Notes under the pieces: generated by a model
Databases searched by the model: none
Seen by the model: the letters and a program-made list of their open reading frames with translations, nothing else
What the model was told of the DNA's origin: nothing
Position numbers and translations under genes: made by a program
In this document: positions 1-64,000 of the stretch, piece after piece
Position numbering within the stretch: position 1 is the first letter of the stretch
Layout of the letters: the number at the start of each line of letters is the position of its first letter
Assembly: GCA_001799735.1 (NCBI GenBank)
Contig: MGUA01000033.1
Coordinates: 1 to 64,000, forward strand
Direction of reading: 5' to 3'
Source of the DNA: Elusimicrobia bacterium GWB2_63_22
GTDB lineage: Bacteria; Elusimicrobiota; Elusimicrobia; Elusimicrobiales; UBA9959
Length of the DNA stretch: 64,000 nt

Positions 1-638
1 AGGAGCGCGAGAAGATCAACATGGAGATCGTCAACGCCGTAGACAAGGCCTCCATCCCGTGGGGCCTCAAGGTCACCCGCCACGAGATCAAGAACATCAC
101 TCCCCCCGACAGCATCAAGGGCGCGATGGAAAAGCAGATGCGCGCCGAGCGCGAAAAGCGCGCCATCATCGCCGAGTCCGAAGGCGACAAGCAGGCCAAG
201 ATCAACCGCGCCGAAGGCGACAAGCAGCAGAACATCGCCCTCTCCGAGGGTGAAAAGATGAAGCGCATCAACGAGGCCGAAGGCCGCGGCCAGGAGATCG
301 AGCGCATCGCCATGGCCACCGCCAAGGGTATCCGCGAGATCGCCGGCGCCATCAACGAGAAGGGCGGCTCCGACGCCGTGAACCTGCGCATCGCCGAGCA
401 GTACCTGGGCGAATTCGGCAAGCTGGCCAAGACAAACAACACCCTTATCATCCCCGCCGACCTCGGCGACACCGCCGGCATGGTGGCCGCGGTCAGCAAG
501 GTATTCACCGCCACAAGGCAGCGCGCCGCCGACATCGAGGCCGGAGCTGCACCCGCCGCCGCGCCGCTGCCGGGAGTCAAACCCGCCGGCCAGCATTACC
601 CCCCGCTCCAGCAGCGCCCTTCCCAGGGCGGCCAGTAA
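1..638 (+). CDS. Stomatin/prohibitin-family (SPFH) protein, C-terminal part
   Basis: The frame is open from base 3, so the N-terminus lies outside the window; the Met at 21 is internal. The visible part starts inside the SPFH domain (NAVDKASIPWGLKV, then ITPP), typical of the QmcA/stomatin branch. A long charged helix with alternating Ala/Glu/Gly follows (AESEGDKQAK, AEGDKQQN, SEGEKMKR), the oligomerising coiled coil of these proteins. It ends in a Pro/Ala-rich tail. Family members form membrane-associated rings and help membrane protein quality control; the exact role here is unknown. A bidirectional terminator follows at 653-690. Confidence 0.9.
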   Translation, partial: EREKINMEIVNAVDKASIPWGLKVTRHEIKNITPPDSIKGAMEKQMRAEREKRAIIAESEGDKQAKINRAEGDKQQNIALSEGEKMKRINEAEGRGQEIERIAMATAKGIREIAGAINEKGGSDAVNLRIAEQYLGEFGKLAKTNNTLIIPADLGDTAGMVAAVSKVFTATRQRAADIEAGAAPAAAPLPGVKPAGQHYPPLQQRPSQGGQ

Positions 639-652
639 GGCCCGCGAGCCCC

Positions 653-690
653 AAAAAAAGAACCGGGAGAAGTCTCCCGGTTCTTTTTTT
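653..690. terminator. Bidirectional Rho-independent terminator
   Basis: A long inverted repeat (AAGAACCGGGAGA against TCTCCCGGTTCTT) has an A-run on its left and a T-run on its right. It can therefore stop transcription from both sides. It lies between the convergent stomatin-like and RND genes. Confidence 0.9.
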
Positions 691-704
691 GCCCGCCGCC
701 GGTC

Positions 705-3700
705 TTATTTCTCTTCGGGGTTTTCGCCCAGCTCTTTCAGGGCGGTCTTGAGCGCCTCCTCGTGGCGGCGGCTTTCCAGCGGGGCCAGCAGGCTGTAGGC
801 GCACGGCACCACCAGCAGCGTCAGCACCGTCGAGAGGAGCACGCCGCCGATGACCACCAGGGCCATGGGAATGCGCGTCTCGGCGCCGGGGCCGTAGCCC
901 AGCGCCGGCGGTATGGCCGCCGCTATGGTGGCGAAAGAGGTCATCAGGATGGGCCGCAGCCGTATCGGGCAGGCCTCCAGCAGCGCCGCGTCCACGCCAA
1001 GCCCGCCCGCCCTTCGGCGGTTGTTGGTGAAATCCACCAGCAGGATGGAATTCTTCTTCACGATACCCATCAGCAGGATCAGGCCTATCATGCTGTAGAT
1101 GCTCAGGGAATACCCGCCCAGCTTAAGCGCTATGAAAGCGCCCGTCAGGCTGAACGGCAGCGCCAGCAGCACCGTGAACGGGTGCAGGAAGCTGTTGAAC
1201 TGGGAAGCCAGGATCATGTACGCCACGAACACGCCCAGGATCAGGGCGAAGGTGAGGCTGGAGAAGGATTCCTGGAAAGTTTTAGACGTGCCCGAGAAGA
1301 CCACCCTGTAGCCGTCGGGCAGTATCTCTTTCGAGAGGCGCTCCACTTCCTTTATGGCCTGCTCCTGCGAAGAGCCCTGCGCCACGTTGGCGAACACGCC
1401 GATGGCGCGCTCGCGGTTCTTGCGCGAGATGGTCAGCAGCGTGGTCTTCTGCTCCACCTTCACCACTTCGGAGAGGCGGATCACTTCCCCCCGGTTGTTG
1501 CGCACCCAGATCTTGTTGATGTCCTTAGGGTCGCTGCGGTCGCGGCCCAGCAGCTGCACGCGGATGTCGTAGCGCTTGCCGCCGCGGGTGAACTTGCCGG
1601 CGCGCACGCCGCCTATCATGGAGTTCACCGCGTCGCCTATCGACGAGACCGACACGCCGCGGGCGGCCGCCTTTTCGCGGTCGGGCACCACCTGCACTTC
1701 CGGCATGCCTTCCTGGTAATCGGTGTCCACGTCGGTCATCCGGCCGGAGGCCGTCATCTGCTCCATCAGCAGGCGGCTGTAGTCGCCCAGCTTCTCCCAG
1801 TTGGGGCCGCGCACGCTGAACTCCACCGGGAAGCCGCGCTGCGCCGTAAAGCCGCCGAGCGACGGGTCCTGTATGGCCACGCGCCGCACGCCGGGTATGG
1901 CGTTGAGCGGCTTGCGGGCGTAGCGCATGAACTCCTGCTGGGTCGGGGGCCGTTTCTGGCCCGGCAGCGGCACGCGCTCGGCCGGGGGCTTCATGGCTAT
2001 CATCAGCATGCCCTGGTTCACCTGGCCGCCGCCGAAACCGCCGGTATTGGCCATGAAGGTGCGGATGTTCGGCTGGGCCATGGCCCACTTCTCGGCCTCT
2101 TCCATGGCCTTGGCCGTAACGTCCAGCGGCGTGCCTACCGGCATCTGCACGCGCGCCAGGAAGCGGCTCTGGTCCTGCGCCGGCGAGAACTCCTTGGGAA
2201 TGAACCTGATGAGCGACATCGAGGCCGCGAAGACCGCCAGCGAGACCATTATAACGGTCCAGCGGCGCCGCAGCAGCCGGCCCAGCAGGGACGCGTAAGA
2301 TACCCGCGCCCTCTCCATCAGGCCGTCCATCGCGCGGCCTATCCACAGCCCTCGCTCCGCGTCCACGAACTGCGAGCAGCGCATCGGCGTCAGGGTCAGC
2401 GCCTCCAGCAGCGACAGCATGACCGCCGCCGTCATGGTGACGCCGAACTGGAAGAAGAACTTGCCTATGATGCCCTGCATGAACACCACGGGCAGGAAGA
2501 TGGCGAGGATGGCGATGGAGGCGGCCATGGCCGGGAAGGTCATCTCGCGCGCGCCCAGGATGGCGGCGCGCACGCGCCCCTCCCCCTTTTCGTTATGGCG
2601 CACTATGTTCTCCAGCATCATGATGGCGTCGTCGACGACTATGCCTATGGCCAGCGTCAGGCCCAGCAGGGTGAAGGTGTTGAGCGTAAAGCCCATGAAG
2701 TAGAGGACGATAAAGGAGCCCACGATGGAGGTCGGTATCGCCAGCAGCACGTTGATGGTGGACGACCAGGAGCCGAGAAAAAGCCAGCACACGACCGAGG
2801 TCAGGATGACCGACAGCACCAGGGTGAAATTCAGTTCGCGGGTGGATTCCTCGATGAACCGGGTGGAGTCGTTGACGATCTCCAGGTGCATCCCTGCCGG
2901 CAGGGTCTTCTTGATCTGCTCCAGCCTGGACTTGACCAGCTTGGCTGTGGCCACGGCGTTGGAGCCGCGCTGCTTCTTGATCCCCAGGCCCACGGCGCGC
3001 CGGCCCCAGTTGCGGGTGATGCGGCGCACGTCGGCCAGCCCGTCCTCCACCTTGGCCACGTCGCCGATATGGTAGGTGCGCCAGATGGCCGAGCCGCCGC
3101 GCCCGGCTATCACGATGCGCGAGAAGGCCTCGGGCGTGGGGGCCTCGCCCAGCACGCGCACGTTCAGCTCTTTCTTGCCGGTATCGATATAGCCCGCGGG
3201 CTGCTCCGCGTGCTGCGCCGAGATGGCGCCCAGCACGTCGGTGACCGTCAGCTGGGCCGCGTCCATCCTGTTGGAGTCCAGCCAGACGCGCAGGGCCGGG
3301 TCCACGTAGCCCCCCATGCTGACTTCGCCCACGCCCTCCACGATGCTGAGCTGGTCGCGCAGCACGTCGTTGGTGTAGTTCATCAGGTCCGTTACGGGCC
3401 TGTCGCCGGAAAGGGCGATCCAGATGATCGGCTGGTCCTCGGGGTTGGTCTTGGTCACCACCGGGGGGTCTATTTCCTTGGGCAGGTTGCGCGCGGCCTG
3501 GGAAACCTTGGCCTGCACCTCCTGCATGGCGTCGTCTATGTCGTGGTTCAGCTCGAACTCCAGCGTGATGCGCGCCGAGCCCCTGCGGGAAGAGGAGGAG
3601 ATGTCCTTGATGCCGGCGATGGTCATCACCGCGCTTTCCAGCACGTCGGTGACCTGCGTCTCCATCACCTCTGGGGCCGCGCCCTCCAGGGAGACGCTGA

Positions 3701-3839
3701 CGTTGACCACCGGATAGTCCACGTCGGGCAGCTGGCTGATGCCCATGCGTTCAAAGCTGATGGCGCCGAAGACTATCAGCCCCAGCATCAGCATCCAGGC
3801 GAAGACGGGGCGTTTTATGGAGAGGTCGGATAAGGTCAT
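705..3839 (-). CDS. RND-family efflux transporter (AcrB/MexB-like, HAE1 type)
   Basis: At 1044 residues this is the normal length for an inner-membrane proton-driven RND pump. It opens with the typical LSIKRPVFAWM amphipathic segment and first membrane helix. The transmembrane proton relay is intact: D403 and D404 in GIVVDDAIMMLEN, and the helix-10 lysine in GIVKKNSILLVDF. Two large periplasmic porter loops flank the helices. It overlaps the upstream tolC-like gene by 4 bases (ATGA), so the two are translationally coupled. A periplasmic adaptor gene, normally part of such operons, is absent here. Substrates cannot be predicted. Confidence 0.95.
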   Translation of the reverse strand: MTLSDLSIKRPVFAWMLMLGLIVFGAISFERMGISQLPDVDYPVVNVSVSLEGAAPEVMETQVTDVLESAVMTIAGIKDISSSSRRGSARITLEFELNHDIDDAMQEVQAKVSQAARNLPKEIDPPVVTKTNPEDQPIIWIALSGDRPVTDLMNYTNDVLRDQLSIVEGVGEVSMGGYVDPALRVWLDSNRMDAAQLTVTDVLGAISAQHAEQPAGYIDTGKKELNVRVLGEAPTPEAFSRIVIAGRGGSAIWRTYHIGDVAKVEDGLADVRRITRNWGRRAVGLGIKKQRGSNAVATAKLVKSRLEQIKKTLPAGMHLEIVNDSTRFIEESTRELNFTLVLSVILTSVVCWLFLGSWSSTINVLLAIPTSIVGSFIVLYFMGFTLNTFTLLGLTLAIGIVVDDAIMMLENIVRHNEKGEGRVRAAILGAREMTFPAMAASIAILAIFLPVVFMQGIIGKFFFQFGVTMTAAVMLSLLEALTLTPMRCSQFVDAERGLWIGRAMDGLMERARVSYASLLGRLLRRRWTVIMVSLAVFAASMSLIRFIPKEFSPAQDQSRFLARVQMPVGTPLDVTAKAMEEAEKWAMAQPNIRTFMANTGGFGGGQVNQGMLMIAMKPPAERVPLPGQKRPPTQQEFMRYARKPLNAIPGVRRVAIQDPSLGGFTAQRGFPVEFSVRGPNWEKLGDYSRLLMEQMTASGRMTDVDTDYQEGMPEVQVVPDREKAAARGVSVSSIGDAVNSMIGGVRAGKFTRGGKRYDIRVQLLGRDRSDPKDINKIWVRNNRGEVIRLSEVVKVEQKTTLLTISRKNRERAIGVFANVAQGSSQEQAIKEVERLSKEILPDGYRVVFSGTSKTFQESFSSLTFALILGVFVAYMILASQFNSFLHPFTVLLALPFSLTGAFIALKLGGYSLSIYSMIGLILLMGIVKKNSILLVDFTNNRRRAGGLGVDAALLEACPIRLRPILMTSFATIAAAIPPALGYGPGAETRIPMALVVIGGVLLSTVLTLLVVPCAYSLLAPLESRRHEEALKTALKELGENPEEK

Positions 3840-5077
3840 GGTTTAAGTTCCGCGCCGGCGGCGGTTTCCAGCCGGATCAGCGCCAGGCTGTTGCGGGCCC
3901 GCGCCTGGGAGAGCGCCAGCCGCGTCTGCTGGGCCGTGTTCAGGGCGCTCAGGACGTCCAGGTTGTTCACCAGCCCCAGTTTGTAGTCTTCCTGCTGCAG
4001 GCTGGCGTTCTCGTCGGCCAGGGTGAGCGCGTCGGCCAGGCTTTCGGTCTGCTTTACGGCGTATTCGTACTCCTCGTAGGAGGAGCTCACGTCGGAAAGA
4101 GCCTGCCTCTGCGCCAGGTCCAGCGCCAGCTGCGCGGCGCGCCGGGCGGAATAAGCGTATTCTTTTTTTCCCTGCAGCAGCCCCCCGGTATAGAGCGGGA
4201 CGTTGAGGTAGGCGCCGGCGTCCCAGCGGTTGACCGGGTCCGGCGTGGGGGTGCGCACTACGTAATAATTGGCGGACAGGTTTACCGAGGGCCACTGCCC
4301 TCTCTCCTGCAATTCGGCCAGGTAGCCCGAAGCCTCCGCCTCGCGGCGGCGCGCCTGCAGGTCGGGGCGCCTGAGGGCAAGTTCGCGGTAAGTCTGCAGC
4401 TCCGCCGCCCCGCGGGCGGGCAGCTCGGCCGGGGCCAGGTCTTCCGAAAGGCCCGTCATGAACTTGAGCGCCTGCTGCGCCAGCCTTTCCTCTGAAAGGG
4501 CGGCCAGGTAATCGGCCTTGTCCCGCGCCAGCTGGGACCGCGCGGACACCACCTCGCTGCGCCGGGAGCGGCCGATGGCCGCCCTGGCCTCCAGCTCGGC
4601 GATGCGCTTGGCGGTGACGGCCAGCTGGTCGGCGCGGATGAACACCTCGCGCTGGGCGGCCAGCAGGTTCAGGTAGGCCTGGGCCGCGGAAAGGTAAAGC
4701 TGCTGCCTGGCGCGCTCCAGGTGCAGGCGGGCCGCCCCGGTATGCGCCGAGGCGGCTTTCGCGGCGGTGTAATCCCTCATCCCCGAGAAAAGGCCGTAGC
4801 TGCCCGAGAAGTAGCCCTTGGTCGCGGCGTCGGCGTTCTGCTGTTTGGAAAGGGAAGCGTTAAAATCGAAAGAGGGGCGGAAAGCCGAGGCCAGCTGCCG
4901 CTCGGCCGCGTCCAGCTGCGCCGCCCCCTCCGCCTGCTGCGCCAAAGCCTCGCTGCGGCCCAGGGCCAGGGCGTAGGTCCCGCCCAGCGAGACAGGCCGC
5001 ATGCCAGCGGTAGTGAATTCCTGCGCGGCGGAGGGCCCGGGGCAAAGGAGGACAAGCGTCAGAAGAGCTTTTTTCAT
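3836..5077 (-). CDS. TolC-like outer membrane efflux protein
   Basis: The 413-residue protein has a signal peptide (MKKALLTLVLLCPGPSAAQ). Two repeated halves rich in Ala/Leu/Gln coiled coil match the OEP domain that builds the TolC trimer channel. Segments such as LALRRPDLQARRREAEAS and YTGGLLQGKKEYAYSARRA match conserved OEP positions. It is the first gene of the pair with the RND pump. There is no Shine-Dalgarno sequence before the ATG. A TAGAAT -10 box (5085-5090) ends only 7 bases upstream of the start, so the mRNA may be leaderless. Confidence 0.92.
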   Translation of the reverse strand: MKKALLTLVLLCPGPSAAQEFTTAGMRPVSLGGTYALALGRSEALAQQAEGAAQLDAAERQLASAFRPSFDFNASLSKQQNADAATKGYFSGSYGLFSGMRDYTAAKAASAHTGAARLHLERARQQLYLSAAQAYLNLLAAQREVFIRADQLAVTAKRIAELEARAAIGRSRRSEVVSARSQLARDKADYLAALSEERLAQQALKFMTGLSEDLAPAELPARGAAELQTYRELALRRPDLQARRREAEASGYLAELQERGQWPSVNLSANYYVVRTPTPDPVNRWDAGAYLNVPLYTGGLLQGKKEYAYSARRAAQLALDLAQRQALSDVSSSYEEYEYAVKQTESLADALTLADENASLQQEDYKLGLVNNLDVLSALNTAQQTRLALSQARARNSLALIRLETAAGAELKP

Positions 5078-5084
5078 CGACGAT

Positions 5085-5090
5085 ATTCTA
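5085..5090 (-). promoter_or_regulatory. -10 box of the tolC-RND unit, abutting the start codon
   Basis: TAGAAT on the minus strand lies 7 bases upstream of the ATG at 5077. No convincing -35 is seen. Initiation about 7 bases downstream of the box would place the first transcribed base at or next to the A of ATG. Confidence 0.5.
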
Positions 5091-5122
5091 CAAAATAGCC
5101 GCGGCGCACCGGGTTAAGGAGA

Positions 5123-6214
5123 TTACTTCTTTATAAGGTGCCAGACTATTTCGGAAGCCTTGGAGAGATGCTCGAGCAAAATATATTCGGTCTTAGCCTG
5201 CGGGTTCTTTACCCCGATGCCGAAATTGACGGCGGCCACGCCCCTGTCATTGAGCGCGTTGGCCTCGCTGCCTCCCGGGGCTGGGACGGCCGCAGGCGGG
5301 AGCCCCGCGCCTCTCAGCGCCTCCTCGGCCAGGCGGCGCACTTCGCAGCCCGGCTGGTGCGCGTAAGGCGCGAAATCCCAGGACCACTTGAACGCCGCCG
5401 CCCCGCCGGCCGCGGCCGCGGCGGTCTCAAATTCGGCTTTTATCCTGTCTAATATCGGTTTGGCGTTTTCCTGCCGGGAGGCCCGCACCTGGCCCCTGAC
5501 CATGGCGGCCAGCGGCACGGTGCCGGTAGCGGAGCCGCCGGCGATAGTGCCCGCGTTGGACGTGGTCTCTCCGTCATGCCGGCCGAACTTCAGGGCGGAC
5601 AGGGCCTGGGCTGCGATGGCTATCGCCGAGACGCCGTTCTCGGGTTCGGCGGCGGCGTCGGCTGCCCGCCCCAGGATATCGGCGGAGAAGACGGCCACGC
5701 CGTGGGAGGAGACCGTGTAGGAGCCGGGGTCCAGCGGGGAGTCGAAAACAAAGCCGCAGCGCACCCCTTCGGGCAGGCCCAGGTGCTTCACGCCGGCCAT
5801 GTTCCCCCTGCCGCGGGTTGTGAAAGCGATCGTGAACGGCTTGAGCGGGAGATTGGTGTTGATGGCCCGTTCCAGGGCGTAAAGTATCGCCGCGATGCCG
5901 GCCCGGGCGTCGACGCCGAGCGGGCTCTTGCCGTCCGAGGCCGCGCGGTCAGGAGTGAGCGCCGGGATGGTGGAGGACGTGTACTGCGCCGTATCCATAT
6001 GGGCGAGCAGCACAAAATTGCCGCCTCCCCCCACGCGGCAGACTACGTTGCTGGTGTTGGAGAGCGCGGCCGCGGCCGTGTTGTCGAGCTGTACCGGCAG
6101 GCCGAGGTTCTTGAGGAAGGCGAAAAGATACTTCGCCACCTCGGCTTCTTTGCCGGGCAGAGCGTCTATGCGCGCCACCTCCAGGAACAGGTCCACCAGC
6201 CTTCTGCTTGCCAT
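5123..6214 (-). CDS. PepT/YqjE-type M20 peptidase homologue lacking catalytic residues
   Basis: The 363-residue protein aligns throughout with PepT-like M20 peptidases. It keeps the first metal motif (H72 and D74 in AHMDT), the bridging Asp (D102 in GVDARAG) and the third metal Asp (D158). Three key sites are lost. The catalytic Glu pair (EE in GEESG or DEEVG) is replaced by Gly-Arg in TTRGRGNMAG. The terminal metal His is Q339 (NPQAKTEYI where relatives have IHTTNEKI). The substrate-binding His of the dimer domain is Asp (AADAAAEP for TAHAG). It follows intact pepT by 15 bases, with a GGAG site before the ATG. A regulatory or binding role is possible; classical peptidase activity is unlikely. 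Confidence 0.85.
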   Translation of the reverse strand: MASRRLVDLFLEVARIDALPGKEAEVAKYLFAFLKNLGLPVQLDNTAAAALSNTSNVVCRVGGGGNFVLLAHMDTAQYTSSTIPALTPDRAASDGKSPLGVDARAGIAAILYALERAINTNLPLKPFTIAFTTRGRGNMAGVKHLGLPEGVRCGFVFDSPLDPGSYTVSSHGVAVFSADILGRAADAAAEPENGVSAIAIAAQALSALKFGRHDGETTSNAGTIAGGSATGTVPLAAMVRGQVRASRQENAKPILDRIKAEFETAAAAAGGAAAFKWSWDFAPYAHQPGCEVRRLAEEALRGAGLPPAAVPAPGGSEANALNDRGVAAVNFGIGVKNPQAKTEYILLEHLSKASEIVWHLIKK

Positions 6215-6229
6215 TGGGTTCTCCAGGGG

Positions 6230-7462
6230 CTACTTAGCCCATTCCCGGACCAGGTTGACCACCACCTCTGCGGATTTGTTCATCCCGTCCAGCGAGACCC
6301 ATTCATAGCGGCCATGGTAGTTGTAGCCGCCGGTGAAGATGTTGGGCGTGGGCAGGCCCATGAAGGAGAGCCGCGCCCCGTCGGTGCCGCCGCGCACGGG
6401 CTTAACCCGGGGTTCAAGCCCTGCCTGCTTTACCGCGGCTTTCAGGTTGGCCATCACCAGGGGGTGCTTTACGATAACTTCCTTCATGTTTCGGTACTGT
6501 TCCCGGAAGGCAAGGTCGATCCTGGCCAGCGGGTATTTGAGACGCTTGGCGGCGACGATGGCCTCGAGCTGGCGCTCCATGGCTTTGAGCTTCTTCAGGT
6601 CGTGGTCCCGCACTATGCCGGAAACCTCGCCCTTTTCGGTCTCGCCGGCAATGTCCATGAACATAATGAACCCCTCGTGGCCGGCGGTGGCTTCGGGGAT
6701 CATGTTCTCGGGCCAGGATGAGACTATATCGGCTACGATGCGGGTGGCGTTGGCCATGGCGTTCTTGGCGGAGCCGGGGTGCACGCTCTTGCCGGCCACC
6801 TTTATGACCACAGAGTCGGCGTTGAACGTCTCCTCTTCTATGGAGCCGGCCACGTCGCCGTCCACGGTGTAGGCGTAATCCGCGCCGAAGGCCTTCACGT
6901 CGAAGTATTTGACGCCCTGGCCTACTTCCTCGTCGGGCGTGAAGCCGATCTTCAGCGTGCCGTGAGGGATCTCCGTGTGTTTGAGCAGGTATTCGGCGGT
7001 CGTCATGATTATGGCGAGGCCGGCCTTGTCGTCCGCGCCCAGCAGGGTATCTCCCGAGGCGGTGACGATATCGTCGCCCTTGCAGAGGGAGAGCTTGGGG
7101 CAGTTCTTTTCGTTGAGGATGACGCCGTGCTTGCGGCTGATGACGATGTCGCCCCCCTTCCAGGCCTTATGCAGCTGCGGCCGCACGCCTTTGCCGGAGG
7201 CGTCGGGGGAGGTATCCACGTGGGCCAGCAGGCCGATCACCGGCTTTTTGCCCTTCACGGTGGCGGGGATCTCGGCGGTGACATAGCCGTGTTTATCCAG
7301 CTTCACTTTTTTCGCGCCGATAGCCTTCAGCTCCGCCGCCAGCAGTTTAGACAGCGTCAGCTGTTTTTTTGTCGAAGGGAAGGTCTGGGATTTGTCGTCA
7401 CTCTGGGTGTCCACGCGGGCGTATTTGTCCAGCCGCCTGTAAAGGGTTGCCTTAAGGTCCAT
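6230..7462 (-). CDS. pepT: Peptidase T (tripeptide aminopeptidase)
   Basis: This cytoplasmic di-zinc M20 enzyme releases the N-terminal residue of tripeptides. All signatures are present: H81 and D83 in AHVDTSPD, the bridging Asp in LGADDKAG, the catalytic Glu pair in TPDEEVGQG, YTVDGD, KSVHPGSAK, and GGTDGARLSF with the final metal His in GGYNYHGRYEW. An upstream in-frame ATG at 7487-7489 exists. The start at 7462 is preferred because GGAGGAAAC precedes it and the protein then begins MDLKATLYRRLDKY like its relatives. The degenerate paralogue at 5123-6214 follows in the same unit. Confidence 0.95.
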   Translation of the reverse strand: MDLKATLYRRLDKYARVDTQSDDKSQTFPSTKKQLTLSKLLAAELKAIGAKKVKLDKHGYVTAEIPATVKGKKPVIGLLAHVDTSPDASGKGVRPQLHKAWKGGDIVISRKHGVILNEKNCPKLSLCKGDDIVTASGDTLLGADDKAGLAIIMTTAEYLLKHTEIPHGTLKIGFTPDEEVGQGVKYFDVKAFGADYAYTVDGDVAGSIEEETFNADSVVIKVAGKSVHPGSAKNAMANATRIVADIVSSWPENMIPEATAGHEGFIMFMDIAGETEKGEVSGIVRDHDLKKLKAMERQLEAIVAAKRLKYPLARIDLAFREQYRNMKEVIVKHPLVMANLKAAVKQAGLEPRVKPVRGGTDGARLSFMGLPTPNIFTGGYNYHGRYEWVSLDGMNKSAEVVVNLVREWAK

Positions 7463-7477
7463 GTTTCCTCCGTAGAA

Positions 7478-7506
7478 TTGTCCGCCCATCGCAAAAAGGA
7501 TATAAT
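7478..7506 (+). promoter_or_regulatory. Sigma-70 type promoter for the PhoU-like/PiT operon
   Basis: TTGTCC (7478-7483), a 17-base spacer, then a perfect TATAAT (7501-7506). The start codon at 7538 follows, with AAGGAG at 7525-7530. No Pho box was recognised. Confidence 0.8.
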
Positions 7507-7537
7507 TAAATTATACCCCGGTTCAAGGAGCGCGCCA

Positions 7538-8164
7538 ATGTCCCTCAACTTCATGCCCAAGGAAGTTAAGTTCTTCGACTACCTCAACCTGCAGTCCGAA
7601 AATATCGTCAAGACCGCCGCCTGCTTCAAGGCCGCCGTGAAGACCGGCTCTTTCGACGAAGAGACCGTCAAGAAGATAAAGAACCTGGAGCACGAGGGCG
7701 ACACCCTTTCCCACGAGATCGTGGACATGCTCAACCGCACTTTCATCACCCCCATAGACCGCGAAGACATCTACACCCTGGCCAACACCCTCGACGACAT
7801 CGTGGACATGATCAACTCCATGGCCAACCGCATAAAGCTCTACAAGCTCGACACCAACGACGAGCACATGATCCTGTTCGCCGACACCATCGACCAGTCC
7901 ACCCAGGCCCTGGCCAACGCCGTCAAGCACATGCACGACACCAAGCGCGCCCGCCGCGTGCTGGACTACTGCATAGAGGTCAACCGCCTGGAGAACATGG
8001 GCGACCAGATCCGCGAGAAGGCCATCAGCCACCTGTTCGAGACCGAGAAAGACCCCATCATGGTCATCAAGTGGAAAGAGATCTATGAAGTCGCCGAGGG
8101 CACCCTGGACACCTGCGAGCACGTGGCGAAGGTGATAGAGGCCATCCTCGTAAAACATGGATAG
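7538..8164 (+). CDS. DUF47/PhoU-like phosphate transport regulator
   Basis: The protein has 208 residues. The start is set by AAGGAG seven bases before ATG; the frame extends upstream only as antisense of pepT. It is an all-helical PhoU-like protein of the DUF47 (YkaA) family, with FFDYLNLQSENIVKTA, the metal-ligand-type segment LEHEGDTLSHEIV, and REDIYTLANTLDDIVDMI. These proteins are usually paired with PiT carriers and are thought to control low-affinity phosphate uptake. The pit gene overlaps its end by 8 bases. Confidence 0.93.
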   Translation: MSLNFMPKEVKFFDYLNLQSENIVKTAACFKAAVKTGSFDEETVKKIKNLEHEGDTLSHEIVDMLNRTFITPIDREDIYTLANTLDDIVDMINSMANRIKLYKLDTNDEHMILFADTIDQSTQALANAVKHMHDTKRARRVLDYCIEVNRLENMGDQIREKAISHLFETEKDPIMVIKWKEIYEVAEGTLDTCEHVAKVIEAILVKHG

Positions 8165-9179
8165 CACCCTCCTCGCGGTCATAGGCCTGATAGCCCTGGC
8201 GCTGGTCTTCGACTTCCTCAACGGCTTCCACGACGCCGCCAATTCCATCGCCACGATAGTCTCTACCCGCGTGCTCACCCCGCGCCAGGCCGTGATCTGG
8301 GCCGCGTTCTTCAACGTGGTCGCCTTCTTCATCTTCGACCACTCCGTGGCCAAGACGATGGGCACGGGAATCGTGGACATCGCCGTGATAGATACCCATG
8401 TTATTTTCGGAACGCTCGTGGGGGCCTGTGCCTGGAATATCCTGACCTGGTATTACGGCCTGCCGTCCAGCTCTTCCCACGCGCTCATCGGGTCCCTGGC
8501 CGGCGCCGCCGTGGTAAAGGCCGGCTCCACCAAGGTGCTGGTGATGTCTGGCATCTACAAGGTGGTGGCGTTCATCGTCATCTCCCCCCTGCTGGGCATG
8601 CTGCTCGGGCTCTTCTTCGGGGTGGTGGTGTACCGGCTCTTCGCAAAGTCCGTCCCCGGCAAGGTGGACCACCTGTTCCGCAAGGGCCAGCTGCTGTCGG
8701 CCGCGGCCTACAGCCTGGGGCATGGCGGCAACGACGCGCAGAAGACCATGGGCATCATCGCGGGCCTGCTGGTCAGCGCCGGCTACCTCAGCGGCGGGGC
8801 GACCGGTTCGGATTTCGATATCCCTAAATGGGTGGCCGCGCTCTGCTATTTCGCCATGGGCATGGGCACTATGTTCGGCGGCTGGCGCATAGTTAAAACC
8901 CTGGGGCACAAGATCTCCAAGCTCAAGCCTGTGGACGGCTTCTGCGCCGAATCGGGCGCCGCCGCCACGCTGTACCTGGCCTCCGGCATGGGCATCCCGG
9001 TAAGCACCACCCATACCATCACCGGCGCCATCATGGGCATCGGCACCATGAAGCGGTTCAGCGCCGTGCGCTGGGGCGTGGCCGGTCAGATCATCTGGGC
9101 CTGGATCCTTACCATCCCCGGTTCCGCCGCCATCTCGGCGGCAGTTTACTTCCTCTCTAACGGGCTGTTCAGCAACTGA
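8157..9179 (+). CDS. pit: PiT-family inorganic phosphate transporter
   Basis: This 340-residue, highly hydrophobic permease imports phosphate as a metal complex using a cation gradient. The two inverted signature repeats are clear: DFLNGFHDAANSIATIVSTR near the N-terminus, and GHGGNDAQKTMGII in the middle. GIPVSTTHTITGAIMGIG lies near the C-terminus. The start overlaps the DUF47 gene (ATGGATAG), indicating coupled translation of carrier and regulator. A strong terminator follows at 9196-9230. Confidence 0.96.
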   Translation: MDSTLLAVIGLIALALVFDFLNGFHDAANSIATIVSTRVLTPRQAVIWAAFFNVVAFFIFDHSVAKTMGTGIVDIAVIDTHVIFGTLVGACAWNILTWYYGLPSSSSHALIGSLAGAAVVKAGSTKVLVMSGIYKVVAFIVISPLLGMLLGLFFGVVVYRLFAKSVPGKVDHLFRKGQLLSAAAYSLGHGGNDAQKTMGIIAGLLVSAGYLSGGATGSDFDIPKWVAALCYFAMGMGTMFGGWRIVKTLGHKISKLKPVDGFCAESGAAATLYLASGMGIPVSTTHTITGAIMGIGTMKRFSAVRWGVAGQIIWAWILTIPGSAAISAAVYFLSNGLFSN

Positions 9180-9195
9180 CCCGGCCCCGCGTAAA

Positions 9196-9230
9196 ACAAA
9201 AGAGCCGCGCAATGCGCGGCTCTTCTGTTT
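9196..9230. terminator. Bidirectional Rho-independent terminator
   Basis: A perfect 10-bp stem AGAGCCGCGC/GCGCGGCTCT (9201-9223) has a 3-base loop. AAAACAAA flanks it on the left and TCTGTTTT on the right. It separates pit (+) from the flavoprotein gene (-). Confidence 0.93.
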
Positions 9231-9244
9231 TAACCGGAAACCTG

Positions 9245-10513
9245 CTAGTGCTTGGCGGCGTCCCTGCCCGCCAGCATCCCGGACGTCCAGGCCAGGTGCA
9301 GGTTGTAGCCTCCGGAATCCCCGTCGATATCCAGCAGCTCCCCCGTAACGTAAAGCCCTTTCACTTTTTTTGAAGCGAAGGTGGCCGGGTTCACCTCTCC
9401 CGGGGCGCAGCCCCCGGCCGCCACCATAGCGTCCTCAAAACCGGTCGAGCCCTTGATCTGCATCGGCAGGCATTTGAGCAGCGCGGCGAACTTGTCCAGA
9501 GCCTCTGGCTCCAGGCGCCCGCAGAGCGCCTGCCACTGCGCCCCGGCCAGGCAGGCCAGGACCTTCATGAGCTTATCGTTATGCAGGCCGGCGGCGAAAT
9601 GACAGAAGGGCCTGTCGGCAAAGCGGGCGGCCCGCTCCGAAAGCAGGCGGAACAGCGCTCCCTCCGTGGTGTCAGGGAAGAGGTCGGCCTCGGCGAAGAC
9701 CTCCCCCTCCCCAAGCGCCGCCAGCGCGGCGCGGCTGACGTTAATGGCCGCCGGGCCGGAAAGGCCGTAAGAGGTGAACAGCAGTTCCCCGCGTGCCTGG
9801 GCCACGGTTCTGCCGCCGGCCGTTACGCGCAGGGCCGCCTGCAGGCGGACGCCGTCGAGCTCGGCCACAAAAGGCTCCCTTACCTTAAGCGGGACCAGCG
9901 CCGGGCTGGCCGGGGAGACGGTGTGGCCCAGGCCGCGCAGCAATGCGTAACCGGCGGAGGTGCCGCCTATCTGCGGATAACAGGGGCTGCCGGCGGCCAG
10001 GATGACCTTCCCAGCCGTAAAAACGAGTTTCTCCCCGCGCGGGCTTTTCTTGTCCCATTGCGGCGGCACCCGGCAGGCTTCCACCGTAAATACGCTGCCG
10101 GGCTTTATGGCGACGACTTCGGTAAGGGTACTCACCCTGGCCGTTCCGGCGGCGAGCTCGTTTATCAGCACGCCGACCACGTCCTGGGCCTTCATGGACC
10201 TGGGAAAAAACCTGCCGTCCTCCCCTTCAGTCCTCAGCAGGCCCAGCCCGTCGAAAAAGGCGAGCACCGCCGCGGGCGGCAGCGCGGCGAAAGTCTTTTT
10301 AAGGAAAGCTGCGGGCGCCCCATGGTAGAAGGACGGGCCGATTTCCAGGTTGGAAAAGTTGCATTTTCCGGAGCCGGTGGACAGGATCTTGCGCCCGGGC
10401 ACATGGTTCTTTTCCAGGACCAGTACCGAAGCTCCCGCGCGCGCGGCCTCCACGGCCGCGGCCAGGCCGGAAGCCCCGCCGCCAACGATGATCACGTCAA
10501 AATTATTTTCCAT
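9245..10513 (-). CDS. HI0933/BaiN-type NAD(P)/FAD-dependent oxidoreductase
   Basis: At 422 residues it has the usual length of this flavoprotein family. The N-terminal FAD dinucleotide-binding motif is VIIVGGGASGLAAAVEAARAG, followed by LEKNHVPGRKILSTGSGKCN, a hallmark of the HI0933 group. A second conserved block near the C-terminus reads LYVTGELLDIDGDSGGYN and contacts FAD. Physiological substrates of most members are unknown; BaiN acts on bile acids in gut clostridia, which need not apply here. It stands alone downstream of the aldolase terminator. Confidence 0.9.
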   Translation of the reverse strand: MENNFDVIIVGGGASGLAAAVEAARAGASVLVLEKNHVPGRKILSTGSGKCNFSNLEIGPSFYHGAPAAFLKKTFAALPPAAVLAFFDGLGLLRTEGEDGRFFPRSMKAQDVVGVLINELAAGTARVSTLTEVVAIKPGSVFTVEACRVPPQWDKKSPRGEKLVFTAGKVILAAGSPCYPQIGGTSAGYALLRGLGHTVSPASPALVPLKVREPFVAELDGVRLQAALRVTAGGRTVAQARGELLFTSYGLSGPAAINVSRAALAALGEGEVFAEADLFPDTTEGALFRLLSERAARFADRPFCHFAAGLHNDKLMKVLACLAGAQWQALCGRLEPEALDKFAALLKCLPMQIKGSTGFEDAMVAAGGCAPGEVNPATFASKKVKGLYVTGELLDIDGDSGGYNLHLAWTSGMLAGRDAAKH

Positions 10514-10515
10514 GT

Positions 10516-10548
10516 TAAAAAGGAACGCCCGGGAACCCCGGGCGTTCG
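10516..10548 (-). terminator. Rho-independent terminator of the aldolase gene
   Basis: Stem AACGCCCGGG/CCCGGGCGTT (10525-10547) with a 3-base loop. On the minus strand a T-run (10518-10522) follows. It lies directly before the start of the flavoprotein gene on the same strand. Confidence 0.88.
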
Positions 10549-10567
10549 CTCCTTTGCCTTGTTCAGG

Positions 10568-11545
10568 TCAGACCCTGCCGGCCGAACCGAGGACGGTGGT
10601 GTTCTTGTCCATGTACATCTTCACCAGCTCTTCGCGGGCCGGGCCCAGGTACTTGCGCGGGTCGAACTCGGTGGGCTTCTCGGCGAAGACCTTGCGGATG
10701 ACGGCGGTCATCACCAGGCGGCCGTCGGAGTCTATGTTGATCTTGCAGACGGCGCTCTTGGCGGCGCGGCGCAGCTGCTCGGCGGAGACGCCCACGGCGT
10801 TCTCCATCTTGCCGCCGTACTTGTTGATCATGTCGATATATTCGTTGAGCACCGAGGAGGCGCCGTGGAGCACGATCGGGAAGCCGGGGATGCGCTTCTC
10901 GCACTCCTCGAGGATGTCGAAGCGCAGCGGCGGCGCGCTCTCGCCGGGCTTCACCTTGAACTTGAAGGCGCCGTGGCTGGTGCCGATGGAGATGGCCAGC
11001 GAGTCCACGCCGGTCTTCTTCACGAAATCCTCAACCTGGGCGGGGTCGGTGTAGTTGGAATGCTCGTGCGAGACTTCGTCCTCTATGCCGGCCAGCACGC
11101 CGAGTTCGCCCTCCACGGTCACGTCGAACTTGTGGGCGTATTCCACCACCTGCTTCGTTATCTCCACGTTCTTCTCATAGGGGTGGTGGGAGGCGTCTAT
11201 CATCACGGAGGAGAAGCCGTTGTCGATGCAGCTCTTGCACAGCTCGAAGGTGTCGCCGTGGTCGAGGTGCAGGGCCACCGGCACCGGGCCTTCCTTCATT
11301 TCCTTGATCATCTCCATCGCGCCGCGGCCCATCCAGCGCAGCAGCGTGGCGTTGGCGTAGTCGCGGGCGCCCTTGGAGAGCTGCAGGATCACCGGGGAGC
11401 GGGAGCGCACGCAGGCGGTCAGGATGGCCTGCAGCTGCTCCATGTTGTTGAAATTATAGGCCGGCACGGCGTAGCCGTCCTTCATCGCAGCCTTGAACAT
11501 CTCGCGCGTATTGACGAAACCGAGTTCTTTGTAGGTTACCGGCAT
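10568..11545 (-). CDS. fba: Class II fructose-bisphosphate aldolase
   Basis: This 325-residue zinc enzyme interconverts fructose 1,6-bisphosphate with glyceraldehyde 3-phosphate and dihydroxyacetone phosphate. The catalytic and metal motifs are present: VPVALHLDHGDTFELC (catalytic Asp and zinc His), VEGELGVLAG, HSNYTDPAQVEDFV, and FPIVLHGASSV with a further zinc His. GGAGGACACT precedes the ATG, and a near-consensus promoter lies at 11578-11605. It is transcribed alone between that promoter and the terminator at 10516-10548. Confidence 0.95.
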   Translation of the reverse strand: MPVTYKELGFVNTREMFKAAMKDGYAVPAYNFNNMEQLQAILTACVRSRSPVILQLSKGARDYANATLLRWMGRGAMEMIKEMKEGPVPVALHLDHGDTFELCKSCIDNGFSSVMIDASHHPYEKNVEITKQVVEYAHKFDVTVEGELGVLAGIEDEVSHEHSNYTDPAQVEDFVKKTGVDSLAISIGTSHGAFKFKVKPGESAPPLRFDILEECEKRIPGFPIVLHGASSVLNEYIDMINKYGGKMENAVGVSAEQLRRAAKSAVCKINIDSDGRLVMTAVIRKVFAEKPTEFDPRKYLGPAREELVKMYMDKNTTVLGSAGRV

Positions 11546-11577
11546 AGTGTCCTCCGTGGTGAAATACCCTCAAACTC

Positions 11578-11605
11578 ATTATATTAATTAAAACGGGCCC
11601 GTCAA
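11578..11605 (-). promoter_or_regulatory. Sigma-70 type promoter of fba
   Basis: On the minus strand: TTGACG (11600-11605), a 16-base spacer, TATAAT (11578-11583). The ATG is 32 bases further on, giving a normal 5' leader with a GGAGGA site. Confidence 0.88.
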
Positions 11606-11714
11606 AACTTACTTCTCCCCCCGCTAATTTGATAAAATAGCTTATTAGCATCTCCGAGAGGGGTTTAAACGGAGACTGTCGCAACAGTGATAGTACGGGG
11701 ACAACGGAGGGAAC

Positions 11715-12164
11715 ATGCAGCCACAGGAAAAACCTTATCTTACAGGCCGGGCCTTTTTATTCAGCATCCACAAAGGCGAGGACCTGCTCCAGGCCATACA
11801 GTATTTCTGCCACCACCACCAGGTGCGCTGCGGCCTGATCAACGCCATAGGGGCCGTGGAGCGCGCGACGATCAGCGTCTACGACCAGAAGGCCAAGAAG
11901 TACAACAAGATCAATATAGAGAAAGAGCTGGAAATACTTTCCCTCTCCGGCAACATCAGCCTGTTCGACGACAAGCCGATGGTCCACGCGCACGTCATGT
12001 TCTCGGATTCCGAGGGCAAGGCTTTCGGCGGCCACCTGGTGATGGGCACGCGGGTGTTCAGCGCCGAGGTCTGCATCCAGGAGCTGACCGGCGACATAAA
12101 GGTGCGCAAGCTGGAAAAAGCCACGCAGCTGCCGCTGTGGGCCAACCCGGTCTGCCTTAAATGA
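11715..12164 (+). CDS. PPC-domain (DUF296) protein, possible DNA-binding regulator
   Basis: The 149-residue protein is a single PPC/DUF296 domain, the plant-and-prokaryote conserved fold that trimerises. Typical blocks are GEDLLQAIQYFCHHH, GLINAIGAVERATISVYD, and HAHVMFSDSEGKAFGGHL with the clustered His and Gly residues of the family. Plant AHL proteins with this domain bind AT-rich DNA; bacterial roles are largely unknown. GGAGG lies before the ATG. Its stop overlaps the era start (ATGA), so the two are co-translated. Confidence 0.85.
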   Translation: MQPQEKPYLTGRAFLFSIHKGEDLLQAIQYFCHHHQVRCGLINAIGAVERATISVYDQKAKKYNKINIEKELEILSLSGNISLFDDKPMVHAHVMFSDSEGKAFGGHLVMGTRVFSAEVCIQELTGDIKVRKLEKATQLPLWANPVCLK

Positions 12165-13117
12165 CGGACGGCTCTCCTCTCAAGGACGGCATGGATGGAG
12201 GCGGCATAACCCCGCCTCCATCTTCATTCCGGGCCGGCTTCATCCCGATAACCGGGCTGCCCAACGCCGGCAAGTCCACGCTGATGAATTCCCTGTGCGG
12301 CACGCGCCTCTCCATCATCTCGGACAAGCCTCAGACCACCCGCAACAATATCCTGGGCATCCTCAACGCCCCTGGCTTCCAGGCCGTGTTCGTGGACACC
12401 CCCGGCCTGCTGAAGGCCCGCAACCTTTTCGAACGCAGCATGGAGGGCGCCATAAAACGCGCCGCCAGGGAAGAGGGCGACCTCTGCATCCTGATCGCCG
12501 AGCCCGGCCTCCCGCCGGCGGACAAGATCCACCTCTTCGACCCGCTCAAGCAGGTCCGCTGCCCGCTCTACCTGGCCATCAACAAGCTGGACAAGGAAAA
12601 GACGGAGGACAGGGCCAAAGCCGCGGCCGATTTCTATTCCAAGCTGCTGCCCGTAGCCCAGGTCTTCCATATTTCCGCTCTTACCGGCGGCGGGCTTAAG
12701 GAGCTGCGCGCCGGCATAAAGGCGGCCCTGCCCGAGCATCCCCCCTACTACCCGGTCGACCAGCTTACCGACCGCTGGGAAAAATTCTACGCCGCGGAGA
12801 TCATCCGCGAGCAGATCTTCAAGATGTACAGCCAGGAGATCCCCTACTCCTGCGCCGTGGAGATAGAGGTTTTCAGGGAGATGCCCGGCGAGGACGACCA
12901 GATCCTGGCGGCCGTGCACGTGGCGCGCGCCGGCCAGAAGCCGATAATCATAGGCAAGGGCGGTTCCGCCATCGCGCGCCTGCGCGAGGCTTCCGCCAAG
13001 GCCCTCGGCGTTTTCCTCCACCGCCGGGTAGAGCTGCACCTGACCGTAAAGGTCACCCCCGGCTGGCAGGACAACCCCGGCTTCCTCAAGGAAATCGGTT
13101 TTTATGACAAGAAATAG
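12161..13117 (+). CDS. era: GTPase Era
   Basis: Era (318 residues) binds the 3' end of 16S rRNA and helps 30S subunit assembly. The G domain shows the P-loop TGLPNAGKST (32-40), PQTTRNN (switch region), FVDTPG (around 80) and NKLDKE. A C-terminal KH domain carries IIIGKGGSAIARLREASAK. The first ~24 residues are a Gly/Pro-rich extension slightly longer than in E. coli Era, so an internal start is possible but no better site is seen. It overlaps the PPC gene by 4 bases and the next gene by 14. Confidence 0.94.
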   Translation: MTDGSPLKDGMDGGGITPPPSSFRAGFIPITGLPNAGKSTLMNSLCGTRLSIISDKPQTTRNNILGILNAPGFQAVFVDTPGLLKARNLFERSMEGAIKRAAREEGDLCILIAEPGLPPADKIHLFDPLKQVRCPLYLAINKLDKEKTEDRAKAAADFYSKLLPVAQVFHISALTGGGLKELRAGIKAALPEHPPYYPVDQLTDRWEKFYAAEIIREQIFKMYSQEIPYSCAVEIEVFREMPGEDDQILAAVHVARAGQKPIIIGKGGSAIARLREASAKALGVFLHRRVELHLTVKVTPGWQDNPGFLKEIGFYDKK

Positions 13118-13574
13118 GGGTGAGGTCCTCCTTTACTCCCTGGCGGCCTATTTCTCGCTCGCCGCGCTCCTGACTATCGTGGTGCTCCTGGGCGCGCTGG
13201 CCGGCATGAAGCTGGCCTTCGCGCTGGCCCGGTTCGGCCTGGGGCCGGAGCAGGTTTACTGGCTCAAACCGGCCCTTTACGATTCGGCCGGCTTCGCCAT
13301 CGCCTCCGTCGCCACGGCGGTCCTGCATTACTACCTGGCCAGCCTGCTGCACTTTGCGGGGGCCGGCCGCGCGGGAATCTCGGCCGCGGTCTTCTTCGGC
13401 GCGGTCTTCTGCGGCCTCATTTTCTGGCGCGGGGCGGCGGCTTCCAGCCTTGGCGCCTACGGTTTTTCAGGGTTATGCGTCACTGCCGCGGTCCTCATCG
13501 GCGGCCTGGGCGCGGCGTTCCAGGAGCCGGGAGAAAATCCCTGGCCCCAGTCGGTAGCCGCGCGTTTTAGGTAG
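13104..13574 (+). CDS. Small multi-pass membrane protein of unknown function
   Basis: The 156-residue protein has about four predicted membrane helices (LAALLTIVVLLGALAG, SAGFAIASVATAVLHYYL, GISAAVFFGAVFCGLIFW, SGLCVTAAVLIGGLGAAF). No family is recognised. Its start lies inside the end of era (14-base overlap), which suggests translational coupling. It ends exactly one base before the stop codon of the convergent radical SAM gene, with no terminator between them. Confidence 0.7.
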   Translation: MTRNRGEVLLYSLAAYFSLAALLTIVVLLGALAGMKLAFALARFGLGPEQVYWLKPALYDSAGFAIASVATAVLHYYLASLLHFAGAGRAGISAAVFFGAVFCGLIFWRGAAASSLGAYGFSGLCVTAAVLIGGLGAAFQEPGENPWPQSVAARFR

Positions 13575-14600
13575 TTACTTCCAGACTCCGGGTATAGCCC
13601 GCCCGCACGGGCAGGTCCCGGTCCCTTCCAGCAGATTCTCTTTAACGCCGAAACCTTCGCGGCGCACTACCGCCCGGCCGCAGGCCGGGCATAGCGTGTC
13701 CTGGCCTGCGGAGCCGGGGACGTTGCCGCAGTAGACGTAGCGCAGCCCTTTGGCCAGGGCTCTGTCGCGGGCGCGGTACAGCGTAGCCGCCGGGGTGGAC
13801 GCCCGGTCCGACATCAGGTGGTCGGGATGGAAAGCGGTAAGGTGCCAGGGGATGTCCGGCGAAAGGCCGGCCAGGAAGGCCGCCATGGCGGAGATCTCCC
13901 CGTCGGAATCGTTGAAGCCGGGGATCAGCAGGGTCACCACCTCCAGCCAGAAGCCGGCCTCCTTTATTATCCGTATCCCTTCCAGCACGCGGTCCAGCCT
14001 GGCGCCGCAGACCCTGCTGTAATTTTCTTCGTCAAAGGATTTGAGGTCCACCTTCCAGAGGTCCAGCGACGGCCTGAGGAAGGCGGCGGCCTCCGGCGTG
14101 GCGTAGCCGTTGGAGACAAAGCCGGTGCGCAGGCCCAGCGCCTTCGCTTCGGCAAAGACCCCGGCCGCCCATTCGGCGGTTATCAGCGGCTCGTTATAGG
14201 TGGAGACAACGAGCTTCGCCCCGCAGCCCGCCGCGGCCGCCGCCAGCTCCGCCGCCCCGGTTTTATGCGGGCTGAGGCCGGCCGCCGCTTTAACGTCGGA
14301 GATCTCCCAGTTCTGGCAGAAGGAGCAGCGGAAGTTGCAGCCGAACATGCCGAAGGAAAGAGTGCGCGCCCCCGGCAGCGCGTGGAAGAAGGGCTTTTTC
14401 TCTATCGGGTCAGGCGCCGCGCCCGACACGTAGCCCCAGGGGGCCATCAGGGTCCCCCCGTCGTTATACCGCGCTCCGCAGAGCCCCGTGCCGCCGGGCG
14501 CGGCAACGCAGCGGTGGGCGCAGGCCAGACAGCGGACCCGGCCGCCGGAGAGTTTTTCAGAAAGCCCGGCGGGCCGGGTCAGCTCCGGGAGAAAAGGCAT
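13575..14600 (-). CDS. amrS: AmmeMemoRadiSam-type radical SAM enzyme (AmrS)
   Basis: The 341-residue protein carries the radical SAM cluster motif CxxxCxxC in FGCNFRCSFCQNWEISD. An extra N-terminal Cys pair sits in RCLACAHRC, and a C-terminal pair in LCPACGRAVV and GTCPCGRAIPG probably binds metal. The layout and core phrases match the AmmeMemoRadiSam group (PflA-like), which usually occurs with AMMECR1 and Memo proteins; neither partner is encoded here. The substrate is unknown. It is the last gene of a minus-strand unit with the lipid kinase (1-base gap). Confidence 0.88.
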   Translation of the reverse strand: MPFLPELTRPAGLSEKLSGGRVRCLACAHRCVAAPGGTGLCGARYNDGGTLMAPWGYVSGAAPDPIEKKPFFHALPGARTLSFGMFGCNFRCSFCQNWEISDVKAAAGLSPHKTGAAELAAAAAGCGAKLVVSTYNEPLITAEWAAGVFAEAKALGLRTGFVSNGYATPEAAAFLRPSLDLWKVDLKSFDEENYSRVCGARLDRVLEGIRIIKEAGFWLEVVTLLIPGFNDSDGEISAMAAFLAGLSPDIPWHLTAFHPDHLMSDRASTPAATLYRARDRALAKGLRYVYCGNVPGSAGQDTLCPACGRAVVRREGFGVKENLLEGTGTCPCGRAIPGVWK

Positions 14601-14601
14601 G

Positions 14602-15498
14602 TTATTTGCCGGGCAGGCTGGGTTTGGGGGCGAGCACCTTGAGCGCGCCGGGCAGCACGCTGAACCGGAGCCGTCCGTCGTGGGAATAAAAATCCTCCCC
14701 GTCGAGGTGGTACCAGGCCCCGCCGCCGCAGTCCAGCTCTATGAGCCTGGCCTTGAGGGCGGAATAGATGTCCGTATGCCTGTCGAGGCGGCCCCGGAAC
14801 AGGTCCGGCAGCGCGAGCAGCAGGCGCGGCAGGGAAGCTTTCTTTATGGAGATGAGGTCCAGCAGGCCGTCGTCGATATAGGCGCCGGGGGCGACCTTGG
14901 CCCCGCCGCCGTACTGCACGCCGTTGAGGACAGCGTTGATCATGGCTTCGGTCTCGAAGCGCCGCCCGTCGGCGCTGCCAGCTACCTTCGAGGGCTTGTA
15001 GGCGAGCAGGCGCCGCGCGGCGTGCCAGACGTACGGGAAGATCCCCCGCCGCCCCGTCATGGTATTGAAATCGTGGGCCACTTCGGCGTCCAGGCCTACG
15101 CCGGCCGCGCAGAAGAAAGGCTTGCCGTTGGCCAGCGCGGTATCCACCGGGCGGGCCGACCAATCCAGCAGCCCCGCCAGCGCGGCGTCGAAATCCAGCG
15201 GGATGTAGAGGTTCCTGGCCAGGCCGTTGCCGGAACCGCAGGGGAGTATTCCAAGCGCGGCCTGTTTACCCACCAGCGGGATCGCCGTCTCACGTATGGT
15301 CCCGTCGCCGCCGGCGGCCACTATCCTGGTGAAGCCGGCCAGCACGGCCCTGGCGGCCAGCTCGGAGGCATGGTCCCTGGCCGCGGTAAATTCCGCCTCG
15401 AAGCGCACCCGGCGCCCGGCGAAGAAGCGCTCTACGCGCTTAAACACGTCGCCGTGCCTGCGGCCCGCGTTGGGGTTGATTATGAAGAAATAGGACAT
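14602..15498 (-). CDS. Diacylglycerol/lipid kinase (YegS/DgkB family)
   Basis: The 298-residue protein belongs to the DAG kinase catalytic superfamily. It has FFIINPNAGRRHGDVFKR at the N-terminus and the nucleotide-binding signature AAGGDGTIRE. GILPCGSGNGLARNLYIP, another hallmark, follows. These kinases phosphorylate diacylglycerol or related lipids at the inner membrane. It lies 1 base from both neighbours and is clearly in one operon with them. Confidence 0.92.
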   Translation of the reverse strand: MSYFFIINPNAGRRHGDVFKRVERFFAGRRVRFEAEFTAARDHASELAARAVLAGFTRIVAAGGDGTIRETAIPLVGKQAALGILPCGSGNGLARNLYIPLDFDAALAGLLDWSARPVDTALANGKPFFCAAGVGLDAEVAHDFNTMTGRRGIFPYVWHAARRLLAYKPSKVAGSADGRRFETEAMINAVLNGVQYGGGAKVAPGAYIDDGLLDLISIKKASLPRLLLALPDLFRGRLDRHTDIYSALKARLIELDCGGGAWYHLDGEDFYSHDGRLRFSVLPGALKVLAPKPSLPGK

Positions 15499-15499
15499 G

Positions 15500-16168
15500 T
15501 CACTCTACGGCGGAGAGGCCGGTGGCCCAGTCGGCCTTCTCCCCGGTCGGGGTAATAGCGGAGATGACGTTGCCGGCGGCGGTTTCGCCTTTTTCGCAGA
15601 GGAAGCGGACGCTGTAGACGTAGCCGATGCGCAGGTCGGGCTTTTCCCCCAGCAGGCCGGGGGCCTCGGCGTACAGGTAGTCTATGCGCTTGTCGGGGCC
15701 GGTGTGCACGAAATTGAGGCGCCAGCCGCGCGCGGACTTTTTGGCCGTTATCATCTGCAGGTCCATCTCCAGCTCGCGGCCGGCGTAGGCGGAGGGCTTC
15801 CTGAAGAATTCGTCCCTGGCCCCGAGCACTGCCTCGCCCTTCGGGGCGCGCTGCGCGGGGAGCGGCTCTATAACTATGGGGCTGTCGCCGTTGCCGTTGC
15901 GGGCGCCCGCCAGGGTCTCGGCCGAGACGGAGGGGCGCGGGGCGGCTTTGGGGGCGGGTTCCTCCGGGATCTCCTCGTCGGCCAGGTCCTCTGCGGGGAT
16001 CTCATCCTCGGGCTCCGCGGCGGCTCCGTAGGAGGGCTTGTACTCCGCGGCATAGGGCTGCGGCTTCGGGGCCTGAGGATAGAAGCGGTCCTTCAGTATG
16101 AAGCCGGCGATTATGCCGATCAGGAACAGCAGAAAAGTGTTCAACACCCTCAGGCGGAAAAAACTCAT
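15500..16168 (-). CDS. Membrane-anchored protein of unknown function with acidic Pro-rich linker
   Basis: The protein (222 residues) has an N-terminal membrane anchor (FLLFLIGIIAGFIL). A roughly 80-residue linker rich in Pro, Glu and Ala follows. The C-terminal domain of about 110 residues has mixed hydrophobic beta pattern (ELEMDLQMITAKKSARGW, GYVYSVRFLCEKGETAAG). No family was recognised. It heads the unit with the lipid kinase and amrS. AT-rich sequence directly before the ATG (TATTATAAAATCAACCT) lacks a strong Shine-Dalgarno site and could hold a very close -10 box. Confidence 0.75.
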   Translation of the reverse strand: MSFFRLRVLNTFLLFLIGIIAGFILKDRFYPQAPKPQPYAAEYKPSYGAAAEPEDEIPAEDLADEEIPEEPAPKAAPRPSVSAETLAGARNGNGDSPIVIEPLPAQRAPKGEAVLGARDEFFRKPSAYAGRELEMDLQMITAKKSARGWRLNFVHTGPDKRIDYLYAEAPGLLGEKPDLRIGYVYSVRFLCEKGETAAGNVISAITPTGEKADWATGLSAVE

Positions 16169-16224
16169 AGGTTGATTTTATAATATATTGGCGGCGCCGG
16201 GACAAGCCGCCGCCGTGCCGTGCC

Positions 16225-16260
16225 CAAAAAAAGAACCGGCCGGGAACTCCCCGGCCGGTC
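16225..16260 (-). terminator. Rho-independent terminator after the lipoprotein pair
   Basis: Stem ACCGGCCGGG/CCCGGCCGGT (16235-16259) with a 5-base loop. A 7-base T-run on the minus strand follows (16226-16232). Confidence 0.9.
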
Positions 16261-16281
16261 TCCTGCCCGCGCCCGCCGGCC

Positions 16282-17340
16282 CTACTGCAGCTGGGCGTCG
16301 AGGTCGTAGGAAGAGGTGCGGTTCACCTTCAGGGGCATCTTCTTGTTCTTCATCAGCAGCTGTGACAGGTCGGCGGCGCCGCCCCTGTGCATCGCCACGT
16401 CCAGGACGGCCGTGCCGCCGCTGTAGCCGCGCACCCAGGAGGCGCGGACCGCGGGGATATTGCGCAGGACCTTGGTGAATTCGCTGAGGTCGTTCATCGT
16501 CCCGACGTTGGCCAGGTTGAGCCGCACGATGGACCTTTCCCGGAGGGCCTTGAGGACGGCTTCCTTGAGCGGCTCGGCGGCCTTCTTGGCCGCGTTGATG
16601 ATGGAGGCTCTGGCGGCCGCGGGTTCGTTGAGGTCTATGCCGCCGGCGGCTTCCTGCACGGAGGCGAGGGTTTCCTGCGACCCCTGCTTGACCGCGGAGA
16701 GCGAGATGCCGGCCCGGTAGGAGATGAAGCCGCCGAGGCCTTCCTTCGTGTTGAAAGAGGTGTTGGCCGCTCCCTTGATCACGATATCGGCCTTGTCCTT
16801 CTCTCCGGTAATAAAGCCGGCTTCGGCGAACTTGTTCTTGAGCTCCAGGGCGGCGTACTCCGTCGCCTGGGTTTTGGAATCGGCGGCCTCGGAAACGTCG
16901 AAACCTATTACGGGGTTGCCCAGCTTCTGGGGCTCGGTCTCGAGGGTGCGCAGCTTGGCCGAGAGGTCTTCCTTGCGGACGTGGGCGCGGATGCGGGTCT
17001 TGTAGAACTCCCCGTCGCGCCACTCCTTGAGGACCTCGTATTTCTCTATGTAGCCTTCGGTCTGGGAGGTTATGTTGTCGTCGATCAGCACGGCTTTGGA
17101 GACCATGGCGTCCTGCGAGACATAAACCCCCACCACCAGGGCCAGCGCGCCCTTCAGGGCTTCGCCCAGGGAGGTCTTGCGGGCGCCCTCGGTGTCGCCG
17201 TTTATGACAGGCGCCATCCCCTCGGCCTCCACGACTTCCGTCTCGTAGGCGGGGTTAATGGCGCTGCGGCGGGTGCCGGAACAGCCGGCGGCGGCGAACA
17301 TCGCCGCCGCCAAGAGGACGCTGACTGAGCGTTTGGTCAT
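16282..17340 (-). CDS. Lipoprotein, LPP20/FlgT-like N-terminal region suspected
   Basis: The 352-residue protein has a lipoprotein signal with lipobox AAGC (Cys20). The next region (EALKGALALVVGVYVSQDAMV, then YIEKYEVLKEW) resembles the N-terminal domain of FlgT-type envelope proteins; this match is weak and by eye. The middle and C-terminal parts show repeated alpha/beta pattern resembling a lipoprotein ring or CsgG-associated fold, which I cannot confirm. It is 7 bases downstream of the LPP20 gene and ends at the terminator at 16225-16260. Confidence 0.75.
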   Translation of the reverse strand: MTKRSVSVLLAAAMFAAAGCSGTRRSAINPAYETEVVEAEGMAPVINGDTEGARKTSLGEALKGALALVVGVYVSQDAMVSKAVLIDDNITSQTEGYIEKYEVLKEWRDGEFYKTRIRAHVRKEDLSAKLRTLETEPQKLGNPVIGFDVSEAADSKTQATEYAALELKNKFAEAGFITGEKDKADIVIKGAANTSFNTKEGLGGFISYRAGISLSAVKQGSQETLASVQEAAGGIDLNEPAAARASIINAAKKAAEPLKEAVLKALRERSIVRLNLANVGTMNDLSEFTKVLRNIPAVRASWVRGYSGGTAVLDVAMHRGGAADLSQLLMKNKKMPLKVNRTSSYDLDAQLQ

Positions 17341-17347
17341 CGGTATC

Positions 17348-17797
17348 TTATTCTACGATCTTTATGCCGGCCTCTTTCAGGGCCTTTTTGGGGAGGCGCA
17401 GCACCACGATGCAGCCGTCGTCGGAGGTCCACTCGGTGCGCACCACCTGGGCGCCCTTTATGACCGCGTCGATCTTGGTGGCGAGCACGGAGTCGGTCTC
17501 TATGGCCTTCTCAACGGTTATGCCGCCTTCCAGGTTGACGCCCTTTATGAAGGAGAGCATGTTGTACTGGCCGTTGACTATGGAGGCGTTGCGCGAGGTG
17601 GCCATGCGCTGGGTCTTGTTCTCCAGGGTCTGGTCGGCCGCGCCCATGCCGCGGGCGAAAATATAATTCTTGGTGATGCCTTCCTCCACCCATTCCCGCT
17701 CTATCTCGCCGGTCTTGGCGACGGTGCCTTTCTCAGGGGAAGAACCGCAGCCCGCCAGCAGGAAAGCCGCGGTGACAGCAAAAAGCGCTTTTTTCAT
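17348..17797 (-). CDS. LPP20-family outer membrane lipoprotein
   Basis: The 149-residue protein has a short lipoprotein signal with lipobox LAGC (Cys17). The mature part matches LPP20 proteins: ARGMGAADQTLENKTQRMA, NASIVNGQYNML, IKGVNLEGGITVEKAIETDS and VVRTEWTSDDGCIVVLRL. LPP20 was first known as a Helicobacter surface lipoprotein; its molecular function is not established. It is the first gene of a pair with the 352-residue lipoprotein. AAGGAGGG precedes the ATG, and a clean promoter lies at 17832-17860. Confidence 0.88.
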   Translation of the reverse strand: MKKALFAVTAAFLLAGCGSSPEKGTVAKTGEIEREWVEEGITKNYIFARGMGAADQTLENKTQRMATSRNASIVNGQYNMLSFIKGVNLEGGITVEKAIETDSVLATKIDAVIKGAQVVRTEWTSDDGCIVVLRLPKKALKEAGIKIVE

Positions 17798-17831
17798 AAT
17801 AAACCCTCCTTAACCTATAACCGATATTTTT

Positions 17832-17860
17832 ATTCTATAAACTACGGGCCGTGGTGTCAA
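17832..17860 (-). promoter_or_regulatory. Sigma-70 type promoter of the lipoprotein pair
   Basis: On the minus strand: consensus TTGACA (17855-17860), a 17-base spacer, TAGAAT (17832-17837). The leader to the ATG at 17797 is about 30 bases and holds AAGGAGGG. Confidence 0.88.
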
Positions 17861-17877
17861 TTTGACTTAGGTGACAC

Positions 17878-17905
17878 AAAAAAAAGCCCGGGCGGGAGCC
17901 CGGGC
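17878..17905 (-). terminator. Rho-independent terminator of the protease/PorV unit
   Basis: Stem GCCCGGGC/GCCCGGGC (self-complementary halves, 17886-17905) with loop GGGA. An 8-base T-run on the minus strand follows. It is 20 bases beyond the small barrel gene. Confidence 0.9.
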
Positions 17906-17925
17906 GGCCAGAGCTCCCCCCGCGG

Positions 17926-18549
17926 TCAGAACCTGTACCCCAGCATGACGGAGAGGACGCTGTTCTTTACGTCCGCGGTCTCTCCCTCGATCTTTTCGGA
18001 AATAGTGACCAGGCTGCGCGTATACCTGGCCTCGAGGGACACCTTGCCCTTGCCGGTCTCCACGTCGACCGCGCCGCCCAGCGCGATGCCCGGGTCGAAG
18101 GCCTTTATATTGTCTATGGTGCCGGTGCTTGAAACCCCGATGGAGCGCGACTCCGCCTTGGAGCTGATCTTTATCCCGAAGGAAGGCCCCACCAGGATGG
18201 CGGGCTTGGCCCCCCCCCGGGTCTTGATGTCGAACCTGGCCAGGACCGGGAACTCCAGGTAGGTGAGCCTGACGATCTGCTCGTAGACGGTGTCGAGCAC
18301 CGCCCACTTGTAGATCGCGCCTTTCTGGGAGATCAGGCATTCCGCCTGCACTTTTACCTGGGGATGCACGGGGAAGACGAGGTAGCCGCCGCCGATGAAG
18401 CCGGTCTTCTGTATCTTGGAGCTGCCGGCGTCGCTGCCGACGAAATCGGCGATGTTCAGGCCCAGCTTCAGGCCGCCGGAGGTCTCCTCCGCGCGCAGGG
18501 GCGAACAGAGCAGGGCCGTAGAGATTAATATCAAAAAGGTACGCTTCAT
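17926..18549 (-). CDS. Outer membrane beta-barrel protein (PorT/OmpA-barrel-like)
   Basis: The 207-residue protein has a signal peptide (MKRTFLILISTALLCSPLRA). The mature part is almost entirely alternating beta-strand pattern: GLKLGLNIADF, FIGGGYLVFPVHPQVKVQAE, YLEFPVLARFDIK, ALGGAVDVETG. It ends VMLGYRF with the terminal Phe expected for a BAM-assembled barrel. This resembles small PorT/outer membrane protein beta-barrel domain families. It is the last gene of a same-strand run after the PorV-like gene, 24 bases away. Specific function is unknown. Confidence 0.8.
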   Translation of the reverse strand: MKRTFLILISTALLCSPLRAEETSGGLKLGLNIADFVGSDAGSSKIQKTGFIGGGYLVFPVHPQVKVQAECLISQKGAIYKWAVLDTVYEQIVRLTYLEFPVLARFDIKTRGGAKPAILVGPSFGIKISSKAESRSIGVSSTGTIDNIKAFDPGIALGGAVDVETGKGKVSLEARYTRSLVTISEKIEGETADVKNSVLSVMLGYRF

Positions 18550-18573
18550 TGTTTTATCCAGCCTTGGTCCGGC

Positions 18574-19764
18574 TCAATAGATCCAGAAGAAATCGGCGTC
18601 ATTGCGCGGCTTCTTCTCGGGCTTCGTCTGCCTGGACGGTTCCCGGGAGGCGGGCTTTGCCCTGGCCGGCCGGGGAGCGGGCTCTTCCTTGGTGCTGTAG
18701 CGCGGCTGCCTCTTTATCTCCCCGGTGCGCCAGCCGGTGAACTTGTAGGCGAAGGAAACCTGGGACGTGTTGAACACTTCCCCGCCCATGGACATGCCGA
18801 AGTCCAGGGAGAAATTCTCGTAATGCACGCCCAGGCCGAAGGTCGGGCCTTTGTTGTCCTCCAGGCCCTTGTAGCCGAGGCGCAGGTTGAAGATCTCCTG
18901 GAAATGGTATTCGATGCCGGCCCTGAGGCTCTTGAGGCCCTCGTTGAGGTAGGCGTCGTACTCCGCCGAGATCAGCAGCGACTGGGCCATGACCGTGGGG
19001 CGCTGGTAGGCCGCCCCGATGCGCAGGATGGACGGCAGCGGGGTGGATTCCCTGAAGTAAGTTATCCCGGGGCCGAAATTGGACAGCGAGGCGCCCAGCG
19101 AAAGACCGAGGTTGGGCTCGCGCATCAGCCAGCCGCCGTCGAAAGCGACCGCGGAGGCGGAATAGGTCTCCAGCAGTTCCGAGTCTATATATTTTACCGT
19201 AAGCCCCAGGTACTGCTCTATCTTGGCCTTATAGCCCTCGAGGTTAACTTCGTCGGAGTAGACCTTTTCCCCGTAGCTCAGCGCCAGCACCCGGGTGCTT
19301 TCGGCGTCCATGCTGACGGCCCCGACGTTGCCGGCGCTGTCGATGGGGCTGTAGAGGAATCTGCCGCTGTCCGAGAAGATGGCCGAGACCGCCAGGCCGG
19401 GCTTGTCCAGGCCCGCGAGGCCCTGTATGGGCAGCGGCATCCCGAAAGCCAGGAACTGCAGCTTGGAATCGTCGAAGCCGGAAAGGTACATCGCCGAGGC
19501 TTCCGGGAGGTACAGCTGGCCGAGTCCGGCCGGGTTATAGTTGGAGGAATAGATGTCGTCCGACACGGCCACGAACGCGCCGCCCATGCCGAAGGCGCGG
19601 GGGCTCATGTCGGTCTTGAGCACCTGCACGCCGGCGGAACCGGGCCCGCCCGCGTACGCCGGGGCGGCGGCCAGCAGCAGCGCCGCGACGGCGAAAGCCG
19701 CCGGCGCCGGCCGTTGCCGGAGCAGGCGCTGCAGGTTCGTCTTTATGGCCTTTAGAAGCTTCAT
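18574..19764 (-). CDS. PorV/PorQ-family outer membrane protein with C-terminal tail
   Basis: The 396-residue protein has a long N-terminal signal and a conserved start of mature protein (LKTDMSPRAFGMGGAFVAVSDDIYSSNYNPAGL, seen in short pieces such as RAFGMGGAFVAV and NYNPAGLGQL). This is the FadL-like barrel family that includes PorV, the shuttle protein of type IX secretion. After the last predicted strand there is a ~45-residue Pro/Arg/Lys-rich tail ending FFWIY, which is unusual for a barrel. It lies 13 bases after a protease gene whose product has a FlgD-type C-terminal tail. Confidence 0.85.
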   Translation of the reverse strand: MKLLKAIKTNLQRLLRQRPAPAAFAVAALLLAAAPAYAGGPGSAGVQVLKTDMSPRAFGMGGAFVAVSDDIYSSNYNPAGLGQLYLPEASAMYLSGFDDSKLQFLAFGMPLPIQGLAGLDKPGLAVSAIFSDSGRFLYSPIDSAGNVGAVSMDAESTRVLALSYGEKVYSDEVNLEGYKAKIEQYLGLTVKYIDSELLETYSASAVAFDGGWLMREPNLGLSLGASLSNFGPGITYFRESTPLPSILRIGAAYQRPTVMAQSLLISAEYDAYLNEGLKSLRAGIEYHFQEIFNLRLGYKGLEDNKGPTFGLGVHYENFSLDFGMSMGGEVFNTSQVSFAYKFTGWRTGEIKRQPRYSTKEEPAPRPARAKPASREPSRQTKPEKKPRNDADFFWIY

Positions 19765-19777
19765 ATATCCCGTCCGG

Positions 19778-22700
19778 CTACCGGACCACCGCTATTTTAA
19801 CCACCTTGTCTATTCCCGGCCCCTTGCTCTTCACAAAATAGATCCCGCTGGCGACCCTGGCGCCGTTGGAGTTGGTGCCGTTCCAGTCCACGGTGCCTTT
19901 GCCCGCCGGGACCATCCCGTCGAACACCGTTTTGACGAGGGAGCCGCTCTGGGTGTAGACCTTCACCGAAAGGCTGCCGGCGGACTGCGTCTCGTACTTG
20001 ATGATGGCCGCGTCCCCGGCGGCGGTCAGGATATTGTTGTAGGCCGTTACGGCGGAGCGGTTGGCCGAAAGGTTGACGGCGTTGGACACGCCCAGGGAGA
20101 CCACGTGGCCCAGGTGGTTGCGGCCGAAGATCTCCAGGTAGACGGTGCCGACGCCCGGGTAGCGGGCCGCGAAGCCGGGCTGCAGGCGCACGCGGCCGGA
20201 GAGGATGTCCCTGCCCAGGGTGTCGAGGCTGGTGGCGAAGGAGCCGGCGACGCGCTGCAGGTACGAGGCGCCCAGGTTGGTGGCGGTCTCGTCGAGCGGC
20301 TCGTAATTATGGTCGCGCAGGCGGGCGTACTCGAACACGAACTCGGCCCCGGACATCTCCGCCGTCCCGGTGACCGAGAGGTCGAGGACCGCGGCTGAGG
20401 ACGGAGCCACGTTCATGTCGAACCTGGAGAAAGGGACGGAGAAACTGATCACGTCGCCGTCGAAGGAGGCGGTCTGCATGCTGGCGGCGGCGCTGCCGGT
20501 GGGCGTGCGCGACAGGTTAAGCGTGTAGGGCGTGGTGGAGTTGGCCTCGGAATTGCCGAAGTACTCGTTCGGGGCGGCCGACACCACCAGGTAATACCTG
20601 CCGCCGTACGGGACTTCGTAGCTGAGCGTGACCGAGGGAGAGATGGTGAGGCAGTCGCCGGTATTGGGGCAATAGCCGCCGTAGTTGTTATAGACCTCGG
20701 GCATCGCTATGGCCTCGCTGCCGTCGGGCCTGACGGCGATGTTGCGGTCGGCGTCGAAAAGGAACAGGGCGTAGGCCTTATAGGTGTCCGGTTGGGAGCT
20801 GCGCGGCAGGTCCAGGCGCACGGCGAAGTTGCCGGCCGAAAGGGGCAGGGAATAGTAGTCCACGTCGCCCAGCGGGTAGACGGTGGCCGAGACCGCCGCC
20901 AGGCTGCCGACTTCGGAGGCGCACTCCGGGCCGTTGTTGCTGCGGCACATGCCGGAAGAGTCGGACTCCTCGTAGGCGTCGCCGGCGTCCCCTCCCCCGC
21001 CTATGCCGTGGTAGGAGAAGGCGCTGAGGATCCTGGACTGCATGGTCGTGTCGCAGTTGGACGGGTCCAGCTGGCGGCAGGCGTCCACCAGGGCGTCGCG
21101 GAAGTTGGCGAAATTGTCCGGGAAATAGAACAGAGCGGCGTAGGCGATGACGTCGGCCCTGTGCTGGCCCAGGTAGGTGCCGGCGGTGAAGGAGCCGAGG
21201 TCGTAGAGCGCGTCCTTGCGCAGTTTATACAGGGCCTGGGAGATCATCAGGCCGTCCTCGTGCACCTCGCCGCGCCAGCTGTCCATCGTGCGCTCGGTGG
21301 TGGGGTTGCCGCCGCCGGAGATATCCCTGGCCGCGCCCTCGCCGACGCTGACGAAATTGCCCAGCGTGCTCAGCGTCTGCCCTTCGTTCCAGAAGGAGGC
21401 CATGGCGAAATAGTCGGACAGGCCCTCGCTGATGGCGCCGAACTCGCCGAAGTTTATGATCGGGTAGATGCGGTCGATCACCAGGTGGATGTACTCGTGG
21501 CGGACTATGGTGCCGTCCAAGGCGAAAGAGCGGTACTTGTCGAAATAGTCCACCTGCCCGTCGCCGAGCATGATATGGTCGTTCTCGAGGTCGTAGTAGG
21601 CGTTAAGCATGCCGCCGCAGTTGGGGTCGTTGAGCGGGCAGGTCTGGCCTACGCGGTCGGCGTTGCCGTGGGCGTGCACCATCACCGCCACATGCCTGTT
21701 AAGGTCCGCGGGGATATTGCCGGAGCCGTCTGTGTTTATAGGGTCGAAATAGCGGCGGATGGCGTTAAGGTGGTAGAAAGCGTTCACCTCGGAGAGGGCG
21801 TTGGCGTCGCCCATATAGCGGTCGATGAAGACGTTGGAGGCGGTGCCCGTAGACCAGAATATCATGCCGGTGGTGTTGTTGGCCGTGGTGGGGGCGTTGG
21901 TAAGCACGAGGTAGCTGGATTTGGACACGGTGAAACCGTCATGTACTCCGGCGATGTCGGTTTTAAGCGTTATCCCGTAGGAGGGGTTCTCCACCGAAGC
22001 CCCGTAGAAACCCGTGGTGCGGGACCCGATATAGGAGCCTTCCACCAGGGAGCCGTTCTTTACGTAGACCAGGTCCGGGTCGTCGAGGGACCCGTAGATG
22101 TCCAGCGCGCCGACGTCGAAAGCGGAGAAGTAAGGCATAGCCTTGGCGAAAGTCTGGCCGGCGCTGATCAGGTTGGAAGGGATGGTGACGGTATAGTCGT
22201 ACTGCTGGGAATTTTCGTAAGGGTGCGGGCTCTGCACCGAATGCGTATAGGTGCGCCAGTCCCCCCCGCCGTTGTCGAAATGTGCGCTGGCGCCGCGGAA
22301 ATTGGAGACGCTGAAATAGGGACCTTTCAGCGACGAGAAGGCTTTGCCGGACTTGACGGCGCAGTAGTCGCCGTACTGGTTGGTGACGGTGCGGCTGGAA
22401 TAGTCGGCGACCCAGACATACTGGTCCCGCAGGGACTTCCTGACCGGCAGGGCCCAGTTGCTCTCGGTGACGTTGAGCGGGTCGGCGATATAGGCAGGCA
22501 GCGGCGAGACGGCGTAGACCGCCCCGGACGAGGTGGCCTGGGTCAGGTAGGAGGGGCTGTTGTTGCAGGCGTAGCGCAGGTCGTCGTAGCGGAACAGTAC
22601 GGCGCCGGTATGGGCGTCCACGTAATAGACCCAGAGCCCGTTGGCGCGGCCGCGCACCTTCCAGGCCAGCCGCACGGCGGCGGCCGGCTCGTCGGGGTAG

Positions 22701-23302
22701 ACCACCAGCTCGGTCTTTGACACCCTGAGCGGGAGGCCCAGGTCGGACATGGCCGCTATCACGGCCGCGTCGGCGGATACCGACGGCGAGGTATTAAGCG
22801 TCAGGTCGGGCTCGAACCTGCCCTGGTAGCCCAGCACCTCTCCGGAGGCGGTCACATGGACGCGGGCGTAGGCGAACTCCACTGGCAGGCCGTCCTTGTA
22901 CTGCTGGTACTGCAGGTGGGTCACGCCGCCAAATTCTTTTTTAAGCACAAGCTCCAGGGCCGAGGGCTCTATATTAAGGAGAGCCCTGTTCTCTTCAAAG
23001 AAAGCGGCCGCGGCCTGTTCGGGCGTCCCGGGGTACCGGGAGGTCTTGCCGCCGGTCAGGGCCTCGGGCAGGGCCGTGCGGGGGTTATAGCGGACCTTCC
23101 AGTTGCGCCCGTGCCGGCCGGCGAACCGGTTGAAGACCGCCCGCTGCCTGAGCGAGGGGGTTTTGCTCACCTTGCGCAGCGAATCCGACAGCGGCGAGAT
23201 CTTCTGCGCCCTGGTGCGCGCCTGGGCAGGAAGAGCCGCCCAGCCCGCGGCTAGCAGGGTGAGGCAGACAACCGGCATCATCTTCCTGTATATAATGTTC
23301 AT
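19778..23302 (-). CDS. Secreted thermolysin-like metalloprotease with FTP prodomain and C-terminal sorting-type tail
   Basis: The 1174-residue protein has a signal peptide, then an FTP/PepSY-like propeptide (around 70-240; THLQYQQYKDGLPVEFAYARV, RLAWKVRG, YYVDAHTGAVLFRYDD). The catalytic zinc site is H602-E603-x-x-H606 (RHEYIHLVID). The third ligand is E626 in ISEGLSDYF, 19 residues later, the geometry of M4-type gluzincins. Beta-rich modules follow. The last ~85 residues form a FlgD-type Ig domain (VDWNGTNSNGARVASGIYFV) ending KIAVVR, similar to type IX sorting tails. It overlaps the HEAT gene by 4 bases. Confidence 0.88.
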   Translation of the reverse strand: MNIIYRKMMPVVCLTLLAAGWAALPAQARTRAQKISPLSDSLRKVSKTPSLRQRAVFNRFAGRHGRNWKVRYNPRTALPEALTGGKTSRYPGTPEQAAAAFFEENRALLNIEPSALELVLKKEFGGVTHLQYQQYKDGLPVEFAYARVHVTASGEVLGYQGRFEPDLTLNTSPSVSADAAVIAAMSDLGLPLRVSKTELVVYPDEPAAAVRLAWKVRGRANGLWVYYVDAHTGAVLFRYDDLRYACNNSPSYLTQATSSGAVYAVSPLPAYIADPLNVTESNWALPVRKSLRDQYVWVADYSSRTVTNQYGDYCAVKSGKAFSSLKGPYFSVSNFRGASAHFDNGGGDWRTYTHSVQSPHPYENSQQYDYTVTIPSNLISAGQTFAKAMPYFSAFDVGALDIYGSLDDPDLVYVKNGSLVEGSYIGSRTTGFYGASVENPSYGITLKTDIAGVHDGFTVSKSSYLVLTNAPTTANNTTGMIFWSTGTASNVFIDRYMGDANALSEVNAFYHLNAIRRYFDPINTDGSGNIPADLNRHVAVMVHAHGNADRVGQTCPLNDPNCGGMLNAYYDLENDHIMLGDGQVDYFDKYRSFALDGTIVRHEYIHLVIDRIYPIINFGEFGAISEGLSDYFAMASFWNEGQTLSTLGNFVSVGEGAARDISGGGNPTTERTMDSWRGEVHEDGLMISQALYKLRKDALYDLGSFTAGTYLGQHRADVIAYAALFYFPDNFANFRDALVDACRQLDPSNCDTTMQSRILSAFSYHGIGGGGDAGDAYEESDSSGMCRSNNGPECASEVGSLAAVSATVYPLGDVDYYSLPLSAGNFAVRLDLPRSSQPDTYKAYALFLFDADRNIAVRPDGSEAIAMPEVYNNYGGYCPNTGDCLTISPSVTLSYEVPYGGRYYLVVSAAPNEYFGNSEANSTTPYTLNLSRTPTGSAAASMQTASFDGDVISFSVPFSRFDMNVAPSSAAVLDLSVTGTAEMSGAEFVFEYARLRDHNYEPLDETATNLGASYLQRVAGSFATSLDTLGRDILSGRVRLQPGFAARYPGVGTVYLEIFGRNHLGHVVSLGVSNAVNLSANRSAVTAYNNILTAAGDAAIIKYETQSAGSLSVKVYTQSGSLVKTVFDGMVPAGKGTVDWNGTNSNGARVASGIYFVKSKGPGIDKVVKIAVVR

Positions 23303-24390
23303 TTCCTTGAGAACCTCTTAAGCACCTGCAGCGCGGCTTCCAGTTTTACCGGAACGCTGACGTCCTCCAGGGCCTGCGCCAGCAGGGGGATGGCGTCGTC
23401 CTCGGGGAAGGCGCTTATCACGTCCAGCGCCTCCAGCTTGACTTCCGGCGTGACCGAGTCCAGCGCGCTCTGCGCCGTGGCCTTGTCCGGCTCCGCGCCG
23501 GCCAGCATCAGGCCTTTCTGGGCGCTGATCTTAAGGCGTATATCGTTGGTGGAGGAGACCAGCTCCGTCTGTTTGGCCTGCACCTTGGCGTCCTTTATGC
23601 CGGCCAGCGCGGCTACCGCCTTGTACTTGATGGTGGCGTTCTGGTCGTCGGCCAGCTTGAGCAGTTCCGCGGCCGCCTCCCGCCTTGAAGGGTTGCATTT
23701 AAGGGCGTCCAGGGCGGCCATGCGCACGCGCAGGGACTTTTCCGCGGCGAGCAGGGTCTTCAGCGGGACCGCCGCCGCGGGCGCGCAGATCTTGGCCATC
23801 AGGCCGGCGCTCTCGTAGCGGATCGCCTCGTCCTCGGACACCAGGGCCTCGGTGAACTGCGCGAGCTCCTCCTCGTGGCCTAGCCGGGCCAGCTCCCTGG
23901 CCGCGGCGTCGCGGATGGTGCCGTAGTTGTCGTTCTTGAGCTTGTAAAGCTCCGGGGCCGCCTTCTCCCCCTTCATCCAGGCCAGGGCCGCCATGGCGTG
24001 CTCCCGTATCTTGTTCTGCGAGATGATCTTCAGCTCGACCAGCGGCAGGTTGGTGACCGGGATGGTCCCCTGCGCCGGGATGTCGTTGAGGATGGCGTAA
24101 ACCGTTTTCATCCCGGCCGGGCTGCCGAGTTCCCAGAGGGCGCGCGCGGCGGCGATGCGCACGTACTTGTCCTTGTCTCCCAGCATGGCCTTCAGCATTC
24201 CCAGGGCGGCCTTGTTGCCGGCTTCCCCCAGGATCTCGGAGGCCTTGGCGCGCACGTCGGAGTCCTCGCTCCTGAGATGCGTGACTACCGTTTCGAGCGC
24301 CTTGCGCCCGAGGTCTTTTTTTGAAATGGTCTGAGCCTGCCCGGGGATCGCGGACAGAGCTAGGGCCAGTGCCAATAACGTTGCTGCCAT
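23299..24390 (-). CDS. Secreted HEAT-repeat protein
   Basis: The 363-residue protein has a signal peptide (LLALALALSAIPGQAQ). About nine helical HEAT/PBS repeats follow; typical units are VRAKASEILGEAGNKAAL, VRIAAARALWELGSPAG, IRDAAARELARLGHEEEL and VRMAALDALKCNPSRREA. Such scaffolds bind other proteins. As first gene of a same-strand run it overlaps the protease start (ATGA). This suggests co-expression with the protease and PorV-like barrel. A TAGAAT box ends 6 bases before the ATG and there is no Shine-Dalgarno site, so the message may be leaderless. Confidence 0.85.
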   Translation of the reverse strand: MAATLLALALALSAIPGQAQTISKKDLGRKALETVVTHLRSEDSDVRAKASEILGEAGNKAALGMLKAMLGDKDKYVRIAAARALWELGSPAGMKTVYAILNDIPAQGTIPVTNLPLVELKIISQNKIREHAMAALAWMKGEKAAPELYKLKNDNYGTIRDAAARELARLGHEEELAQFTEALVSEDEAIRYESAGLMAKICAPAAAVPLKTLLAAEKSLRVRMAALDALKCNPSRREAAAELLKLADDQNATIKYKAVAALAGIKDAKVQAKQTELVSSTNDIRLKISAQKGLMLAGAEPDKATAQSALDSVTPEVKLEALDVISAFPEDDAIPLLAQALEDVSVPVKLEAALQVLKRFSRK

Positions 24391-24396
24391 GTATAA

Positions 24397-24402
24397 ATTC
24401 TA
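24397..24402 (-). promoter_or_regulatory. -10 box abutting the HEAT gene start
   Basis: TAGAAT on the minus strand lies 6 bases before the ATG at 24390. The -35 region is weak. Transcription would begin at about the start codon. Confidence 0.5.
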
Positions 24403-24472
24403 ATAGTTCCTGTTTGCGATATGGTTAACTTTTGATTACAAAAACATTACAGAACCTGCCGCTCGTGACGGG

Positions 24473-24546
24473 TGCCCCCTAGAGGACTCGAACCTCTAAC
24501 CTACTGCTTCGAAGGCAGGCGCTCTATCCAGTTGAGCTAAGGGGGC
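24473..24546 (-). tRNA. tRNA-Arg (anticodon UCG)
   Basis: On the minus strand a complete cloverleaf can be read. The acceptor stem GCCCCCT pairs with AGGGGGC. The D stem is GCTC/GAGC, the anticodon arm has loop CTTCGAA (anticodon TCG), and the T arm is AGAGG-TTCGAGT-CCTCT. The discriminator base is A. The genome continues CCC rather than CCA, so the CCA end is not encoded. One anticodon-stem pair (C27/T43) is mismatched. It decodes CGA and, by wobble, other CGN Arg codons. Confidence 0.93.
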
Positions 24547-24585
24547 TTCCTGTCACGCTCCCCCCGGGGACGGATGGCGGGGCGG

Positions 24586-24614
24586 TTGTGAAACTATCCA
24601 TATTATTATAGAAT
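24586..24614 (+). promoter_or_regulatory. Sigma-70 type promoter of yebC-ruvCAB
   Basis: TTGTGA (24586-24591), a 17-base spacer, TAGAAT (24609-24614). The leader to the yebC ATG at 24684 is about 60 bases and ends in AAGGAG. No SOS (LexA) box was recognised. Confidence 0.7.
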
Positions 24615-24683
24615 TTATTTTAGCGCGGTCATAATTGCGGCAGATTTCAGCTGAAATTCCTCTAACAGGTTAAGGAGTTTACC

Positions 24684-25439
24684 ATGGGCGGACATTCTCA
24701 CTGGGCCGGTATAAAGCACAAGAAAGCCATCACTGACGCCAAAAGAGGCAAGGTCTGGACCAAGATCATCAAGGAGATCGCCATCGCGGCCAAGGCCGGC
24801 GGCGGCAACCCCGACGACAACCCCCGCCTGCGCTCGGCGATAGCCGACGCCAAGGGCAGCAACATGCCGCTGGAGAACGTCAAGCGCGCAATCCGCCGCG
24901 GCACGGGCCAGGAACCCGGCGTCACCTATGAGGAAATAGTTTACGAAGGCTACGGCCCCGGCGGCATAGCCATCATCATCAACGTCACCACCGACAGCAA
25001 GAACCGGGCGGCCAGCGAGATCCGCAAGATCCTGGACCAGCACGGCGGCAACATGGGCTCTTCCGGCAGCGTGGGCTGGATGTTCGAGCAGAAAGGCTAC
25101 ATCTCCGTGAAGAAGGAAGACGCCAAGGAAGAGGACCTGATGAACATGGTCCTGGAGATAGGCGCCGAGGACTTCCGCTCCCCTGAAGGCTCCGACGAAT
25201 ACGAGATCATCACGGCGCCGCAGGATTTTGACGGCGTCAAAAAACAGCTCGAAGAGAAAAAGATCCCCCTCTCCTCCTCCGAAGTCACGATGCTCCCCAA
25301 GAACGAGGTCAACGTGGGCGAGGACAAGGCCGAGCAGGTGGTAAAACTGATGGACGCGCTGGAAGACCACGACGACGTGCAGCAGGTCTACTCCAACTTC
25401 AACATCCCGGACGCCATCCTCGCGAAGCTGGAGAAGTAA
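24684..25439 (+). CDS. yebC: YebC/PmpR-family protein
   Basis: The 251-residue protein matches YebC throughout, starting GGHSHWAGIKHKKAITDAKRG and with the conserved middle YEGYGPGGIAIIINVTTDSK and NMGSSGSVGWMF. Members have been described as transcriptional regulators and more recently as helping ribosomes pass difficult proline stretches. An AAGGAG site precedes the ATG. It heads the ruvCAB cluster, a common arrangement in bacteria, with ruvC 8 bases downstream. Confidence 0.96.
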   Translation: MGGHSHWAGIKHKKAITDAKRGKVWTKIIKEIAIAAKAGGGNPDDNPRLRSAIADAKGSNMPLENVKRAIRRGTGQEPGVTYEEIVYEGYGPGGIAIIINVTTDSKNRAASEIRKILDQHGGNMGSSGSVGWMFEQKGYISVKKEDAKEEDLMNMVLEIGAEDFRSPEGSDEYEIITAPQDFDGVKKQLEEKKIPLSSSEVTMLPKNEVNVGEDKAEQVVKLMDALEDHDDVQQVYSNFNIPDAILAKLEK

Positions 25440-25447
25440 GCCTCGCG

Positions 25448-25966
25448 ATGAGGATCTTAGGCATAGACCCGGGGCTGGACAGGACCGGTTGGGCCGTGCT
25501 TGACAAAGACGGCGCCGCCCCGCCCGTCCTTGCCGCCGCCGGCCTGATCCACACGCCCAAGAACACCCTGCTGGAAAAACGCCTGGCGGCCATCTACGCC
25601 GAGCTCGCCTCCCTGATCAAAGAACACGCCCCCGCCGAAGCGGCGATAGAGGAAGTCTTCTTCTCCAAGCGCACCGACACCCAGGCCAACACCACCCACG
25701 CCCGCGGCGTGATCCTGCTGGCCTGCGAGCACGGCGGCCTGGCGATAAGCGCCTACAATCCCAAGACCATAAAGAAGACCATCTCCGGCAGCGGTACCGC
25801 CGAAAAGAAGCAGATGCAGCGCGTGGTGCAGATCACCCTCAACCTCGCCTCCGTCCCGGAGCCCGACGACGTGGCCGACGCCATGGCGGCGGGCCTGTGC
25901 CACCTGCGCCTGGCGCCGCTGGCGCGGGCCATGGCCGCGGCCAGGGCCAAGGCGGGCCTCCGATGA
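25448..25966 (+). CDS. ruvC: Holliday junction resolvase RuvC
   Basis: The 172-residue RNase H-fold nuclease cuts four-way DNA junctions after RuvAB branch migration. The acidic catalytic residues are visible in ILGIDPGLDRTGWAV, AAIEEVFFSKRTDTQAN and PEPDDVADAMAAGLC. Length is normal. Its stop overlaps the ruvA start (ATGA at 25963), so resolvase and branch-migration proteins are co-translated. Confidence 0.96.
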   Translation: MRILGIDPGLDRTGWAVLDKDGAAPPVLAAAGLIHTPKNTLLEKRLAAIYAELASLIKEHAPAEAAIEEVFFSKRTDTQANTTHARGVILLACEHGGLAISAYNPKTIKKTISGSGTAEKKQMQRVVQITLNLASVPEPDDVADAMAAGLCHLRLAPLARAMAAARAKAGLR

Positions 25967-26568
25967 TCGCCTACCTGCGCGGCCGCGTAGTGACCAGGGG
26001 CGAGGAGAGCGCCGTGATAGAGGTCAACGGCCTCGGCTACGAAGTTTTTTTCTGCGAGCCCTCGCTGGCCGACCTCGGCCCCGAAGGTTCCACCGTGGAA
26101 GTTTTCATCGCCGAGTCCATCAGCATGTACGGCGGCACCGCCCTGTACGGCTTCCGCTCCCGCGACGAGAAGGCCCTTTTCGACCTGCTGCGCGACGCGG
26201 TGCCGAACACCGGGGCGAAGAAGGCCATGGACTACCTGGGCAAGGCCGTAAAATCCATGCCGGATTTCGCGGCGGCCGTGGCCGGCAAGGACCCCAAGCG
26301 CCTCACCGCCATCTTCGGCTTTACGGCCAAGACCGCCGACAAACTGATCTCCGCGCTCAAGGACAAGCTGCCCTCCGGCCCGGGAACCTCCTCTCCTTTT
26401 AAAGCCGAGACCGGCGCCTACGCCCAGGCGCTTAACGCCCTGACCGGGCTGGGCTTCAGAGCCGGCGACGCCAGGGCCGCCATAGAGGAAGCCGCCGCCG
26501 AGGCCGGCCCCGCCGCGGACGCCGAAACGATAATAAGGCAGGCCCTGCGCCGCCTGTCCCCCAAATAA
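25963..26568 (+). CDS. ruvA: Holliday junction branch migration protein RuvA
   Basis: The start at 25963 gives 201 residues beginning MIAYLRGRVV, like other RuvA proteins; the longer upstream frame overlaps ruvC and is not needed. The N-terminal OB fold (VIEVNGLGYEVFFCEP) and central helix-hairpin-helix region bind the junction. The C-terminal domain (AQALNALTGLGFRAGDARAAIEEA) contacts RuvB. RuvA tetramers hold the junction while RuvB drives migration. The ruvB gene starts 1 base later. Confidence 0.95.
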   Translation: MIAYLRGRVVTRGEESAVIEVNGLGYEVFFCEPSLADLGPEGSTVEVFIAESISMYGGTALYGFRSRDEKALFDLLRDAVPNTGAKKAMDYLGKAVKSMPDFAAAVAGKDPKRLTAIFGFTAKTADKLISALKDKLPSGPGTSSPFKAETGAYAQALNALTGLGFRAGDARAAIEEAAAEAGPAADAETIIRQALRRLSPK

Positions 26569-26569
26569 C

Positions 26570-27595
<1,026 letters not shown>

Positions 27596-27601
27596 CAACT
27601 G

Positions 27602-28738
27602 ATGAAACGCCTCCTAGCGCTGCTCCTGTTGCTCTCCTGCCCCGCGCCCGCCCGCGCCGCGGACGGCAAGAACGACGGCATCCCGCGCATCAGGGTGGCC
27701 ATCTCCCGCGGCCTGCCGGCCATCAACCTCAAGACCTCTTCGCGCGTTTACGTGCTGGACGTGAAGACGGACCAGAAGTACCTGCTGCTGGAGAACTCCG
27801 CCTACGAGATACGACCGGGCAACGGCGGCATCCTGGTAGGCTCGCAGGAACTTTCCTCCCCCATAAAGCTGCTCGCCGCCGACGGCCACGAGCGCATCCG
27901 TCTCGGCGGCAACCTCTACAAGGGCGACATCCTCCTCAAGGCCACGCCCGAAGGCCGGATGGACATAATCGAATACCTGACGATAGAGGACTATCTCTAC
28001 GGCGTGCTGCCGGTGGAGATGAGCCCCGATTGGCCGCTCGAAGCCCTTAAGGCGCAGGCGGTAGCGTCGCGCACCTACGCGATGCGGTTCATAAACCCTT
28101 CCAAAGACTACGACGTCACCAACGGCGTGGAGATGCAGGTCTATAACGGCACCAACAAGGTCAACGCCCGGATAATCGACGCCGTCAATTCAACCCGCGG
28201 CGAAGTGCTGAGGTACAAGGGCAAGCTCGTCATGGCTTTCTTCCACGCCTGCTGCGGCGGCCACACAGCCAGTTCCAAATCCGCCTGGGGCGAGGACATC
28301 CTGAAGCCGCTTTACGGCGTGCAGGACCCGTTCTGCAAGCCTTCCCGCCATTCCCGCTGGGAGCTCTACGTCTCTTCGGCGGACCTGCTGAGGTTCATCC
28401 AGGCGCAGGGCTCTACCGCGCTTAAAGTGAAAGGCCTTAAGATAAAAGGCAAGGACCGCTCCGGCCGGGCCACCTCCTTCACGGTGACCACGGATTCCGG
28501 CAGCAGGACGATAAAAGCCACCGACATGCGCAAGCGCTTCGGGAATTTTGAATTCCGCAGCACCTATATAACCCGGGTAAGCCCGGTGAAGGGCGGCTAC
28601 GAGCTGGCCGGCCGCGGCTGGGGCCACGGCGTAGGCATGTGCCAGGAAGGCGCCAAGTACATGGCCTACAAGGGCCGCCCCTACAAAAGGATACTCCGCC
28701 ATTACTACCCGGGAGCGGCAATAGTAGACTATGAGTGA
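27602..28738 (+). CDS. SpoIID/LytB-domain protein, likely septal or cell-wall peptidoglycan enzyme
   Basis: The 378-residue protein has a signal peptide (MKRLLALLLLLSCPAPARA). A SpoIID/LytB domain includes DYLYGVLPVEMSPDWPLEAL, AQAVASRTYAM, FFHACCGGHTASSKSAWG and RGWGHGVGMCQEGAK. In Bacillus SpoIID is a lytic transglycosylase acting on denuded glycans; in non-sporulating diderms relatives are thought to act in wall remodelling. It is 6 bases after ruvB and overlaps queA by 8 bases, so it lies within a long co-directional run. Confidence 0.92.
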   Translation: MKRLLALLLLLSCPAPARAADGKNDGIPRIRVAISRGLPAINLKTSSRVYVLDVKTDQKYLLLENSAYEIRPGNGGILVGSQELSSPIKLLAADGHERIRLGGNLYKGDILLKATPEGRMDIIEYLTIEDYLYGVLPVEMSPDWPLEALKAQAVASRTYAMRFINPSKDYDVTNGVEMQVYNGTNKVNARIIDAVNSTRGEVLRYKGKLVMAFFHACCGGHTASSKSAWGEDILKPLYGVQDPFCKPSRHSRWELYVSSADLLRFIQAQGSTALKVKGLKIKGKDRSGRATSFTVTTDSGSRTIKATDMRKRFGNFEFRSTYITRVSPVKGGYELAGRGWGHGVGMCQEGAKYMAYKGRPYKRILRHYYPGAAIVDYE

Positions 28739-29777
28739 CGACGCCCTTAAAGAATTCGAAGCCCTCGACATAGAGCCCCTGATAGCGGACCGCCCCGCCG
28801 AGCCCCGCGACGCCTCGCGCCTGGCCTGCGTGGACCGGGCCTCCGGCGCGGTGACCCACCGCCGCTTCCGCGACCTGGCGGACCTGCTGGGCCCGCGCGA
28901 CCTGCTGGTGCTCAACCGCAGCAAGGTCTGGAAGGCGCGCCTGGCCGCCGCCAAGCCCACGGGCGGCAAATCGGAAATACTCCTCATGGCCCCGGCGTCC
29001 CCGGACGGCCTGGTCTGGACCGGCCTCTGCCGCAAGATCCAGCCGGGTCAATCCCTCAATTGCGCCGGCGGGGCCAGCGCCGAGTGCCTGGCCCGCAACG
29101 CCGACGGCAGCTACTCCTTCCGCTTCTCGGCCCCGGTGGACGAGGCCTACCTCGCGGCCAACGGCGCCGTCCCCCTGCCGCAGTATATCCTCAAGGCCCG
29201 CGCGCGCAGGGGCGCCGAGGCGCCCGCCGACGAGGAAAAGTACCAGACCGTCTACGCCGCAGAGGCCGGTTCCATCGCCGCCCATACGGCCGGCTTCCAC
29301 TTCACCCCGGACCTGTTCGCCCGCCTGGACGCCGCCGGAGTAAAAAAAGCTTTCGTGACCCTCCACATCGGCTGGGGCACTTTCAAGCCGGTGCGCTCCG
29401 AGGACCCGGCTTCCCACGTGATGATGGAGGAGAGCTGCTCTGTTTCCGGGGAGACCGCGGCGGCCATAAACGCCCACCGGGCCGCCGGCGGGCGCGTGAT
29501 CGCCGTCGGGACCTCCTCCATGCGCACGCTGGAGACCTTCTCCGACGACTCCGGGACGCTACGGGCGGGCGAAGGCCGCGCGGGCCTGTTCATCCGGCCC
29601 GGCTACAGGTTCAAGACCGCGGGCGCCTTCATTACCAACCTGCACGTCCCCGAATCCGCCCCCCTCTACATGACCGCCGCCTTCGCCGGCCGCGACCTCC
29701 TTTTCAAAGCGTACTCCGAGCTCGTCCGCGAAAAATACCGCTTCTACTCCTACGGCGACTCGATGTTCGTGAGCTGA
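28731..29777 (+). CDS. queA: S-adenosylmethionine:tRNA ribosyltransferase-isomerase QueA
   Basis: The 348-residue enzyme transfers ribose from SAM to preQ1 in tRNA, forming epoxyqueuosine. Family blocks are LLVLNRSKVWKARL, EILLMAP, AEAGSIAAHTAGFHFTP, LHIGWGTFKPV, GTSSMRTLETFS, FITNLHVPESAPLYM. Length is normal. It overlaps the SpoIID-like gene. The next queuosine gene, tgt, follows by 27 bases, a usual pairing. Confidence 0.95.
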   Translation: MSDDALKEFEALDIEPLIADRPAEPRDASRLACVDRASGAVTHRRFRDLADLLGPRDLLVLNRSKVWKARLAAAKPTGGKSEILLMAPASPDGLVWTGLCRKIQPGQSLNCAGGASAECLARNADGSYSFRFSAPVDEAYLAANGAVPLPQYILKARARRGAEAPADEEKYQTVYAAEAGSIAAHTAGFHFTPDLFARLDAAGVKKAFVTLHIGWGTFKPVRSEDPASHVMMEESCSVSGETAAAINAHRAAGGRVIAVGTSSMRTLETFSDDSGTLRAGEGRAGLFIRPGYRFKTAGAFITNLHVPESAPLYMTAAFAGRDLLFKAYSELVREKYRFYSYGDSMFVS

Positions 29778-29795
29778 GATTTAAGGAACTGCTAA

Positions 29796-30941
<1,146 letters not shown>

Positions 30942-30959
30942 CAACTGCGCGCCCGGCTA

Positions 30960-30968
30960 TGCTATAAT
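30960..30968 (+). promoter_or_regulatory. Extended -10 promoter for yajC-secDF
   Basis: TGCTATAAT is an extended -10 motif (TGn plus consensus TATAAT), 31 bases upstream of the yajC ATG. No good -35 is seen, as is common with extended -10 promoters. The same TGCTATAAT occurs before the split DUF4254 gene at 42572. Confidence 0.7.
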
Positions 30969-30999
30969 TAGATATCAATAAGTATACGACGGAGGAATA

Positions 31000-31275
31000 A
31001 TGAACCAGAACGGAGCTCTCATTCAGCTTGTCCCCTTTATAGCGGTTGCGGTCATCTTCTATTTCCTGCTCATCCGCCCCCAGCAGAAACAGATGAAAGA
31101 AACCAAGAAAATGCTCGAGGCCCTCAAGGCCGGAGATAAAGTTATCACCCGCGGCGGCATGATCGGCGTCATCACCTCCGTTAAAGACGAAGAGGTGGAA
31201 GTCGAGATCGCCAAGGGCGTCAAGTCGGTGTTCACCCGCAGCGCCATCGGCGCCGTCGTGACCCCTACGAAGTAA
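31000..31275 (+). CDS. yajC: Preprotein translocase accessory subunit YajC
   Basis: The 91-residue protein has one N-terminal membrane helix (LVPFIAVAVIFYFLLIRPQQKQ) and a small cytoplasmic domain with KAGDKVITRGGMIGVI. The RPQQKQ junction is a YajC hallmark. YajC associates with SecDF in the Sec complex. GGAGGAATA precedes the ATG. secD follows after 24 bases. Confidence 0.96.
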   Translation: MNQNGALIQLVPFIAVAVIFYFLLIRPQQKQMKETKKMLEALKAGDKVITRGGMIGVITSVKDEEVEVEIAKGVKSVFTRSAIGAVVTPTK

Positions 31276-31299
31276 TCGGAAGAAAAAGGAGCATCGGCA

Positions 31300-32729
<1,430 letters not shown>

Positions 32730-32733
<4 letters not shown>

Positions 32734-33620
32734 TGGTATTAATAGGTAAAACCAGCATCGACTTCATCGGCAAGCGCTATATGTTCTTCGCGGTCTCCGC
32801 GCTGCTCATCGCCGCCGGCGCCGCCTCCATGGCGGTCAAAGGCCTGAACCTCGGCCTCGACTTCACCGGCGGCACCCTGCTGCAGGTGCGGTTCGAACAG
32901 AAGGTCACCACCGCGCAGGTGCGCGAAGCCATGACCAAAGCCGGCCTGGAGACCTCCATCCAGAGCTTCACCGACCGCAACGCCTACCAGATAAAGATAA
33001 AGGGCACGCAGGAAAAAGTGAACGAGATGTCGGAGAAGATCATGGCCGGTTTCGCCGCCTCCTTCCCCGGCAACGCGTTCACCGAAGAGAAGCGCGACTA
33101 CGTGGGCCCCGTGGTGGGCCGCGACCTGGCCAAGAAGGCGCTGTTCGCCTTCATCCTGTCCTTGTTCGGCATCATTGTCTACGTGGCTTTCCGGTTCGCC
33201 AACCCCGTCTGGGGCGCGGCCGGCGTGCTGGCGCTGCTGCACGACGTGTTCATAGCCGCGGGCGCCCTCTCCATCACCAACCGCGAGATCGACCTGGTGA
33301 TAGTGGCGGCCCTGCTGACCATAGCCGGCTACTCCATCAACGACACCATCGTCATCTTCGACCGCATGCGCGAGAACCTGCGCGTGTTCCCCAAGATGCC
33401 GCTGGGCCAGCTGGTCAACACCAGCGTCAACGAGACGCTGTCGCGCACGCTGCTGACCAACCTGACCGTGCTGGCGGTAGTGTCCATCCTGTTCGTCTTC
33501 GGCGGCGAGGTCATCAACAACTTCGCCTTCTGCATGCTGGTGGGTTCCATCTGCGGTACCTACTCCACCATCGCTATCGCCACCCCGCTGGTCTACCAGT
33601 GGGCCAAGAAAGGCAAGTAA
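32730..33620 (+). CDS. secF: Protein translocase subunit SecF
   Basis: The 296-residue partner of SecD has GLNLGLDFTGGTLLQVRF near the N-terminus and the membrane motif GYSINDTIVIFDRMRENL typical of SecF. A short periplasmic domain separates the first helix from the last five. Two Met codons stand at the start (MMVL); the first is in the ATGA overlap and is preferred. Together with SecD and YajC it forms the accessory translocase complex. Confidence 0.96.
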
Positions 33621-33650
33621 AGAGCCGGTTTAGCGGCCGCGGCGTAAACT

Positions 33651-34280
33651 ATGCGCAAGATAAAGAAGTTCAAGATCCCGGTCTACTCCTACGAGGTGCT
33701 GCGCAAGGCCCGCAAGCATAAGCTGGACCTTGCCGGCATCGGGCTGGCGGACGAGGTTGCCGTGCGCGAGCACGCCGCGGGCCTCGCCGCCGCGCTGGAG
33801 CCCGCCGTGGTCTTCGAATACCTCCCCCCGGAGGACGAGACCGCGGGCCGCATCGGGGGCGACTCCAAACTTGGCTATACCGCCGGCATCCTCACCCTGG
33901 GCAAGAGTTTTGAGGACAAGCTGGCCAACCCGCCCGACGAGACGCATAAGCGCCTGGCGCGGATAGCGGCCCAGGTCTTCATGCAGACCGCCGTAAGCGT
34001 TACCTCGGAACTGGCCGTCCGCGAGGCGGAGCCCGAAGGGTTCGAACTGGGCCAGGCCGTCTACATCGCCTCCTGCCCGGAGCCGGAACTGCCGCCGCAG
34101 GAAGCCACCGCGGTGCCGCTCTACGAGAACGAACTGATCAAGGCCCTGTTCGAGCGCCTGGAAGCCGCCAAGATAGGGGTTTCCTTCGATACCGGCGCCT
34201 TCGCCCCCAAGTACTCGGCCGTTTTCGCCCTGCCCTGGCTTTCCAAGAAGAAAAAGAAAGCCGCCGCGGCGAAAAAATAA
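33651..34280 (+). CDS. Protein of unknown function downstream of secF
   Basis: The 209-residue soluble protein has no signal peptide or membrane helix and no family that I can name. It starts with a basic stretch (MRKIKKFKIPVYSYEVLRKA), has a central helical region (ETHKRLARIAAQVFMQTAVS) and ends in a Lys/Ala tail (SKKKKKAAAAKK). A recurring Ala/Glu/Pro bias is seen. Codon use matches its neighbours. It is 30 bases after secF and 25 before waaA. No clear Shine-Dalgarno site is present. Confidence 0.7.
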   Translation: MRKIKKFKIPVYSYEVLRKARKHKLDLAGIGLADEVAVREHAAGLAAALEPAVVFEYLPPEDETAGRIGGDSKLGYTAGILTLGKSFEDKLANPPDETHKRLARIAAQVFMQTAVSVTSELAVREAEPEGFELGQAVYIASCPEPELPPQEATAVPLYENELIKALFERLEAAKIGVSFDTGAFAPKYSAVFALPWLSKKKKKAAAAKK

Positions 34281-34305
34281 CCCGCGCCCCCGGGCGCCCT
34301 CCTCG

Positions 34306-35568
34306 ATGGGATATTTCCTCCTCCTGCTCTACAGCCTGCTGGCCCCCGCCATAGCGGCGCTCTACGCCGTTTTTTTCCTGCTTTCCCCCCGCCGCGCGCT
34401 TATGAAGGCCCTCGGCGGGGAACTTAAGGAACGCCTGGCCCTTACCCCGGCCCCGGCCGGCCCGCGGCCGCTGTGGGTGCATGCGGCGTCCATGGGCGAG
34501 GTCAAGGCGGTGTCCGGGCTGGCGCCGGAGCTGGCTGCGGCCATGAAGGCACCCCTCCTGATAACCTCTTCCACGGCGGCCGGACGCGCCGAGGCCGGCA
34601 AACTTGGCGCCAGGGCCCTCCTGGCCCCGCTGGATTTCTACCCTCTCGCGGCCGCTTTCATAAAGAAGAACTCCCCGAAGGCCCTGGTGCTGGTGGAAAC
34701 AGAGATCTGGCCCGCCACTCTCTACGCCGCGGCCCGCGCCGGGCTGCCGGTCTTCATGGTGAACGCCCGCCTCTCGCCCCGGACCGCTTTTCTCTACCGC
34801 GCGCTCTCTCCGCTGGCCCGCCTGGCTTTTTCCGGCGTCAAGCAGGTGCTGGCGCAGACGGAGGAGGACGCGGCCAGGTTCCGCGCCCTGCCCGGGCTTG
34901 GAGAGAAGGTTTCGGTCACCGGCAACCTCAAGCACGACCAGATAGGCCTGTCCGCGGAGGGGCAGGATAAGGTAAAAGAATTTATCGCGGCGGCGGGCTG
35001 GGGCCGGGCGCCTGTCTTTACCGCCGGCAGCACCCACCCGCCGGAGGAACCTTTTATAATCGGCGCCTGGCTGGAAGCCAGGAAAAAGACCCCGGATCTT
35101 AAGCTTGTCATAGTCCCCCGCCACCTCGAGCGCCTGGGCGAAACCGAGGCCGTGCTGAAACAAAAAAATGTGACTTTTGCCCGCTGGTCGGCTGGGCCGG
35201 CGCCGGCGGACTGCCTGCTGGTGGACGCGATGGGCCTGCTGCAGGCCTTCTACGCCGCTTCTTCGGTATGTTTTGTAGGCGGGACCATGGACAGCACCGG
35301 CGGGCATAACCTGCTGGAGCCCGCCCTGTTCGCCAAGCCGGCCCTGTTCGGCGCCAACTACCGCAACGCCCGCAACGCGGGCCGCGCCCTTATAAAAGGC
35401 GAAGGCGGCTTTCTTACGAAAACCGCCAACGATATAACTTTAACCTTGAACGCCCTGCTTTCGGACCCCGCCGCCCTCGCAGCGGCCGGGAACAACGCGG
35501 CAAAAACACTCGCATCCCTGCGCGGCGCCACCGCCCGCACGGCGGCGGCAATACTGCCGCTCACTTAA
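34306..35568 (+). CDS. waaA: 3-deoxy-D-manno-octulosonic acid (Kdo) transferase
   Basis: WaaA (420 residues) adds Kdo from CMP-Kdo to lipid IVA at the inner membrane. The N-terminal anchor (LLLLYSLLAPAIAALYAVFFLL) and GT-B domains are present. Key blocks are LWVHAASMGEVKAV with the catalytic Glu, VLVETEIWPATLYAAAR, NARLSPRTAFLYR, TGNLKHD, FTAGSTHPPEE, VFVGGT-like CFVGGTMDSTGGHNLLEPAL. Other Kdo genes lie at 48328-52873. It ends 4 bases from a convergent gene with no terminator seen. Confidence 0.95.
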   Translation: MGYFLLLLYSLLAPAIAALYAVFFLLSPRRALMKALGGELKERLALTPAPAGPRPLWVHAASMGEVKAVSGLAPELAAAMKAPLLITSSTAAGRAEAGKLGARALLAPLDFYPLAAAFIKKNSPKALVLVETEIWPATLYAAARAGLPVFMVNARLSPRTAFLYRALSPLARLAFSGVKQVLAQTEEDAARFRALPGLGEKVSVTGNLKHDQIGLSAEGQDKVKEFIAAAGWGRAPVFTAGSTHPPEEPFIIGAWLEARKKTPDLKLVIVPRHLERLGETEAVLKQKNVTFARWSAGPAPADCLLVDAMGLLQAFYAASSVCFVGGTMDSTGGHNLLEPALFAKPALFGANYRNARNAGRALIKGEGGFLTKTANDITLTLNALLSDPAALAAAGNNAAKTLASLRGATARTAAAILPLT

Positions 35569-35572
35569 AAGA

Positions 35573-38500
35573 TCAGCTCTTCACGCAGAGCATAAGCTGT
35601 ATATAAGGCACGTCGTCCAGTGTGCCCGACGTTCCGGTGAACGCCGGGGCGCTTACGGTGCCGGTTACCGTGTGCTGGTGGGAGCCGTCGGTGCCTATGG
35701 TGTGGCCGTGCGCGCTGCCCCCCCCGGTGGTGCCGGTATTGGCGGCGGTAGCCGCGCCGGTGACGGCGTAGGTGGCGCCGGTGGCTATGCCGTGGGTATG
35801 CGCGTTCTCAGTGCCGGTAGCCCCGGAGTGGTCATGCCCGAGAACGGTATTGGTGTCCCCGGCCGAGAAGGTGGGGGCCGCGTTGGTGCCGGAAGGGGTG
35901 AAGTTCAGGGCCTCGCCGCTGCTGTTGGCGGTACCCCAGGTTCCCTGTACCGCACCGCCGCTGGGCACGCCTACAAGGAAACGACCCCGGGCCGTAGTAT
36001 ACTCTCCCCACCCCGTGGGGCAGGCCGCTCCGGCCCACAGAATTATGGCGCCGGCAGGCACCAGGTCATTGCCGCCTTCCTTTATCTTGCCGTCCACGTT
36101 CACGTTGCCGGAGGCGTGCAGATTGCCGCCGCCGGGATCGGAGCAGATGGTGTCGGAATCTATGCAGGCGCCGCCGGTGACGTGCAGCTTCGCGTCGGGC
36201 GCGCTATTTCCACCCATGCCGACATTGCCGCCCGAGGTGAAATACATCCTCGTAGCGTTGTTCGTGATGATTTTAATATCGGAAGCATCGGTGGAACCAA
36301 TGGAATTGTTAACTATTATGTCGTCGCCGTCCCTGTGCCAGACTGACCCGGTAACGCCGCCTATCTGAGAGTCCACGTAACTCTTATTGGCCGCGTCGGT
36401 GTTAGCCGTGGGGCCGGTGAGGTTTATGATCTTGTGCGAGTTGGCGTTAATATCCGTGCCGTCGTCGCTGAGCAGGCTGTTGACGATATTATCGCCCCCG
36501 GCACCCCATTTGACAAGATTATTGGCGGTGCCTGTCATGGCCGTGAAAGCCCCGGCGGCGTTGCCGCGCAGCACGCCGGTCAGGCTGATGGCGCCCGTTC
36601 CGCCGTTGCCGACGGGCAGGGTGCCGGTAACGGCCGCCGCCTGGTCCAGGTTGATGCTGCCGAACACCGGCACGCCGGTGGCGTTGGCGCGCAAGACCTG
36701 GTACTGGGTACCGGCCACGGTGTCCTGCACCGCGCCCGTGCCGTTGCCGTACAGTACGCCGTTGGTCGCGAGGGTCGCCACGCCGGTGCCGCCCTTGCCT
36801 ACTATCAGCGGGTCGATGATGCCGATCTCTATGCCGCCGGCGGTATGGGTTATGTCTATCTCGTTGGCCGAGCCAGTGATCTGCTTGTACTCCCAACCGG
36901 TGGCGCCGTTGTTGGCTCCGACCACGTAGTTGCCCGTGCCCAAGGTGGAGAGCCCGCCGATGGAGAGGGTGCGGTTGGCGGAGATGTCCCCTCCCCCGGC
37001 GAGAGGCAGGGTGGTGCTTATGGTAGTGGTAGTGCGCGCTATGGCCAGAGGTATGTCCTGGGCCTGTATCAGCGAGGTCGTATAGCGGGTGCCGTCGCCG
37101 CGCAGGTATTGCCGCACGGGCGCGGTATTATTTATGCGCAGGCCGAAGGTGGAGTCCACATTTATGTCGCCGCCCGCCACATAGAGCCGGGTAGGGAGCG
37201 TCGCCAGGACGTTGGTGCCTATCGAGGTCCTGGCGTCGTTGATCGCGGCGGCGGTGGACAGGAACACGCTGTTGGCCACGATCAGGTTGGATAACTCCAC
37301 GGCCGAGGCGGAGCGCTGTATCAGCGCGCCGTCGAACACTATATGCCCGCCCACGATCAGGTCTTCCTGGGAGTTGGCCGCGTACGGGTTCATCGGGCTG
37401 CCCAGCACCAGGTCGCCGCCGCGAATGTTAAGTTTGGAAACCGGGTTCACGGTGCCTATGCCCACGTTGCCGCCGGAGTTCAGGATCAGACCGTCCAGCG
37501 AGCCGGCGCGCAGCAGCACGCTGCCGCTGCCGGACTGGTCGGCGTCGGACTGGATGACGGCGTCGCTGTTGTTGGACAGGCCGGTAGCCGAGCCGATATT
37601 GGCCGCAGTGTTCATGGAGGAGCCGTCGGCGAAGATGATGCCGTAGCTCTGGCCGGGCGAGGACATGGTGGAGATGCGCAGGTTGCCTTCCACGGTAAGC
37701 CGCCAGTTGGGGTCCAGCACCGGGGTGCCCATGCCGACGTTGCCCATATAGGAGCTGACGTAGATGGCCGGGGTGGAGGCGTAGCCGGTGGAGATCCAGA
37801 CCACGCTGTTCTGTATGCGGTGGTAAGTCTTGTCGGTAAGGGTCTTGGTCTGGCCCTCCACCACCACGGCTATATTGCGGCCCATCTGGGTCTCAATGCG
37901 CCCCGACTCTATGCCGCCGCGGTAGAAGTTCAGCACCGCGTCGGCGTTGTCGCCGCCCACCAGGTAGACCAGTGCGTCGTGGTTGGAGTATTCAGCCTTA
38001 TCGTCGCCGACCTGCAGGTACTTGGAACCGGCGAAGTCGAAGTCCGTCACGCCCACGCCTATGCGGTTGACCGTTAAGATATCGCTGGAAACCTCCACCT
38101 GGTTGTCAAAAACGTTCAGCCCGGTAAAGGTCTGCGTGGAGGCTATATAGGCCGGGAAGCCCGCGGCCGAACCTATGCCCCCGGTAACGCTCAGGGTGCC
38201 GTAGATGGTGGTGGTGGTCAGGAAGACCTGCTTGTTGTTGCCGTTGGCGTTGAGGTTGCCGGTCATGGTCACGTCGTTGGTGAACACGCCGGTGGCGGCC
38301 CTGATGCCGTAGTCGGCGAGCATGGTGCCGCGCACGTGCAGCTTCTCGCGCGGCGTATCGGTGCCTATGCCCACGTAATAGGGCGTGTTCTGCTGCAGCA
38401 GCAGGTGCGACCCGGCGGCGGCCCGCACCTCGTTGGCGGCCCCCGTCCAGGTGTTGTTATACGCGCCGATGGAGACGGAACCGCCGCGCACGCCGGAGCT

Positions 38501-39559
38501 GGCGCGCATGTTGCCGTAAGTGTAGATCTTTTCCGAAGCCACCGGCACCCCGCCGACGCTGAGTTCGCCTGAAGAGTTAAGCCAGAGGCGGTCGCCGCCG
38601 TTGGTGCCGGCGACGATGGTGTCGGCGGCCTCTCCGATGGATATATAGTTGTTGCCGGTGCCGGAAATATTCCCGCCGGCGACGTTCAGGTCCTCATTGA
38701 TATTGACTATCCCGTCGTCCCTGTCGGAAATGCCCTCGGTCCCGATGACAAGAGAGCCATCCACCTCCAATTTTCCGGCCGGAGCGGGCGTACCGATGCC
38801 CATGTTGCCGGCATAGGTCATGCGGGCGATCTCGCCGGCAGGCGTGTTGAATATGATATCGGTGTTGGGCGTTACGTTGGCGGCCCTGATGGTAACGAAG
38901 TCATCGGAAGTAACGCCGTTGACCGCGGAGCCGACGCCTGCGGTCGTCATCACGGAACCGTTGGGGAAAGTAATACCGTTGCCCAGGGTCTTGATCTCGA
39001 TGCCGCCGTCGATGGTAAGTTTCTGCGTAGGGGAATTGGTGCCTATGCCGACCCTGGAGGCGGGGTTGGTGGCCAGCAGCACCTGGTAATTGGCCGTAAA
39101 GGAAGTGACGGAGACGCTGGAGCCGTCCTCCAGCTTCTTGGCCACCATGGCGTAGGCCACGCTGCTCATGGGCTCGCGCGGGGCGAGCACGTCGCTCTCC
39201 ACCTGCACCTCCAGGTAAACCGTCTGGGGCCGGGAGAAAATATAGAGCAGGTCGGCCTCGCTGAATTCCAACGTGGCGCTGAAAACGCCCTGCGTGGCCT
39301 GCACCGTTATCTCCGGGCTCAGCCAGAGGCAGGGCTGGTTGACGCCGCCGCAGACGCCGGCCCCGCTGTTGGTGGGGTGGTTGTAGACGCGGAAGTAGAG
39401 GTGGATGGTGCCCGTGATAGGCGCGTTGTCGCGCTCCAGGCGGCCCTGGTAGTTTATGGTCCGGGGCGTGGAGCCCGCCGTTATTTCCCCGGCCTGGGCC
39501 CAGAAAGGCAGCAGCAGCGCCGCCGCGGCGGTTAAAATTATTTTTTTCATAGGTTTCAC
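35573..39559 (-). CDS. Giant secreted surface protein with tail-fibre-like repeats and phage tail collar C-terminus
   Basis: The 1328-residue protein has a signal peptide (KIILTAAAALLLPFWAQA) and an N-terminal beta domain (TINYQGRLERDNAPITGTIH). A very long region with repeated xVGIGTxxPxxKLxVxG units follows, as in tail fibres and bacterial trimeric surface proteins (RVGIGTNSPTQKLTIDG, NMGIGTPAPAGKLEVDG, NVGIGTVNPVSKLNIRG). Later GNGGTGA-type repeats occur. The last ~160 residues form a tail-collar domain (PTGWGEYTTARGRFLVG) with four HxH pairs (HDH, HTH, HGH, HQH, about 1242-1296) and end YIQLMLCVK. No phage genes are nearby. It overlaps the upstream small gene (ATGA). Confidence 0.88.
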   Translation of the reverse strand: MKPMKKIILTAAAALLLPFWAQAGEITAGSTPRTINYQGRLERDNAPITGTIHLYFRVYNHPTNSGAGVCGGVNQPCLWLSPEITVQATQGVFSATLEFSEADLLYIFSRPQTVYLEVQVESDVLAPREPMSSVAYAMVAKKLEDGSSVSVTSFTANYQVLLATNPASRVGIGTNSPTQKLTIDGGIEIKTLGNGITFPNGSVMTTAGVGSAVNGVTSDDFVTIRAANVTPNTDIIFNTPAGEIARMTYAGNMGIGTPAPAGKLEVDGSLVIGTEGISDRDDGIVNINEDLNVAGGNISGTGNNYISIGEAADTIVAGTNGGDRLWLNSSGELSVGGVPVASEKIYTYGNMRASSGVRGGSVSIGAYNNTWTGAANEVRAAAGSHLLLQQNTPYYVGIGTDTPREKLHVRGTMLADYGIRAATGVFTNDVTMTGNLNANGNNKQVFLTTTTIYGTLSVTGGIGSAAGFPAYIASTQTFTGLNVFDNQVEVSSDILTVNRIGVGVTDFDFAGSKYLQVGDDKAEYSNHDALVYLVGGDNADAVLNFYRGGIESGRIETQMGRNIAVVVEGQTKTLTDKTYHRIQNSVVWISTGYASTPAIYVSSYMGNVGMGTPVLDPNWRLTVEGNLRISTMSSPGQSYGIIFADGSSMNTAANIGSATGLSNNSDAVIQSDADQSGSGSVLLRAGSLDGLILNSGGNVGIGTVNPVSKLNIRGGDLVLGSPMNPYAANSQEDLIVGGHIVFDGALIQRSASAVELSNLIVANSVFLSTAAAINDARTSIGTNVLATLPTRLYVAGGDINVDSTFGLRINNTAPVRQYLRGDGTRYTTSLIQAQDIPLAIARTTTTISTTLPLAGGGDISANRTLSIGGLSTLGTGNYVVGANNGATGWEYKQITGSANEIDITHTAGGIEIGIIDPLIVGKGGTGVATLATNGVLYGNGTGAVQDTVAGTQYQVLRANATGVPVFGSINLDQAAAVTGTLPVGNGGTGAISLTGVLRGNAAGAFTAMTGTANNLVKWGAGGDNIVNSLLSDDGTDINANSHKIINLTGPTANTDAANKSYVDSQIGGVTGSVWHRDGDDIIVNNSIGSTDASDIKIITNNATRMYFTSGGNVGMGGNSAPDAKLHVTGGACIDSDTICSDPGGGNLHASGNVNVDGKIKEGGNDLVPAGAIILWAGAACPTGWGEYTTARGRFLVGVPSGGAVQGTWGTANSSGEALNFTPSGTNAAPTFSAGDTNTVLGHDHSGATGTENAHTHGIATGATYAVTGAATAANTGTTGGGSAHGHTIGTDGSHQHTVTGTVSAPAFTGTSGTLDDVPYIQLMLCVKS

Positions 39560-40089
39560 CTTACAACTACCAGTTTTCCCGTCTTGCTGGAATTACCGCC
39601 CTTTATGCGGTACAGATAAAGGCCGCTGGCCACCAGGCTGCCGGCGTCGTTGCGCAGGTCCCAGCCCACGCTGTCGATGTTGTTGTTCTTCTCTATCCTC
39701 CGGACTTTTTCTCCGGAGATCGTGTAGATGTAAATAATGGCGTTGAGCGTCAGGCGGGTGAAGGTGACGCCGGTACAGGCCCGCTTGGAGTAGCAGGGGT
39801 TAGGGTAGGCGTGGGCGGCGGAGACGTCGGCCTGCGGCGGGCGCCAGGAATTGACCACGCCCCAGGTTACGGTATAGCGCCCGCCCGACAGGGCGCCAAA
39901 GCCCAGCTGGCCCGTGCTGCCGAGCAGGGAATAGGTGCCCCCCGTCTTCGGGATGGTATTGCCGATGGTGGTCTGCTCGCTGATGAGCATGCGGTAAACC
40001 CCGGACCTCATGAGGGCCGGGGCGTAATTGTACAAGCCCCCCGCCACCAGGAAAATGAACAGGGCTAAACCTGCAAGTCGCGCGCGCAT
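39556..40089 (-). CDS. Small exported protein with FlgD-type C-terminal tail
   Basis: The 177-residue protein has an N-terminal hydrophobic export segment (LAGLALFIFLVAGGLYNY) and a short Gly-rich region (GSTGQLGFGALSGGRYTVTWG). An FlgD-like Ig domain follows (AHAYPNPCYSK, IIYIYTISGEKVRRIE, WDLRNDAGSLVASGLYLYRI) and it ends GKLVVVR. The same tail type ends the protease at 19778-23302. It is the first gene of a pair with the giant surface protein, overlapping it by 4 bases. The promoter lies directly against the ATG. Confidence 0.82.
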   Translation of the reverse strand: MRARLAGLALFIFLVAGGLYNYAPALMRSGVYRMLISEQTTIGNTIPKTGGTYSLLGSTGQLGFGALSGGRYTVTWGVVNSWRPPQADVSAAHAYPNPCYSKRACTGVTFTRLTLNAIIYIYTISGEKVRRIEKNNNIDSVGWDLRNDAGSLVASGLYLYRIKGGNSSKTGKLVVVR

Positions 40090-40095
40090 ATTATA

Positions 40096-40124
40096 TAGAT
40101 ATACTAAAACCCGTTGTCTGTCAA
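40096..40124 (-). promoter_or_regulatory. Promoter abutting the surface-protein pair
   Basis: Minus strand: consensus TTGACA (40119-40124), a 17-base spacer, TATCTA (40096-40101), then TATAAT and the ATG at 40089. With 17-base spacing, initiation would fall about at the start codon. There is no room for a Shine-Dalgarno site, so leaderless translation is predicted. Confidence 0.72.
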
Positions 40125-40229
40125 TGTCTTTTAAGTTAAATCTTTATTACGGCCGGCCCGGGGCCCCCTTCTTTAAGGGGTCTTGTCCTGAGCTGTTTCC
40201 ATGGCCGGTCCGGTTTATCGTGAACTCGG

Positions 40230-40243
40230 TATAATGATATAAT
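40230..40243 (+). promoter_or_regulatory. Tandem -10 boxes before the two-N-domain heptosyltransferase
   Basis: Two TATAAT boxes (40230-40235 and 40238-40243) lie 20 and 12 bases before the ATG at 40256. No Shine-Dalgarno site lies between them and the start. The -35 is weak. A short or absent leader is expected. Confidence 0.55.
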
Positions 40244-40255
40244 TTTTTAATATAG

Positions 40256-41743
40256 ATGGAAATAAACAAGCCGGACCCCAAGATACTTGTCATCAGGATG
40301 TCCTCGCTCGGGGACATAATCCTGACGGCCCCCGTTTTCCGCAACCTCAAGGCCAGGTGGCCCGGCTCCAGGCTCGACATCATCGTCAAGCCGCAATTCC
40401 TGGGCGCGGTTTCCAAGAGCGCCTTTATAGACAAGGCTATCCCTTTCACCGGCTTCGCCGGCGCCGTCCGCGCCATAAACGCGGAGGACTACGACGTCAT
40501 CATCGACCTGCACGCCACGCTGCGCAGCCGCCTGCTCTGCCTGGCCGCCAAGGCGCCGGTGCTGCGCTACCGCAAAGCCTCGCTGGCCCGCCGCCTGTTC
40601 GTGGATTTCCGCGTGCCCAGCCCGGCCCTGGAGAAACACACCCTGGACCGCTACATGGAGACCCTGGCGCCGCTGGGCGTGCCGGCGCTGCATTCCGGGC
40701 CGGAGCTGGGCGACTGGAACCCGGGGGACACCAAACCGGCGCTTAAGCAGGGCCCGCTCCGGGTCTGCCTGCTGCAGACGGCTTTCCTCGGGGACTGCGT
40801 GCTCACCCTCCCCCTCCTTAAGAAGATGAAAGAGGTTTTTCCGGAGGCGTCCGTCTCCGTGGTCACGCGCCCGGAGACCAGGGAAGTCTTCGCCGCCTCC
40901 GGCCTGGCCGGGGAGATAATAGAGGACCGCAAGAAGACCGCCCCGTCCGGCCTGGCCGAGTTCTCCCGCCTGGCCGCAGAGCTGCGCGCCCGTTCTTTCG
41001 ACGCCGTCATCATCCCGCACCGCTCGCTGCGCAGCGCCTTGCTGGCCTGGCGGGCGGGCATCCCGGTGCGGGTGGGATTCTCCTCCAGCGCCGGCAGTTT
41101 TTTCCTCACCCACAAGGTCCCGTTCTCCTGGCTGCTGCACGACGTGGAGCGCAACCTGGCCCTCCTCTCCCCGCTGGCCGAGAACCTCAAAACGGCTTTT
41201 CCCGGCCTGCGCTCCGCCGCGGCCCCTGCGGTTAACGGCGCCGCCGTCGGCGTGAACACCGGCTCGGCCTGGCCCACCAAGCGCTGGCCGGCCGAAAAAT
41301 GGGCCCGCCTTATCCGCGGGCTGGCCGCCGAATTCAAGACGCCGGTGCTGATGGTGGGCGGCCCCGGCGAGAAGGACTGGAACGCGGAGATAGAGCGCCT
41401 GGCCGGTCCGGAGCATTGCCTTAACCTGACCGGCCGGACCAGCATGCCGGAGCTGATGGATGCCATCCGCCCGCTCAAGGTCTTCGTCTCCAACGATTCG
41501 GGGCCGATGCACATAGCCGCCGCCATGGGCGTGCCGGCCGTCGGGATCTTCGGCCCCACCACCAGGGAACTGGGCTTTTTCCCCTACGGCGCCGGCAACC
41601 GCGTAGTAGAGACGCGGCTGGATTGCCGCCCCTGCGCGCTGCACGGCTCAAAAAAATGCCCCCGCGGGCATTTCCTCTGCATGCGCCTGCTGACCGTGGA
41701 CCAGGTCCTGAGGGCCGCCAGAGACGCGGCCGAGAAGAATTAA
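40256..41743 (+). CDS. GT9 heptosyltransferase-like protein with duplicated N-terminal domain
   Basis: The 495-residue protein is about 150 residues longer than a normal GT9 heptosyltransferase. Residues ~1-155 are one N-terminal acceptor domain (KILVIRMSSLGDIILTAPVF, YDVIIDLHATLRSRLL). A second acceptor domain starts at ~165 (CLLQTAFLGDCVLTLPLLKK, FDAVIIPHRSLRSALL). Only one donor-binding C-domain follows (VGVNTGSAWPTKRWPAEKWA, VSNDSGPMHIAAAMG, VGIFGPTTRELGF). The first copy thus lacks its own C-domain. It likely adds heptose to the LPS core, but the extra domain could alter acceptor choice or be a fusion relic. Heptose genes rfaE1 and gmhB are nearby. Confidence 0.88.
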   Translation: MEINKPDPKILVIRMSSLGDIILTAPVFRNLKARWPGSRLDIIVKPQFLGAVSKSAFIDKAIPFTGFAGAVRAINAEDYDVIIDLHATLRSRLLCLAAKAPVLRYRKASLARRLFVDFRVPSPALEKHTLDRYMETLAPLGVPALHSGPELGDWNPGDTKPALKQGPLRVCLLQTAFLGDCVLTLPLLKKMKEVFPEASVSVVTRPETREVFAASGLAGEIIEDRKKTAPSGLAEFSRLAAELRARSFDAVIIPHRSLRSALLAWRAGIPVRVGFSSSAGSFFLTHKVPFSWLLHDVERNLALLSPLAENLKTAFPGLRSAAAPAVNGAAVGVNTGSAWPTKRWPAEKWARLIRGLAAEFKTPVLMVGGPGEKDWNAEIERLAGPEHCLNLTGRTSMPELMDAIRPLKVFVSNDSGPMHIAAAMGVPAVGIFGPTTRELGFFPYGAGNRVVETRLDCRPCALHGSKKCPRGHFLCMRLLTVDQVLRAARDAAEKN

Positions 41744-41752
41744 GGAGCTTAT

Positions 41753-42559
41753 ATGTACGTGATCCTTTCCGTCCTCGCGCTTGCGGCGCTCGCCGTCAGC
41801 GCGCGCTGGACCTGGTGGCGCCCCGCGGCCCCCGGCCTCAGGGTGCTCTGCTACCACAAGATCGGCTCCCCTCCCCCCGGCTCCAGATTAAAAGAGCTCT
41901 GGGTCAGCCCTGAAAAATTCAGGGCGCAGGTGAAATACCTGCTGGACCACGGCTACACCACCATCCTCTTCTCCGACCTGCTGAAAGCGCAGAAGGGCGA
42001 AGCCCCTCTCCCCGAGAAGGCCGTGCTGATAACCTTCGACGACGGCTACGAGAACAACTACCTGCACGCCTGGCCCATCCTCAGGGAGCTGGGCGCGAAG
42101 GGAAACGTTTACGTGGTGTTCAACACCATAGGCAAGGTCAACTCCTGGCATAACCCGGCCTCCGAGCCCTGGGTTAACATGGCCACGCTGGCGCAGCTTA
42201 AAGAGATGCAGGCCAGCGGCGTCATAGAGTACGGCTCCCACACCATGAACCACCCGCATCTCTCGGCGCTCAAGCCGGAGGACGCGGCCTGGGAGATAGC
42301 GGAATCCAAGCGCCAGCTCGAGGCCCTGTTCGGCCGCGAGATGAGCGCCTTCGCCTACCCTTACGGCGACGGCGCCTACGTGCCGGCCATACGGCAGATG
42401 GCGCTCGACGCCGGCTACGTCTTCGACTTCAGTTTCAAACAGGGCAAGACCCCGTGGCCCTGGGACCGCTCCGTCACCATAGACCGCCTCTTCATCCGCG
42501 GCGGCGACAACAACTGGGACCTGGCGCTGCAGCTGGAGCGCGGGGCTTCGAGGCTTTAA
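41753..42559 (+). CDS. Membrane-anchored polysaccharide deacetylase (CE4 family)
   Basis: The 268-residue protein has an N-terminal membrane anchor (VILSVLALAALAVSA) and a NodB-homology domain. It has YHKIGSPPPGSRL at the start, the catalytic motif LITFDDGYENN (Asp-Asp pair) and the metal His motif SHTMNHPHL. FAYPYGDGAYVP also follows. Such enzymes remove acetyl groups from N-acetylated glycans; with its neighbours it may act on an envelope polysaccharide. It starts 9 bases after the heptosyltransferase, with AAGGAG near the start. Confidence 0.9.
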   Translation: MYVILSVLALAALAVSARWTWWRPAAPGLRVLCYHKIGSPPPGSRLKELWVSPEKFRAQVKYLLDHGYTTILFSDLLKAQKGEAPLPEKAVLITFDDGYENNYLHAWPILRELGAKGNVYVVFNTIGKVNSWHNPASEPWVNMATLAQLKEMQASGVIEYGSHTMNHPHLSALKPEDAAWEIAESKRQLEALFGREMSAFAYPYGDGAYVPAIRQMALDAGYVFDFSFKQGKTPWPWDRSVTIDRLFIRGGDNNWDLALQLERGASRL

Positions 42560-42571
42560 AAGCGGTGCTAG

Positions 42572-42580
42572 TGCTATAAT
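42572..42580 (+). promoter_or_regulatory. Extended -10 promoter for the split DUF4254 genes
   Basis: TGCTATAAT, 20 bases before the ATG at 42601, with GAGGTAAC as ribosome site between. The preceding bases (GCTAG) resemble those before the yajC -10 (GCTA). Confidence 0.65.
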
Positions 42581-42600
42581 ATCTTCGCGAGGTAACCAAC

Positions 42601-42801
42601 ATGAACGACCTGGGAATAGGCAAACTGGTAAGCGAACTGGCCCGGACCAACACCGAGCTCTGGCACGAGGAAGACAAGGCCAGGGTGGGCGACGTGCCGG
42701 CCATAGCCGCGGCCAAGAAGAACATCGACCGGCTCAATCAGAAGCGCAACGACCTGATAGAGCGCATCGATGAAAAGGTGCTGGAGGCCATCAATGGCTG
42801 A
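42601..42801 (+). CDS. DUF4254 protein, N-terminal half
   Basis: The 66-residue product matches the first half of DUF4254 proteins: [13 protein letters not shown] corresponds to the W-H-x-E-D block, and [19 protein letters not shown] to the next conserved block. Relatives are normally single proteins of about 200 residues. Here the frame stops at TGA (42799-42801), and the second half continues in the +1 frame from an overlapping ATG. The N-terminus is also shorter than usual. DUF4254 function is unknown; in Bacteroidetes such genes often neighbour GT9 glycosyltransferases, as here. Confidence 0.82.
42783..42787 (+). promoter_or_regulatory. Internal ribosome binding site for the DUF4254 second half
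   Basis: GGAGG lies 6 bases before the ATG at 42794 and inside the first half's coding sequence. It supports the start at 42794 over the longer frame and favours coupled translation of two cistrons. Confidence 0.7.
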
Positions 42802-43066
42802 GACCATTGGCAGCCTGGCCGACAAGATCAGCATCATCCAGCTCAAGATCTTCCACATGCGCGAGCAGCTGGCCCGCGCCGACGCCACCGAAGAGCACAA
42901 GGCCGCCTGCGCCGGCCGCCTCGACGTGATGGGCATCCAGCTCCGGGACCTCGGGGACGAAATGACCCAGCTGGTCTCCGACGTGGCCGCGGGCCGCGTC
43001 AAGCTCAAGATCTACCGGCAGTTCAAGATGTACAACGACCCCCGCTACCGCGCGAAGGCCGTGTAG
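42794..43066 (+). CDS. DUF4254 protein, C-terminal half
   Basis: The 90-residue product carries the second half of DUF4254: [20 protein letters not shown], then [14 protein letters not shown], and the terminal [10 protein letters not shown]. The start at 42794 overlaps the first half by 8 bases (ATGGCTGA) and is preceded by GGAGG. If the ribosome skipped one base at the TGA, the fusion would read [16 protein letters not shown]. That aligns without a gap to single-chain relatives (TINTESPAWAIDRLSI). Two interacting subunits, a +1 frameshift, or a recent base insertion are all possible. Confidence 0.82.
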
Positions 43067-43137
43067 CTCCGGGGTCCTGCAGGGCTGGTCTCACCGCTCG
43101 CTCATAAGCGTGCTGATGCACTGAGCTGTTTGGTGCC

Positions 43138-43272
43138 GCGTCCGTCGCGGGGACAGGGTTAGCAAAACCCTGTCGGAGGTCCGAGCTTGCGTAAGCGCGA
43201 GGACCGAGACGGGGAGTGGCGAGCACGGTGTGCGAGACCACGTTTTTGCGTTCCTGTCCCCGCGGCGGGCGC
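43138..43272 (+). repeat. Structured dispersed element, family A, copy 1
   Basis: This 135-bp non-coding element has 20-bp terminal arms (43138-43157 and 43253-43272) that pair with 18 Watson-Crick and 2 G-T pairs. Its 95-nt core (43158-43252) is the reverse complement of the second copy at 63154-63290 except for four bases. Those four form two compensatory changes in a GGTCC/GGACC stem (43178-43182 with 43201-43205). Other hairpins are GGGTT-agcaa-AACCC, GCTT-gcgt-AAGC, and GTGG..GCAC-ggt-GTGC..CCAC. No T-run follows. It lies between the DUF4254 pair and the next GT9 gene, ending 19 bases before that gene's ATG. Confidence 0.9.
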
Positions 43273-43291
43273 ATACTACAGATTTAAAACG

Positions 43292-44230
43292 ATGGGACCT
43301 GGGATACTGGTAATAGTTTATAAAGGAATAGGCGACGTGATACTCACCACGCCGCTGCTCCGCGCCCTCAAGAAAGGCATCCCGGACGCCCGCATCTATT
43401 TCCTCACCCGCCGCCCCTCCGCCAAGATACTCGAAGGCAACCCCAACCTCGCCGGCATCTTCTACCGCGAGGACAAGCCCCTATCGGCCATCCGCCGCGC
43501 CGGCATAGACATCTCCATCGACTTCATGCGCTCCTCCTCGTCGGGCTTCTTCGCCCGCTTCTCCGGCGCCCAGAAGCGCATCGCCTTCCATTACCCCGCG
43601 GGCTGGCTGTTCCATAACACCATGCCCGCCAAGCGCGAGGACAACGCCTACACCGTCTTCGACCGCCTCCAGCTGCTGGAGCCGCTGGGCATACCGCACG
43701 ACGGGGCCAAGCCAGACCTCGCCTTCGCCCCCGAGAACGCGGCCCGGGCGGACGCCTTCCTCGCCGGCCTACCCCCCGCCCCCCTCACCGTCACCTTCGA
43801 CATCACCAGTCCGCGCGACCACCGCCGCTGGGCGCCGGAAAATTTCGCAAAGCTGGCAGACAGGCTGAAGGCCGACTATGGCGCGCGCGTGGTCTTTCTC
43901 TGGGGCCCCGGCGAACTGGACTACGTAAAGGACGCCATGGCCCTGTCCTCGGGCGGGCATATCCTGGCCCCCGATTTTGACCTGCTCGACCTGGCCGCCC
44001 TCCTGAAAAGGACCTCCCTGCACGTAGGCACCAGTTCCGCGCCCATGCACCTGGCCGTCAGCCAGAGCACTCCCACCTTCACCGTCTACGCGCCCCAGAA
44101 CTCCCCCGCCAGCTGGACCCCGCCGGGCCCGGAACATTCCTGGGTACAGGGCGAGCTGGCCTCCCTGCCTTTCGAAGCGGCCTGGGAACGGCTGGCGGCG
44201 CACCTGAAGGCCCTGGGAGCGGTTAAATGA
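43292..44230 (+). CDS. GT9 heptosyltransferase family protein
   Basis: The start at 43292 gives 312 residues beginning MGPGILVIVYKGIGDVILTT. The frame could extend 35 codons upstream, but that part lies inside the family A element and is not protein-like. The N-domain has LVIVYKGIGDVILTTPLLRALK and DISIDFMRS. The C-domain has FDITSPRDHRRWAPENFAKLA, HVGTSSAPMHLAVSQ and TFTVYAPQNSPASW. It is a single, normal GT9 protein, probably acting on LPS core or another glycan. There is no Shine-Dalgarno site. It overlaps lpxK by 4 bases. Confidence 0.9.
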   Translation: MGPGILVIVYKGIGDVILTTPLLRALKKGIPDARIYFLTRRPSAKILEGNPNLAGIFYREDKPLSAIRRAGIDISIDFMRSSSSGFFARFSGAQKRIAFHYPAGWLFHNTMPAKREDNAYTVFDRLQLLEPLGIPHDGAKPDLAFAPENAARADAFLAGLPPAPLTVTFDITSPRDHRRWAPENFAKLADRLKADYGARVVFLWGPGELDYVKDAMALSSGGHILAPDFDLLDLAALLKRTSLHVGTSSAPMHLAVSQSTPTFTVYAPQNSPASWTPPGPEHSWVQGELASLPFEAAWERLAAHLKALGAVK

Positions 44231-45345
44231 CGAACACCCCCCTCTCGCCGGAAAAAGTGCGCAACGCCCTTAGGCGCCACCTGCCCGGCCGCCTGCTGCT
44301 CAGCTCCCTCTCTCTGGTTTACGCGGCCGCGATAAAGACCCGCAAAGGCCTCTACGCTTCGGGCGCCCTGCGCTCGCGCTCCCTGCCCGCTCCCGTGATC
44401 TGCTTCGGCAATATCTCGGCCGGCGGCACCGGCAAAACCTCCACCGTCGTGGCCGTGGCCCGGGAGCTGGCGCTCTCCGGCCGGAAGCCCGCCGTGCTGA
44501 TCCGCGGCTACCGCCGGGCCGCGCGCTCCTCTTCCGTCACCGTGCTCGCCAAGGGCCGCTCCTTCTCGCTGGCGCAGACCGGCGACGAGGCCCTGATGCT
44601 GTACCGCATGCTCGAGGACTCCGGCGTGCCGGTGGTGGTTTCTTCCGACAGGTACCGGGCGGGGCTGGCCGCGCTGGAGCTGGGCGCGGACATCCTGCTC
44701 ATGGACGACGGCTTCCAGCATTTCGCGCTCAAGCGCGACGCCGACGTGGTGCTCGTCAACGCCACCTCCCCCTTCTCCGAAGACCGCGTGCTCCCCTACG
44801 GCAACCTGCGCGAGCCGGCCTCGGGTCTCGCCCGGGCCGCCGCGGTAGTGATCACCCACTGCGAGCAGGTCTCCCAGTCCGCCATCGACGACCTGCGCGC
44901 CGAGATCCGCGACATCAATCCCGGCGCCAGGATAATCGAGAGCATGCATTCCCCCGAAAAATTCCTGGACCCGGCCACGGCCCGCCCGGTGGACCTGGCC
45001 GCCATACACGGCCGGCCCGCCGTCGCCCTTTCCGCGATAGGCGACCCGGCCTCCTTCGAGGCCGCGCTGGGCAAACTCAAGATAGAGCTGCGCCAGATCT
45101 GGCGCTACCCGGACCACCACGCCTTCACCCTGGCCGAGCTCGCCTCGGCCCACCAGTCGCGCGGCGGCCTGCCGCTGATAACCACCTACAAGGATTTCGC
45201 GCGCTTCCCGCAGGGCTGGCAGGAGACGCTCAAGAGCGGCGTGCTGATCTTCTCGGTCAAGATAGTCTTTCTCTGCGACGGCTGGAAGAACCTGATGCGG
45301 CTGGTGGAGCGCGTCTCTTCCCCCGCGGCCCCGGAGCAACCCTGA
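44227..45345 (+). CDS. lpxK: Tetraacyldisaccharide 4'-kinase LpxK
   Basis: The 372-residue inner-membrane enzyme phosphorylates lipid A precursor at the 4' position. It shows the P-loop CFGNISAGGTGKTSTVVAVA, LIRGYRRAAR, ILLMDDGFQHFALKRD with the catalytic Asp, and LPYGNLREPASGL. Length is slightly above E. coli LpxK (328). The start overlaps the GT9 gene. The stop shares one base with the gmhB start (TGATG). Confidence 0.94.
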   Translation: MTNTPLSPEKVRNALRRHLPGRLLLSSLSLVYAAAIKTRKGLYASGALRSRSLPAPVICFGNISAGGTGKTSTVVAVARELALSGRKPAVLIRGYRRAARSSSVTVLAKGRSFSLAQTGDEALMLYRMLEDSGVPVVVSSDRYRAGLAALELGADILLMDDGFQHFALKRDADVVLVNATSPFSEDRVLPYGNLREPASGLARAAAVVITHCEQVSQSAIDDLRAEIRDINPGARIIESMHSPEKFLDPATARPVDLAAIHGRPAVALSAIGDPASFEAALGKLKIELRQIWRYPDHHAFTLAELASAHQSRGGLPLITTYKDFARFPQGWQETLKSGVLIFSVKIVFLCDGWKNLMRLVERVSSPAAPEQP

Positions 45346-45917
45346 TGCGCGCCTGGCCCCCCAGACCCGCGCGCGGCAGCAGGGCCCCGGCGGCCTTTCT
45401 GGACCGCGACGGGACGCTTAACCGCGACAGGGCGGGCGCCTATGTAACCTCCCTGGAGCAGTTCAAGATCTACGCCGGCGTGCCGGCCGCGCTGCGCCTG
45501 CTGGCGGCCAAAGGCTACCGCCTGGTAGTGGTCACCAACCAGTCGGCAATAGCCCGCGGCTACATGAGCCTGGCCGTTTCAAAAGCGATAAATTTGAAGC
45601 TGGTGCGCGAGCTGCGCAAGGCGGGCGTAAAACTGGACGGCGTCTATTTCTGTCCGCACGCCCCCGACGCCGGCTGCAGGTGCCGCAAGCCGCGCCCCGG
45701 CCTGATAAAGGAAGCCGTGAAGGACCTGGCCATAGACATGGCAAGGTCTTTCGTGGCCGGCGACAAAGCCTGCGATCTCGACCTGGCCAAAGCCGCCGGG
45801 CTGAAGGGCCTGCTGGTGCTGACAGGCCAGGGCAAGGCCGCCGGGCGAACAGGTTTTGCCAGCCTCCTGGCCCTGGCCAGGGCGGTACCCGCAGTTAAAA
45901 CAAAGGAAGGATCATGA
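45345..45917 (+). CDS. gmhB: D-glycero-D-manno-heptose 1,7-bisphosphate 7-phosphatase (GmhB-type HAD)
   Basis: The 190-residue HAD phosphatase has the nucleophile motif AFLDRDGTLNRD, VVVTNQSAIARGYM, the zinc-loop CPHAPDAGCRCRKPRPG typical of GmhB/HisB-N, and FVAGDKACDLDLAKAAG. It removes the 7-phosphate in ADP-heptose synthesis. rfaE1 for the preceding step is at 47330. The enzymes for the remaining steps are not in the window. It is tightly packed between lpxK and a methyltransferase-like gene. Confidence 0.88.
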   Translation: MRAWPPRPARGSRAPAAFLDRDGTLNRDRAGAYVTSLEQFKIYAGVPAALRLLAAKGYRLVVVTNQSAIARGYMSLAVSKAINLKLVRELRKAGVKLDGVYFCPHAPDAGCRCRKPRPGLIKEAVKDLAIDMARSFVAGDKACDLDLAKAAGLKGLLVLTGQGKAAGRTGFASLLALARAVPAVKTKEGS

Positions 45918-46465
45918 AGAAACGCGTTTTCATCTCGATGATACTCAGCGTGGTAGCCCTGGCCGTTTCCCGGCCGGACAGCGGCGCCTTCTACTGGGCC
46001 GGGGCCGCCCTGATGCTGCTGGGCCAGCTCATCCGCCTGGCCGCCAGCGCCGCCATAGTCAAATCAAAAACGCTGACCATGCGCGGGCCTTACGCCGTGG
46101 TGCGCAACCCGCTCTACCTCGGCACCCTCGTCATGACCGGCGGCATGATGCTCGCCATGACCTCCACCGCCAAGCCCGCCCTCACCGCGGCCCTCTGGCT
46201 GGGCGTGGGCGCGGCGTTCGCCTGGATCTACTGGGTGACCATAAAGGCCGAGGAGGCGTTTCTCCGCTCGACGTACGGCCAGGCCTTCGAGGACTACTGC
46301 AGGGCGGTGCCGGCCATACTGGCCTGCCCCTGCAAGTTCGGCTCCTTCTTTGAAACCGAGGCCTACTCCAGGGAAGTTTTCATCAAGAACAAGGAATGGC
46401 GCGGCCTCTCGGGGCTGGCGGCCATCCTGGTCATACTCTACCTGAAGCTCCACTATGGCTATTAA
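45914..46465 (+). CDS. Isoprenylcysteine carboxyl methyltransferase-like (ICMT/PEMT) membrane protein
   Basis: The 183-residue protein has four or five membrane helices. The C-terminal conserved region of the ICMT/phospholipid methyltransferase family is visible: MRGPYAVVRNPLYLGTLVM and, further on, EEAFLRSTYGQAFEDYCRAV. These SAM-dependent enzymes methylate lipids or lipid-linked groups. The substrate is unknown. It overlaps gmhB (ATGA) and the next gene by 11 bases, so it belongs to the same envelope operon. Confidence 0.82.
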   Translation: MKKRVFISMILSVVALAVSRPDSGAFYWAGAALMLLGQLIRLAASAAIVKSKTLTMRGPYAVVRNPLYLGTLVMTGGMMLAMTSTAKPALTAALWLGVGAAFAWIYWVTIKAEEAFLRSTYGQAFEDYCRAVPAILACPCKFGSFFETEAYSREVFIKNKEWRGLSGLAAILVILYLKLHYGY

Positions 46466-47264
46466 AACCCTCCTGCTGCTCCTGGCCTGCTGCCTGCCCG
46501 CCGCCGCGGGCGAGGACTTGGCCCATCCCTACTGGTCGCTGCCCATTTCCACGGCAGCGGTCTCCGGCCCCGTCGCCGGCATAGTGGCCGGGGAGACCCT
46601 GGAGTACGATATCTACTGGGGCGCCATTTACGTCGGCAAGTCCTTCCTGCGGGTGGACGGGGTGGTGAACGTGTCCTCGCGCCCGGCCTGGCATATAGTT
46701 TCCGAGGCGAAGTCGGGCTCCTTCCTGGCCAACTTTTACAAGGTCGCGGACCGCAACGACGCGTGGATGGACGTGGAGGACCTGAGCTCCTACGGCTACT
46801 ACAAGAAGATCTCCGAGGGGAGTCATTTCTACAACGAGTGGGTGGTCTTCGACCTGCCCAACAGGCGGTTCTACGGCGAGAAGGTCAACAAAAAGCGCCA
46901 GCGCAATACTGTCGAAGGCCCCATGGAAAAACCGGCCAACGACGTGCTCTCCTCCCTCTACCGCATGCGGGGCATGAACCTGCAGCCCGGCGCCGACATA
47001 GAGCTGGATGTGAATACCAAGCGGGACTGGCGCATCCGGATAAAGGCCGGCAAGCGCGAGAAGATCTCCACGCCCTACGGCAAGAAGCAGTGCCTTAAGT
47101 TCGAGCCTATGGCCGGGGAAGAAGGGATCTTCGTGGCCAAGAAGGGCCGCCGCATGCTGGTCTGGCTGACCGACGACGAGCTCAAGGTCCCCATGCTGCT
47201 GAAGGCCGAGATCTTCATAGGCTCGGTCACCGCCAAGCTGGTGCGCCGCGTTATCAGGCCCTGA
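46455..47264 (+). CDS. DUF3108 secreted protein
   Basis: The 269-residue protein has a signal peptide (KTLLLLLACCLPAAAG). The DUF3108 pattern is clear: GETLEYDIYWGAIYVGKSFL, WHIVSEAKSGSFLANFYKV, NDVLSSLYRMRGMNLQPG, and GRRMLVWLTDDELKVPM followed by a final strand IGSVTAKLV. The family is predicted periplasmic or outer-membrane associated, of unknown function. It ends the run that began at waa-type genes before the rfaE1 promoter. Confidence 0.85.
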   Translation: MAIKTLLLLLACCLPAAAGEDLAHPYWSLPISTAAVSGPVAGIVAGETLEYDIYWGAIYVGKSFLRVDGVVNVSSRPAWHIVSEAKSGSFLANFYKVADRNDAWMDVEDLSSYGYYKKISEGSHFYNEWVVFDLPNRRFYGEKVNKKRQRNTVEGPMEKPANDVLSSLYRMRGMNLQPGADIELDVNTKRDWRIRIKAGKREKISTPYGKKQCLKFEPMAGEEGIFVAKKGRRMLVWLTDDELKVPMLLKAEIFIGSVTAKLVRRVIRP

Positions 47265-47314
47265 CGCCCTTTTTCCTCCCCCCGCCCCGCCCGTAGCCCG
47301 CCGCGGCTTTTTGT

Positions 47315-47320
47315 TATAAT
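47315..47320 (+). promoter_or_regulatory. -10 box close to the rfaE1 start
   Basis: TATAAT ends 9 bases before the ATG at 47330, with AT-rich sequence between and no Shine-Dalgarno site. The leader would be only about 2-3 bases. Confidence 0.55.
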
Positions 47321-47329
47321 ATTTATATT

Positions 47330-48346
47330 ATGACAAAGGCCGGATTCAAACGCCTCTCCTCCGCGGTCGCTGGCTTCCGCGGCCGCCGCATCGCCGTCTT
47401 CGGCGACATGATGCTGGACCGCTACATCAAAGGTTCAGTAAAGCGCATTTCCCCCGAAGCCCCCGTGCCGGTGGTGCGGGTCACTTCCGAAGCCACCGTC
47501 TGCGGCGGCGCGGCCAATGTGGCCGTCAACATAGCCGCCCTGGGCGCCGTGCCCCGGCTGATCTCCGTCACGGGCCGCGACGCCGCGGCCGCGGAATTCC
47601 GCGACCTGCTCGACAGCTCCGGCATCGCGCACGACGCCCTGATCCACGACGACAATTTCCCCACCATCGAGAAGACCCGGGTGATAGCCGAGCACCAGCA
47701 GGTGGTGCGCTTCGACCGCGAAACCCCCGGCAACATGTCCCACGCCGCGCGCCGGGCCGCCCTGGCCTCCCTCGCCGCCGAGCTCAAGGCCGGCTGCCAG
47801 GCGGTCATACTTTCGGATTACGGCAAAGGCCTGCTGGAGCCCGGCACCATAAAGACAGCCATAGGGATGGCCCTAAAGCGCGGCGTGCCGGTCTTCGTGG
47901 ACCCCAAGGTAGAGCATTTCCTGCTGTACCGCGGCGTCTCCTGCCTGACCCCCAACACGGCCGAAGCTTACGGCGGCATGCGCCTGACCCAGAAGGACGG
48001 CCAGGACGCCGCCGAGGCGCTGGGGCGCGCCATCCTGCAGCGGCTCGCCTGCCGCTCGCTGCTGATAACGCAGGGCGAGCACGGCATGACCCTTTTTCAG
48101 CGCGCCGGCCGGTCGGCCAGCAGCGCGCACATCCCCACCCGGGCGCGCGAGGTCTTCGACGTCACCGGCGCGGGCGACACCGTTATTTCCACGCTGGCGC
48201 TCACCTGGGCGGCCGGCGCCACCCCCGAGGAAGCCGCCACGGCGGCTAATTTCGCCGCCGGCATAGTGGTGGGCAAGCTCGGTACCGCTTCGGTCAGCGC
48301 TGAAGAACTCCTGGAGAGCGCGAGGTCATGGATAAAGACTGCCTGA
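47330..48346 (+). CDS. rfaE1: D-glycero-beta-D-manno-heptose-7-phosphate kinase
   Basis: The 338-residue PfkB-family kinase corresponds to the first domain of E. coli HldE, here without the nucleotidyltransferase domain. Blocks include GDMMLDRYIKGSVKRISPEA, VCGGAANVAVNIAALGA, VRFDREPP-like VVRFDRETPG, ILSDYGKGLLEPG, VFVDPKVEHF and the C-terminal catalytic VFDVTGAGDTVIST. It phosphorylates heptose 7-phosphate at C1 in ADP-heptose synthesis. It overlaps kdsB by 19 bases. No Shine-Dalgarno site precedes it. Confidence 0.94.
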   Translation: MTKAGFKRLSSAVAGFRGRRIAVFGDMMLDRYIKGSVKRISPEAPVPVVRVTSEATVCGGAANVAVNIAALGAVPRLISVTGRDAAAAEFRDLLDSSGIAHDALIHDDNFPTIEKTRVIAEHQQVVRFDRETPGNMSHAARRAALASLAAELKAGCQAVILSDYGKGLLEPGTIKTAIGMALKRGVPVFVDPKVEHFLLYRGVSCLTPNTAEAYGGMRLTQKDGQDAAEALGRAILQRLACRSLLITQGEHGMTLFQRAGRSASSAHIPTRAREVFDVTGAGDTVISTLALTWAAGATPEEAATAANFAAGIVVGKLGTASVSAEELLESARSWIKTA

Positions 48347-49071
48347 TAGTCATACCGGCCCGCTACGGGTCCCAGCGTTTCCCCGGCAAGGTGCTGGCTG
48401 GACTTGCGGGCAAACCCGTCATCCAGTGGTGCTGGGAGGCCGCCGTAAAAGCCGGCCTCGGCGAGGTGACCATAGCCACCGAGCATGAGGCGGTGCTCTC
48501 TTTCGCCCGCTCCATCGGCGCGAAGGCCGTGATGACCAGCCCGCGCTGCCAGTCCGGCACCGACCGGGTCTACGAGGCCTCCCGCGGCACCAGGGCGAAG
48601 TTCGTCATCAATATACAGGGCGACGAGCCGTTCATGACGGCGGCGACCCTTAAAAAAGCTTTCCGCAAGCTCAAGGCCTCCCCCTCCTGCCAGATAGGCA
48701 CAGCCTGCGTCCGCATAAAGGACAAGGCGGACATAGCCAACCCCAACTGCGTCAAGGTCGCCATGAACAAGGAGGGCCGCGCGCTGTATTTCTCGCGCTG
48801 CGCCATTCCCTTCCACCACGGGCTTTCTGACCTTAAGGATTACCCTTACTACAAGCATTGCGGCTTCTACATCTACAGGCGCGAGGCCCTGGAGCGCTTC
48901 GTGAAGCTAAAGCCCAGCCCGCTGGAGCGGCTGGAGCGGCTGGAGCAGCTGCGCGCCCTGGAGAACGGGTTTAACATCTCGGTGGCCGAGGTGGCCCCGC
49001 TCGGCCCGGCGATAGACGCGCCGGAAGACCTGGCGGCCGCGGAAAGATTTCTGAAGAAAGCCGGGGGCTAG
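48328..49071 (+). CDS. kdsB: 3-deoxy-manno-octulosonate cytidylyltransferase (CMP-Kdo synthetase)
   Basis: The 247-residue enzyme activates Kdo with CTP. Signature blocks are VIPARYGSQRFPGKVLAG, GTDRVYEASRG, NIQGDEPFM, LYFSRCAIPF and HCGFYIYRREALERFV. It is followed by pyrG, which makes its substrate CTP, and kdsA, which makes Kdo 8-phosphate. The start lies within the end of rfaE1. Confidence 0.95.
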   Translation: MDKDCLIVIPARYGSQRFPGKVLAGLAGKPVIQWCWEAAVKAGLGEVTIATEHEAVLSFARSIGAKAVMTSPRCQSGTDRVYEASRGTRAKFVINIQGDEPFMTAATLKKAFRKLKASPSCQIGTACVRIKDKADIANPNCVKVAMNKEGRALYFSRCAIPFHHGLSDLKDYPYYKHCGFYIYRREALERFVKLKPSPLERLERLEQLRALENGFNISVAEVAPLGPAIDAPEDLAAAERFLKKAGG

Positions 49072-49139
49072 CCCTCCGGCCGGGCCGCCCGCGGGGGACG
49101 GCTCTTTCGGGACTTCGGCGCTTTAGCGCAGGGAGAAAA

Positions 49140-50765
49140 ATGACAAGATATATCTTCGTGACCGGCGGTGTGGTAAGTTCGCTCGGCAAGGGCATCACCG
49201 CGGCCTCCATAGGCCGCCTGCTTAAAGCGCACGGGCTTTCCGTCACCATCATGAAATGCGACCCGTACATCAACGTGGACGCCGGCACGATGGCCCCGTT
49301 CCAGCACGGCGAGGTGTTCGTCACCGACGACGGCGCCGAGACCGACCTGGACCTGGGCTACTACGAACGCTTTCTCGGCATCGACACCGGCCGCGCCAAC
49401 ATCATGACCGCCGGGCAGATCTACCAGACCGTCATCGCCCGCGAGCGCGAGGGCAGCTACCTCGGCCAGACGGTGCAGGTCATCCCCCATATCACCGACG
49501 AGATCAAGCGCCGCTTCGTCAAGGCGGCCGAAGGTTTCGACATCGCCATCATAGAGATAGGCGGTACGGTGGGCGACATAGAGAGCCTCCCCTTCCTGGA
49601 AGCCGCCCGCCAGATGCGCCCCGACCGCACGCGCAACGACGTGCTGTATCTCCATGTGACGCTGGTACCGTACCTGTCCGCTTCCGACGAGCTCAAGACC
49701 AAGCCCACCCAGCATTCCGTCAACAAGCTGCGCGAGATCGGCATCGACCCGGACATCATAGTCTGCCGCGCCGAGAAGCCCCTGGCCAAGGACATCAAGA
49801 ACAAGATCGCCCTTTTCACCAGCGTGCCCCGGGAAGCCGTGGTGGACGCGGCCGACGCCGCCAGCATCTACGACGTGCCCTTCATGCTCAAGAAGCAGGG
49901 GCTCGACGAGCAGATCATGATGCTGCTGCGCCTGCGCAGCGGCAAATGGGATTTCGACGAATGGACCGAGTTCGTGGCCCGGCTCAAGACCGCCGCCTCG
50001 GCCCAGCCGGTGCGCATCGCCATAGCCGGCAAGTACACCAAGCTCAAGGACTCCTATAAATCCCTGGTGGAGGCCATCCAGCACGGCTGCACGGCCAACG
50101 GGGTTAAAGCCGAACTGGACTACGTGGACGTCGAGGAAGAGAATTTCCAGGAAAAGCTGGCCAAGGCCGACGGCCTGATAGTGCCCGGCGGCTTCGGCGA
50201 CCGCGGCATAGAGGGCAAGATAGAGGCCGTGCGCTACGCGCGCGAGCATGGGCTGCCTTTCATGGGCATCTGCCTCGGCATGCAGTGCGCCACCATAGAG
50301 TTCGCCAGGAACGTCCTGGGCCTCAAGAACGCCCATTCCACCGAGTTCAATCCCAAGACCCCCCACCCGGTGGTGGACCTGATGGCGGCGCAGAAGGGCG
50401 TCACGGACAAGGGCGGCACCATGCGCCTGGGCGCCTGGCCCTGCGAGCTCAAGGCAGGGACCCTGGCCAGCAAGATCTACGGCGCCTCCGCCATCTCGGA
50501 GCGCCACCGCCACCGCTACGAGTTCAACTCCAAATATATCGCCCAGTATGAGAAGAAGGGCATGAAGGTCAGCGGCATGCACAAGAAGCTCAAGCTGCCC
50601 GAGATCGTGGAGATAAAGGACCACCCCTGGTTCGTCGGCGTGCAGTTCCATCCCGAGTTCAAGTCCAGGCCGCTGATGCCGCACCCGCTGTTCTTCAGTT
50701 TCGTCGCGGCGGCGATAAAGAACAAGGCCGCGGCCCGCAAGCCGGAAACCGCCAAAGCGCATTAA
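49140..50765 (+). CDS. pyrG: CTP synthase
   Basis: The 541-residue enzyme aminates UTP to CTP using glutamine. The synthetase domain starts RYIFVTGGVVSSLGKGITAA, then CDPYINVDAGTM and AIIEIGGTVGDIES. The class I glutaminase domain has the nucleophile Cys in GICLGMQCATIEFARN and the His-Glu pair in VQFHPEFKSRPL. GGGAG precedes the ATG. It sits between kdsB and kdsA, which ties CTP supply to CMP-Kdo synthesis. Confidence 0.97.
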   Translation: MTRYIFVTGGVVSSLGKGITAASIGRLLKAHGLSVTIMKCDPYINVDAGTMAPFQHGEVFVTDDGAETDLDLGYYERFLGIDTGRANIMTAGQIYQTVIAREREGSYLGQTVQVIPHITDEIKRRFVKAAEGFDIAIIEIGGTVGDIESLPFLEAARQMRPDRTRNDVLYLHVTLVPYLSASDELKTKPTQHSVNKLREIGIDPDIIVCRAEKPLAKDIKNKIALFTSVPREAVVDAADAASIYDVPFMLKKQGLDEQIMMLLRLRSGKWDFDEWTEFVARLKTAASAQPVRIAIAGKYTKLKDSYKSLVEAIQHGCTANGVKAELDYVDVEEENFQEKLAKADGLIVPGGFGDRGIEGKIEAVRYAREHGLPFMGICLGMQCATIEFARNVLGLKNAHSTEFNPKTPHPVVDLMAAQKGVTDKGGTMRLGAWPCELKAGTLASKIYGASAISERHRHRYEFNSKYIAQYEKKGMKVSGMHKKLKLPEIVEIKDHPWFVGVQFHPEFKSRPLMPHPLFFSFVAAAIKNKAAARKPETAKAH

Positions 50766-50776
50766 AGGAGACCAGC

Positions 50777-51631
50777 GTGGCTAAACAGAAAACAGTAAAA
50801 GCGGGCAGCGTGGTCTTCTCCAACGACCGCCCGCTGGTCTACATAGCCGGCCCCTGCGTGATAGAGACGCCCAAGTCCTACGCGGCGGAGGCGGTGGAGC
50901 TTAAAAAGGTCTTCTCGGCCCTTAAGACGCCCTTCGTATTGAAAGCCTCTTTCGACAAGGCCAACCGCACCTCCCATAACTCCTTCCGCGGCGTGGGTAT
51001 GGAGAGCGCGCTGGACTTCCTGAAGGACCTCAAGAACCGGCTGGGCGTCACGCTGCTGGTGGACGTGCACGAGCCGGCCCAGGCCGCGCGCGTGGCCGAG
51101 GCCGCCGACATCCTGCAGATCCCCGCCTTCATGTGCCGGCAGACCGACCTGCTGTTCGCCTGCGCCGACACCGGCCGGACGGTCAACGTCAAGAAAGGCC
51201 AGTTCCTGTCCCCCTGGGAAGCCGAGAACATCGTCAAGAAACTCGAGAGCCGCGGCGCCAAGGGCATCATGCTCACCGAGCGCGGCTCCTCGTTCGGCTA
51301 CGGCAACCTGGTGGTGGACATGCGCTCGCTGGAAATAATGAAGGATTTCGGCTACCCGGTCATCTTCGACTGCACCCACTCGGTGCAGCGCCCGGGCGGC
51401 CTGGGCACGGCCACCGGCGGCGACCGGCGCTTCATCCTGCCGCTGGCCAAGGCCGCGGCCTCGCTTAAGATAGCCGGCCTCTTCTTCGAGGCCCACCCGC
51501 GCCCCGAGAAGGCGCTTTCCGACGGGCCCAACTCGCTGCGGCTCGACTCCGTAAAGGCCATGGTCGCCGCGCTCAACCGCGTGGACCGGCTGGCCGCGGA
51601 ACTACAGGACATAACAGGGGATATAAAATGA
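50777..51631 (+). CDS. kdsA: Kdo-8-phosphate synthase
   Basis: The 284-residue TIM-barrel enzyme condenses phosphoenolpyruvate with arabinose 5-phosphate. Key blocks are IAGPCVIE, KASFDKANRTSHNSFRGVG, TDVHEPAQ-like VDVHEPAQAARVAEAADILQ, IPAFMCRQTDLL, VFDCTHSVQRPGG in pieces. An N-terminal extension of ~12 residues precedes the barrel. The start is GTG at 50777, chosen because AAAGGAG lies 6 bases upstream. KdsD, which makes its substrate, is encoded two genes on. Confidence 0.95.
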   Translation: MAKQKTVKAGSVVFSNDRPLVYIAGPCVIETPKSYAAEAVELKKVFSALKTPFVLKASFDKANRTSHNSFRGVGMESALDFLKDLKNRLGVTLLVDVHEPAQAARVAEAADILQIPAFMCRQTDLLFACADTGRTVNVKKGQFLSPWEAENIVKKLESRGAKGIMLTERGSSFGYGNLVVDMRSLEIMKDFGYPVIFDCTHSVQRPGGLGTATGGDRRFILPLAKAAASLKIAGLFFEAHPRPEKALSDGPNSLRLDSVKAMVAALNRVDRLAAELQDITGDIK

Positions 51632-51891
51632 AATGCACCAATTGCGGCCAGGAGAACAGGGCCGCCCTGAAATTATGCAAGAAATGCGGCGCCGACCTGA
51701 CGATGCCGCCGGCCTGGTTCCCGGACTGGCACTGGCACCTTAAGACGCTGGCCTGGATCTACCTGACGCTGATCGTGGTCTTCTTCGGGGTAAGCTACCT
51801 GCTGCACAAGCTGCCCCCCCCTTACGACCAGCGCGAGATCCCGCCGGAGATGACCCCCTGGCTCAACCCGCACAAGACGCCGGCCAAATAA
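51628..51891 (+). CDS. Small zinc-ribbon membrane protein
   Basis: The 87-residue protein has an N-terminal zinc ribbon with two Cys pairs (CTNCG and CKKCG) and one membrane helix (WIYLTLIVVFFGVSYLL). A short Pro-rich tail follows. The function is unknown. It starts inside the kdsA stop (ATGA) and ends 1 base before kdsD, so it is co-translated with Kdo synthesis enzymes. This position suggests an envelope or membrane role, which remains inference. Confidence 0.78.
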   Translation: MKCTNCGQENRAALKLCKKCGADLTMPPAWFPDWHWHLKTLAWIYLTLIVVFFGVSYLLHKLPPPYDQREIPPEMTPWLNPHKTPAK

Positions 51892-51892
51892 C

Positions 51893-52873
51893 ATGAACGC
51901 CAAGGAAAAGCTGATACTTAAGACCGCCCGCGGCGTGATCGCCCTGGAAAGCCGCGCCGTCGCCGGGCTTTCGGCCGCGCTGGACGCCTCCTTTCTCAAA
52001 GCGGTGAGGCTGCTGGCCGCCTGCTCCGGCAAGGTGGTGCTGCTGGGCGTCGGCAAATCGGGCCTGATCGCCCGCAAGATAGCCGCCACGCTGGCCTCCA
52101 CGGGCACGCGCAGCGTGTACCTGCACCCGGTCGAGAGCCTGCACGGCGACCTGGGCATGATAGCCGCCGACGACGTGGCCCTGGCGCTCTCCTACTCCGG
52201 CGAGACCGAAGAGACCGCCAAGCTGCTGCCGATACTCAAGCGGCAGGGCCTCCCGGTCATTTCCATCACCAACAATTCCGATTCCAGGCTGGCCCGCGGC
52301 TCCGACGTGGTGCTGCGCCTGCGCGTCAAGCGCGAGGCCTGCCCGTTCGACATCGTCCCGACCTCCTCCACCACCGCCATGCTGGCCCTCGGCGACGCGC
52401 TGGCCGTGACGCTGATGTCCCTTAACGGCTTCGACAAGAAGCGCTTCGCCAGGCTGCATCCCGGCGGCAACCTGGGCAAACTGCTGAACCTGAAGGTCTC
52501 CGACCTCATGCATAAGGGCAGCTCCAACCCGGTGGTAAAAGAGACCGCCAGCGTGGCCGCGGCGCTCAAGGTCATGACCGACACCCGCGCCGGCGCGGTT
52601 TCGGTGACGGGCAAAGGCGGGCGCCTGACAGGCTATTTCACCGACGGCGACCTGCGCCGCAGGCTGCAGGGCGGGCTGAAGGACCTCTCCACCCCCGTCG
52701 CCGGCGTAATGACCCGCAAACCCATGACCGTCCACCCCGAGACCATGGCCATGGACGCGGCCAGGATAATTTCGGAGAAGAAGATAGACAACCTGCCGGT
52801 CACGGATTCCCGCACCGGCCGCCCCGTCGGCATCATCGATGAGCGCGATCTTTTAAAGGAAGGCCTGGGTTGA
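51893..52873 (+). CDS. kdsD: D-arabinose-5-phosphate isomerase
   Basis: The 326-residue protein joins a SIS sugar isomerase domain (GKVVLLGVGKSGLIARKIAA, HPVESLHGDLGM, ALSYSGETEET) with two C-terminal CBS domains (VSDLMHKGSSNPVV, GVMTRKPMTVHPETMAMDA). It converts ribulose 5-phosphate to arabinose 5-phosphate for KdsA. The stop overlaps the TTG start of the lptC-like gene. Confidence 0.95.
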   Translation: MNAKEKLILKTARGVIALESRAVAGLSAALDASFLKAVRLLAACSGKVVLLGVGKSGLIARKIAATLASTGTRSVYLHPVESLHGDLGMIAADDVALALSYSGETEETAKLLPILKRQGLPVISITNNSDSRLARGSDVVLRLRVKREACPFDIVPTSSTTAMLALGDALAVTLMSLNGFDKKRFARLHPGGNLGKLLNLKVSDLMHKGSSNPVVKETASVAAALKVMTDTRAGAVSVTGKGGRLTGYFTDGDLRRRLQGGLKDLSTPVAGVMTRKPMTVHPETMAMDAARIISEKKIDNLPVTDSRTGRPVGIIDERDLLKEGLG

Positions 52874-53373
52874 AACAGCCCCTCGCCCTCCTCCTGCTTG
52901 CGGCGCTGGCCGCCTGCTCCGCCGAAAAGTCCCGCGAAGCGGCCGCCGGCGTGAGCCTGCTGGAGAACTTCTCCATGGCGGAATCCCTGGCCGGCTCCTC
53001 CCGCTGGCGGCTGGACTCCGCCCTGGGCCGGCTGGACGAGAAGAAGGGCGTTATCGCGTTCGAAAGCCCGAAGATAAAGTTCTATGAAGGCGGCAGGGTC
53101 ACCTCTGAAATAACGGCGCTCAGCGGGGTGCTGCAGATGAAGGACAACTCGGCCGAGCTGACGGACGACGTGGTCATAGACGCCAAGCGCGACGGGATGC
53201 AGCTTAAGACCACCAAGCTCTACTACAGTTCGGCGCGCGGCAAGGTCTGGACGGAAGAGCCGGTCACCATCTACAAGGGCCGCACGGTGATCAAGGGCCG
53301 CGGCTTTACCGCCAACCCCGACCTTTCCGAGATAGAGATCCAGCGCCAGGAAACCCGGCTTTCAGGCACATGA
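52870..53373 (+). CDS. lptC: LptC-like LPS transport lipoprotein
   Basis: The 167-residue protein starts at TTG, in the overlap TTGA with the kdsD stop. The N-terminus is a lipoprotein signal (lipobox LAAC, Cys16). E. coli LptC instead has an uncleaved membrane helix, so the anchor differs. The rest is a beta-jellyroll of the LptC/OstA type: GVIAFESPKIKFYEGGRVTS, ALSGVLQMKDNSAELTDDVV, TTKLYYSSARGKVWTEEPVT. It should receive LPS from the inner-membrane extractor. lptA follows with an ATGA overlap. Confidence 0.85.
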   Translation: MKQPLALLLLAALAACSAEKSREAAAGVSLLENFSMAESLAGSSRWRLDSALGRLDEKKGVIAFESPKIKFYEGGRVTSEITALSGVLQMKDNSAELTDDVVIDAKRDGMQLKTTKLYYSSARGKVWTEEPVTIYKGRTVIKGRGFTANPDLSEIEIQRQETRLSGT

Positions 53374-54050
53374 AATTCCTCCTCCTCCCCCTCCTGCTGG
53401 CGCACCTCGCCCTCCCGCTGTCGGCGGCGGAGGATTTCCTGATGGGCTCCGTGGTCAAGAGCGACAAGTGGAAGATGGACAGGACCAACGACCGCGAGAT
53501 CTTCGACGGCAACGTCTCCTTCCGCAACCCGCGCTACACGATGAAGGCCGACCACGCCCTTTACGCCCGTCCGGCCCAGACCTGGAACATAAACGGTTCG
53601 GTCTCCATCCTGCGCCGCTTCGAGGACAAGTCCCTGGTGGAAGTGTTCTGCGAGCGGGCCATGTACATGGAGACGGCCGAAGAGGCTTTCCTGGAAAGCG
53701 GGGCGCTGCCCGTGCGCATGAAGTACACCTCCGCCGACGGGCGGCTGCTGAATGGCCGCTCCCGGACGGCGAAAGCCGAGAACAAGTCCGGCCTGATGTA
53801 TTTCGACGGGGATTTCTCCATCTCCACGGAGAACCTGGACATGTTCTCCGGCATGGGCCTGTACAGCAACCTGGAGCGCAGTTTTACCATGCACGAGTCC
53901 ACCCCGCTGGCGGTCGGCGCCAGGGAGGGCTACGATTTCGCCATAAATTCCTCGAAGATGAAGTTCTTCAGGGACACCCGGGATATAAAGTTCTATAATA
54001 ACGTGAACGGCTGGGTTAAAGACGTCCCCCCGCCGGCAAAACAGCCATGA
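53370..54050 (+). CDS. lptA: LptA/OstA-like periplasmic LPS transport protein
   Basis: The 226-residue protein has a signal peptide (LLLPLLLAHLALPLSA). The beta-jellyroll OstA domain shows SDKWKMDRTNDREIFDGNVS, FRNPRYTMKADHALY and LMYFDGDFSISTENLDM. LptA forms the bridge that carries LPS across the periplasm. Sequence identity to E. coli LptA is not obvious; the call rests on fold pattern and on the lptC-lptA-lptB order. The lptB start overlaps its stop (ATGA). Confidence 0.82.
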   Translation: MKFLLLPLLLAHLALPLSAAEDFLMGSVVKSDKWKMDRTNDREIFDGNVSFRNPRYTMKADHALYARPAQTWNINGSVSILRRFEDKSLVEVFCERAMYMETAEEAFLESGALPVRMKYTSADGRLLNGRSRTAKAENKSGLMYFDGDFSISTENLDMFSGMGLYSNLERSFTMHESTPLAVGAREGYDFAINSSKMKFFRDTRDIKFYNNVNGWVKDVPPPAKQP

Positions 54051-54766
54051 AACTAGAATGCGCCCTGCTTGAAAAATCCTTCGGCCGCCGCCAGGTGGTC
54101 AACGGCATCTCCCTGCACGTCAACTCAGGAGAGGTCTGCGGCCTGCTGGGCCCCAACGGCGCCGGCAAGACCACCACTTTCCACATGCTGGTCGGCTTCC
54201 TGGAGCCGGACGCCGGCCAGGTCTTCATGGACGGCCGGGACGTGACCAAAGAGCCCATGTTCCAGCGCGCCCGCGGCGGTATAGGCTACCTGGCGCAGGA
54301 ACCCACCGTTTTCCGCGGCCTTACCGTGGCCGAGAACCTTGAAGCCATACTGGAGCGCACCACCCCCGACAGGGCCGTCATGCGCGAAAGGGTGGACTCG
54401 CTGCTGGGCGAGTTCGGCCTGATGAAGCTGAAGGACCAGAAGGCCTGGACGCTTTCCGGCGGCGAGAAGCGCCGGCTGGAAGTGGCCCGGGTCATGATAA
54501 ACGACCCGAAGATCATCCTGCTCGACGAGCCCTTCGTCGGCATCGACCCCATTACCGTCAGCGACCTCAAGAAGATCATCCTGCACCTCAAGGACAAGGG
54601 CATCGGCGTGCTCATCACCGACCACAACGTGCGCGAGACCCTCTCCATCACCGACCGCTCCTACCTCATCTACAACGGCCAGCTCCTCATCGACGGCAAC
54701 GCCGACACCCTGCTCAACGACCCCAAAGCCCGCGAGCTCTACCTCGGCTGGGACTTCAAGCTGTAA
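54047..54766 (+). CDS. lptB: LPS export ABC transporter ATPase LptB
   Basis: The 239-residue ATPase has Walker A GPNGAGKTTTFHMLVG, the Q-loop region IGYLAQEPTVFRGLTVAEN typical of LptB, signature LSGGEKRRLEVAR, and Walker B IILLDEPFVGIDPITV. It powers LPS extraction with LptF and LptG, which are not in this window. It ends the operon; palindromic element B and a terminator follow. Confidence 0.95.
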   Translation: MKLECALLEKSFGRRQVVNGISLHVNSGEVCGLLGPNGAGKTTTFHMLVGFLEPDAGQVFMDGRDVTKEPMFQRARGGIGYLAQEPTVFRGLTVAENLEAILERTTPDRAVMRERVDSLLGEFGLMKLKDQKAWTLSGGEKRRLEVARVMINDPKIILLDEPFVGIDPITVSDLKKIILHLKDKGIGVLITDHNVRETLSITDRSYLIYNGQLLIDGNADTLLNDPKARELYLGWDFKL

Positions 54767-54774
54767 TCGTCTCC

Positions 54775-54892
54775 CCGGCCGCACAGGGCCTGGCCCCTCG
54801 CTCCTGTACTGCAGGGAACCGTTGCGCGGTTCCCCCCCGAAGCGGGGCCCCCCTTCCCCAAAGTCGCTCGGAACCAGGCCCTGTACGGCCGG
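54775..54892. repeat. Long imperfect palindrome, element B
   Basis: This 118-bp non-coding element has 19-bp arms (54775-54793 and 54874-54892). They match as inverted repeats at 18 of 19 positions; the exception is a G-T pair when read on the minus strand. Inside are a hairpin GGGAACCG-ttgcg-CGGTTCCC and a C-rich stretch. The layout resembles family A, but the core shows no clear sequence match to it. It lies between lptB and the terminator at 54903-54931. Confidence 0.75.
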
Positions 54893-54902
54893 GAGGGCAA
54901 AT

Positions 54903-54931
54903 AAAAACCGCCGGTTCAGCCGGCGGTTTTT
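54903..54931. terminator. Bidirectional Rho-independent terminator
   Basis: A 12-bp stem AAAAACCGCCGG/CCGGCGGTTTTT with loop TTCAG. T-runs are present in both directions. It separates the lpt operon (+) from the TPR gene (-). Confidence 0.93.
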
Positions 54932-54950
54932 ATTTAACGGCGTGCCCCGC

Positions 54951-56000
54951 TCAGGTGAAGGTTTCGAGGTGGGTGTGGAGGCCGTGGGCGCGGATGTGGC
55001 GCATGGCGGCGGCGTGCTGCGCTTCCGCTTTGGCCGTCTGGCCCATGAGGTAGTAGAGGTTGGCCAGCGAGAGCAGGGTGAGGGCTTCGCCGCGCGGCTC
55101 GGAGCGGCCTTTGAACAGTTCGGCGGCCTTGCGGTAATTCTTGAGAGCGGCGGAGAAGTCCCCGTTCTTTTTTTTGATCTCCCCCATCCCCCACTCCACA
55201 AACCCCAGGTCCGCCCAGTCGGACAGGCCCGAGTAAAGTTTATGCGCGCGGGTATAACCGGCGTACGCCTCCTCCAGGCGGCCCAGCTGGCGCAGCACGT
55301 TGGCCGTGCCGCATTCGGCGTAGGCTTTGGCGAAAGCGTCGTCGGTGCGGCCGAACAGGCGGCGCGCCCGCACATAGCAGTCCAGCGCGCGGCCCATGAA
55401 ACCGGCCACGCGCAGGATGCCGCCCAGGCCGAACAGGGCGTAGCCTGCCGCGGCCTCGTCCTTGTCCTTACCCGCGGCGGCGAGCGAACCCTCGAAAGCG
55501 GCTATCCCCTCGGCGTAGCGGCCCTGCAGGCGGTAAAGCCCGCCCAGCGCCCACAGCGAGAAGGCCGCCCCGGCCAGGTCCCCGCTCTTTTTATAAGCCT
55601 TGTAAAGTTTCTCCAGCAGCCTGGCGGCTTCGGCCAGGCGGCCCACCAGGCGCAGGGCCAGGGCCCATTCCAGTTCGGCCTCGGCAGCGTAAATCCCCAG
55701 TTTTTTTGCCAGAGCCAGCGCGCTCTTCGCCGCAGCCAGCGCGCCATCCTCGTCGCCCAGCGCGCGGAAGCAGCGGGCTTCGCTGAGCCGCGCCTCCAGC
55801 GCCAGTTCCTCGTCGCCCCGCGCCGCGCCCCGGGCGGAGGCATACTCTTTCAGCGCCTCGCCAAAAAGCCCCAGCCCGCGCAAGGCCTCGCCCTTGAGCA
55901 GCAGCCAGCGCCCGCGCCCGGCCCCCGGTTTAACTTTCTTAAGCCCGGCCAGCGCCCTGGCGAACTCGCCGTTATCTAAAAGTTTTTCTATTTTTTCCAT
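54951..56000 (-). CDS. Tetratricopeptide-repeat protein
   Basis: The start at 56000 gives 349 residues; AGAGGA lies 7 bases before that ATG. The upstream in-frame ATG at 56106-56108 would add residues read from the glycosylase gene. No signal peptide is seen. About eight TPR-type helical hairpins run through the chain, with units such as GLFGEALKEYASARGAARG, RLAEAARLLEKLYKAYKKSG and YAEGIAAFEGSLAAAGKDK. This is a cytoplasmic protein-binding scaffold with unknown partner. It overlaps the glycosylase gene by 29 bases. Confidence 0.85.
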   Translation of the reverse strand: MEKIEKLLDNGEFARALAGLKKVKPGAGRGRWLLLKGEALRGLGLFGEALKEYASARGAARGDEELALEARLSEARCFRALGDEDGALAAAKSALALAKKLGIYAAEAELEWALALRLVGRLAEAARLLEKLYKAYKKSGDLAGAAFSLWALGGLYRLQGRYAEGIAAFEGSLAAAGKDKDEAAAGYALFGLGGILRVAGFMGRALDCYVRARRLFGRTDDAFAKAYAECGTANVLRQLGRLEEAYAGYTRAHKLYSGLSDWADLGFVEWGMGEIKKKNGDFSAALKNYRKAAELFKGRSEPRGEALTLLSLANLYYLMGQTAKAEAQHAAAMRHIRAHGLHTHLETFT

Positions 56001-56784
56001 ATAGGGTCCTCTTTGCGCAGACCCCGCCGAGAGGGCAGGGGCCGCAGAGCGGTTTTGACTTTCTGCAGAAATCCTTGCCCAGCCTGACCAGCAGGGCGTG
56101 ATATTCATTATACACTTTTACGTCGGACGGCACTCCCCCCTCGAAGAGCGCCCGCCAGCCCTCATAGGAAAGGCCGCGGGCCAGAGCGGCCCTTTCCCCC
56201 AGCCTGCGCGTATAGGCGTCTATCACAAAGGAGGGCTTGCCGGCCGCGTACAGCACCAGGCAATCCGCCGTCTCAGGCCCGACGCCTTTGTACGACAGCA
56301 GTTCCTTGCGGAGCTCTCCGGCCGGGGAGGCGGCGAACCAGGCTTTTAAACCTTCCGGGTGTTCGGCCAGCGCGCGGCGGCAGAACTCCCTGAGGCGGCG
56401 CGCCTTCTGCTTATAATAGCCGCTGCTGCGTATCGCCCGCTCCAGCCTGGGCAGCGGGCAGGCGGCTATCCCGGCCTGGGTCATCAAGCCGGCCTTGTGC
56501 AGCGCCCCGAGGGCCCGCTCCACGTTAGTCCAGGCCGTATTCTGCGTCAGCACCGCCCCGGCACAGATCTCGAATATCCCCCTTTCCTCCAGGGGGCCGT
56601 AAAAACCGGGGACATAGGCCGGCGCGGACCCGCCCGGGGGCGTGACCGGCCACCAGCCCTGCGGGCCGAGGGCCTTCAGCAGAAGGGAGTAGATGAGTTT
56701 CAGCTTTGCGGAAGGAGCCGCTTTATCTCGCGGAGCAGGTCGTCGAGGTTGTAGGGCTTCTTCATGAAGTTGCGGGCGCCGCAT
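55972..56784 (-). CDS. EndoIII-family DNA glycosylase, MagIII-like (no catalytic Lys)
   Basis: The 270-residue HhH-GPD protein has a conserved core ICAGAVLTQNTAWTNVERAL, LLSYKGVGPETADCLVLYA and FVIDAYTRRLGER. The catalytic Asp of the family is present (VIDAY). The Lys of bifunctional EndoIII (GRKTAN) is Glu (GPETAD), as in monofunctional 3-methyladenine glycosylases of the MagIII type. A 4Fe-4S site with spacing C-x6-C-x2-C-x5-C ends the protein. The ATG at 56784 makes an 85-base overlap with the receiver gene; a later non-ATG start near 56705 is possible. Confidence 0.88.
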   Translation of the reverse strand: MRRPQLHEEALQPRRPAPRDKAAPSAKLKLIYSLLLKALGPQGWWPVTPPGGSAPAYVPGFYGPLEERGIFEICAGAVLTQNTAWTNVERALGALHKAGLMTQAGIAACPLPRLERAIRSSGYYKQKARRLREFCRRALAEHPEGLKAWFAASPAGELRKELLSYKGVGPETADCLVLYAAGKPSFVIDAYTRRLGERAALARGLSYEGWRALFEGGVPSDVKVYNEYHALLVRLGKDFCRKSKPLCGPCPLGGVCAKRTLYGKNRKTFR

Positions 56785-57074
56785 TGTTTGGCCTTTTCCT
56801 TGCTTTCGTCGGTGTCCAGCGTGGAAATTATCAGGATGGGCGTGTGGCGGGTCAGGTTGTCGCGCATCAGGGCGTTGCAGACCTCGTAGCCGTTAAGCTT
56901 GGGCAGCAGGAGGTCGAGCAGTATCAGGTCCGGCTTCTCGCGGCGGGCCAGCGCCAGGCCCGCTACGCCGTCGGCGGCGTGCAGCACCGTATGCCCCTCT
57001 GCCTCCAGCACCTCTTTAAGCACGGTCGAGGCGGCCTTGCTGTCTTCTATCATCACTATCTTGCGGCCGCTCAT
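56700..57074 (-). CDS. Single-domain response regulator (CheY-like receiver)
   Basis: The start at 57074 gives 124 residues beginning SGRKIVMIEDSK. All receiver residues are present: acidic pair E10/D11, phospho-acceptor D54 in LILLDLLLPKLNGYEV, S84 or T85 in IISTLD, and K106 in FMKKPYN. There is no output domain. No histidine kinase is nearby. Such proteins act by binding partners. It overlaps the gamma carbonic anhydrase-like gene (ATGA) and the glycosylase gene. Confidence 0.92.
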   Translation of the reverse strand: MSGRKIVMIEDSKAASTVLKEVLEAEGHTVLHAADGVAGLALARREKPDLILLDLLLPKLNGYEVCNALMRDNLTRHTPILIISTLDTDESKEKAKQCGARNFMKKPYNLDDLLREIKRLLPQS

Positions 57075-57583
57075 CGCGCCCCCCCGGGCCGGTAATAGCC
57101 GGCGAGCTTTATATATTCTTTTTCCGAGTGGACCAGCGCGGCGCACTCGGCGTCCGTAAGCTGGCGTTTCACCTTGCCCGGGGCGCCCATCACCATGCTG
57201 CGCGCCGGGATCTTTGAACCGGGCGTCACCACCGCCCCGGCGGCTATTATGCAGTATTCGCCTATCTCGCACTCCATCACCACCGCGCCCATGCCGATGA
57301 GCGTATGGGCCCCCACCACGGAACCGTGGATGATGGCCGAATGCCCTACCGTCACGCCCTCGCCCACCAGCACCGGCCTGTCCAGGTTCGGGTGCAGCAC
57401 GGCCAGGTCCTGTATATTAGTCCCCCGGCCTATCTCTATGCGGTCCACGTCGCCGCGGATAATGGCACCGGGCCAGACGGAAACATCCGCGGCCACCTTG
57501 ACCTTGCCGATCAGGCAGGCGGAAGAATGCACCCAGGCCGAGGCGTCCAGTTCGGGCAGGCTGTCCATGAATTTTTCTATCAT
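57071..57583 (-). CDS. Gamma carbonic anhydrase-like left-handed beta-helix protein
   Basis: The start at 57583 gives 170 residues; a longer frame upstream would overlap the flippase-like gene. Hexapeptide repeats build a left-handed beta helix: VSVWPGAIIRGDVDRIEIG, NIQDLAVLHPN, GVTVGHSAIIHGSVVG, TLIGMGAVVMECEIG. The three zinc His positions are present (LHPN, GHSAIIHG). The YrdA/CaiE group is common in bacteria, and carbonic anhydrase activity is not certain for all. It overlaps both neighbours by 4 bases. Confidence 0.9.
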   Translation of the reverse strand: MIEKFMDSLPELDASAWVHSSACLIGKVKVAADVSVWPGAIIRGDVDRIEIGRGTNIQDLAVLHPNLDRPVLVGEGVTVGHSAIIHGSVVGAHTLIGMGAVVMECEIGEYCIIAAGAVVTPGSKIPARSMVMGAPGKVKRQLTDAECAALVHSEKEYIKLAGYYRPGGAR

Positions 57584-58635
57584 ATGCCCTTCCCGTGGCG
57601 CGAATGCACGTCGGTATGCGGCGGCTCCGAGGCGCGCAGCGCCCAATAGATAAAAACGCTGGCTACGGCCGGAAGCAGGTAATAGAACAGGCGGAACAGC
57701 AGGCTGGCGGTCAGGGCCTGCGCCACCGGCACGCCCATGCCCGAGAAAGCGGCCGTCATGGCGGCCTCCATGGCGCCCAGGCCGCCGGGCAGTATCGGGA
57801 TGATGGTCATCAGCATGCCGAAAGCGAAACCGGCTATGAGCGTGGTGGCGCCCAGGGAGACCCCCACGGCCTTGAAGGCGAAATAGAGGATGAGGATGTT
57901 GCTGACCCAGTCGCAGAAAACGTAGCCCACAACTTTAGGCAGCTCGAACTTGCGCCCGTGGATGGTGCGGATGCCCTCGTCGAGCTGGCATTCGAACTTC
58001 AGGAAGTTCTCGTGCGGGATCTCCTTTTTGGAGAAGAAAAAGATGACATGGTTGACCGCCACGAAAAGGCGGCGCGCCCAGGCGGCGCGCAGCTCGTGAT
58101 GAAAGAACATCAGCGTCAGGGCGAAGGCGAAGCCCAGCACGGCCACCACCCCCATCATGGCCTCCATCATGCTGCGGTTAAAGCCCGGCGACTGCATGAA
58201 CTGCAGCACGGCGCCCTCCACGATAATGAGGGCCAGGGCCAGGTAGATCAGGACGGTTATGACCACGGAGGACGTCACGCTGGCCCCGTACGGCACTTTG
58301 CGCTTGCCCAGCAGGTGGGCCCTGGTGGCGAAGCCGCTGATGCCGCCCGAAGAGACGAAATAGTTGACCGTGGTGGAGACGAAGGCTATGCCGGCCGTCT
58401 GCAGGAAAGGCAGGCGTATGCCGAGGATGCGCAGCACCTCCCACAGGGTAAGCCCCATGAAGGTATAGCTGGAAACGGCGAAGCCGAAAGAGAGCAGCAG
58501 CCACCAGTGGTTGGCGGTTTTTATGGTCTCGGCCATGGCCCCCAGGTTGGGATAGATCAGCCAGCCCAGGATGCACAGGGACAGGAGTACCGGGGCGTAA
58601 ATGGCCAGTTTTTTGCGCAAGGAGACTTGTTTCAT
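57580..58635 (-). CDS. Flippase-like multi-pass membrane protein (UPF0104/lysylphosphatidylglycerol synthase TM family)
   Basis: The start at 58635 gives 351 residues, beginning MKQVSLRKKLAIYAPVLL. About eight membrane helices follow. Family blocks are VSSGGISGFATRAHLLGKRKV and IIPILPGGLGAMEAAMTAAFSG, seen in the AglD2/MprF-N group. These proteins are thought to move lipids or lipid-linked sugars between leaflets. A longer upstream frame overlaps nadB's start region. It heads the minus-strand overlapping run and is divergent from nadB. Confidence 0.88.
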   Translation of the reverse strand: MKQVSLRKKLAIYAPVLLSLCILGWLIYPNLGAMAETIKTANHWWLLLSFGFAVSSYTFMGLTLWEVLRILGIRLPFLQTAGIAFVSTTVNYFVSSGGISGFATRAHLLGKRKVPYGASVTSSVVITVLIYLALALIIVEGAVLQFMQSPGFNRSMMEAMMGVVAVLGFAFALTLMFFHHELRAAWARRLFVAVNHVIFFFSKKEIPHENFLKFECQLDEGIRTIHGRKFELPKVVGYVFCDWVSNILILYFAFKAVGVSLGATTLIAGFAFGMLMTIIPILPGGLGAMEAAMTAAFSGMGVPVAQALTASLLFRLFYYLLPAVASVFIYWALRASEPPHTDVHSRHGKGI

Positions 58636-58732
58636 ATTTGCTAAAATTACTCTAGCGCCCGCTATTATTGTAAAACTTTTAAAGCGCGGATAAAAGACGT
58701 AAATTCCGCCCCCTCGCCAGCCGGGCTTTACC

Positions 58733-60325
58733 ATGACCATACACCGTTACGATTTCCTGGTGATAGGCAGCGGCGCCGCCGGCCTGCTGGCGGCCCGCAA
58801 GCTGGCCGTGGCCGGTACCGTGGCCGTGCTCACCAAGCGCGAGCCCGAGATCTCCAACAGCAACCTCGCCCAGGGCGGCATAGCCGCCGTCACCTCCCCC
58901 GACGACAACTTCGACCTGCACATCGCCGACACGCTGCGCACCGGCGCCGGCCTCTCCGACCCTGACCTGGTAAAAGGCGTGATCACCGAAGCCCCCGCCC
59001 GCATAAAAGAACTGCTCTTGCTCGGCACCAGGTTCACTCTTAAGGACGGCGTGTTCGAGCTCGGCCTGGAAGGCGGCCACTCGCGCCGCCGCGTACTGCA
59101 CGCCGCCGACGCCACAGGCCGCGAGATGGAACGCGCCCTGTTGGCGGCCTGCCGCGCCGAAGGGCGGATCACCTTCTTCCCTAATTATTCCGCGGTGGAC
59201 CTGATCCTGCGGGCCCGCCCGGCGCGGGTGCGCCCCGCGGACAACAGCTGCCTGGGCGCCTACGCCCTGGAGGAGAGCACGGGGCGTGTGCACAGCTTCC
59301 TGGCCTCCGCCACCGTGCTGGCCTCCGGCGGGGCCGGCAAAGTGTACCGCTACACCTCCAACCCGGACGTGGCCACCGGGGACGGCATGGCGATGGCCTA
59401 CCGGGCCGGCCTGGAGCTGGCCAACATGGAGTTCGTCCAGTTCCACCCCACCTGCCTCTACCATCCTCAGGCCAAGTCCTTTCTGATCTCCGAAGCCCTG
59501 CGAGGCGAAGGCGGCATCCTGCGCGGCGCCGACGGGGCGCCCTTCATGAAGGCTTATTCCCGCTACGGGGAATTGGCCCCGCGGGACATCGTGGCCCGGG
59601 CCATAGACTCCGAGCTCAAGCGCACCGGCGCCGACTGCGTGTACCTGGACATGTCGCATTTAAAGCCGGCCTTCCTGAAGCGCCGCTTCCCCACCATCCA
59701 CGCCAAGTGCCTGGCGCTGGGGATAGATATCACTAAACAGCCTATCCCGGTGGTGCCCGCCGCCCATTTCTTCTGCGGCGGGGTCAAGGTGGACAGGGAC
59801 GGGCGCACGGCCCTGACCGGGCTTTTCGCCATCGGCGAAGTCGCCCATACCGGCCTGCACGGCGCCAACCGCCTGGCTTCCAATTCCCTGCTCGAGGCCT
59901 GCGTGTTCGCCCACCGCGCGGCCGAAGCCGTAAAGAGCAGTTACGTGCGCCGCCGGAGCGCGGTAAAACCCGCCCCCTGGACTACCGGCAACGCCCGCCC
60001 CTCCGACGAAGCGGTCATCATCACCCACAACTGGGACGAGATCCGCACCCTGATGTGGAACTATGTGGGCATAGTGCGCAGCGACAAGCGCCTGGCCCGC
60101 GCCGCGGCCAGGGTGGAGATCATCTCCGCCGAGATCGTCAAGTATTACTGGGACTTCCTCCTGACCCGCGACCTGCTGGAGCTGCGCAACATCGCCTGCC
60201 TGGCCGGGGTGATCATCCGCTCGGCCCGCCGCCGCAAGGAAAGCCGCGGCCTGCACTACACGGTGGATTACCCGGGCACGTCCCCGCGGTACGGCAAGCC
60301 CACCCTGACGGACCGCTACCAATAG
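58733..60325 (+). CDS. nadB: L-aspartate oxidase
   Basis: The 530-residue FAD enzyme oxidises L-aspartate to iminoaspartate, the first step of NAD synthesis. FAD motif [19 protein letters not shown], then [13 protein letters not shown], the flavin His region [50 protein letters not shown] and [16 protein letters not shown]. The C-terminal helical domain is complete. NadA and NadC are not in the window. uvrA follows by 8 bases. Confidence 0.95.
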
Positions 60326-60333
60326 GACTTCTT

Positions 60334-63147
<2,814 letters not shown>

Positions 63148-63153
63148 ACACTA

Positions 63154-63290
63154 GCGTGTGCCATAGCGGCCCGGAACGCAAAAACGTGGTCTCGCACACC
63201 GTGCTCGCCACTCCCCGTCTCGCCCCTCGCGCTTACGCAAGCTCGGGGCTCCGACAGGGTTTTGCTAACCCGGGCCGCTACGGCGCACGC
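63154..63290 (-). repeat. Structured dispersed element, family A, copy 2
   Basis: This 137-bp element lies on the minus strand relative to copy 1 (43138-43272). Its 21-bp arms (63154-63174 and 63270-63290) are inverted repeats at 19 positions. Their sequence is unrelated to the copy 1 arms. The 95-nt core (63175-63269) equals the copy 1 core except that GT/AC becomes CC/GG, turning the GGTCC/GGACC stem into GCCCC/GGGGC. It sits 26 bases downstream of the peptidase gene on the same strand, in the convergent gap after uvrA. No T-run follows. Confidence 0.9.
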
Positions 63291-63316
63291 GGGCATTGCT
63301 GTATTTGGGAAGATTA

Positions 63317-64000
63317 TTAAGGTTTAGCGCCGAAGTTGATGAAGGGGAGGGTGGAGATCTGTATGGGCTTGAAGTTGAAGCTGGCCGACGGGCTGCCGCT
63401 GGGCAGGCCGTCCTTGCCGGGCTTGGAGTAACCTTCCAGCCAGACCGCCCATTTCCTGCCGAAGTCCAGGCCCGCGGTGACCCGGTAGCTCTTGAAGAGG
63501 GCGTCGTCGAGGGCCATGCCGCCGCGCAGGTTCTCGCAGAAGGTCTTGAACTGCAGCCGCGTATGCGGCCGGTAGAGATAGAGCACCGCCCCGTAGGCCT
63601 GCAGGTACCAGTCGGCTATCTGCGTATCCGAATCCAGCTGGTCGATCTTGAGCGAGAAGAACTTGTCGAAAGGCACCCGCCTCTCCGGCGGGAAGTAGGC
63701 CAGCGCGCGGCTCCACGCCCCCCCTTCCGGGGTGGCGGACTCCTCCATATACACGGCCAGGCCCTCGTTGACCCATTGCGGCGGGTAGGTGAGGCGCTCG
63801 GCAAAGAACCCCTCGAAATACAGGTGCGTCAGCTCGTGGGCGATCACGGCCTTCAGCTTGGCCATATCGCCCGTGTCGTAGACCACCACGGTCTTCTTGT
63901 TGACGTAGGCCAGGCCCTTGGACCAGCGCGGCGGCTTAAACTCGCCGTCGAGGTAGGATTTCTGCGAGGAGTAGATGTAGATCTTGGTCTTTTCGCGCAC
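63317..64000 (-). CDS. Gluzincin-type HExxH peptidase (peptidase MA-like), C-terminal part
   Basis: The frame runs off the right end, so the N-terminus is missing; 227 residues are visible. The zinc site is HELTH in LKAVIAHELTHLYFEGFF, with the third ligand Glu in PQWVNEGLAVYMEE, 19 residues after the second His. This spacing is typical of gluzincins such as the peptidase MA family. The C-terminal part is helical and ends without a membrane segment. Substrate and cell location cannot be judged without the N-terminus. Confidence 0.82.
   Translation of the reverse strand: MREKTKIYIYSSQKSYLDGEFKPPRWSKGLAYVNKKTVVVYDTGDMAKLKAVIAHELTHLYFEGFFAERLTYPPQWVNEGLAVYMEESATPEGGAWSRALAYFPPERRVPFDKFFSLKIDQLDSDTQIADWYLQAYGAVLYLYRPHTRLQFKTFCENLRGGMALDDALFKSYRVTAGLDFGRKWAVWLEGYSKPGKDGLPSGSPSASFNFKPIQISTLPFINFGAKP

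Follow-up and report, generated by a model that had tools for sequence, protein, structure and literature searches.

The PepT-like gene and its immediate neighbours

Our analysis concerns a gene encoding a PepT-like protein in a 64,000-nucleotide stretch of the genome of Elusimicrobia bacterium GWB2_63_22 (contig MGUA01000033.1; the whole stretch is called the window below), where it lies directly behind a complete pepT gene. The features of the locus are the following:

5123..6214, minus strand: PepT-like pseudoenzyme gene (group B, defined below), 363 aa, recognised by its frame, profile matches and residue alignment
About residues 172-284 of the PepT-like protein: lid (dimerisation) domain
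6215..6229, minus strand: 15-base spacer from the pepT stop to the ATG of the PepT-like gene, with GGAGA at 6220-6224 as the likely ribosome site
6230..7489, minus strand: pepT (tripeptide aminopeptidase PepT), complete, with the catalytic residues present (PRK05469, 528 bits, cut-off 255)
3836..5077, minus strand: gene downstream of the PepT-like gene, which we take to encode a TolC-like outer membrane protein

The PepT-like gene starts with ATG, five bases behind GGAGA, and its frame is intact, so that the coordinates, the ribosome site and the distance of 15 bases from pepT reported in the first-pass annotation were all borne out, with the strand being minus. According to the profile searches, the product matched the TIGR01883 'PepT-like' model end to end (residues 5-361 of 363, E 2.1e-58), scoring 198 bits against a cut-off of 274, a cut-off that does not discriminate here because two other proteins of the genus, a residue-intact paralogue (266) and the catalytically complete A form (242), also score under it. 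The Pfam domains were M20_dimer (40.1, cut-off 21) and Peptidase_M20 (24.7, cut-off 24.6), and the best solved relatives were 3gb0 (E 5.4e-42) from B. cereus and 3rza (PepT2) from S. aureus. Both structures are assigned to MEROPS M20.018 in the excerpts of PMC10394242 used here, where biochemical information on this subclass is stated not to exist. The score against TIGR01882, the model of PepT proper, was 26.7 bits, far below the cut-off of 285.75. The earlier designation as a PepT-family pseudoenzyme thus holds with regard to the M20 pseudoenzyme, but the family is the PepT-like TIGR01883 rather than that of PepT proper. An origin as a duplicate of pepT was rejected, as the TIGR01883 match is far better than the PepT match and a second PepT-like gene of the same genome encodes the residue-intact paralogue (30% identity). 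By these matches, we assign the window protein to the PepT-like family (TIGR01883, M20.018 type) and do not regard it as a copy of PepT. It shares with the M20.018 peptidases end-to-end homology and the two-domain M20 layout with a lid, but lacks their catalytic Glu, second metal ligand, lid His and terminal His. With peptidase T proper (TIGR01882, M20.003), which is a separate family and catalytically intact by its residues, it shares the M20 fold and, through the adjoining gene, the same likely operon.

Distribution and grouping of the PepT-like copies

We compared 32 genomes of the genus, including that of the window, and 340 genomes of the phylum Elusimicrobiota. Two contigs (L033 and L034), duplicates of contigs in G006 and G027, were excluded from every count. 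A member of the family was found at E<=1e-60 in 21 of the 32 genus genomes and at E<=1e-50 in 23 of the 340 phylum genomes, all of the latter from this genus or one sister genus; neither PepT-like form was detected at E<=1e-60 in seven genus genomes that bear pepT (G004, G008, G016, G017, G023, G029 and G031). The copies could be sorted into three groups. The dead form, to which the window gene belongs, is group B and comprised 14 copies in 13 of the 32 genus genomes, and group A, with every catalytic residue present, comprised eight copies in eight genomes. Group I, of intermediate character, consisted of three copies, an additional one in G003 and one in each of the sister-genus genomes G033 and G145; in this group, E135 is replaced by G, D102 by A or N and the lid His by R, and E136 is retained. 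Two different pairs of pepT and a dead PepT-like gene (L044, L039) occurred in G018, a bin with 7% contamination, possibly from two mixed strains.

Catalytic residues lost and kept

Alignment with relatives gave the substitutions E135G, E136R, H186D and H339Q in the window protein, with H72, D74, D102 and D158 retained; these positions were matched to the general base and the metal ligands on what we take to be established knowledge of the M20 family. The alignment confirms what had been read from the single sequence, namely the change of the Glu pair to Gly-Arg, of the terminal metal His to Q339 and of the dimer-domain His to Asp. The Glu pair (the general-base Glu and a Glu metal ligand) is missing in all 14 B copies: position 135 is G or A throughout, and position 136 is R, K, A or C, with G135-R136 in the window protein. 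Likewise, the lid His is replaced by D186 in 14/14 copies, and position 339 is His in none of them, varying among Q, L, K, R and G between species. As a consequence of the substitutions at 136 and 339, only D102 is left in 14/14 copies of the second metal site, formed by Asp, Glu and the terminal His. Since these losses are shared by 14 copies from 13 genomes, all with open frames, they go beyond chance.

As for the residues kept, H72 is retained in 13 and D74 and D102 in 14 of the 14 B copies, while D158 is retained in six and is otherwise G, S or A depending on the species. The earlier statement that three metal-binding residues are kept is therefore correct for the window protein but does not extend to the clade. 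A different set of residues is new in the B copies and fixed in 14/14, namely D186, Q242, K276 and E317, and several lid residues (N220, R212 and T217) are invariant. All 14 copies carry a basic residue at position 134, and in 12 of the 14 a Lys or Arg has taken the place of a former ligand of the second metal (136 or 339), a level matched by 208 of 20910 comparable column pairs in a statistic that ignores phylogeny. Basic residues at 134 and at 136 or 339 would fit a pocket that is stabilised without the second metal, and the protein would probably lack the metal pair.

The losses extend beyond these sites. Eighty positions are fixed in group A (seven rows, leaving out the G025 copy, which is split over two contigs) and also reach 90% conservation or more across 35 rows of canonical paralogues. 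Of these, 17 were lost in most B copies, and 15 of the 17 were polar, compared to 19 of the 63 retained positions (Fisher p 3.7e-5). Because most of the lost core positions are polar and the residues at 136, 158 and 339 differ among species, the old pocket is unlikely to bind a single conserved ligand.

Gene neighbourhood and the cyanophycinase cassette

The order of genes at the locus is aldolase, flavoprotein, PiT and PhoU-like genes (on the opposite strand), pepT, then either B or a series of A, cyanophycinase and YfcC-like transporter, followed by TolC and RND; the names aldolase, flavoprotein, PiT, PhoU-like, TolC and RND are our presumed assignments. A TetR gene is also found at the locus in some genomes (Pfam). 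Group B lies directly 3' of pepT in 14/14 cases, with gaps of 1-16 bases, and group A adjoins pepT in four of its eight genomes. Copies located away from pepT thus number 0/14 for B, 4/8 for A and 2/3 for I, in counts that ignore phylogeny.

In all eight A genomes, the A gene is followed by a cyanophycinase gene and then by the YfcC-like transporter gene, and in A loci these two genes intervene between the PepT-like gene and TolC. An example of this cassette lies at L046:6025-9361, and seven other genus genomes have the same. The cyanophycinase was identified by TIGR02069 (163 bits, cut-off 126.6), and it occurs in eight of the 32 genus genomes, which are exactly those with A; its N-terminus resembles a signal peptide, as judged by eye. 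The transporter scored 374 bits with the YfcC profile, below its cut-off of 500, and 327.7 bits with Pfam DcuC (cut-off 23.1), which makes its place in that Pfam family secure; a close homologue was present in the same eight genomes and only distant ones in G002 and G008. Neither the cyanophycinase nor the close transporter was found in the 13 genomes carrying only B. Genome G003 has the A cassette on one contig and the I copy beside pepT on another, and the two sister-genus genomes that carry I copies yielded no cyanophycinase (0/5 genomes searched). Searches for the known dipeptidases returned no IadA over the cut-off in the 32 genus genomes, and hence none in the eight with the cassette, and IaaA (PF01112) in two of the 32, one of them a cassette genome (G022). 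Cyanophycin synthetase over the cut-off was likewise found in 0/32.

Clusters composed of a cyanophycinase, an isoaspartyl dipeptidase and a transporter are described as scavenging systems in the portions of PMC10206079 drawn on here, which also describe the dipeptidase of some phyla as undiscovered. The A relatives of the window gene resemble these clusters in sitting with a cyanophycinase and a transporter, with no cyanophycin synthetase over the cut-off; they differ in that an M20.018 peptidase would replace IadA, IaaA or the M14 enzyme, and the window genome itself does not have the cluster. Because IadA reaches its cut-off in 0/8 and IaaA occurs in 1/8 of the cassette genomes, and some phyla are described as having a dipeptidase yet to be discovered, the A protein is a fair candidate for a beta-Asp-Arg hydrolase, the dipeptidases searched for being IadA and IaaA. 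Our literature search on Elusimicrobiota and cyanophycin found no paper.

Phylogeny of the copies and of the locus

In the tree built from all columns, the dead copies grouped together in a single clade (95/95) placed among the intact copies, with group B at 100/100. When 20 functional columns were removed, support was 95/100 for B and 100/99 for I but only 44/80 for their union, and a topology joining I to A stayed acceptable (p-AU 0.56). Given the low support for the union without functional columns and the survival of the topology joining I to A, the tree is consistent with the loss of the catalytic Glu either once or twice. The residue-intact orthologues in eight genomes, a finding that the first-pass annotation had named as refuting its proposal, form a separate group tied to the cyanophycinase cassette; they show the ancestry of B and do not refute its status as a pseudoenzyme.

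The RND and TolC neighbours were also compared (window 705-5077, L035-L058 and L124-L132). Both neighbours exist in two versions, very different in the case of RND, which is 91-96% identical to that of the window in some genomes and 67-77% in others, independently of A or B status; local recombination at this locus appears likely. The pepT tree gave no resolved genus order (18 of 26 inner branches open), and given this tree and the likely local recombination, we make no claim about the number of cassette losses.

Selection on the PepT-like gene and on pepT

Codon models were fitted with our own implementation, which gave a log-likelihood of -3703.53 compared to -3703.65 from IQ-TREE on the same set. 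The split G025 copy was excluded from these models, and the pepT of G005, whose frame is broken, was excluded from the pepT models and from the pepT co-evolution analysis. In G005, pepT (L035:4796-5997) is split into two frames near codon 370, through an assembly error or in reality, and the adjoining dead PepT-like gene is intact.

The branch model gave a dN/dS of 0.080 for B, 0.079 for A and 0.28 for the B stem, and other fits gave 0.070-0.073 for B. For pepT, the values were 0.050 in B genomes (13 rows, without G005) and 0.060 in A genomes. Since many B branches, the deep ones in particular, are saturated at synonymous sites, the closest pairs were given most weight. The nearest pair, G010 and G007, differed in B by 69 synonymous and 18 nonsynonymous codons; its dN/dS was 0.046 for B and 0.043 for the adjacent pepT, and an omega of 0.5 was rejected (2dlnL 97.7). 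Decay of B, with open frames in 14/14 copies and a dN/dS of 0.07-0.08, is thus rejected by the codon models. The check proposed in the first-pass annotation, conservation of the substitutions and dN/dS in relatives, accordingly came out in its favour, with the losses at 135, 136, 186 and 339 present in all 14 B copies and strong constraint, and none of the 14 B frames was broken in the way that would have pointed to a decaying gene.

The sister-genus I copies (L056 in G033 and L094 in G145) differed by 13 synonymous and 22 nonsynonymous codons, with an omega of 0.50 that is hardly separable from 1 (2dlnL 3.5). One of the two has a frameshift near codon 323, and neither has a pepT on the stretches covered. 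These orphan dead copies look relaxed or decaying. Dead copies can therefore apparently decay, whereas the B copies beside pepT have not, a contrast drawn from one I pair.

Within B, the lid (residues 172-284) was more tightly constrained than the rest of the protein (dN/dS 0.058 vs 0.081, 2dlnL 17.7); in A, the lid showed no extra constraint (0.085 vs 0.077). In pepT, the lid evolved more slowly than the rest in B genomes only (0.042 vs 0.054, 2dlnL 6.3), the corresponding values being 0.0565 vs 0.0571 in A genomes and 0.053 vs 0.046 in genomes with neither form. Relative conservation of the pepT lid was likewise higher in B genomes (0.867 vs 1.046), in a weak result from a one-sided, post hoc permutation test (p 0.034). 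Distance correlation with B was 0.60-0.76 for pepT, depending on the set, and 0.63-0.75 for the other neighbours, so that B showed no more co-evolution with pepT than with its other neighbours.

Possible roles of the retained protein

The dN/dS of 0.07-0.08 over 14 copies and the comparison with pepT in the same pair give good support to the proposal that the gene was retained for a non-catalytic role, and we are confident that B encodes a selected non-catalytic protein. Its ancestor would have been an aminopeptidase of the PepT-like type (M20.018), complete in its catalytic residues and encoded after pepT in a cassette with cyanophycinase and the YfcC-like transporter and probably acting on beta-Asp-Arg dipeptides freed by cyanophycinase. 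In one lineage, the cyanophycinase and the transporter have disappeared, and the protein no longer has its catalytic Glu, its lid His, the second metal site or a number of further polar residues in the core, with the gene staying within a few bases of pepT and the fold core, the lid more than the rest, under strong purifying selection. The retained protein most likely has a non-catalytic job: it would dimerise through its lid and serve to scaffold, stabilise or regulate a peptidase, for which PepT would be the first candidate. On balance, we favour this account as a whole.

A role as a partner protein, one of the examples offered in the first-pass annotation, appears compatible with the data, and we tentatively consider PepT as the direct partner, a suggestion that carries clearly less confidence than the account in which it stands. 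It is opposed by the distance correlation, which is no better for pepT than for other neighbours, by the weak signal in the pepT lid, and by the adjacency to pepT, which is inherited from the residue-intact form (A adjacent in 4/8). A structure predicted from three sequences gave a pLDDT of 34. The lid-domain His is stated to be important for Acy1 in PMC4012986, and B, having no such His, could not act across a dimer to complement PepT's active site as is known for Acy1. Because a partner without the lid His cannot lend a His to PepT, an active complementing heterodimer is unlikely, and stabilisation, inhibition or scaffolding would fit better. A more specific version, in which a former cyanophycin-dipeptide hydrolase lost its pathway, acquired basic residues in place of the second metal and was captured through its lid domain as a dedicated non-catalytic PepT subunit, is speculative and in our view unlikely.

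Instead of serving a peptidase, B could be a self-contained homodimeric structural protein that is made together with PepT only through inheritance of the operon. The adjacency of A to pepT in 4/8 genomes and the unexceptional co-evolution of B and pepT would suit this explanation, but B is never found away from pepT (0/14, compared to 4/8 for A and 2/3 for I, phylogeny being ignored), and we consider it somewhat unlikely. An unlikely reading, too, is that of a ligand-binding protein whose old cleft binds a peptide or an amino acid in a sensor or sequestering role, with no contact with PepT. The near-complete retention of H72, D74 and D102 and the invariance of N220, R212 and T217 would agree with it; however, the predominantly polar losses in the core (15/17) and the variability of 136, 158 and 339 between species oppose it, and the peptide sensor suggested earlier is weakened insofar as it would use the old pocket, whose once catalytic positions hold different residues in different species. 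An altered enzyme, in which a pocket rebuilt with the basic residue at 134, D186, Q242 and E317 catalyses another reaction, is very unlikely: the newly fixed residues, K276 included, point in its direction, but all 14 copies lack the general-base Glu and the second metal site, and neighbouring positions vary between species where fixation would be expected. Finally, a slowly decaying, functionless relic of the lost cyanophycin pathway is scarcely credible, since the absence of the pathway genes from 13/13 B-only genomes and the relaxed appearance of the sister-genus orphans are outweighed by the open B frames, the low dN/dS and the excess of synonymous differences in the nearest pair.

Comparison with known systems and significance

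The favoured account, of a former peptidase that now serves a peptidase without catalysis, has a counterpart in the alpha subunit of the mitochondrial processing peptidase (MPP), which, in the sections of PMC11266112 considered here, exemplifies a dead subunit that can serve an active one and has two-gene prokaryotic counterparts. The two cases have in common an inactive homologue kept under selection; they differ in that MPP belongs to the M16 family and its partner is shown, whereas PepT is only a candidate partner of the window protein. In the same sections of that pseudometallopeptidase review, 'M20' occurs only in reference strings and no M20 pseudopeptidase is described, and our literature search for M20 pseudopeptidases or pseudo-subunits found no earlier report, which is no proof of absence. 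If the dedicated PepT subunit were true, it would be the first such M20 pseudo-subunit as far as this search goes.

Pseudopeptidases are already known, and what the present case would add is an unusually complete evolutionary series. The birth of a pseudoenzyme is usually rebuilt from deep and incomplete comparisons. This genus and its sister together contain the intact form in its cassette, Glu-less intermediates, the conserved dead form at pepT and orphans that appear to be decaying, and the role of the retained form could be tested by comparing those states. The residue-intact form is, in addition, a candidate for the enzyme that completes the use of cyanophycin, and it belongs to a subclass, M20.018, reported to be without biochemical information (excerpts of PMC10394242), and the A cassette protein may represent a new kind of cyanophycin dipeptide hydrolase.

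Follow-up and report, generated by a model that had tools for sequence, protein, structure and literature searches.

What kind of molecule is served by the fold of a dispersed element that occurs twice in the window, a stretch of 64,000 nt from Elusimicrobia bacterium GWB2_63_22? The original prediction considered a non-coding RNA, a transposition-like ssDNA substrate, and a regulatory leader for this sequence, referred to here as element A. Copy 1 is intergenic at 43138-43272 on the + strand (43136-43277 according to the covariance model), and copy 2 is found at 63150-63291 on the − strand, between a uvrA-like gene (end at 63147) and a convergent ORF ending at 63317. Both are solo, that is, unpaired, copies. 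Recomparison confirmed what had been claimed of them: over the 95 positions of their cores, 43158-43252 (+) and 63175-63269 (−), they agree at 91, and the four differences (43179 G/C, 43180 T/C, 43203 A/G, and 43204 C/G) form two compensatory pair swaps, all within a single stem (P3b). The arms of copy 1 (43138-43157 and 43253-43272) are 90% complementary, and those of copy 2, unrelated to them in sequence, yet pair with each other. The predicted fold of copy 1 has an energy of −94 kcal/mol as RNA (z −8.6) and −47 kcal/mol as DNA (z −5.7).

Element A is approximately 140 nt in length, with sharp edges in the information content of 184 copies. Its outer stem, P1, spans about 20 bp and is built from a G-rich 5′ arm (43138-43157 on the + strand, as are all the following positions; the sequence is specific to copy 1) and a C-rich 3′ arm (43253-43272). 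Approximately 12 nt outward, P1 also contains a GAC/GGC motif that is conserved in part and includes an A.G mismatch. Inside P1 comes an internal loop, which reads GTTA/GTT in most copies, then P2, in which GCAAAA at 43162-43167 pairs with 43244-43249, and finally a junction with two hairpins. One of these consists of P3 (43168-43174 with 43208-43214) and P3b (GGTCC at 43178-43182 with 43201-43205, the site of the two pair swaps) and is closed by the conserved apical loop CTTGCGTAAGCG (43186-43197). The other, P4 (43216-43241; tip CACGGTGTG, 43224-43232), is the most conserved part of the element and includes tandem G.A pairs that are exchanged for Watson-Crick pairs in other copies.

The host genome (3.06 Mb in 45 contigs) contains about 38 copies (36 places by BLAST, 38 by the covariance model), dispersed across many contigs. 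Relatives carry the element as well: it was found in all 32 genomes of the host Elusimicrobiota genus, with 9 to 80 copies each, where per-genome counts of 9 to 52 are those among the matches listed and hence lower bounds, and a deeper search of three genomes gave 67-80. Four contigs of one congener (G011: C22, C33, C39, and C73) start inside element A cores, indicating that assembly breaks at near-identical copies and that copy numbers are probably underestimated. Beyond the genus, a single copy (E 1e-13) was detected in one of five genomes from other genera of the same family and none in the other four, and the sister family yielded none in 24 genomes. When 84,980 species were scanned for the pattern, the matches listed were titled Elusimicrobia, Elusimicrobiales, Elusimicrobiota, or plain "bacterium" MAGs; viral contigs and plasmid and phage collections gave no match. 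Apart from a tRNA and a miRNA match ascribed to chance, an Rfam search of the window and the locus returned nothing, with no match above the gathering score for element A, in agreement with the view that it belongs to no named RNA family. Such elements were not found described in the literature on Elusimicrobia.

Other structured elements were observed. A 26-nt remnant of a second family, B, lies at 43088-43113 (+), and a full-length B is found at this site in G009 and, in the inverted orientation, in G015. Family B is a structured element of about 200 nt (L091 1295-1500, L092 1287-1500, and L013 1270-1475) with a core of approximately 150 nt that is 88-95% identical between species, near-perfect palindromic arms that are unique, and a hairpin tip resembling that of element A. 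Family C, found in the host genome in the flanks of L045 and L053, has the core GGCTGACCGCAGGGAAACCGTTGCGCGGTTTCCCCCCCGCGGGAAATTAAGCGGG (and a variant) between perfect arms of 20-25 bp that are unique to each copy.

Covariation of element A is overwhelming. The additional copies vary with compensation: both sides change in 34 of 50 pairs among 28 copies of the host genome and in 46 of 50 among 104 copies of other genomes. In the latter alignment, which was fitted to the model and is hence biased towards the modelled fold, 89% of pairing cells are paired compared to 38-42% in a slid control, and the covariation score is 0.515 versus 0.043-0.074. With the same optimisation applied to both, the arms of one copy pair at about 16 of 19 positions, whereas arms taken from different copies pair at 10.9. 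The fold is therefore real and maintained, as had been proposed. Pairing is as good in solo copies as in paired ones (16.5 versus 16.1 of 19), which argues that the solo copies are not decayed remnants. The notion that copies differ simply by selected compensation is, however, too simple. Between sister species that are approximately 95% identical and share most element A copies, whole P3b stems have been replaced at once with pairing kept (L261/L281 and L266/L296), a probable sign that templated copying, or exchange between copies, plays a part.

The arms also reveal which strand is likely to fold. Read on the + strand, their mismatches are strongly lopsided, with 94 G.T versus 27 A.C and 152 purine.purine versus 17 pyrimidine.pyrimidine, an asymmetry that points to folding of one strand. 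The ranking of these mismatches agrees with mismatch stability in DNA. G.T pairs are nearly absent from the inner stems (0 of 912 in P3b and 5 of 1068 in P4), and some are present in the P1 arms (62 of 1735). The near-absence in the inner stems favours ssDNA over RNA, though it could also result from selection for strong stems.

A further feature of element A is its occurrence in inverted pairs. Among the matches listed in six genomes, 28 of 30 neighbouring copies less than 2.5 kb apart are in (−,+) order, with their 5′ ends inward, as are all 17 neighbours less than 120 bp apart; beyond 2.5 kb, the order is mixed. With one in four expected, this excess is far beyond chance; the pairs are not all independent, as one is orthologous in G011 and G002. 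The GC content between (−,+) partners 0.12-3.5 kb apart is 0.37-0.50 in eight of nine cases, and that of intervals between copies in other orders is 0.46-0.68. Partners 0.4-1.8 kb apart enclose mostly AT-rich DNA, and the cargo of the pairs includes ORFans, an Mrr-type nuclease (Mrr_cat), and a Gp49/HTH toxin-antitoxin-like pair. Outside the 3′ arm of many paired copies lies an outer tail, GACT(GGGCA or TCGCT)TCTCGCGG followed loosely by CCCTTAACCCAAAG, which accompanies 20 of 44 copies with a 5′ partner versus 18 of 181 without one and is present at both ends in several units. Of the 32 genus genomes, 25 contain the tail pattern, which occurs once outside the genus and is far commoner than its reversed control. 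Most element A copies stand alone and lack the tail. What was suspected to be a larger unit at G005:C11 turned out to be an ordinary gene region, one end of which carries an A pair.

Comparison of congeners showed that these units are inserted relative to empty sites. The unit with the Mrr gene in G017 is absent from 12 congeners, in which the genes are joined by short spacers, and at the site of copy 1 many congeners have only 9-25 bp between the genes. One site exists in three states, being empty in G016, occupied by an 89-aa cargo in G017, and occupied by a different, larger cargo in G026. In another case, a unit with a 1.28-kb cargo in G011 corresponds to one A at that site in the sister genome G002. 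Between G002:C69 and G011:C87 (L336 and L335), a toxin-antitoxin-like pair is common to both, the next AT-rich gene differs, and the right-hand A is present in G002 only, a pattern of cargo exchange. At two sites (L312 and L329), the simple hairpin TGGGGTCAGGTCTTGCATTTCAACAAAATGTTGAAATGCAAGACCTGACCCCA or a near version of it, unrelated to A, sits where a sister genome has A. No target duplication was seen in comparisons of units with empty sites, which are only about 70-83% identical, and the one comparison made between near-identical sisters can be read in more than one way, as the "empty" site has arm sequence in common. The idea that arms are inverted copies of the target flank (L263/L286) was dropped; since the GGGTTCGGAGCCG border is also found at L265, the L263/L286 site may be a deletion.

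Several known systems resemble element A in part. REPINs are intergenic, occur as inverted doublets and singlets, and show compensatory changes in a spacer hairpin (PMC3116915). Like REPs and REPINs, element A is dispersed, intergenic, and hairpin-forming, with singlets, overrepresented inverted doublets, and compensatory changes. In contrast to REPs, which are short (20-40 bp) palindromes with a GTAG-type tag, it is about 140 nt and branched, and no conserved GTAG was found at its edges in the information content of the 184 copies; moreover, its inner core is conserved and its outer arms are variable, no RAYT (Y1 HUH) gene is linked to it, and it brackets cargo genes. The TIRs of TIRtrons and CGTC-tagged REPs form moderately abundant families of single or dimeric elements, some TIRs being partly self-complementary; CGTC REPs lack a dedicated transposase, and TIRtrons flank their tyrosine transposase gene (PMC3733652). 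Element A shares single and dimer occurrence with both and the lack of a dedicated transposase with CGTC REPs, whereas its pairs flank unrelated ORFan and defence cargo instead of a tyrosine transposase. Compared to MITEs and composite transposons, with which it shares inverted terminal repeats around short DNA and lineage-specific insertion, its ends conserve fold above sequence, and no target duplication was seen in units compared with empty sites about 70-83% identical. Integron cassettes combine attC sites of variable sequence and conserved fold with single-gene, AT-rich, ORFan, and toxin-antitoxin cargo. Element A is similar in its conservation of fold over sequence and in its kinds of cargo, and its strand asymmetry is compatible with a one-strand fold; it differs in being dispersed in inverted pairs, with no array beside a dedicated integrase. 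No attC boxes were seen in it by eye, and no integrase dedicated to it was recognised beyond ubiquitous tyrosine recombinases.

None of the Y1, RVT_1, and tyrosine recombinase genes points to a mobilising gene for element A, each single absence being weakened by MAG incompleteness. Y1_Tnp was rejected as it is absent from five A-rich genomes and present in genera without A; Y1 genes were not found in the cargo of A pairs. Reverse transcriptase was likewise rejected, as most A-rich genomes, including G000, G014, G017, and G022, lack RVT_1. Tyrosine recombinases are ubiquitous and so uninformative.

These observations bear unequally on the possible explanations. The regulatory leader is unsupported, since orientation to the flanking genes is random (60 copies with both, 55 against both, 35 between convergent, and 16 between divergent genes). 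The same randomness, together with 9-80 copies per genome, weighs against a family of structured non-coding RNA genes with a host function such as protein binding or RNA processing, its spread being incidental. Such a family would account for the strong fold and loop conservation, for loops CTTGCGTAAGCG and CACGGTGTG and tandem G.A motifs that resemble protein- or tertiary-contact sites, for the well-paired solo copies, and for the excess of G.T over A.C in the arms. However, a freely covarying RNA stem would not usually be so nearly devoid of G.T pairs as P3b and P4 are, the inverted order and AT-rich cargo are left unexplained, and we regard this explanation as unlikely. The transposition-like ssDNA substrate is the best fit among the options originally considered.

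Complementary arms might instead arise, free of selection on the fold, from a DNA mechanism such as template switching at quasi-palindromes or gene conversion between copies. The stem replacements between sisters, the near-identical cores at which contigs break, and cores common to copies with differing arms are all in keeping with it, but a symmetric process does not predict that G.T and purine.purine mismatches should be in excess on one strand, or that edges and loops should be fixed; this explanation is rather improbable. Even less probable are REP/REPIN-type repeats moved by a resident Y1 (RAYT) transposase. The singlets, inverted doublets, and compensatory changes recall REPINs, and the host genome has four Y1 matches, yet the Y1 distribution does not track element A, no A lies within 1.5 kb of any of eight Y1 genes from the genus, and the size, branching, and untagged edges of A are unlike those of REPs.

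The explanation that we favour, with moderate confidence, is that element A is the structured end, about 140 nt in length, of lineage-specific non-autonomous mobile elements, the fold being recognised in trans and pairs moving AT-rich cassettes. One strand would fold into the long outer stem, with an internal junction bearing two hairpins, and a trans-acting enzyme would recognise this ssDNA fold and not the stem sequence. Two inverted copies, 5′ ends inward and often with a common outer tail, would bracket and move small AT-rich genes; a solo A would be the same end standing alone and may itself be mobile; and exchange between copies would probably refresh the core and swap stems. Since solo copies are well paired, pair mobility cannot be the sole reason for the fold, and the pair model does not fully explain solo copies, including both in the window. 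More tentatively, and with considerable doubt, these could be parts of a self-standing cassette system in which a shape-recognised, branched ssDNA end captures and exchanges single foreign genes at dispersed sites, with integron-like cargo, no arrays, and no recognised integrase.

Collectively, element A has the appearance of a folded terminus belonging to a mobile gene cassette of a kind not described before. If this is true, it would represent an additional mobile-cassette type spreading ORFan and defence-like genes in an uncultured phylum, and its approximately one thousand copies would provide a natural data set for separating fold selection from templated copying in DNA hairpins.
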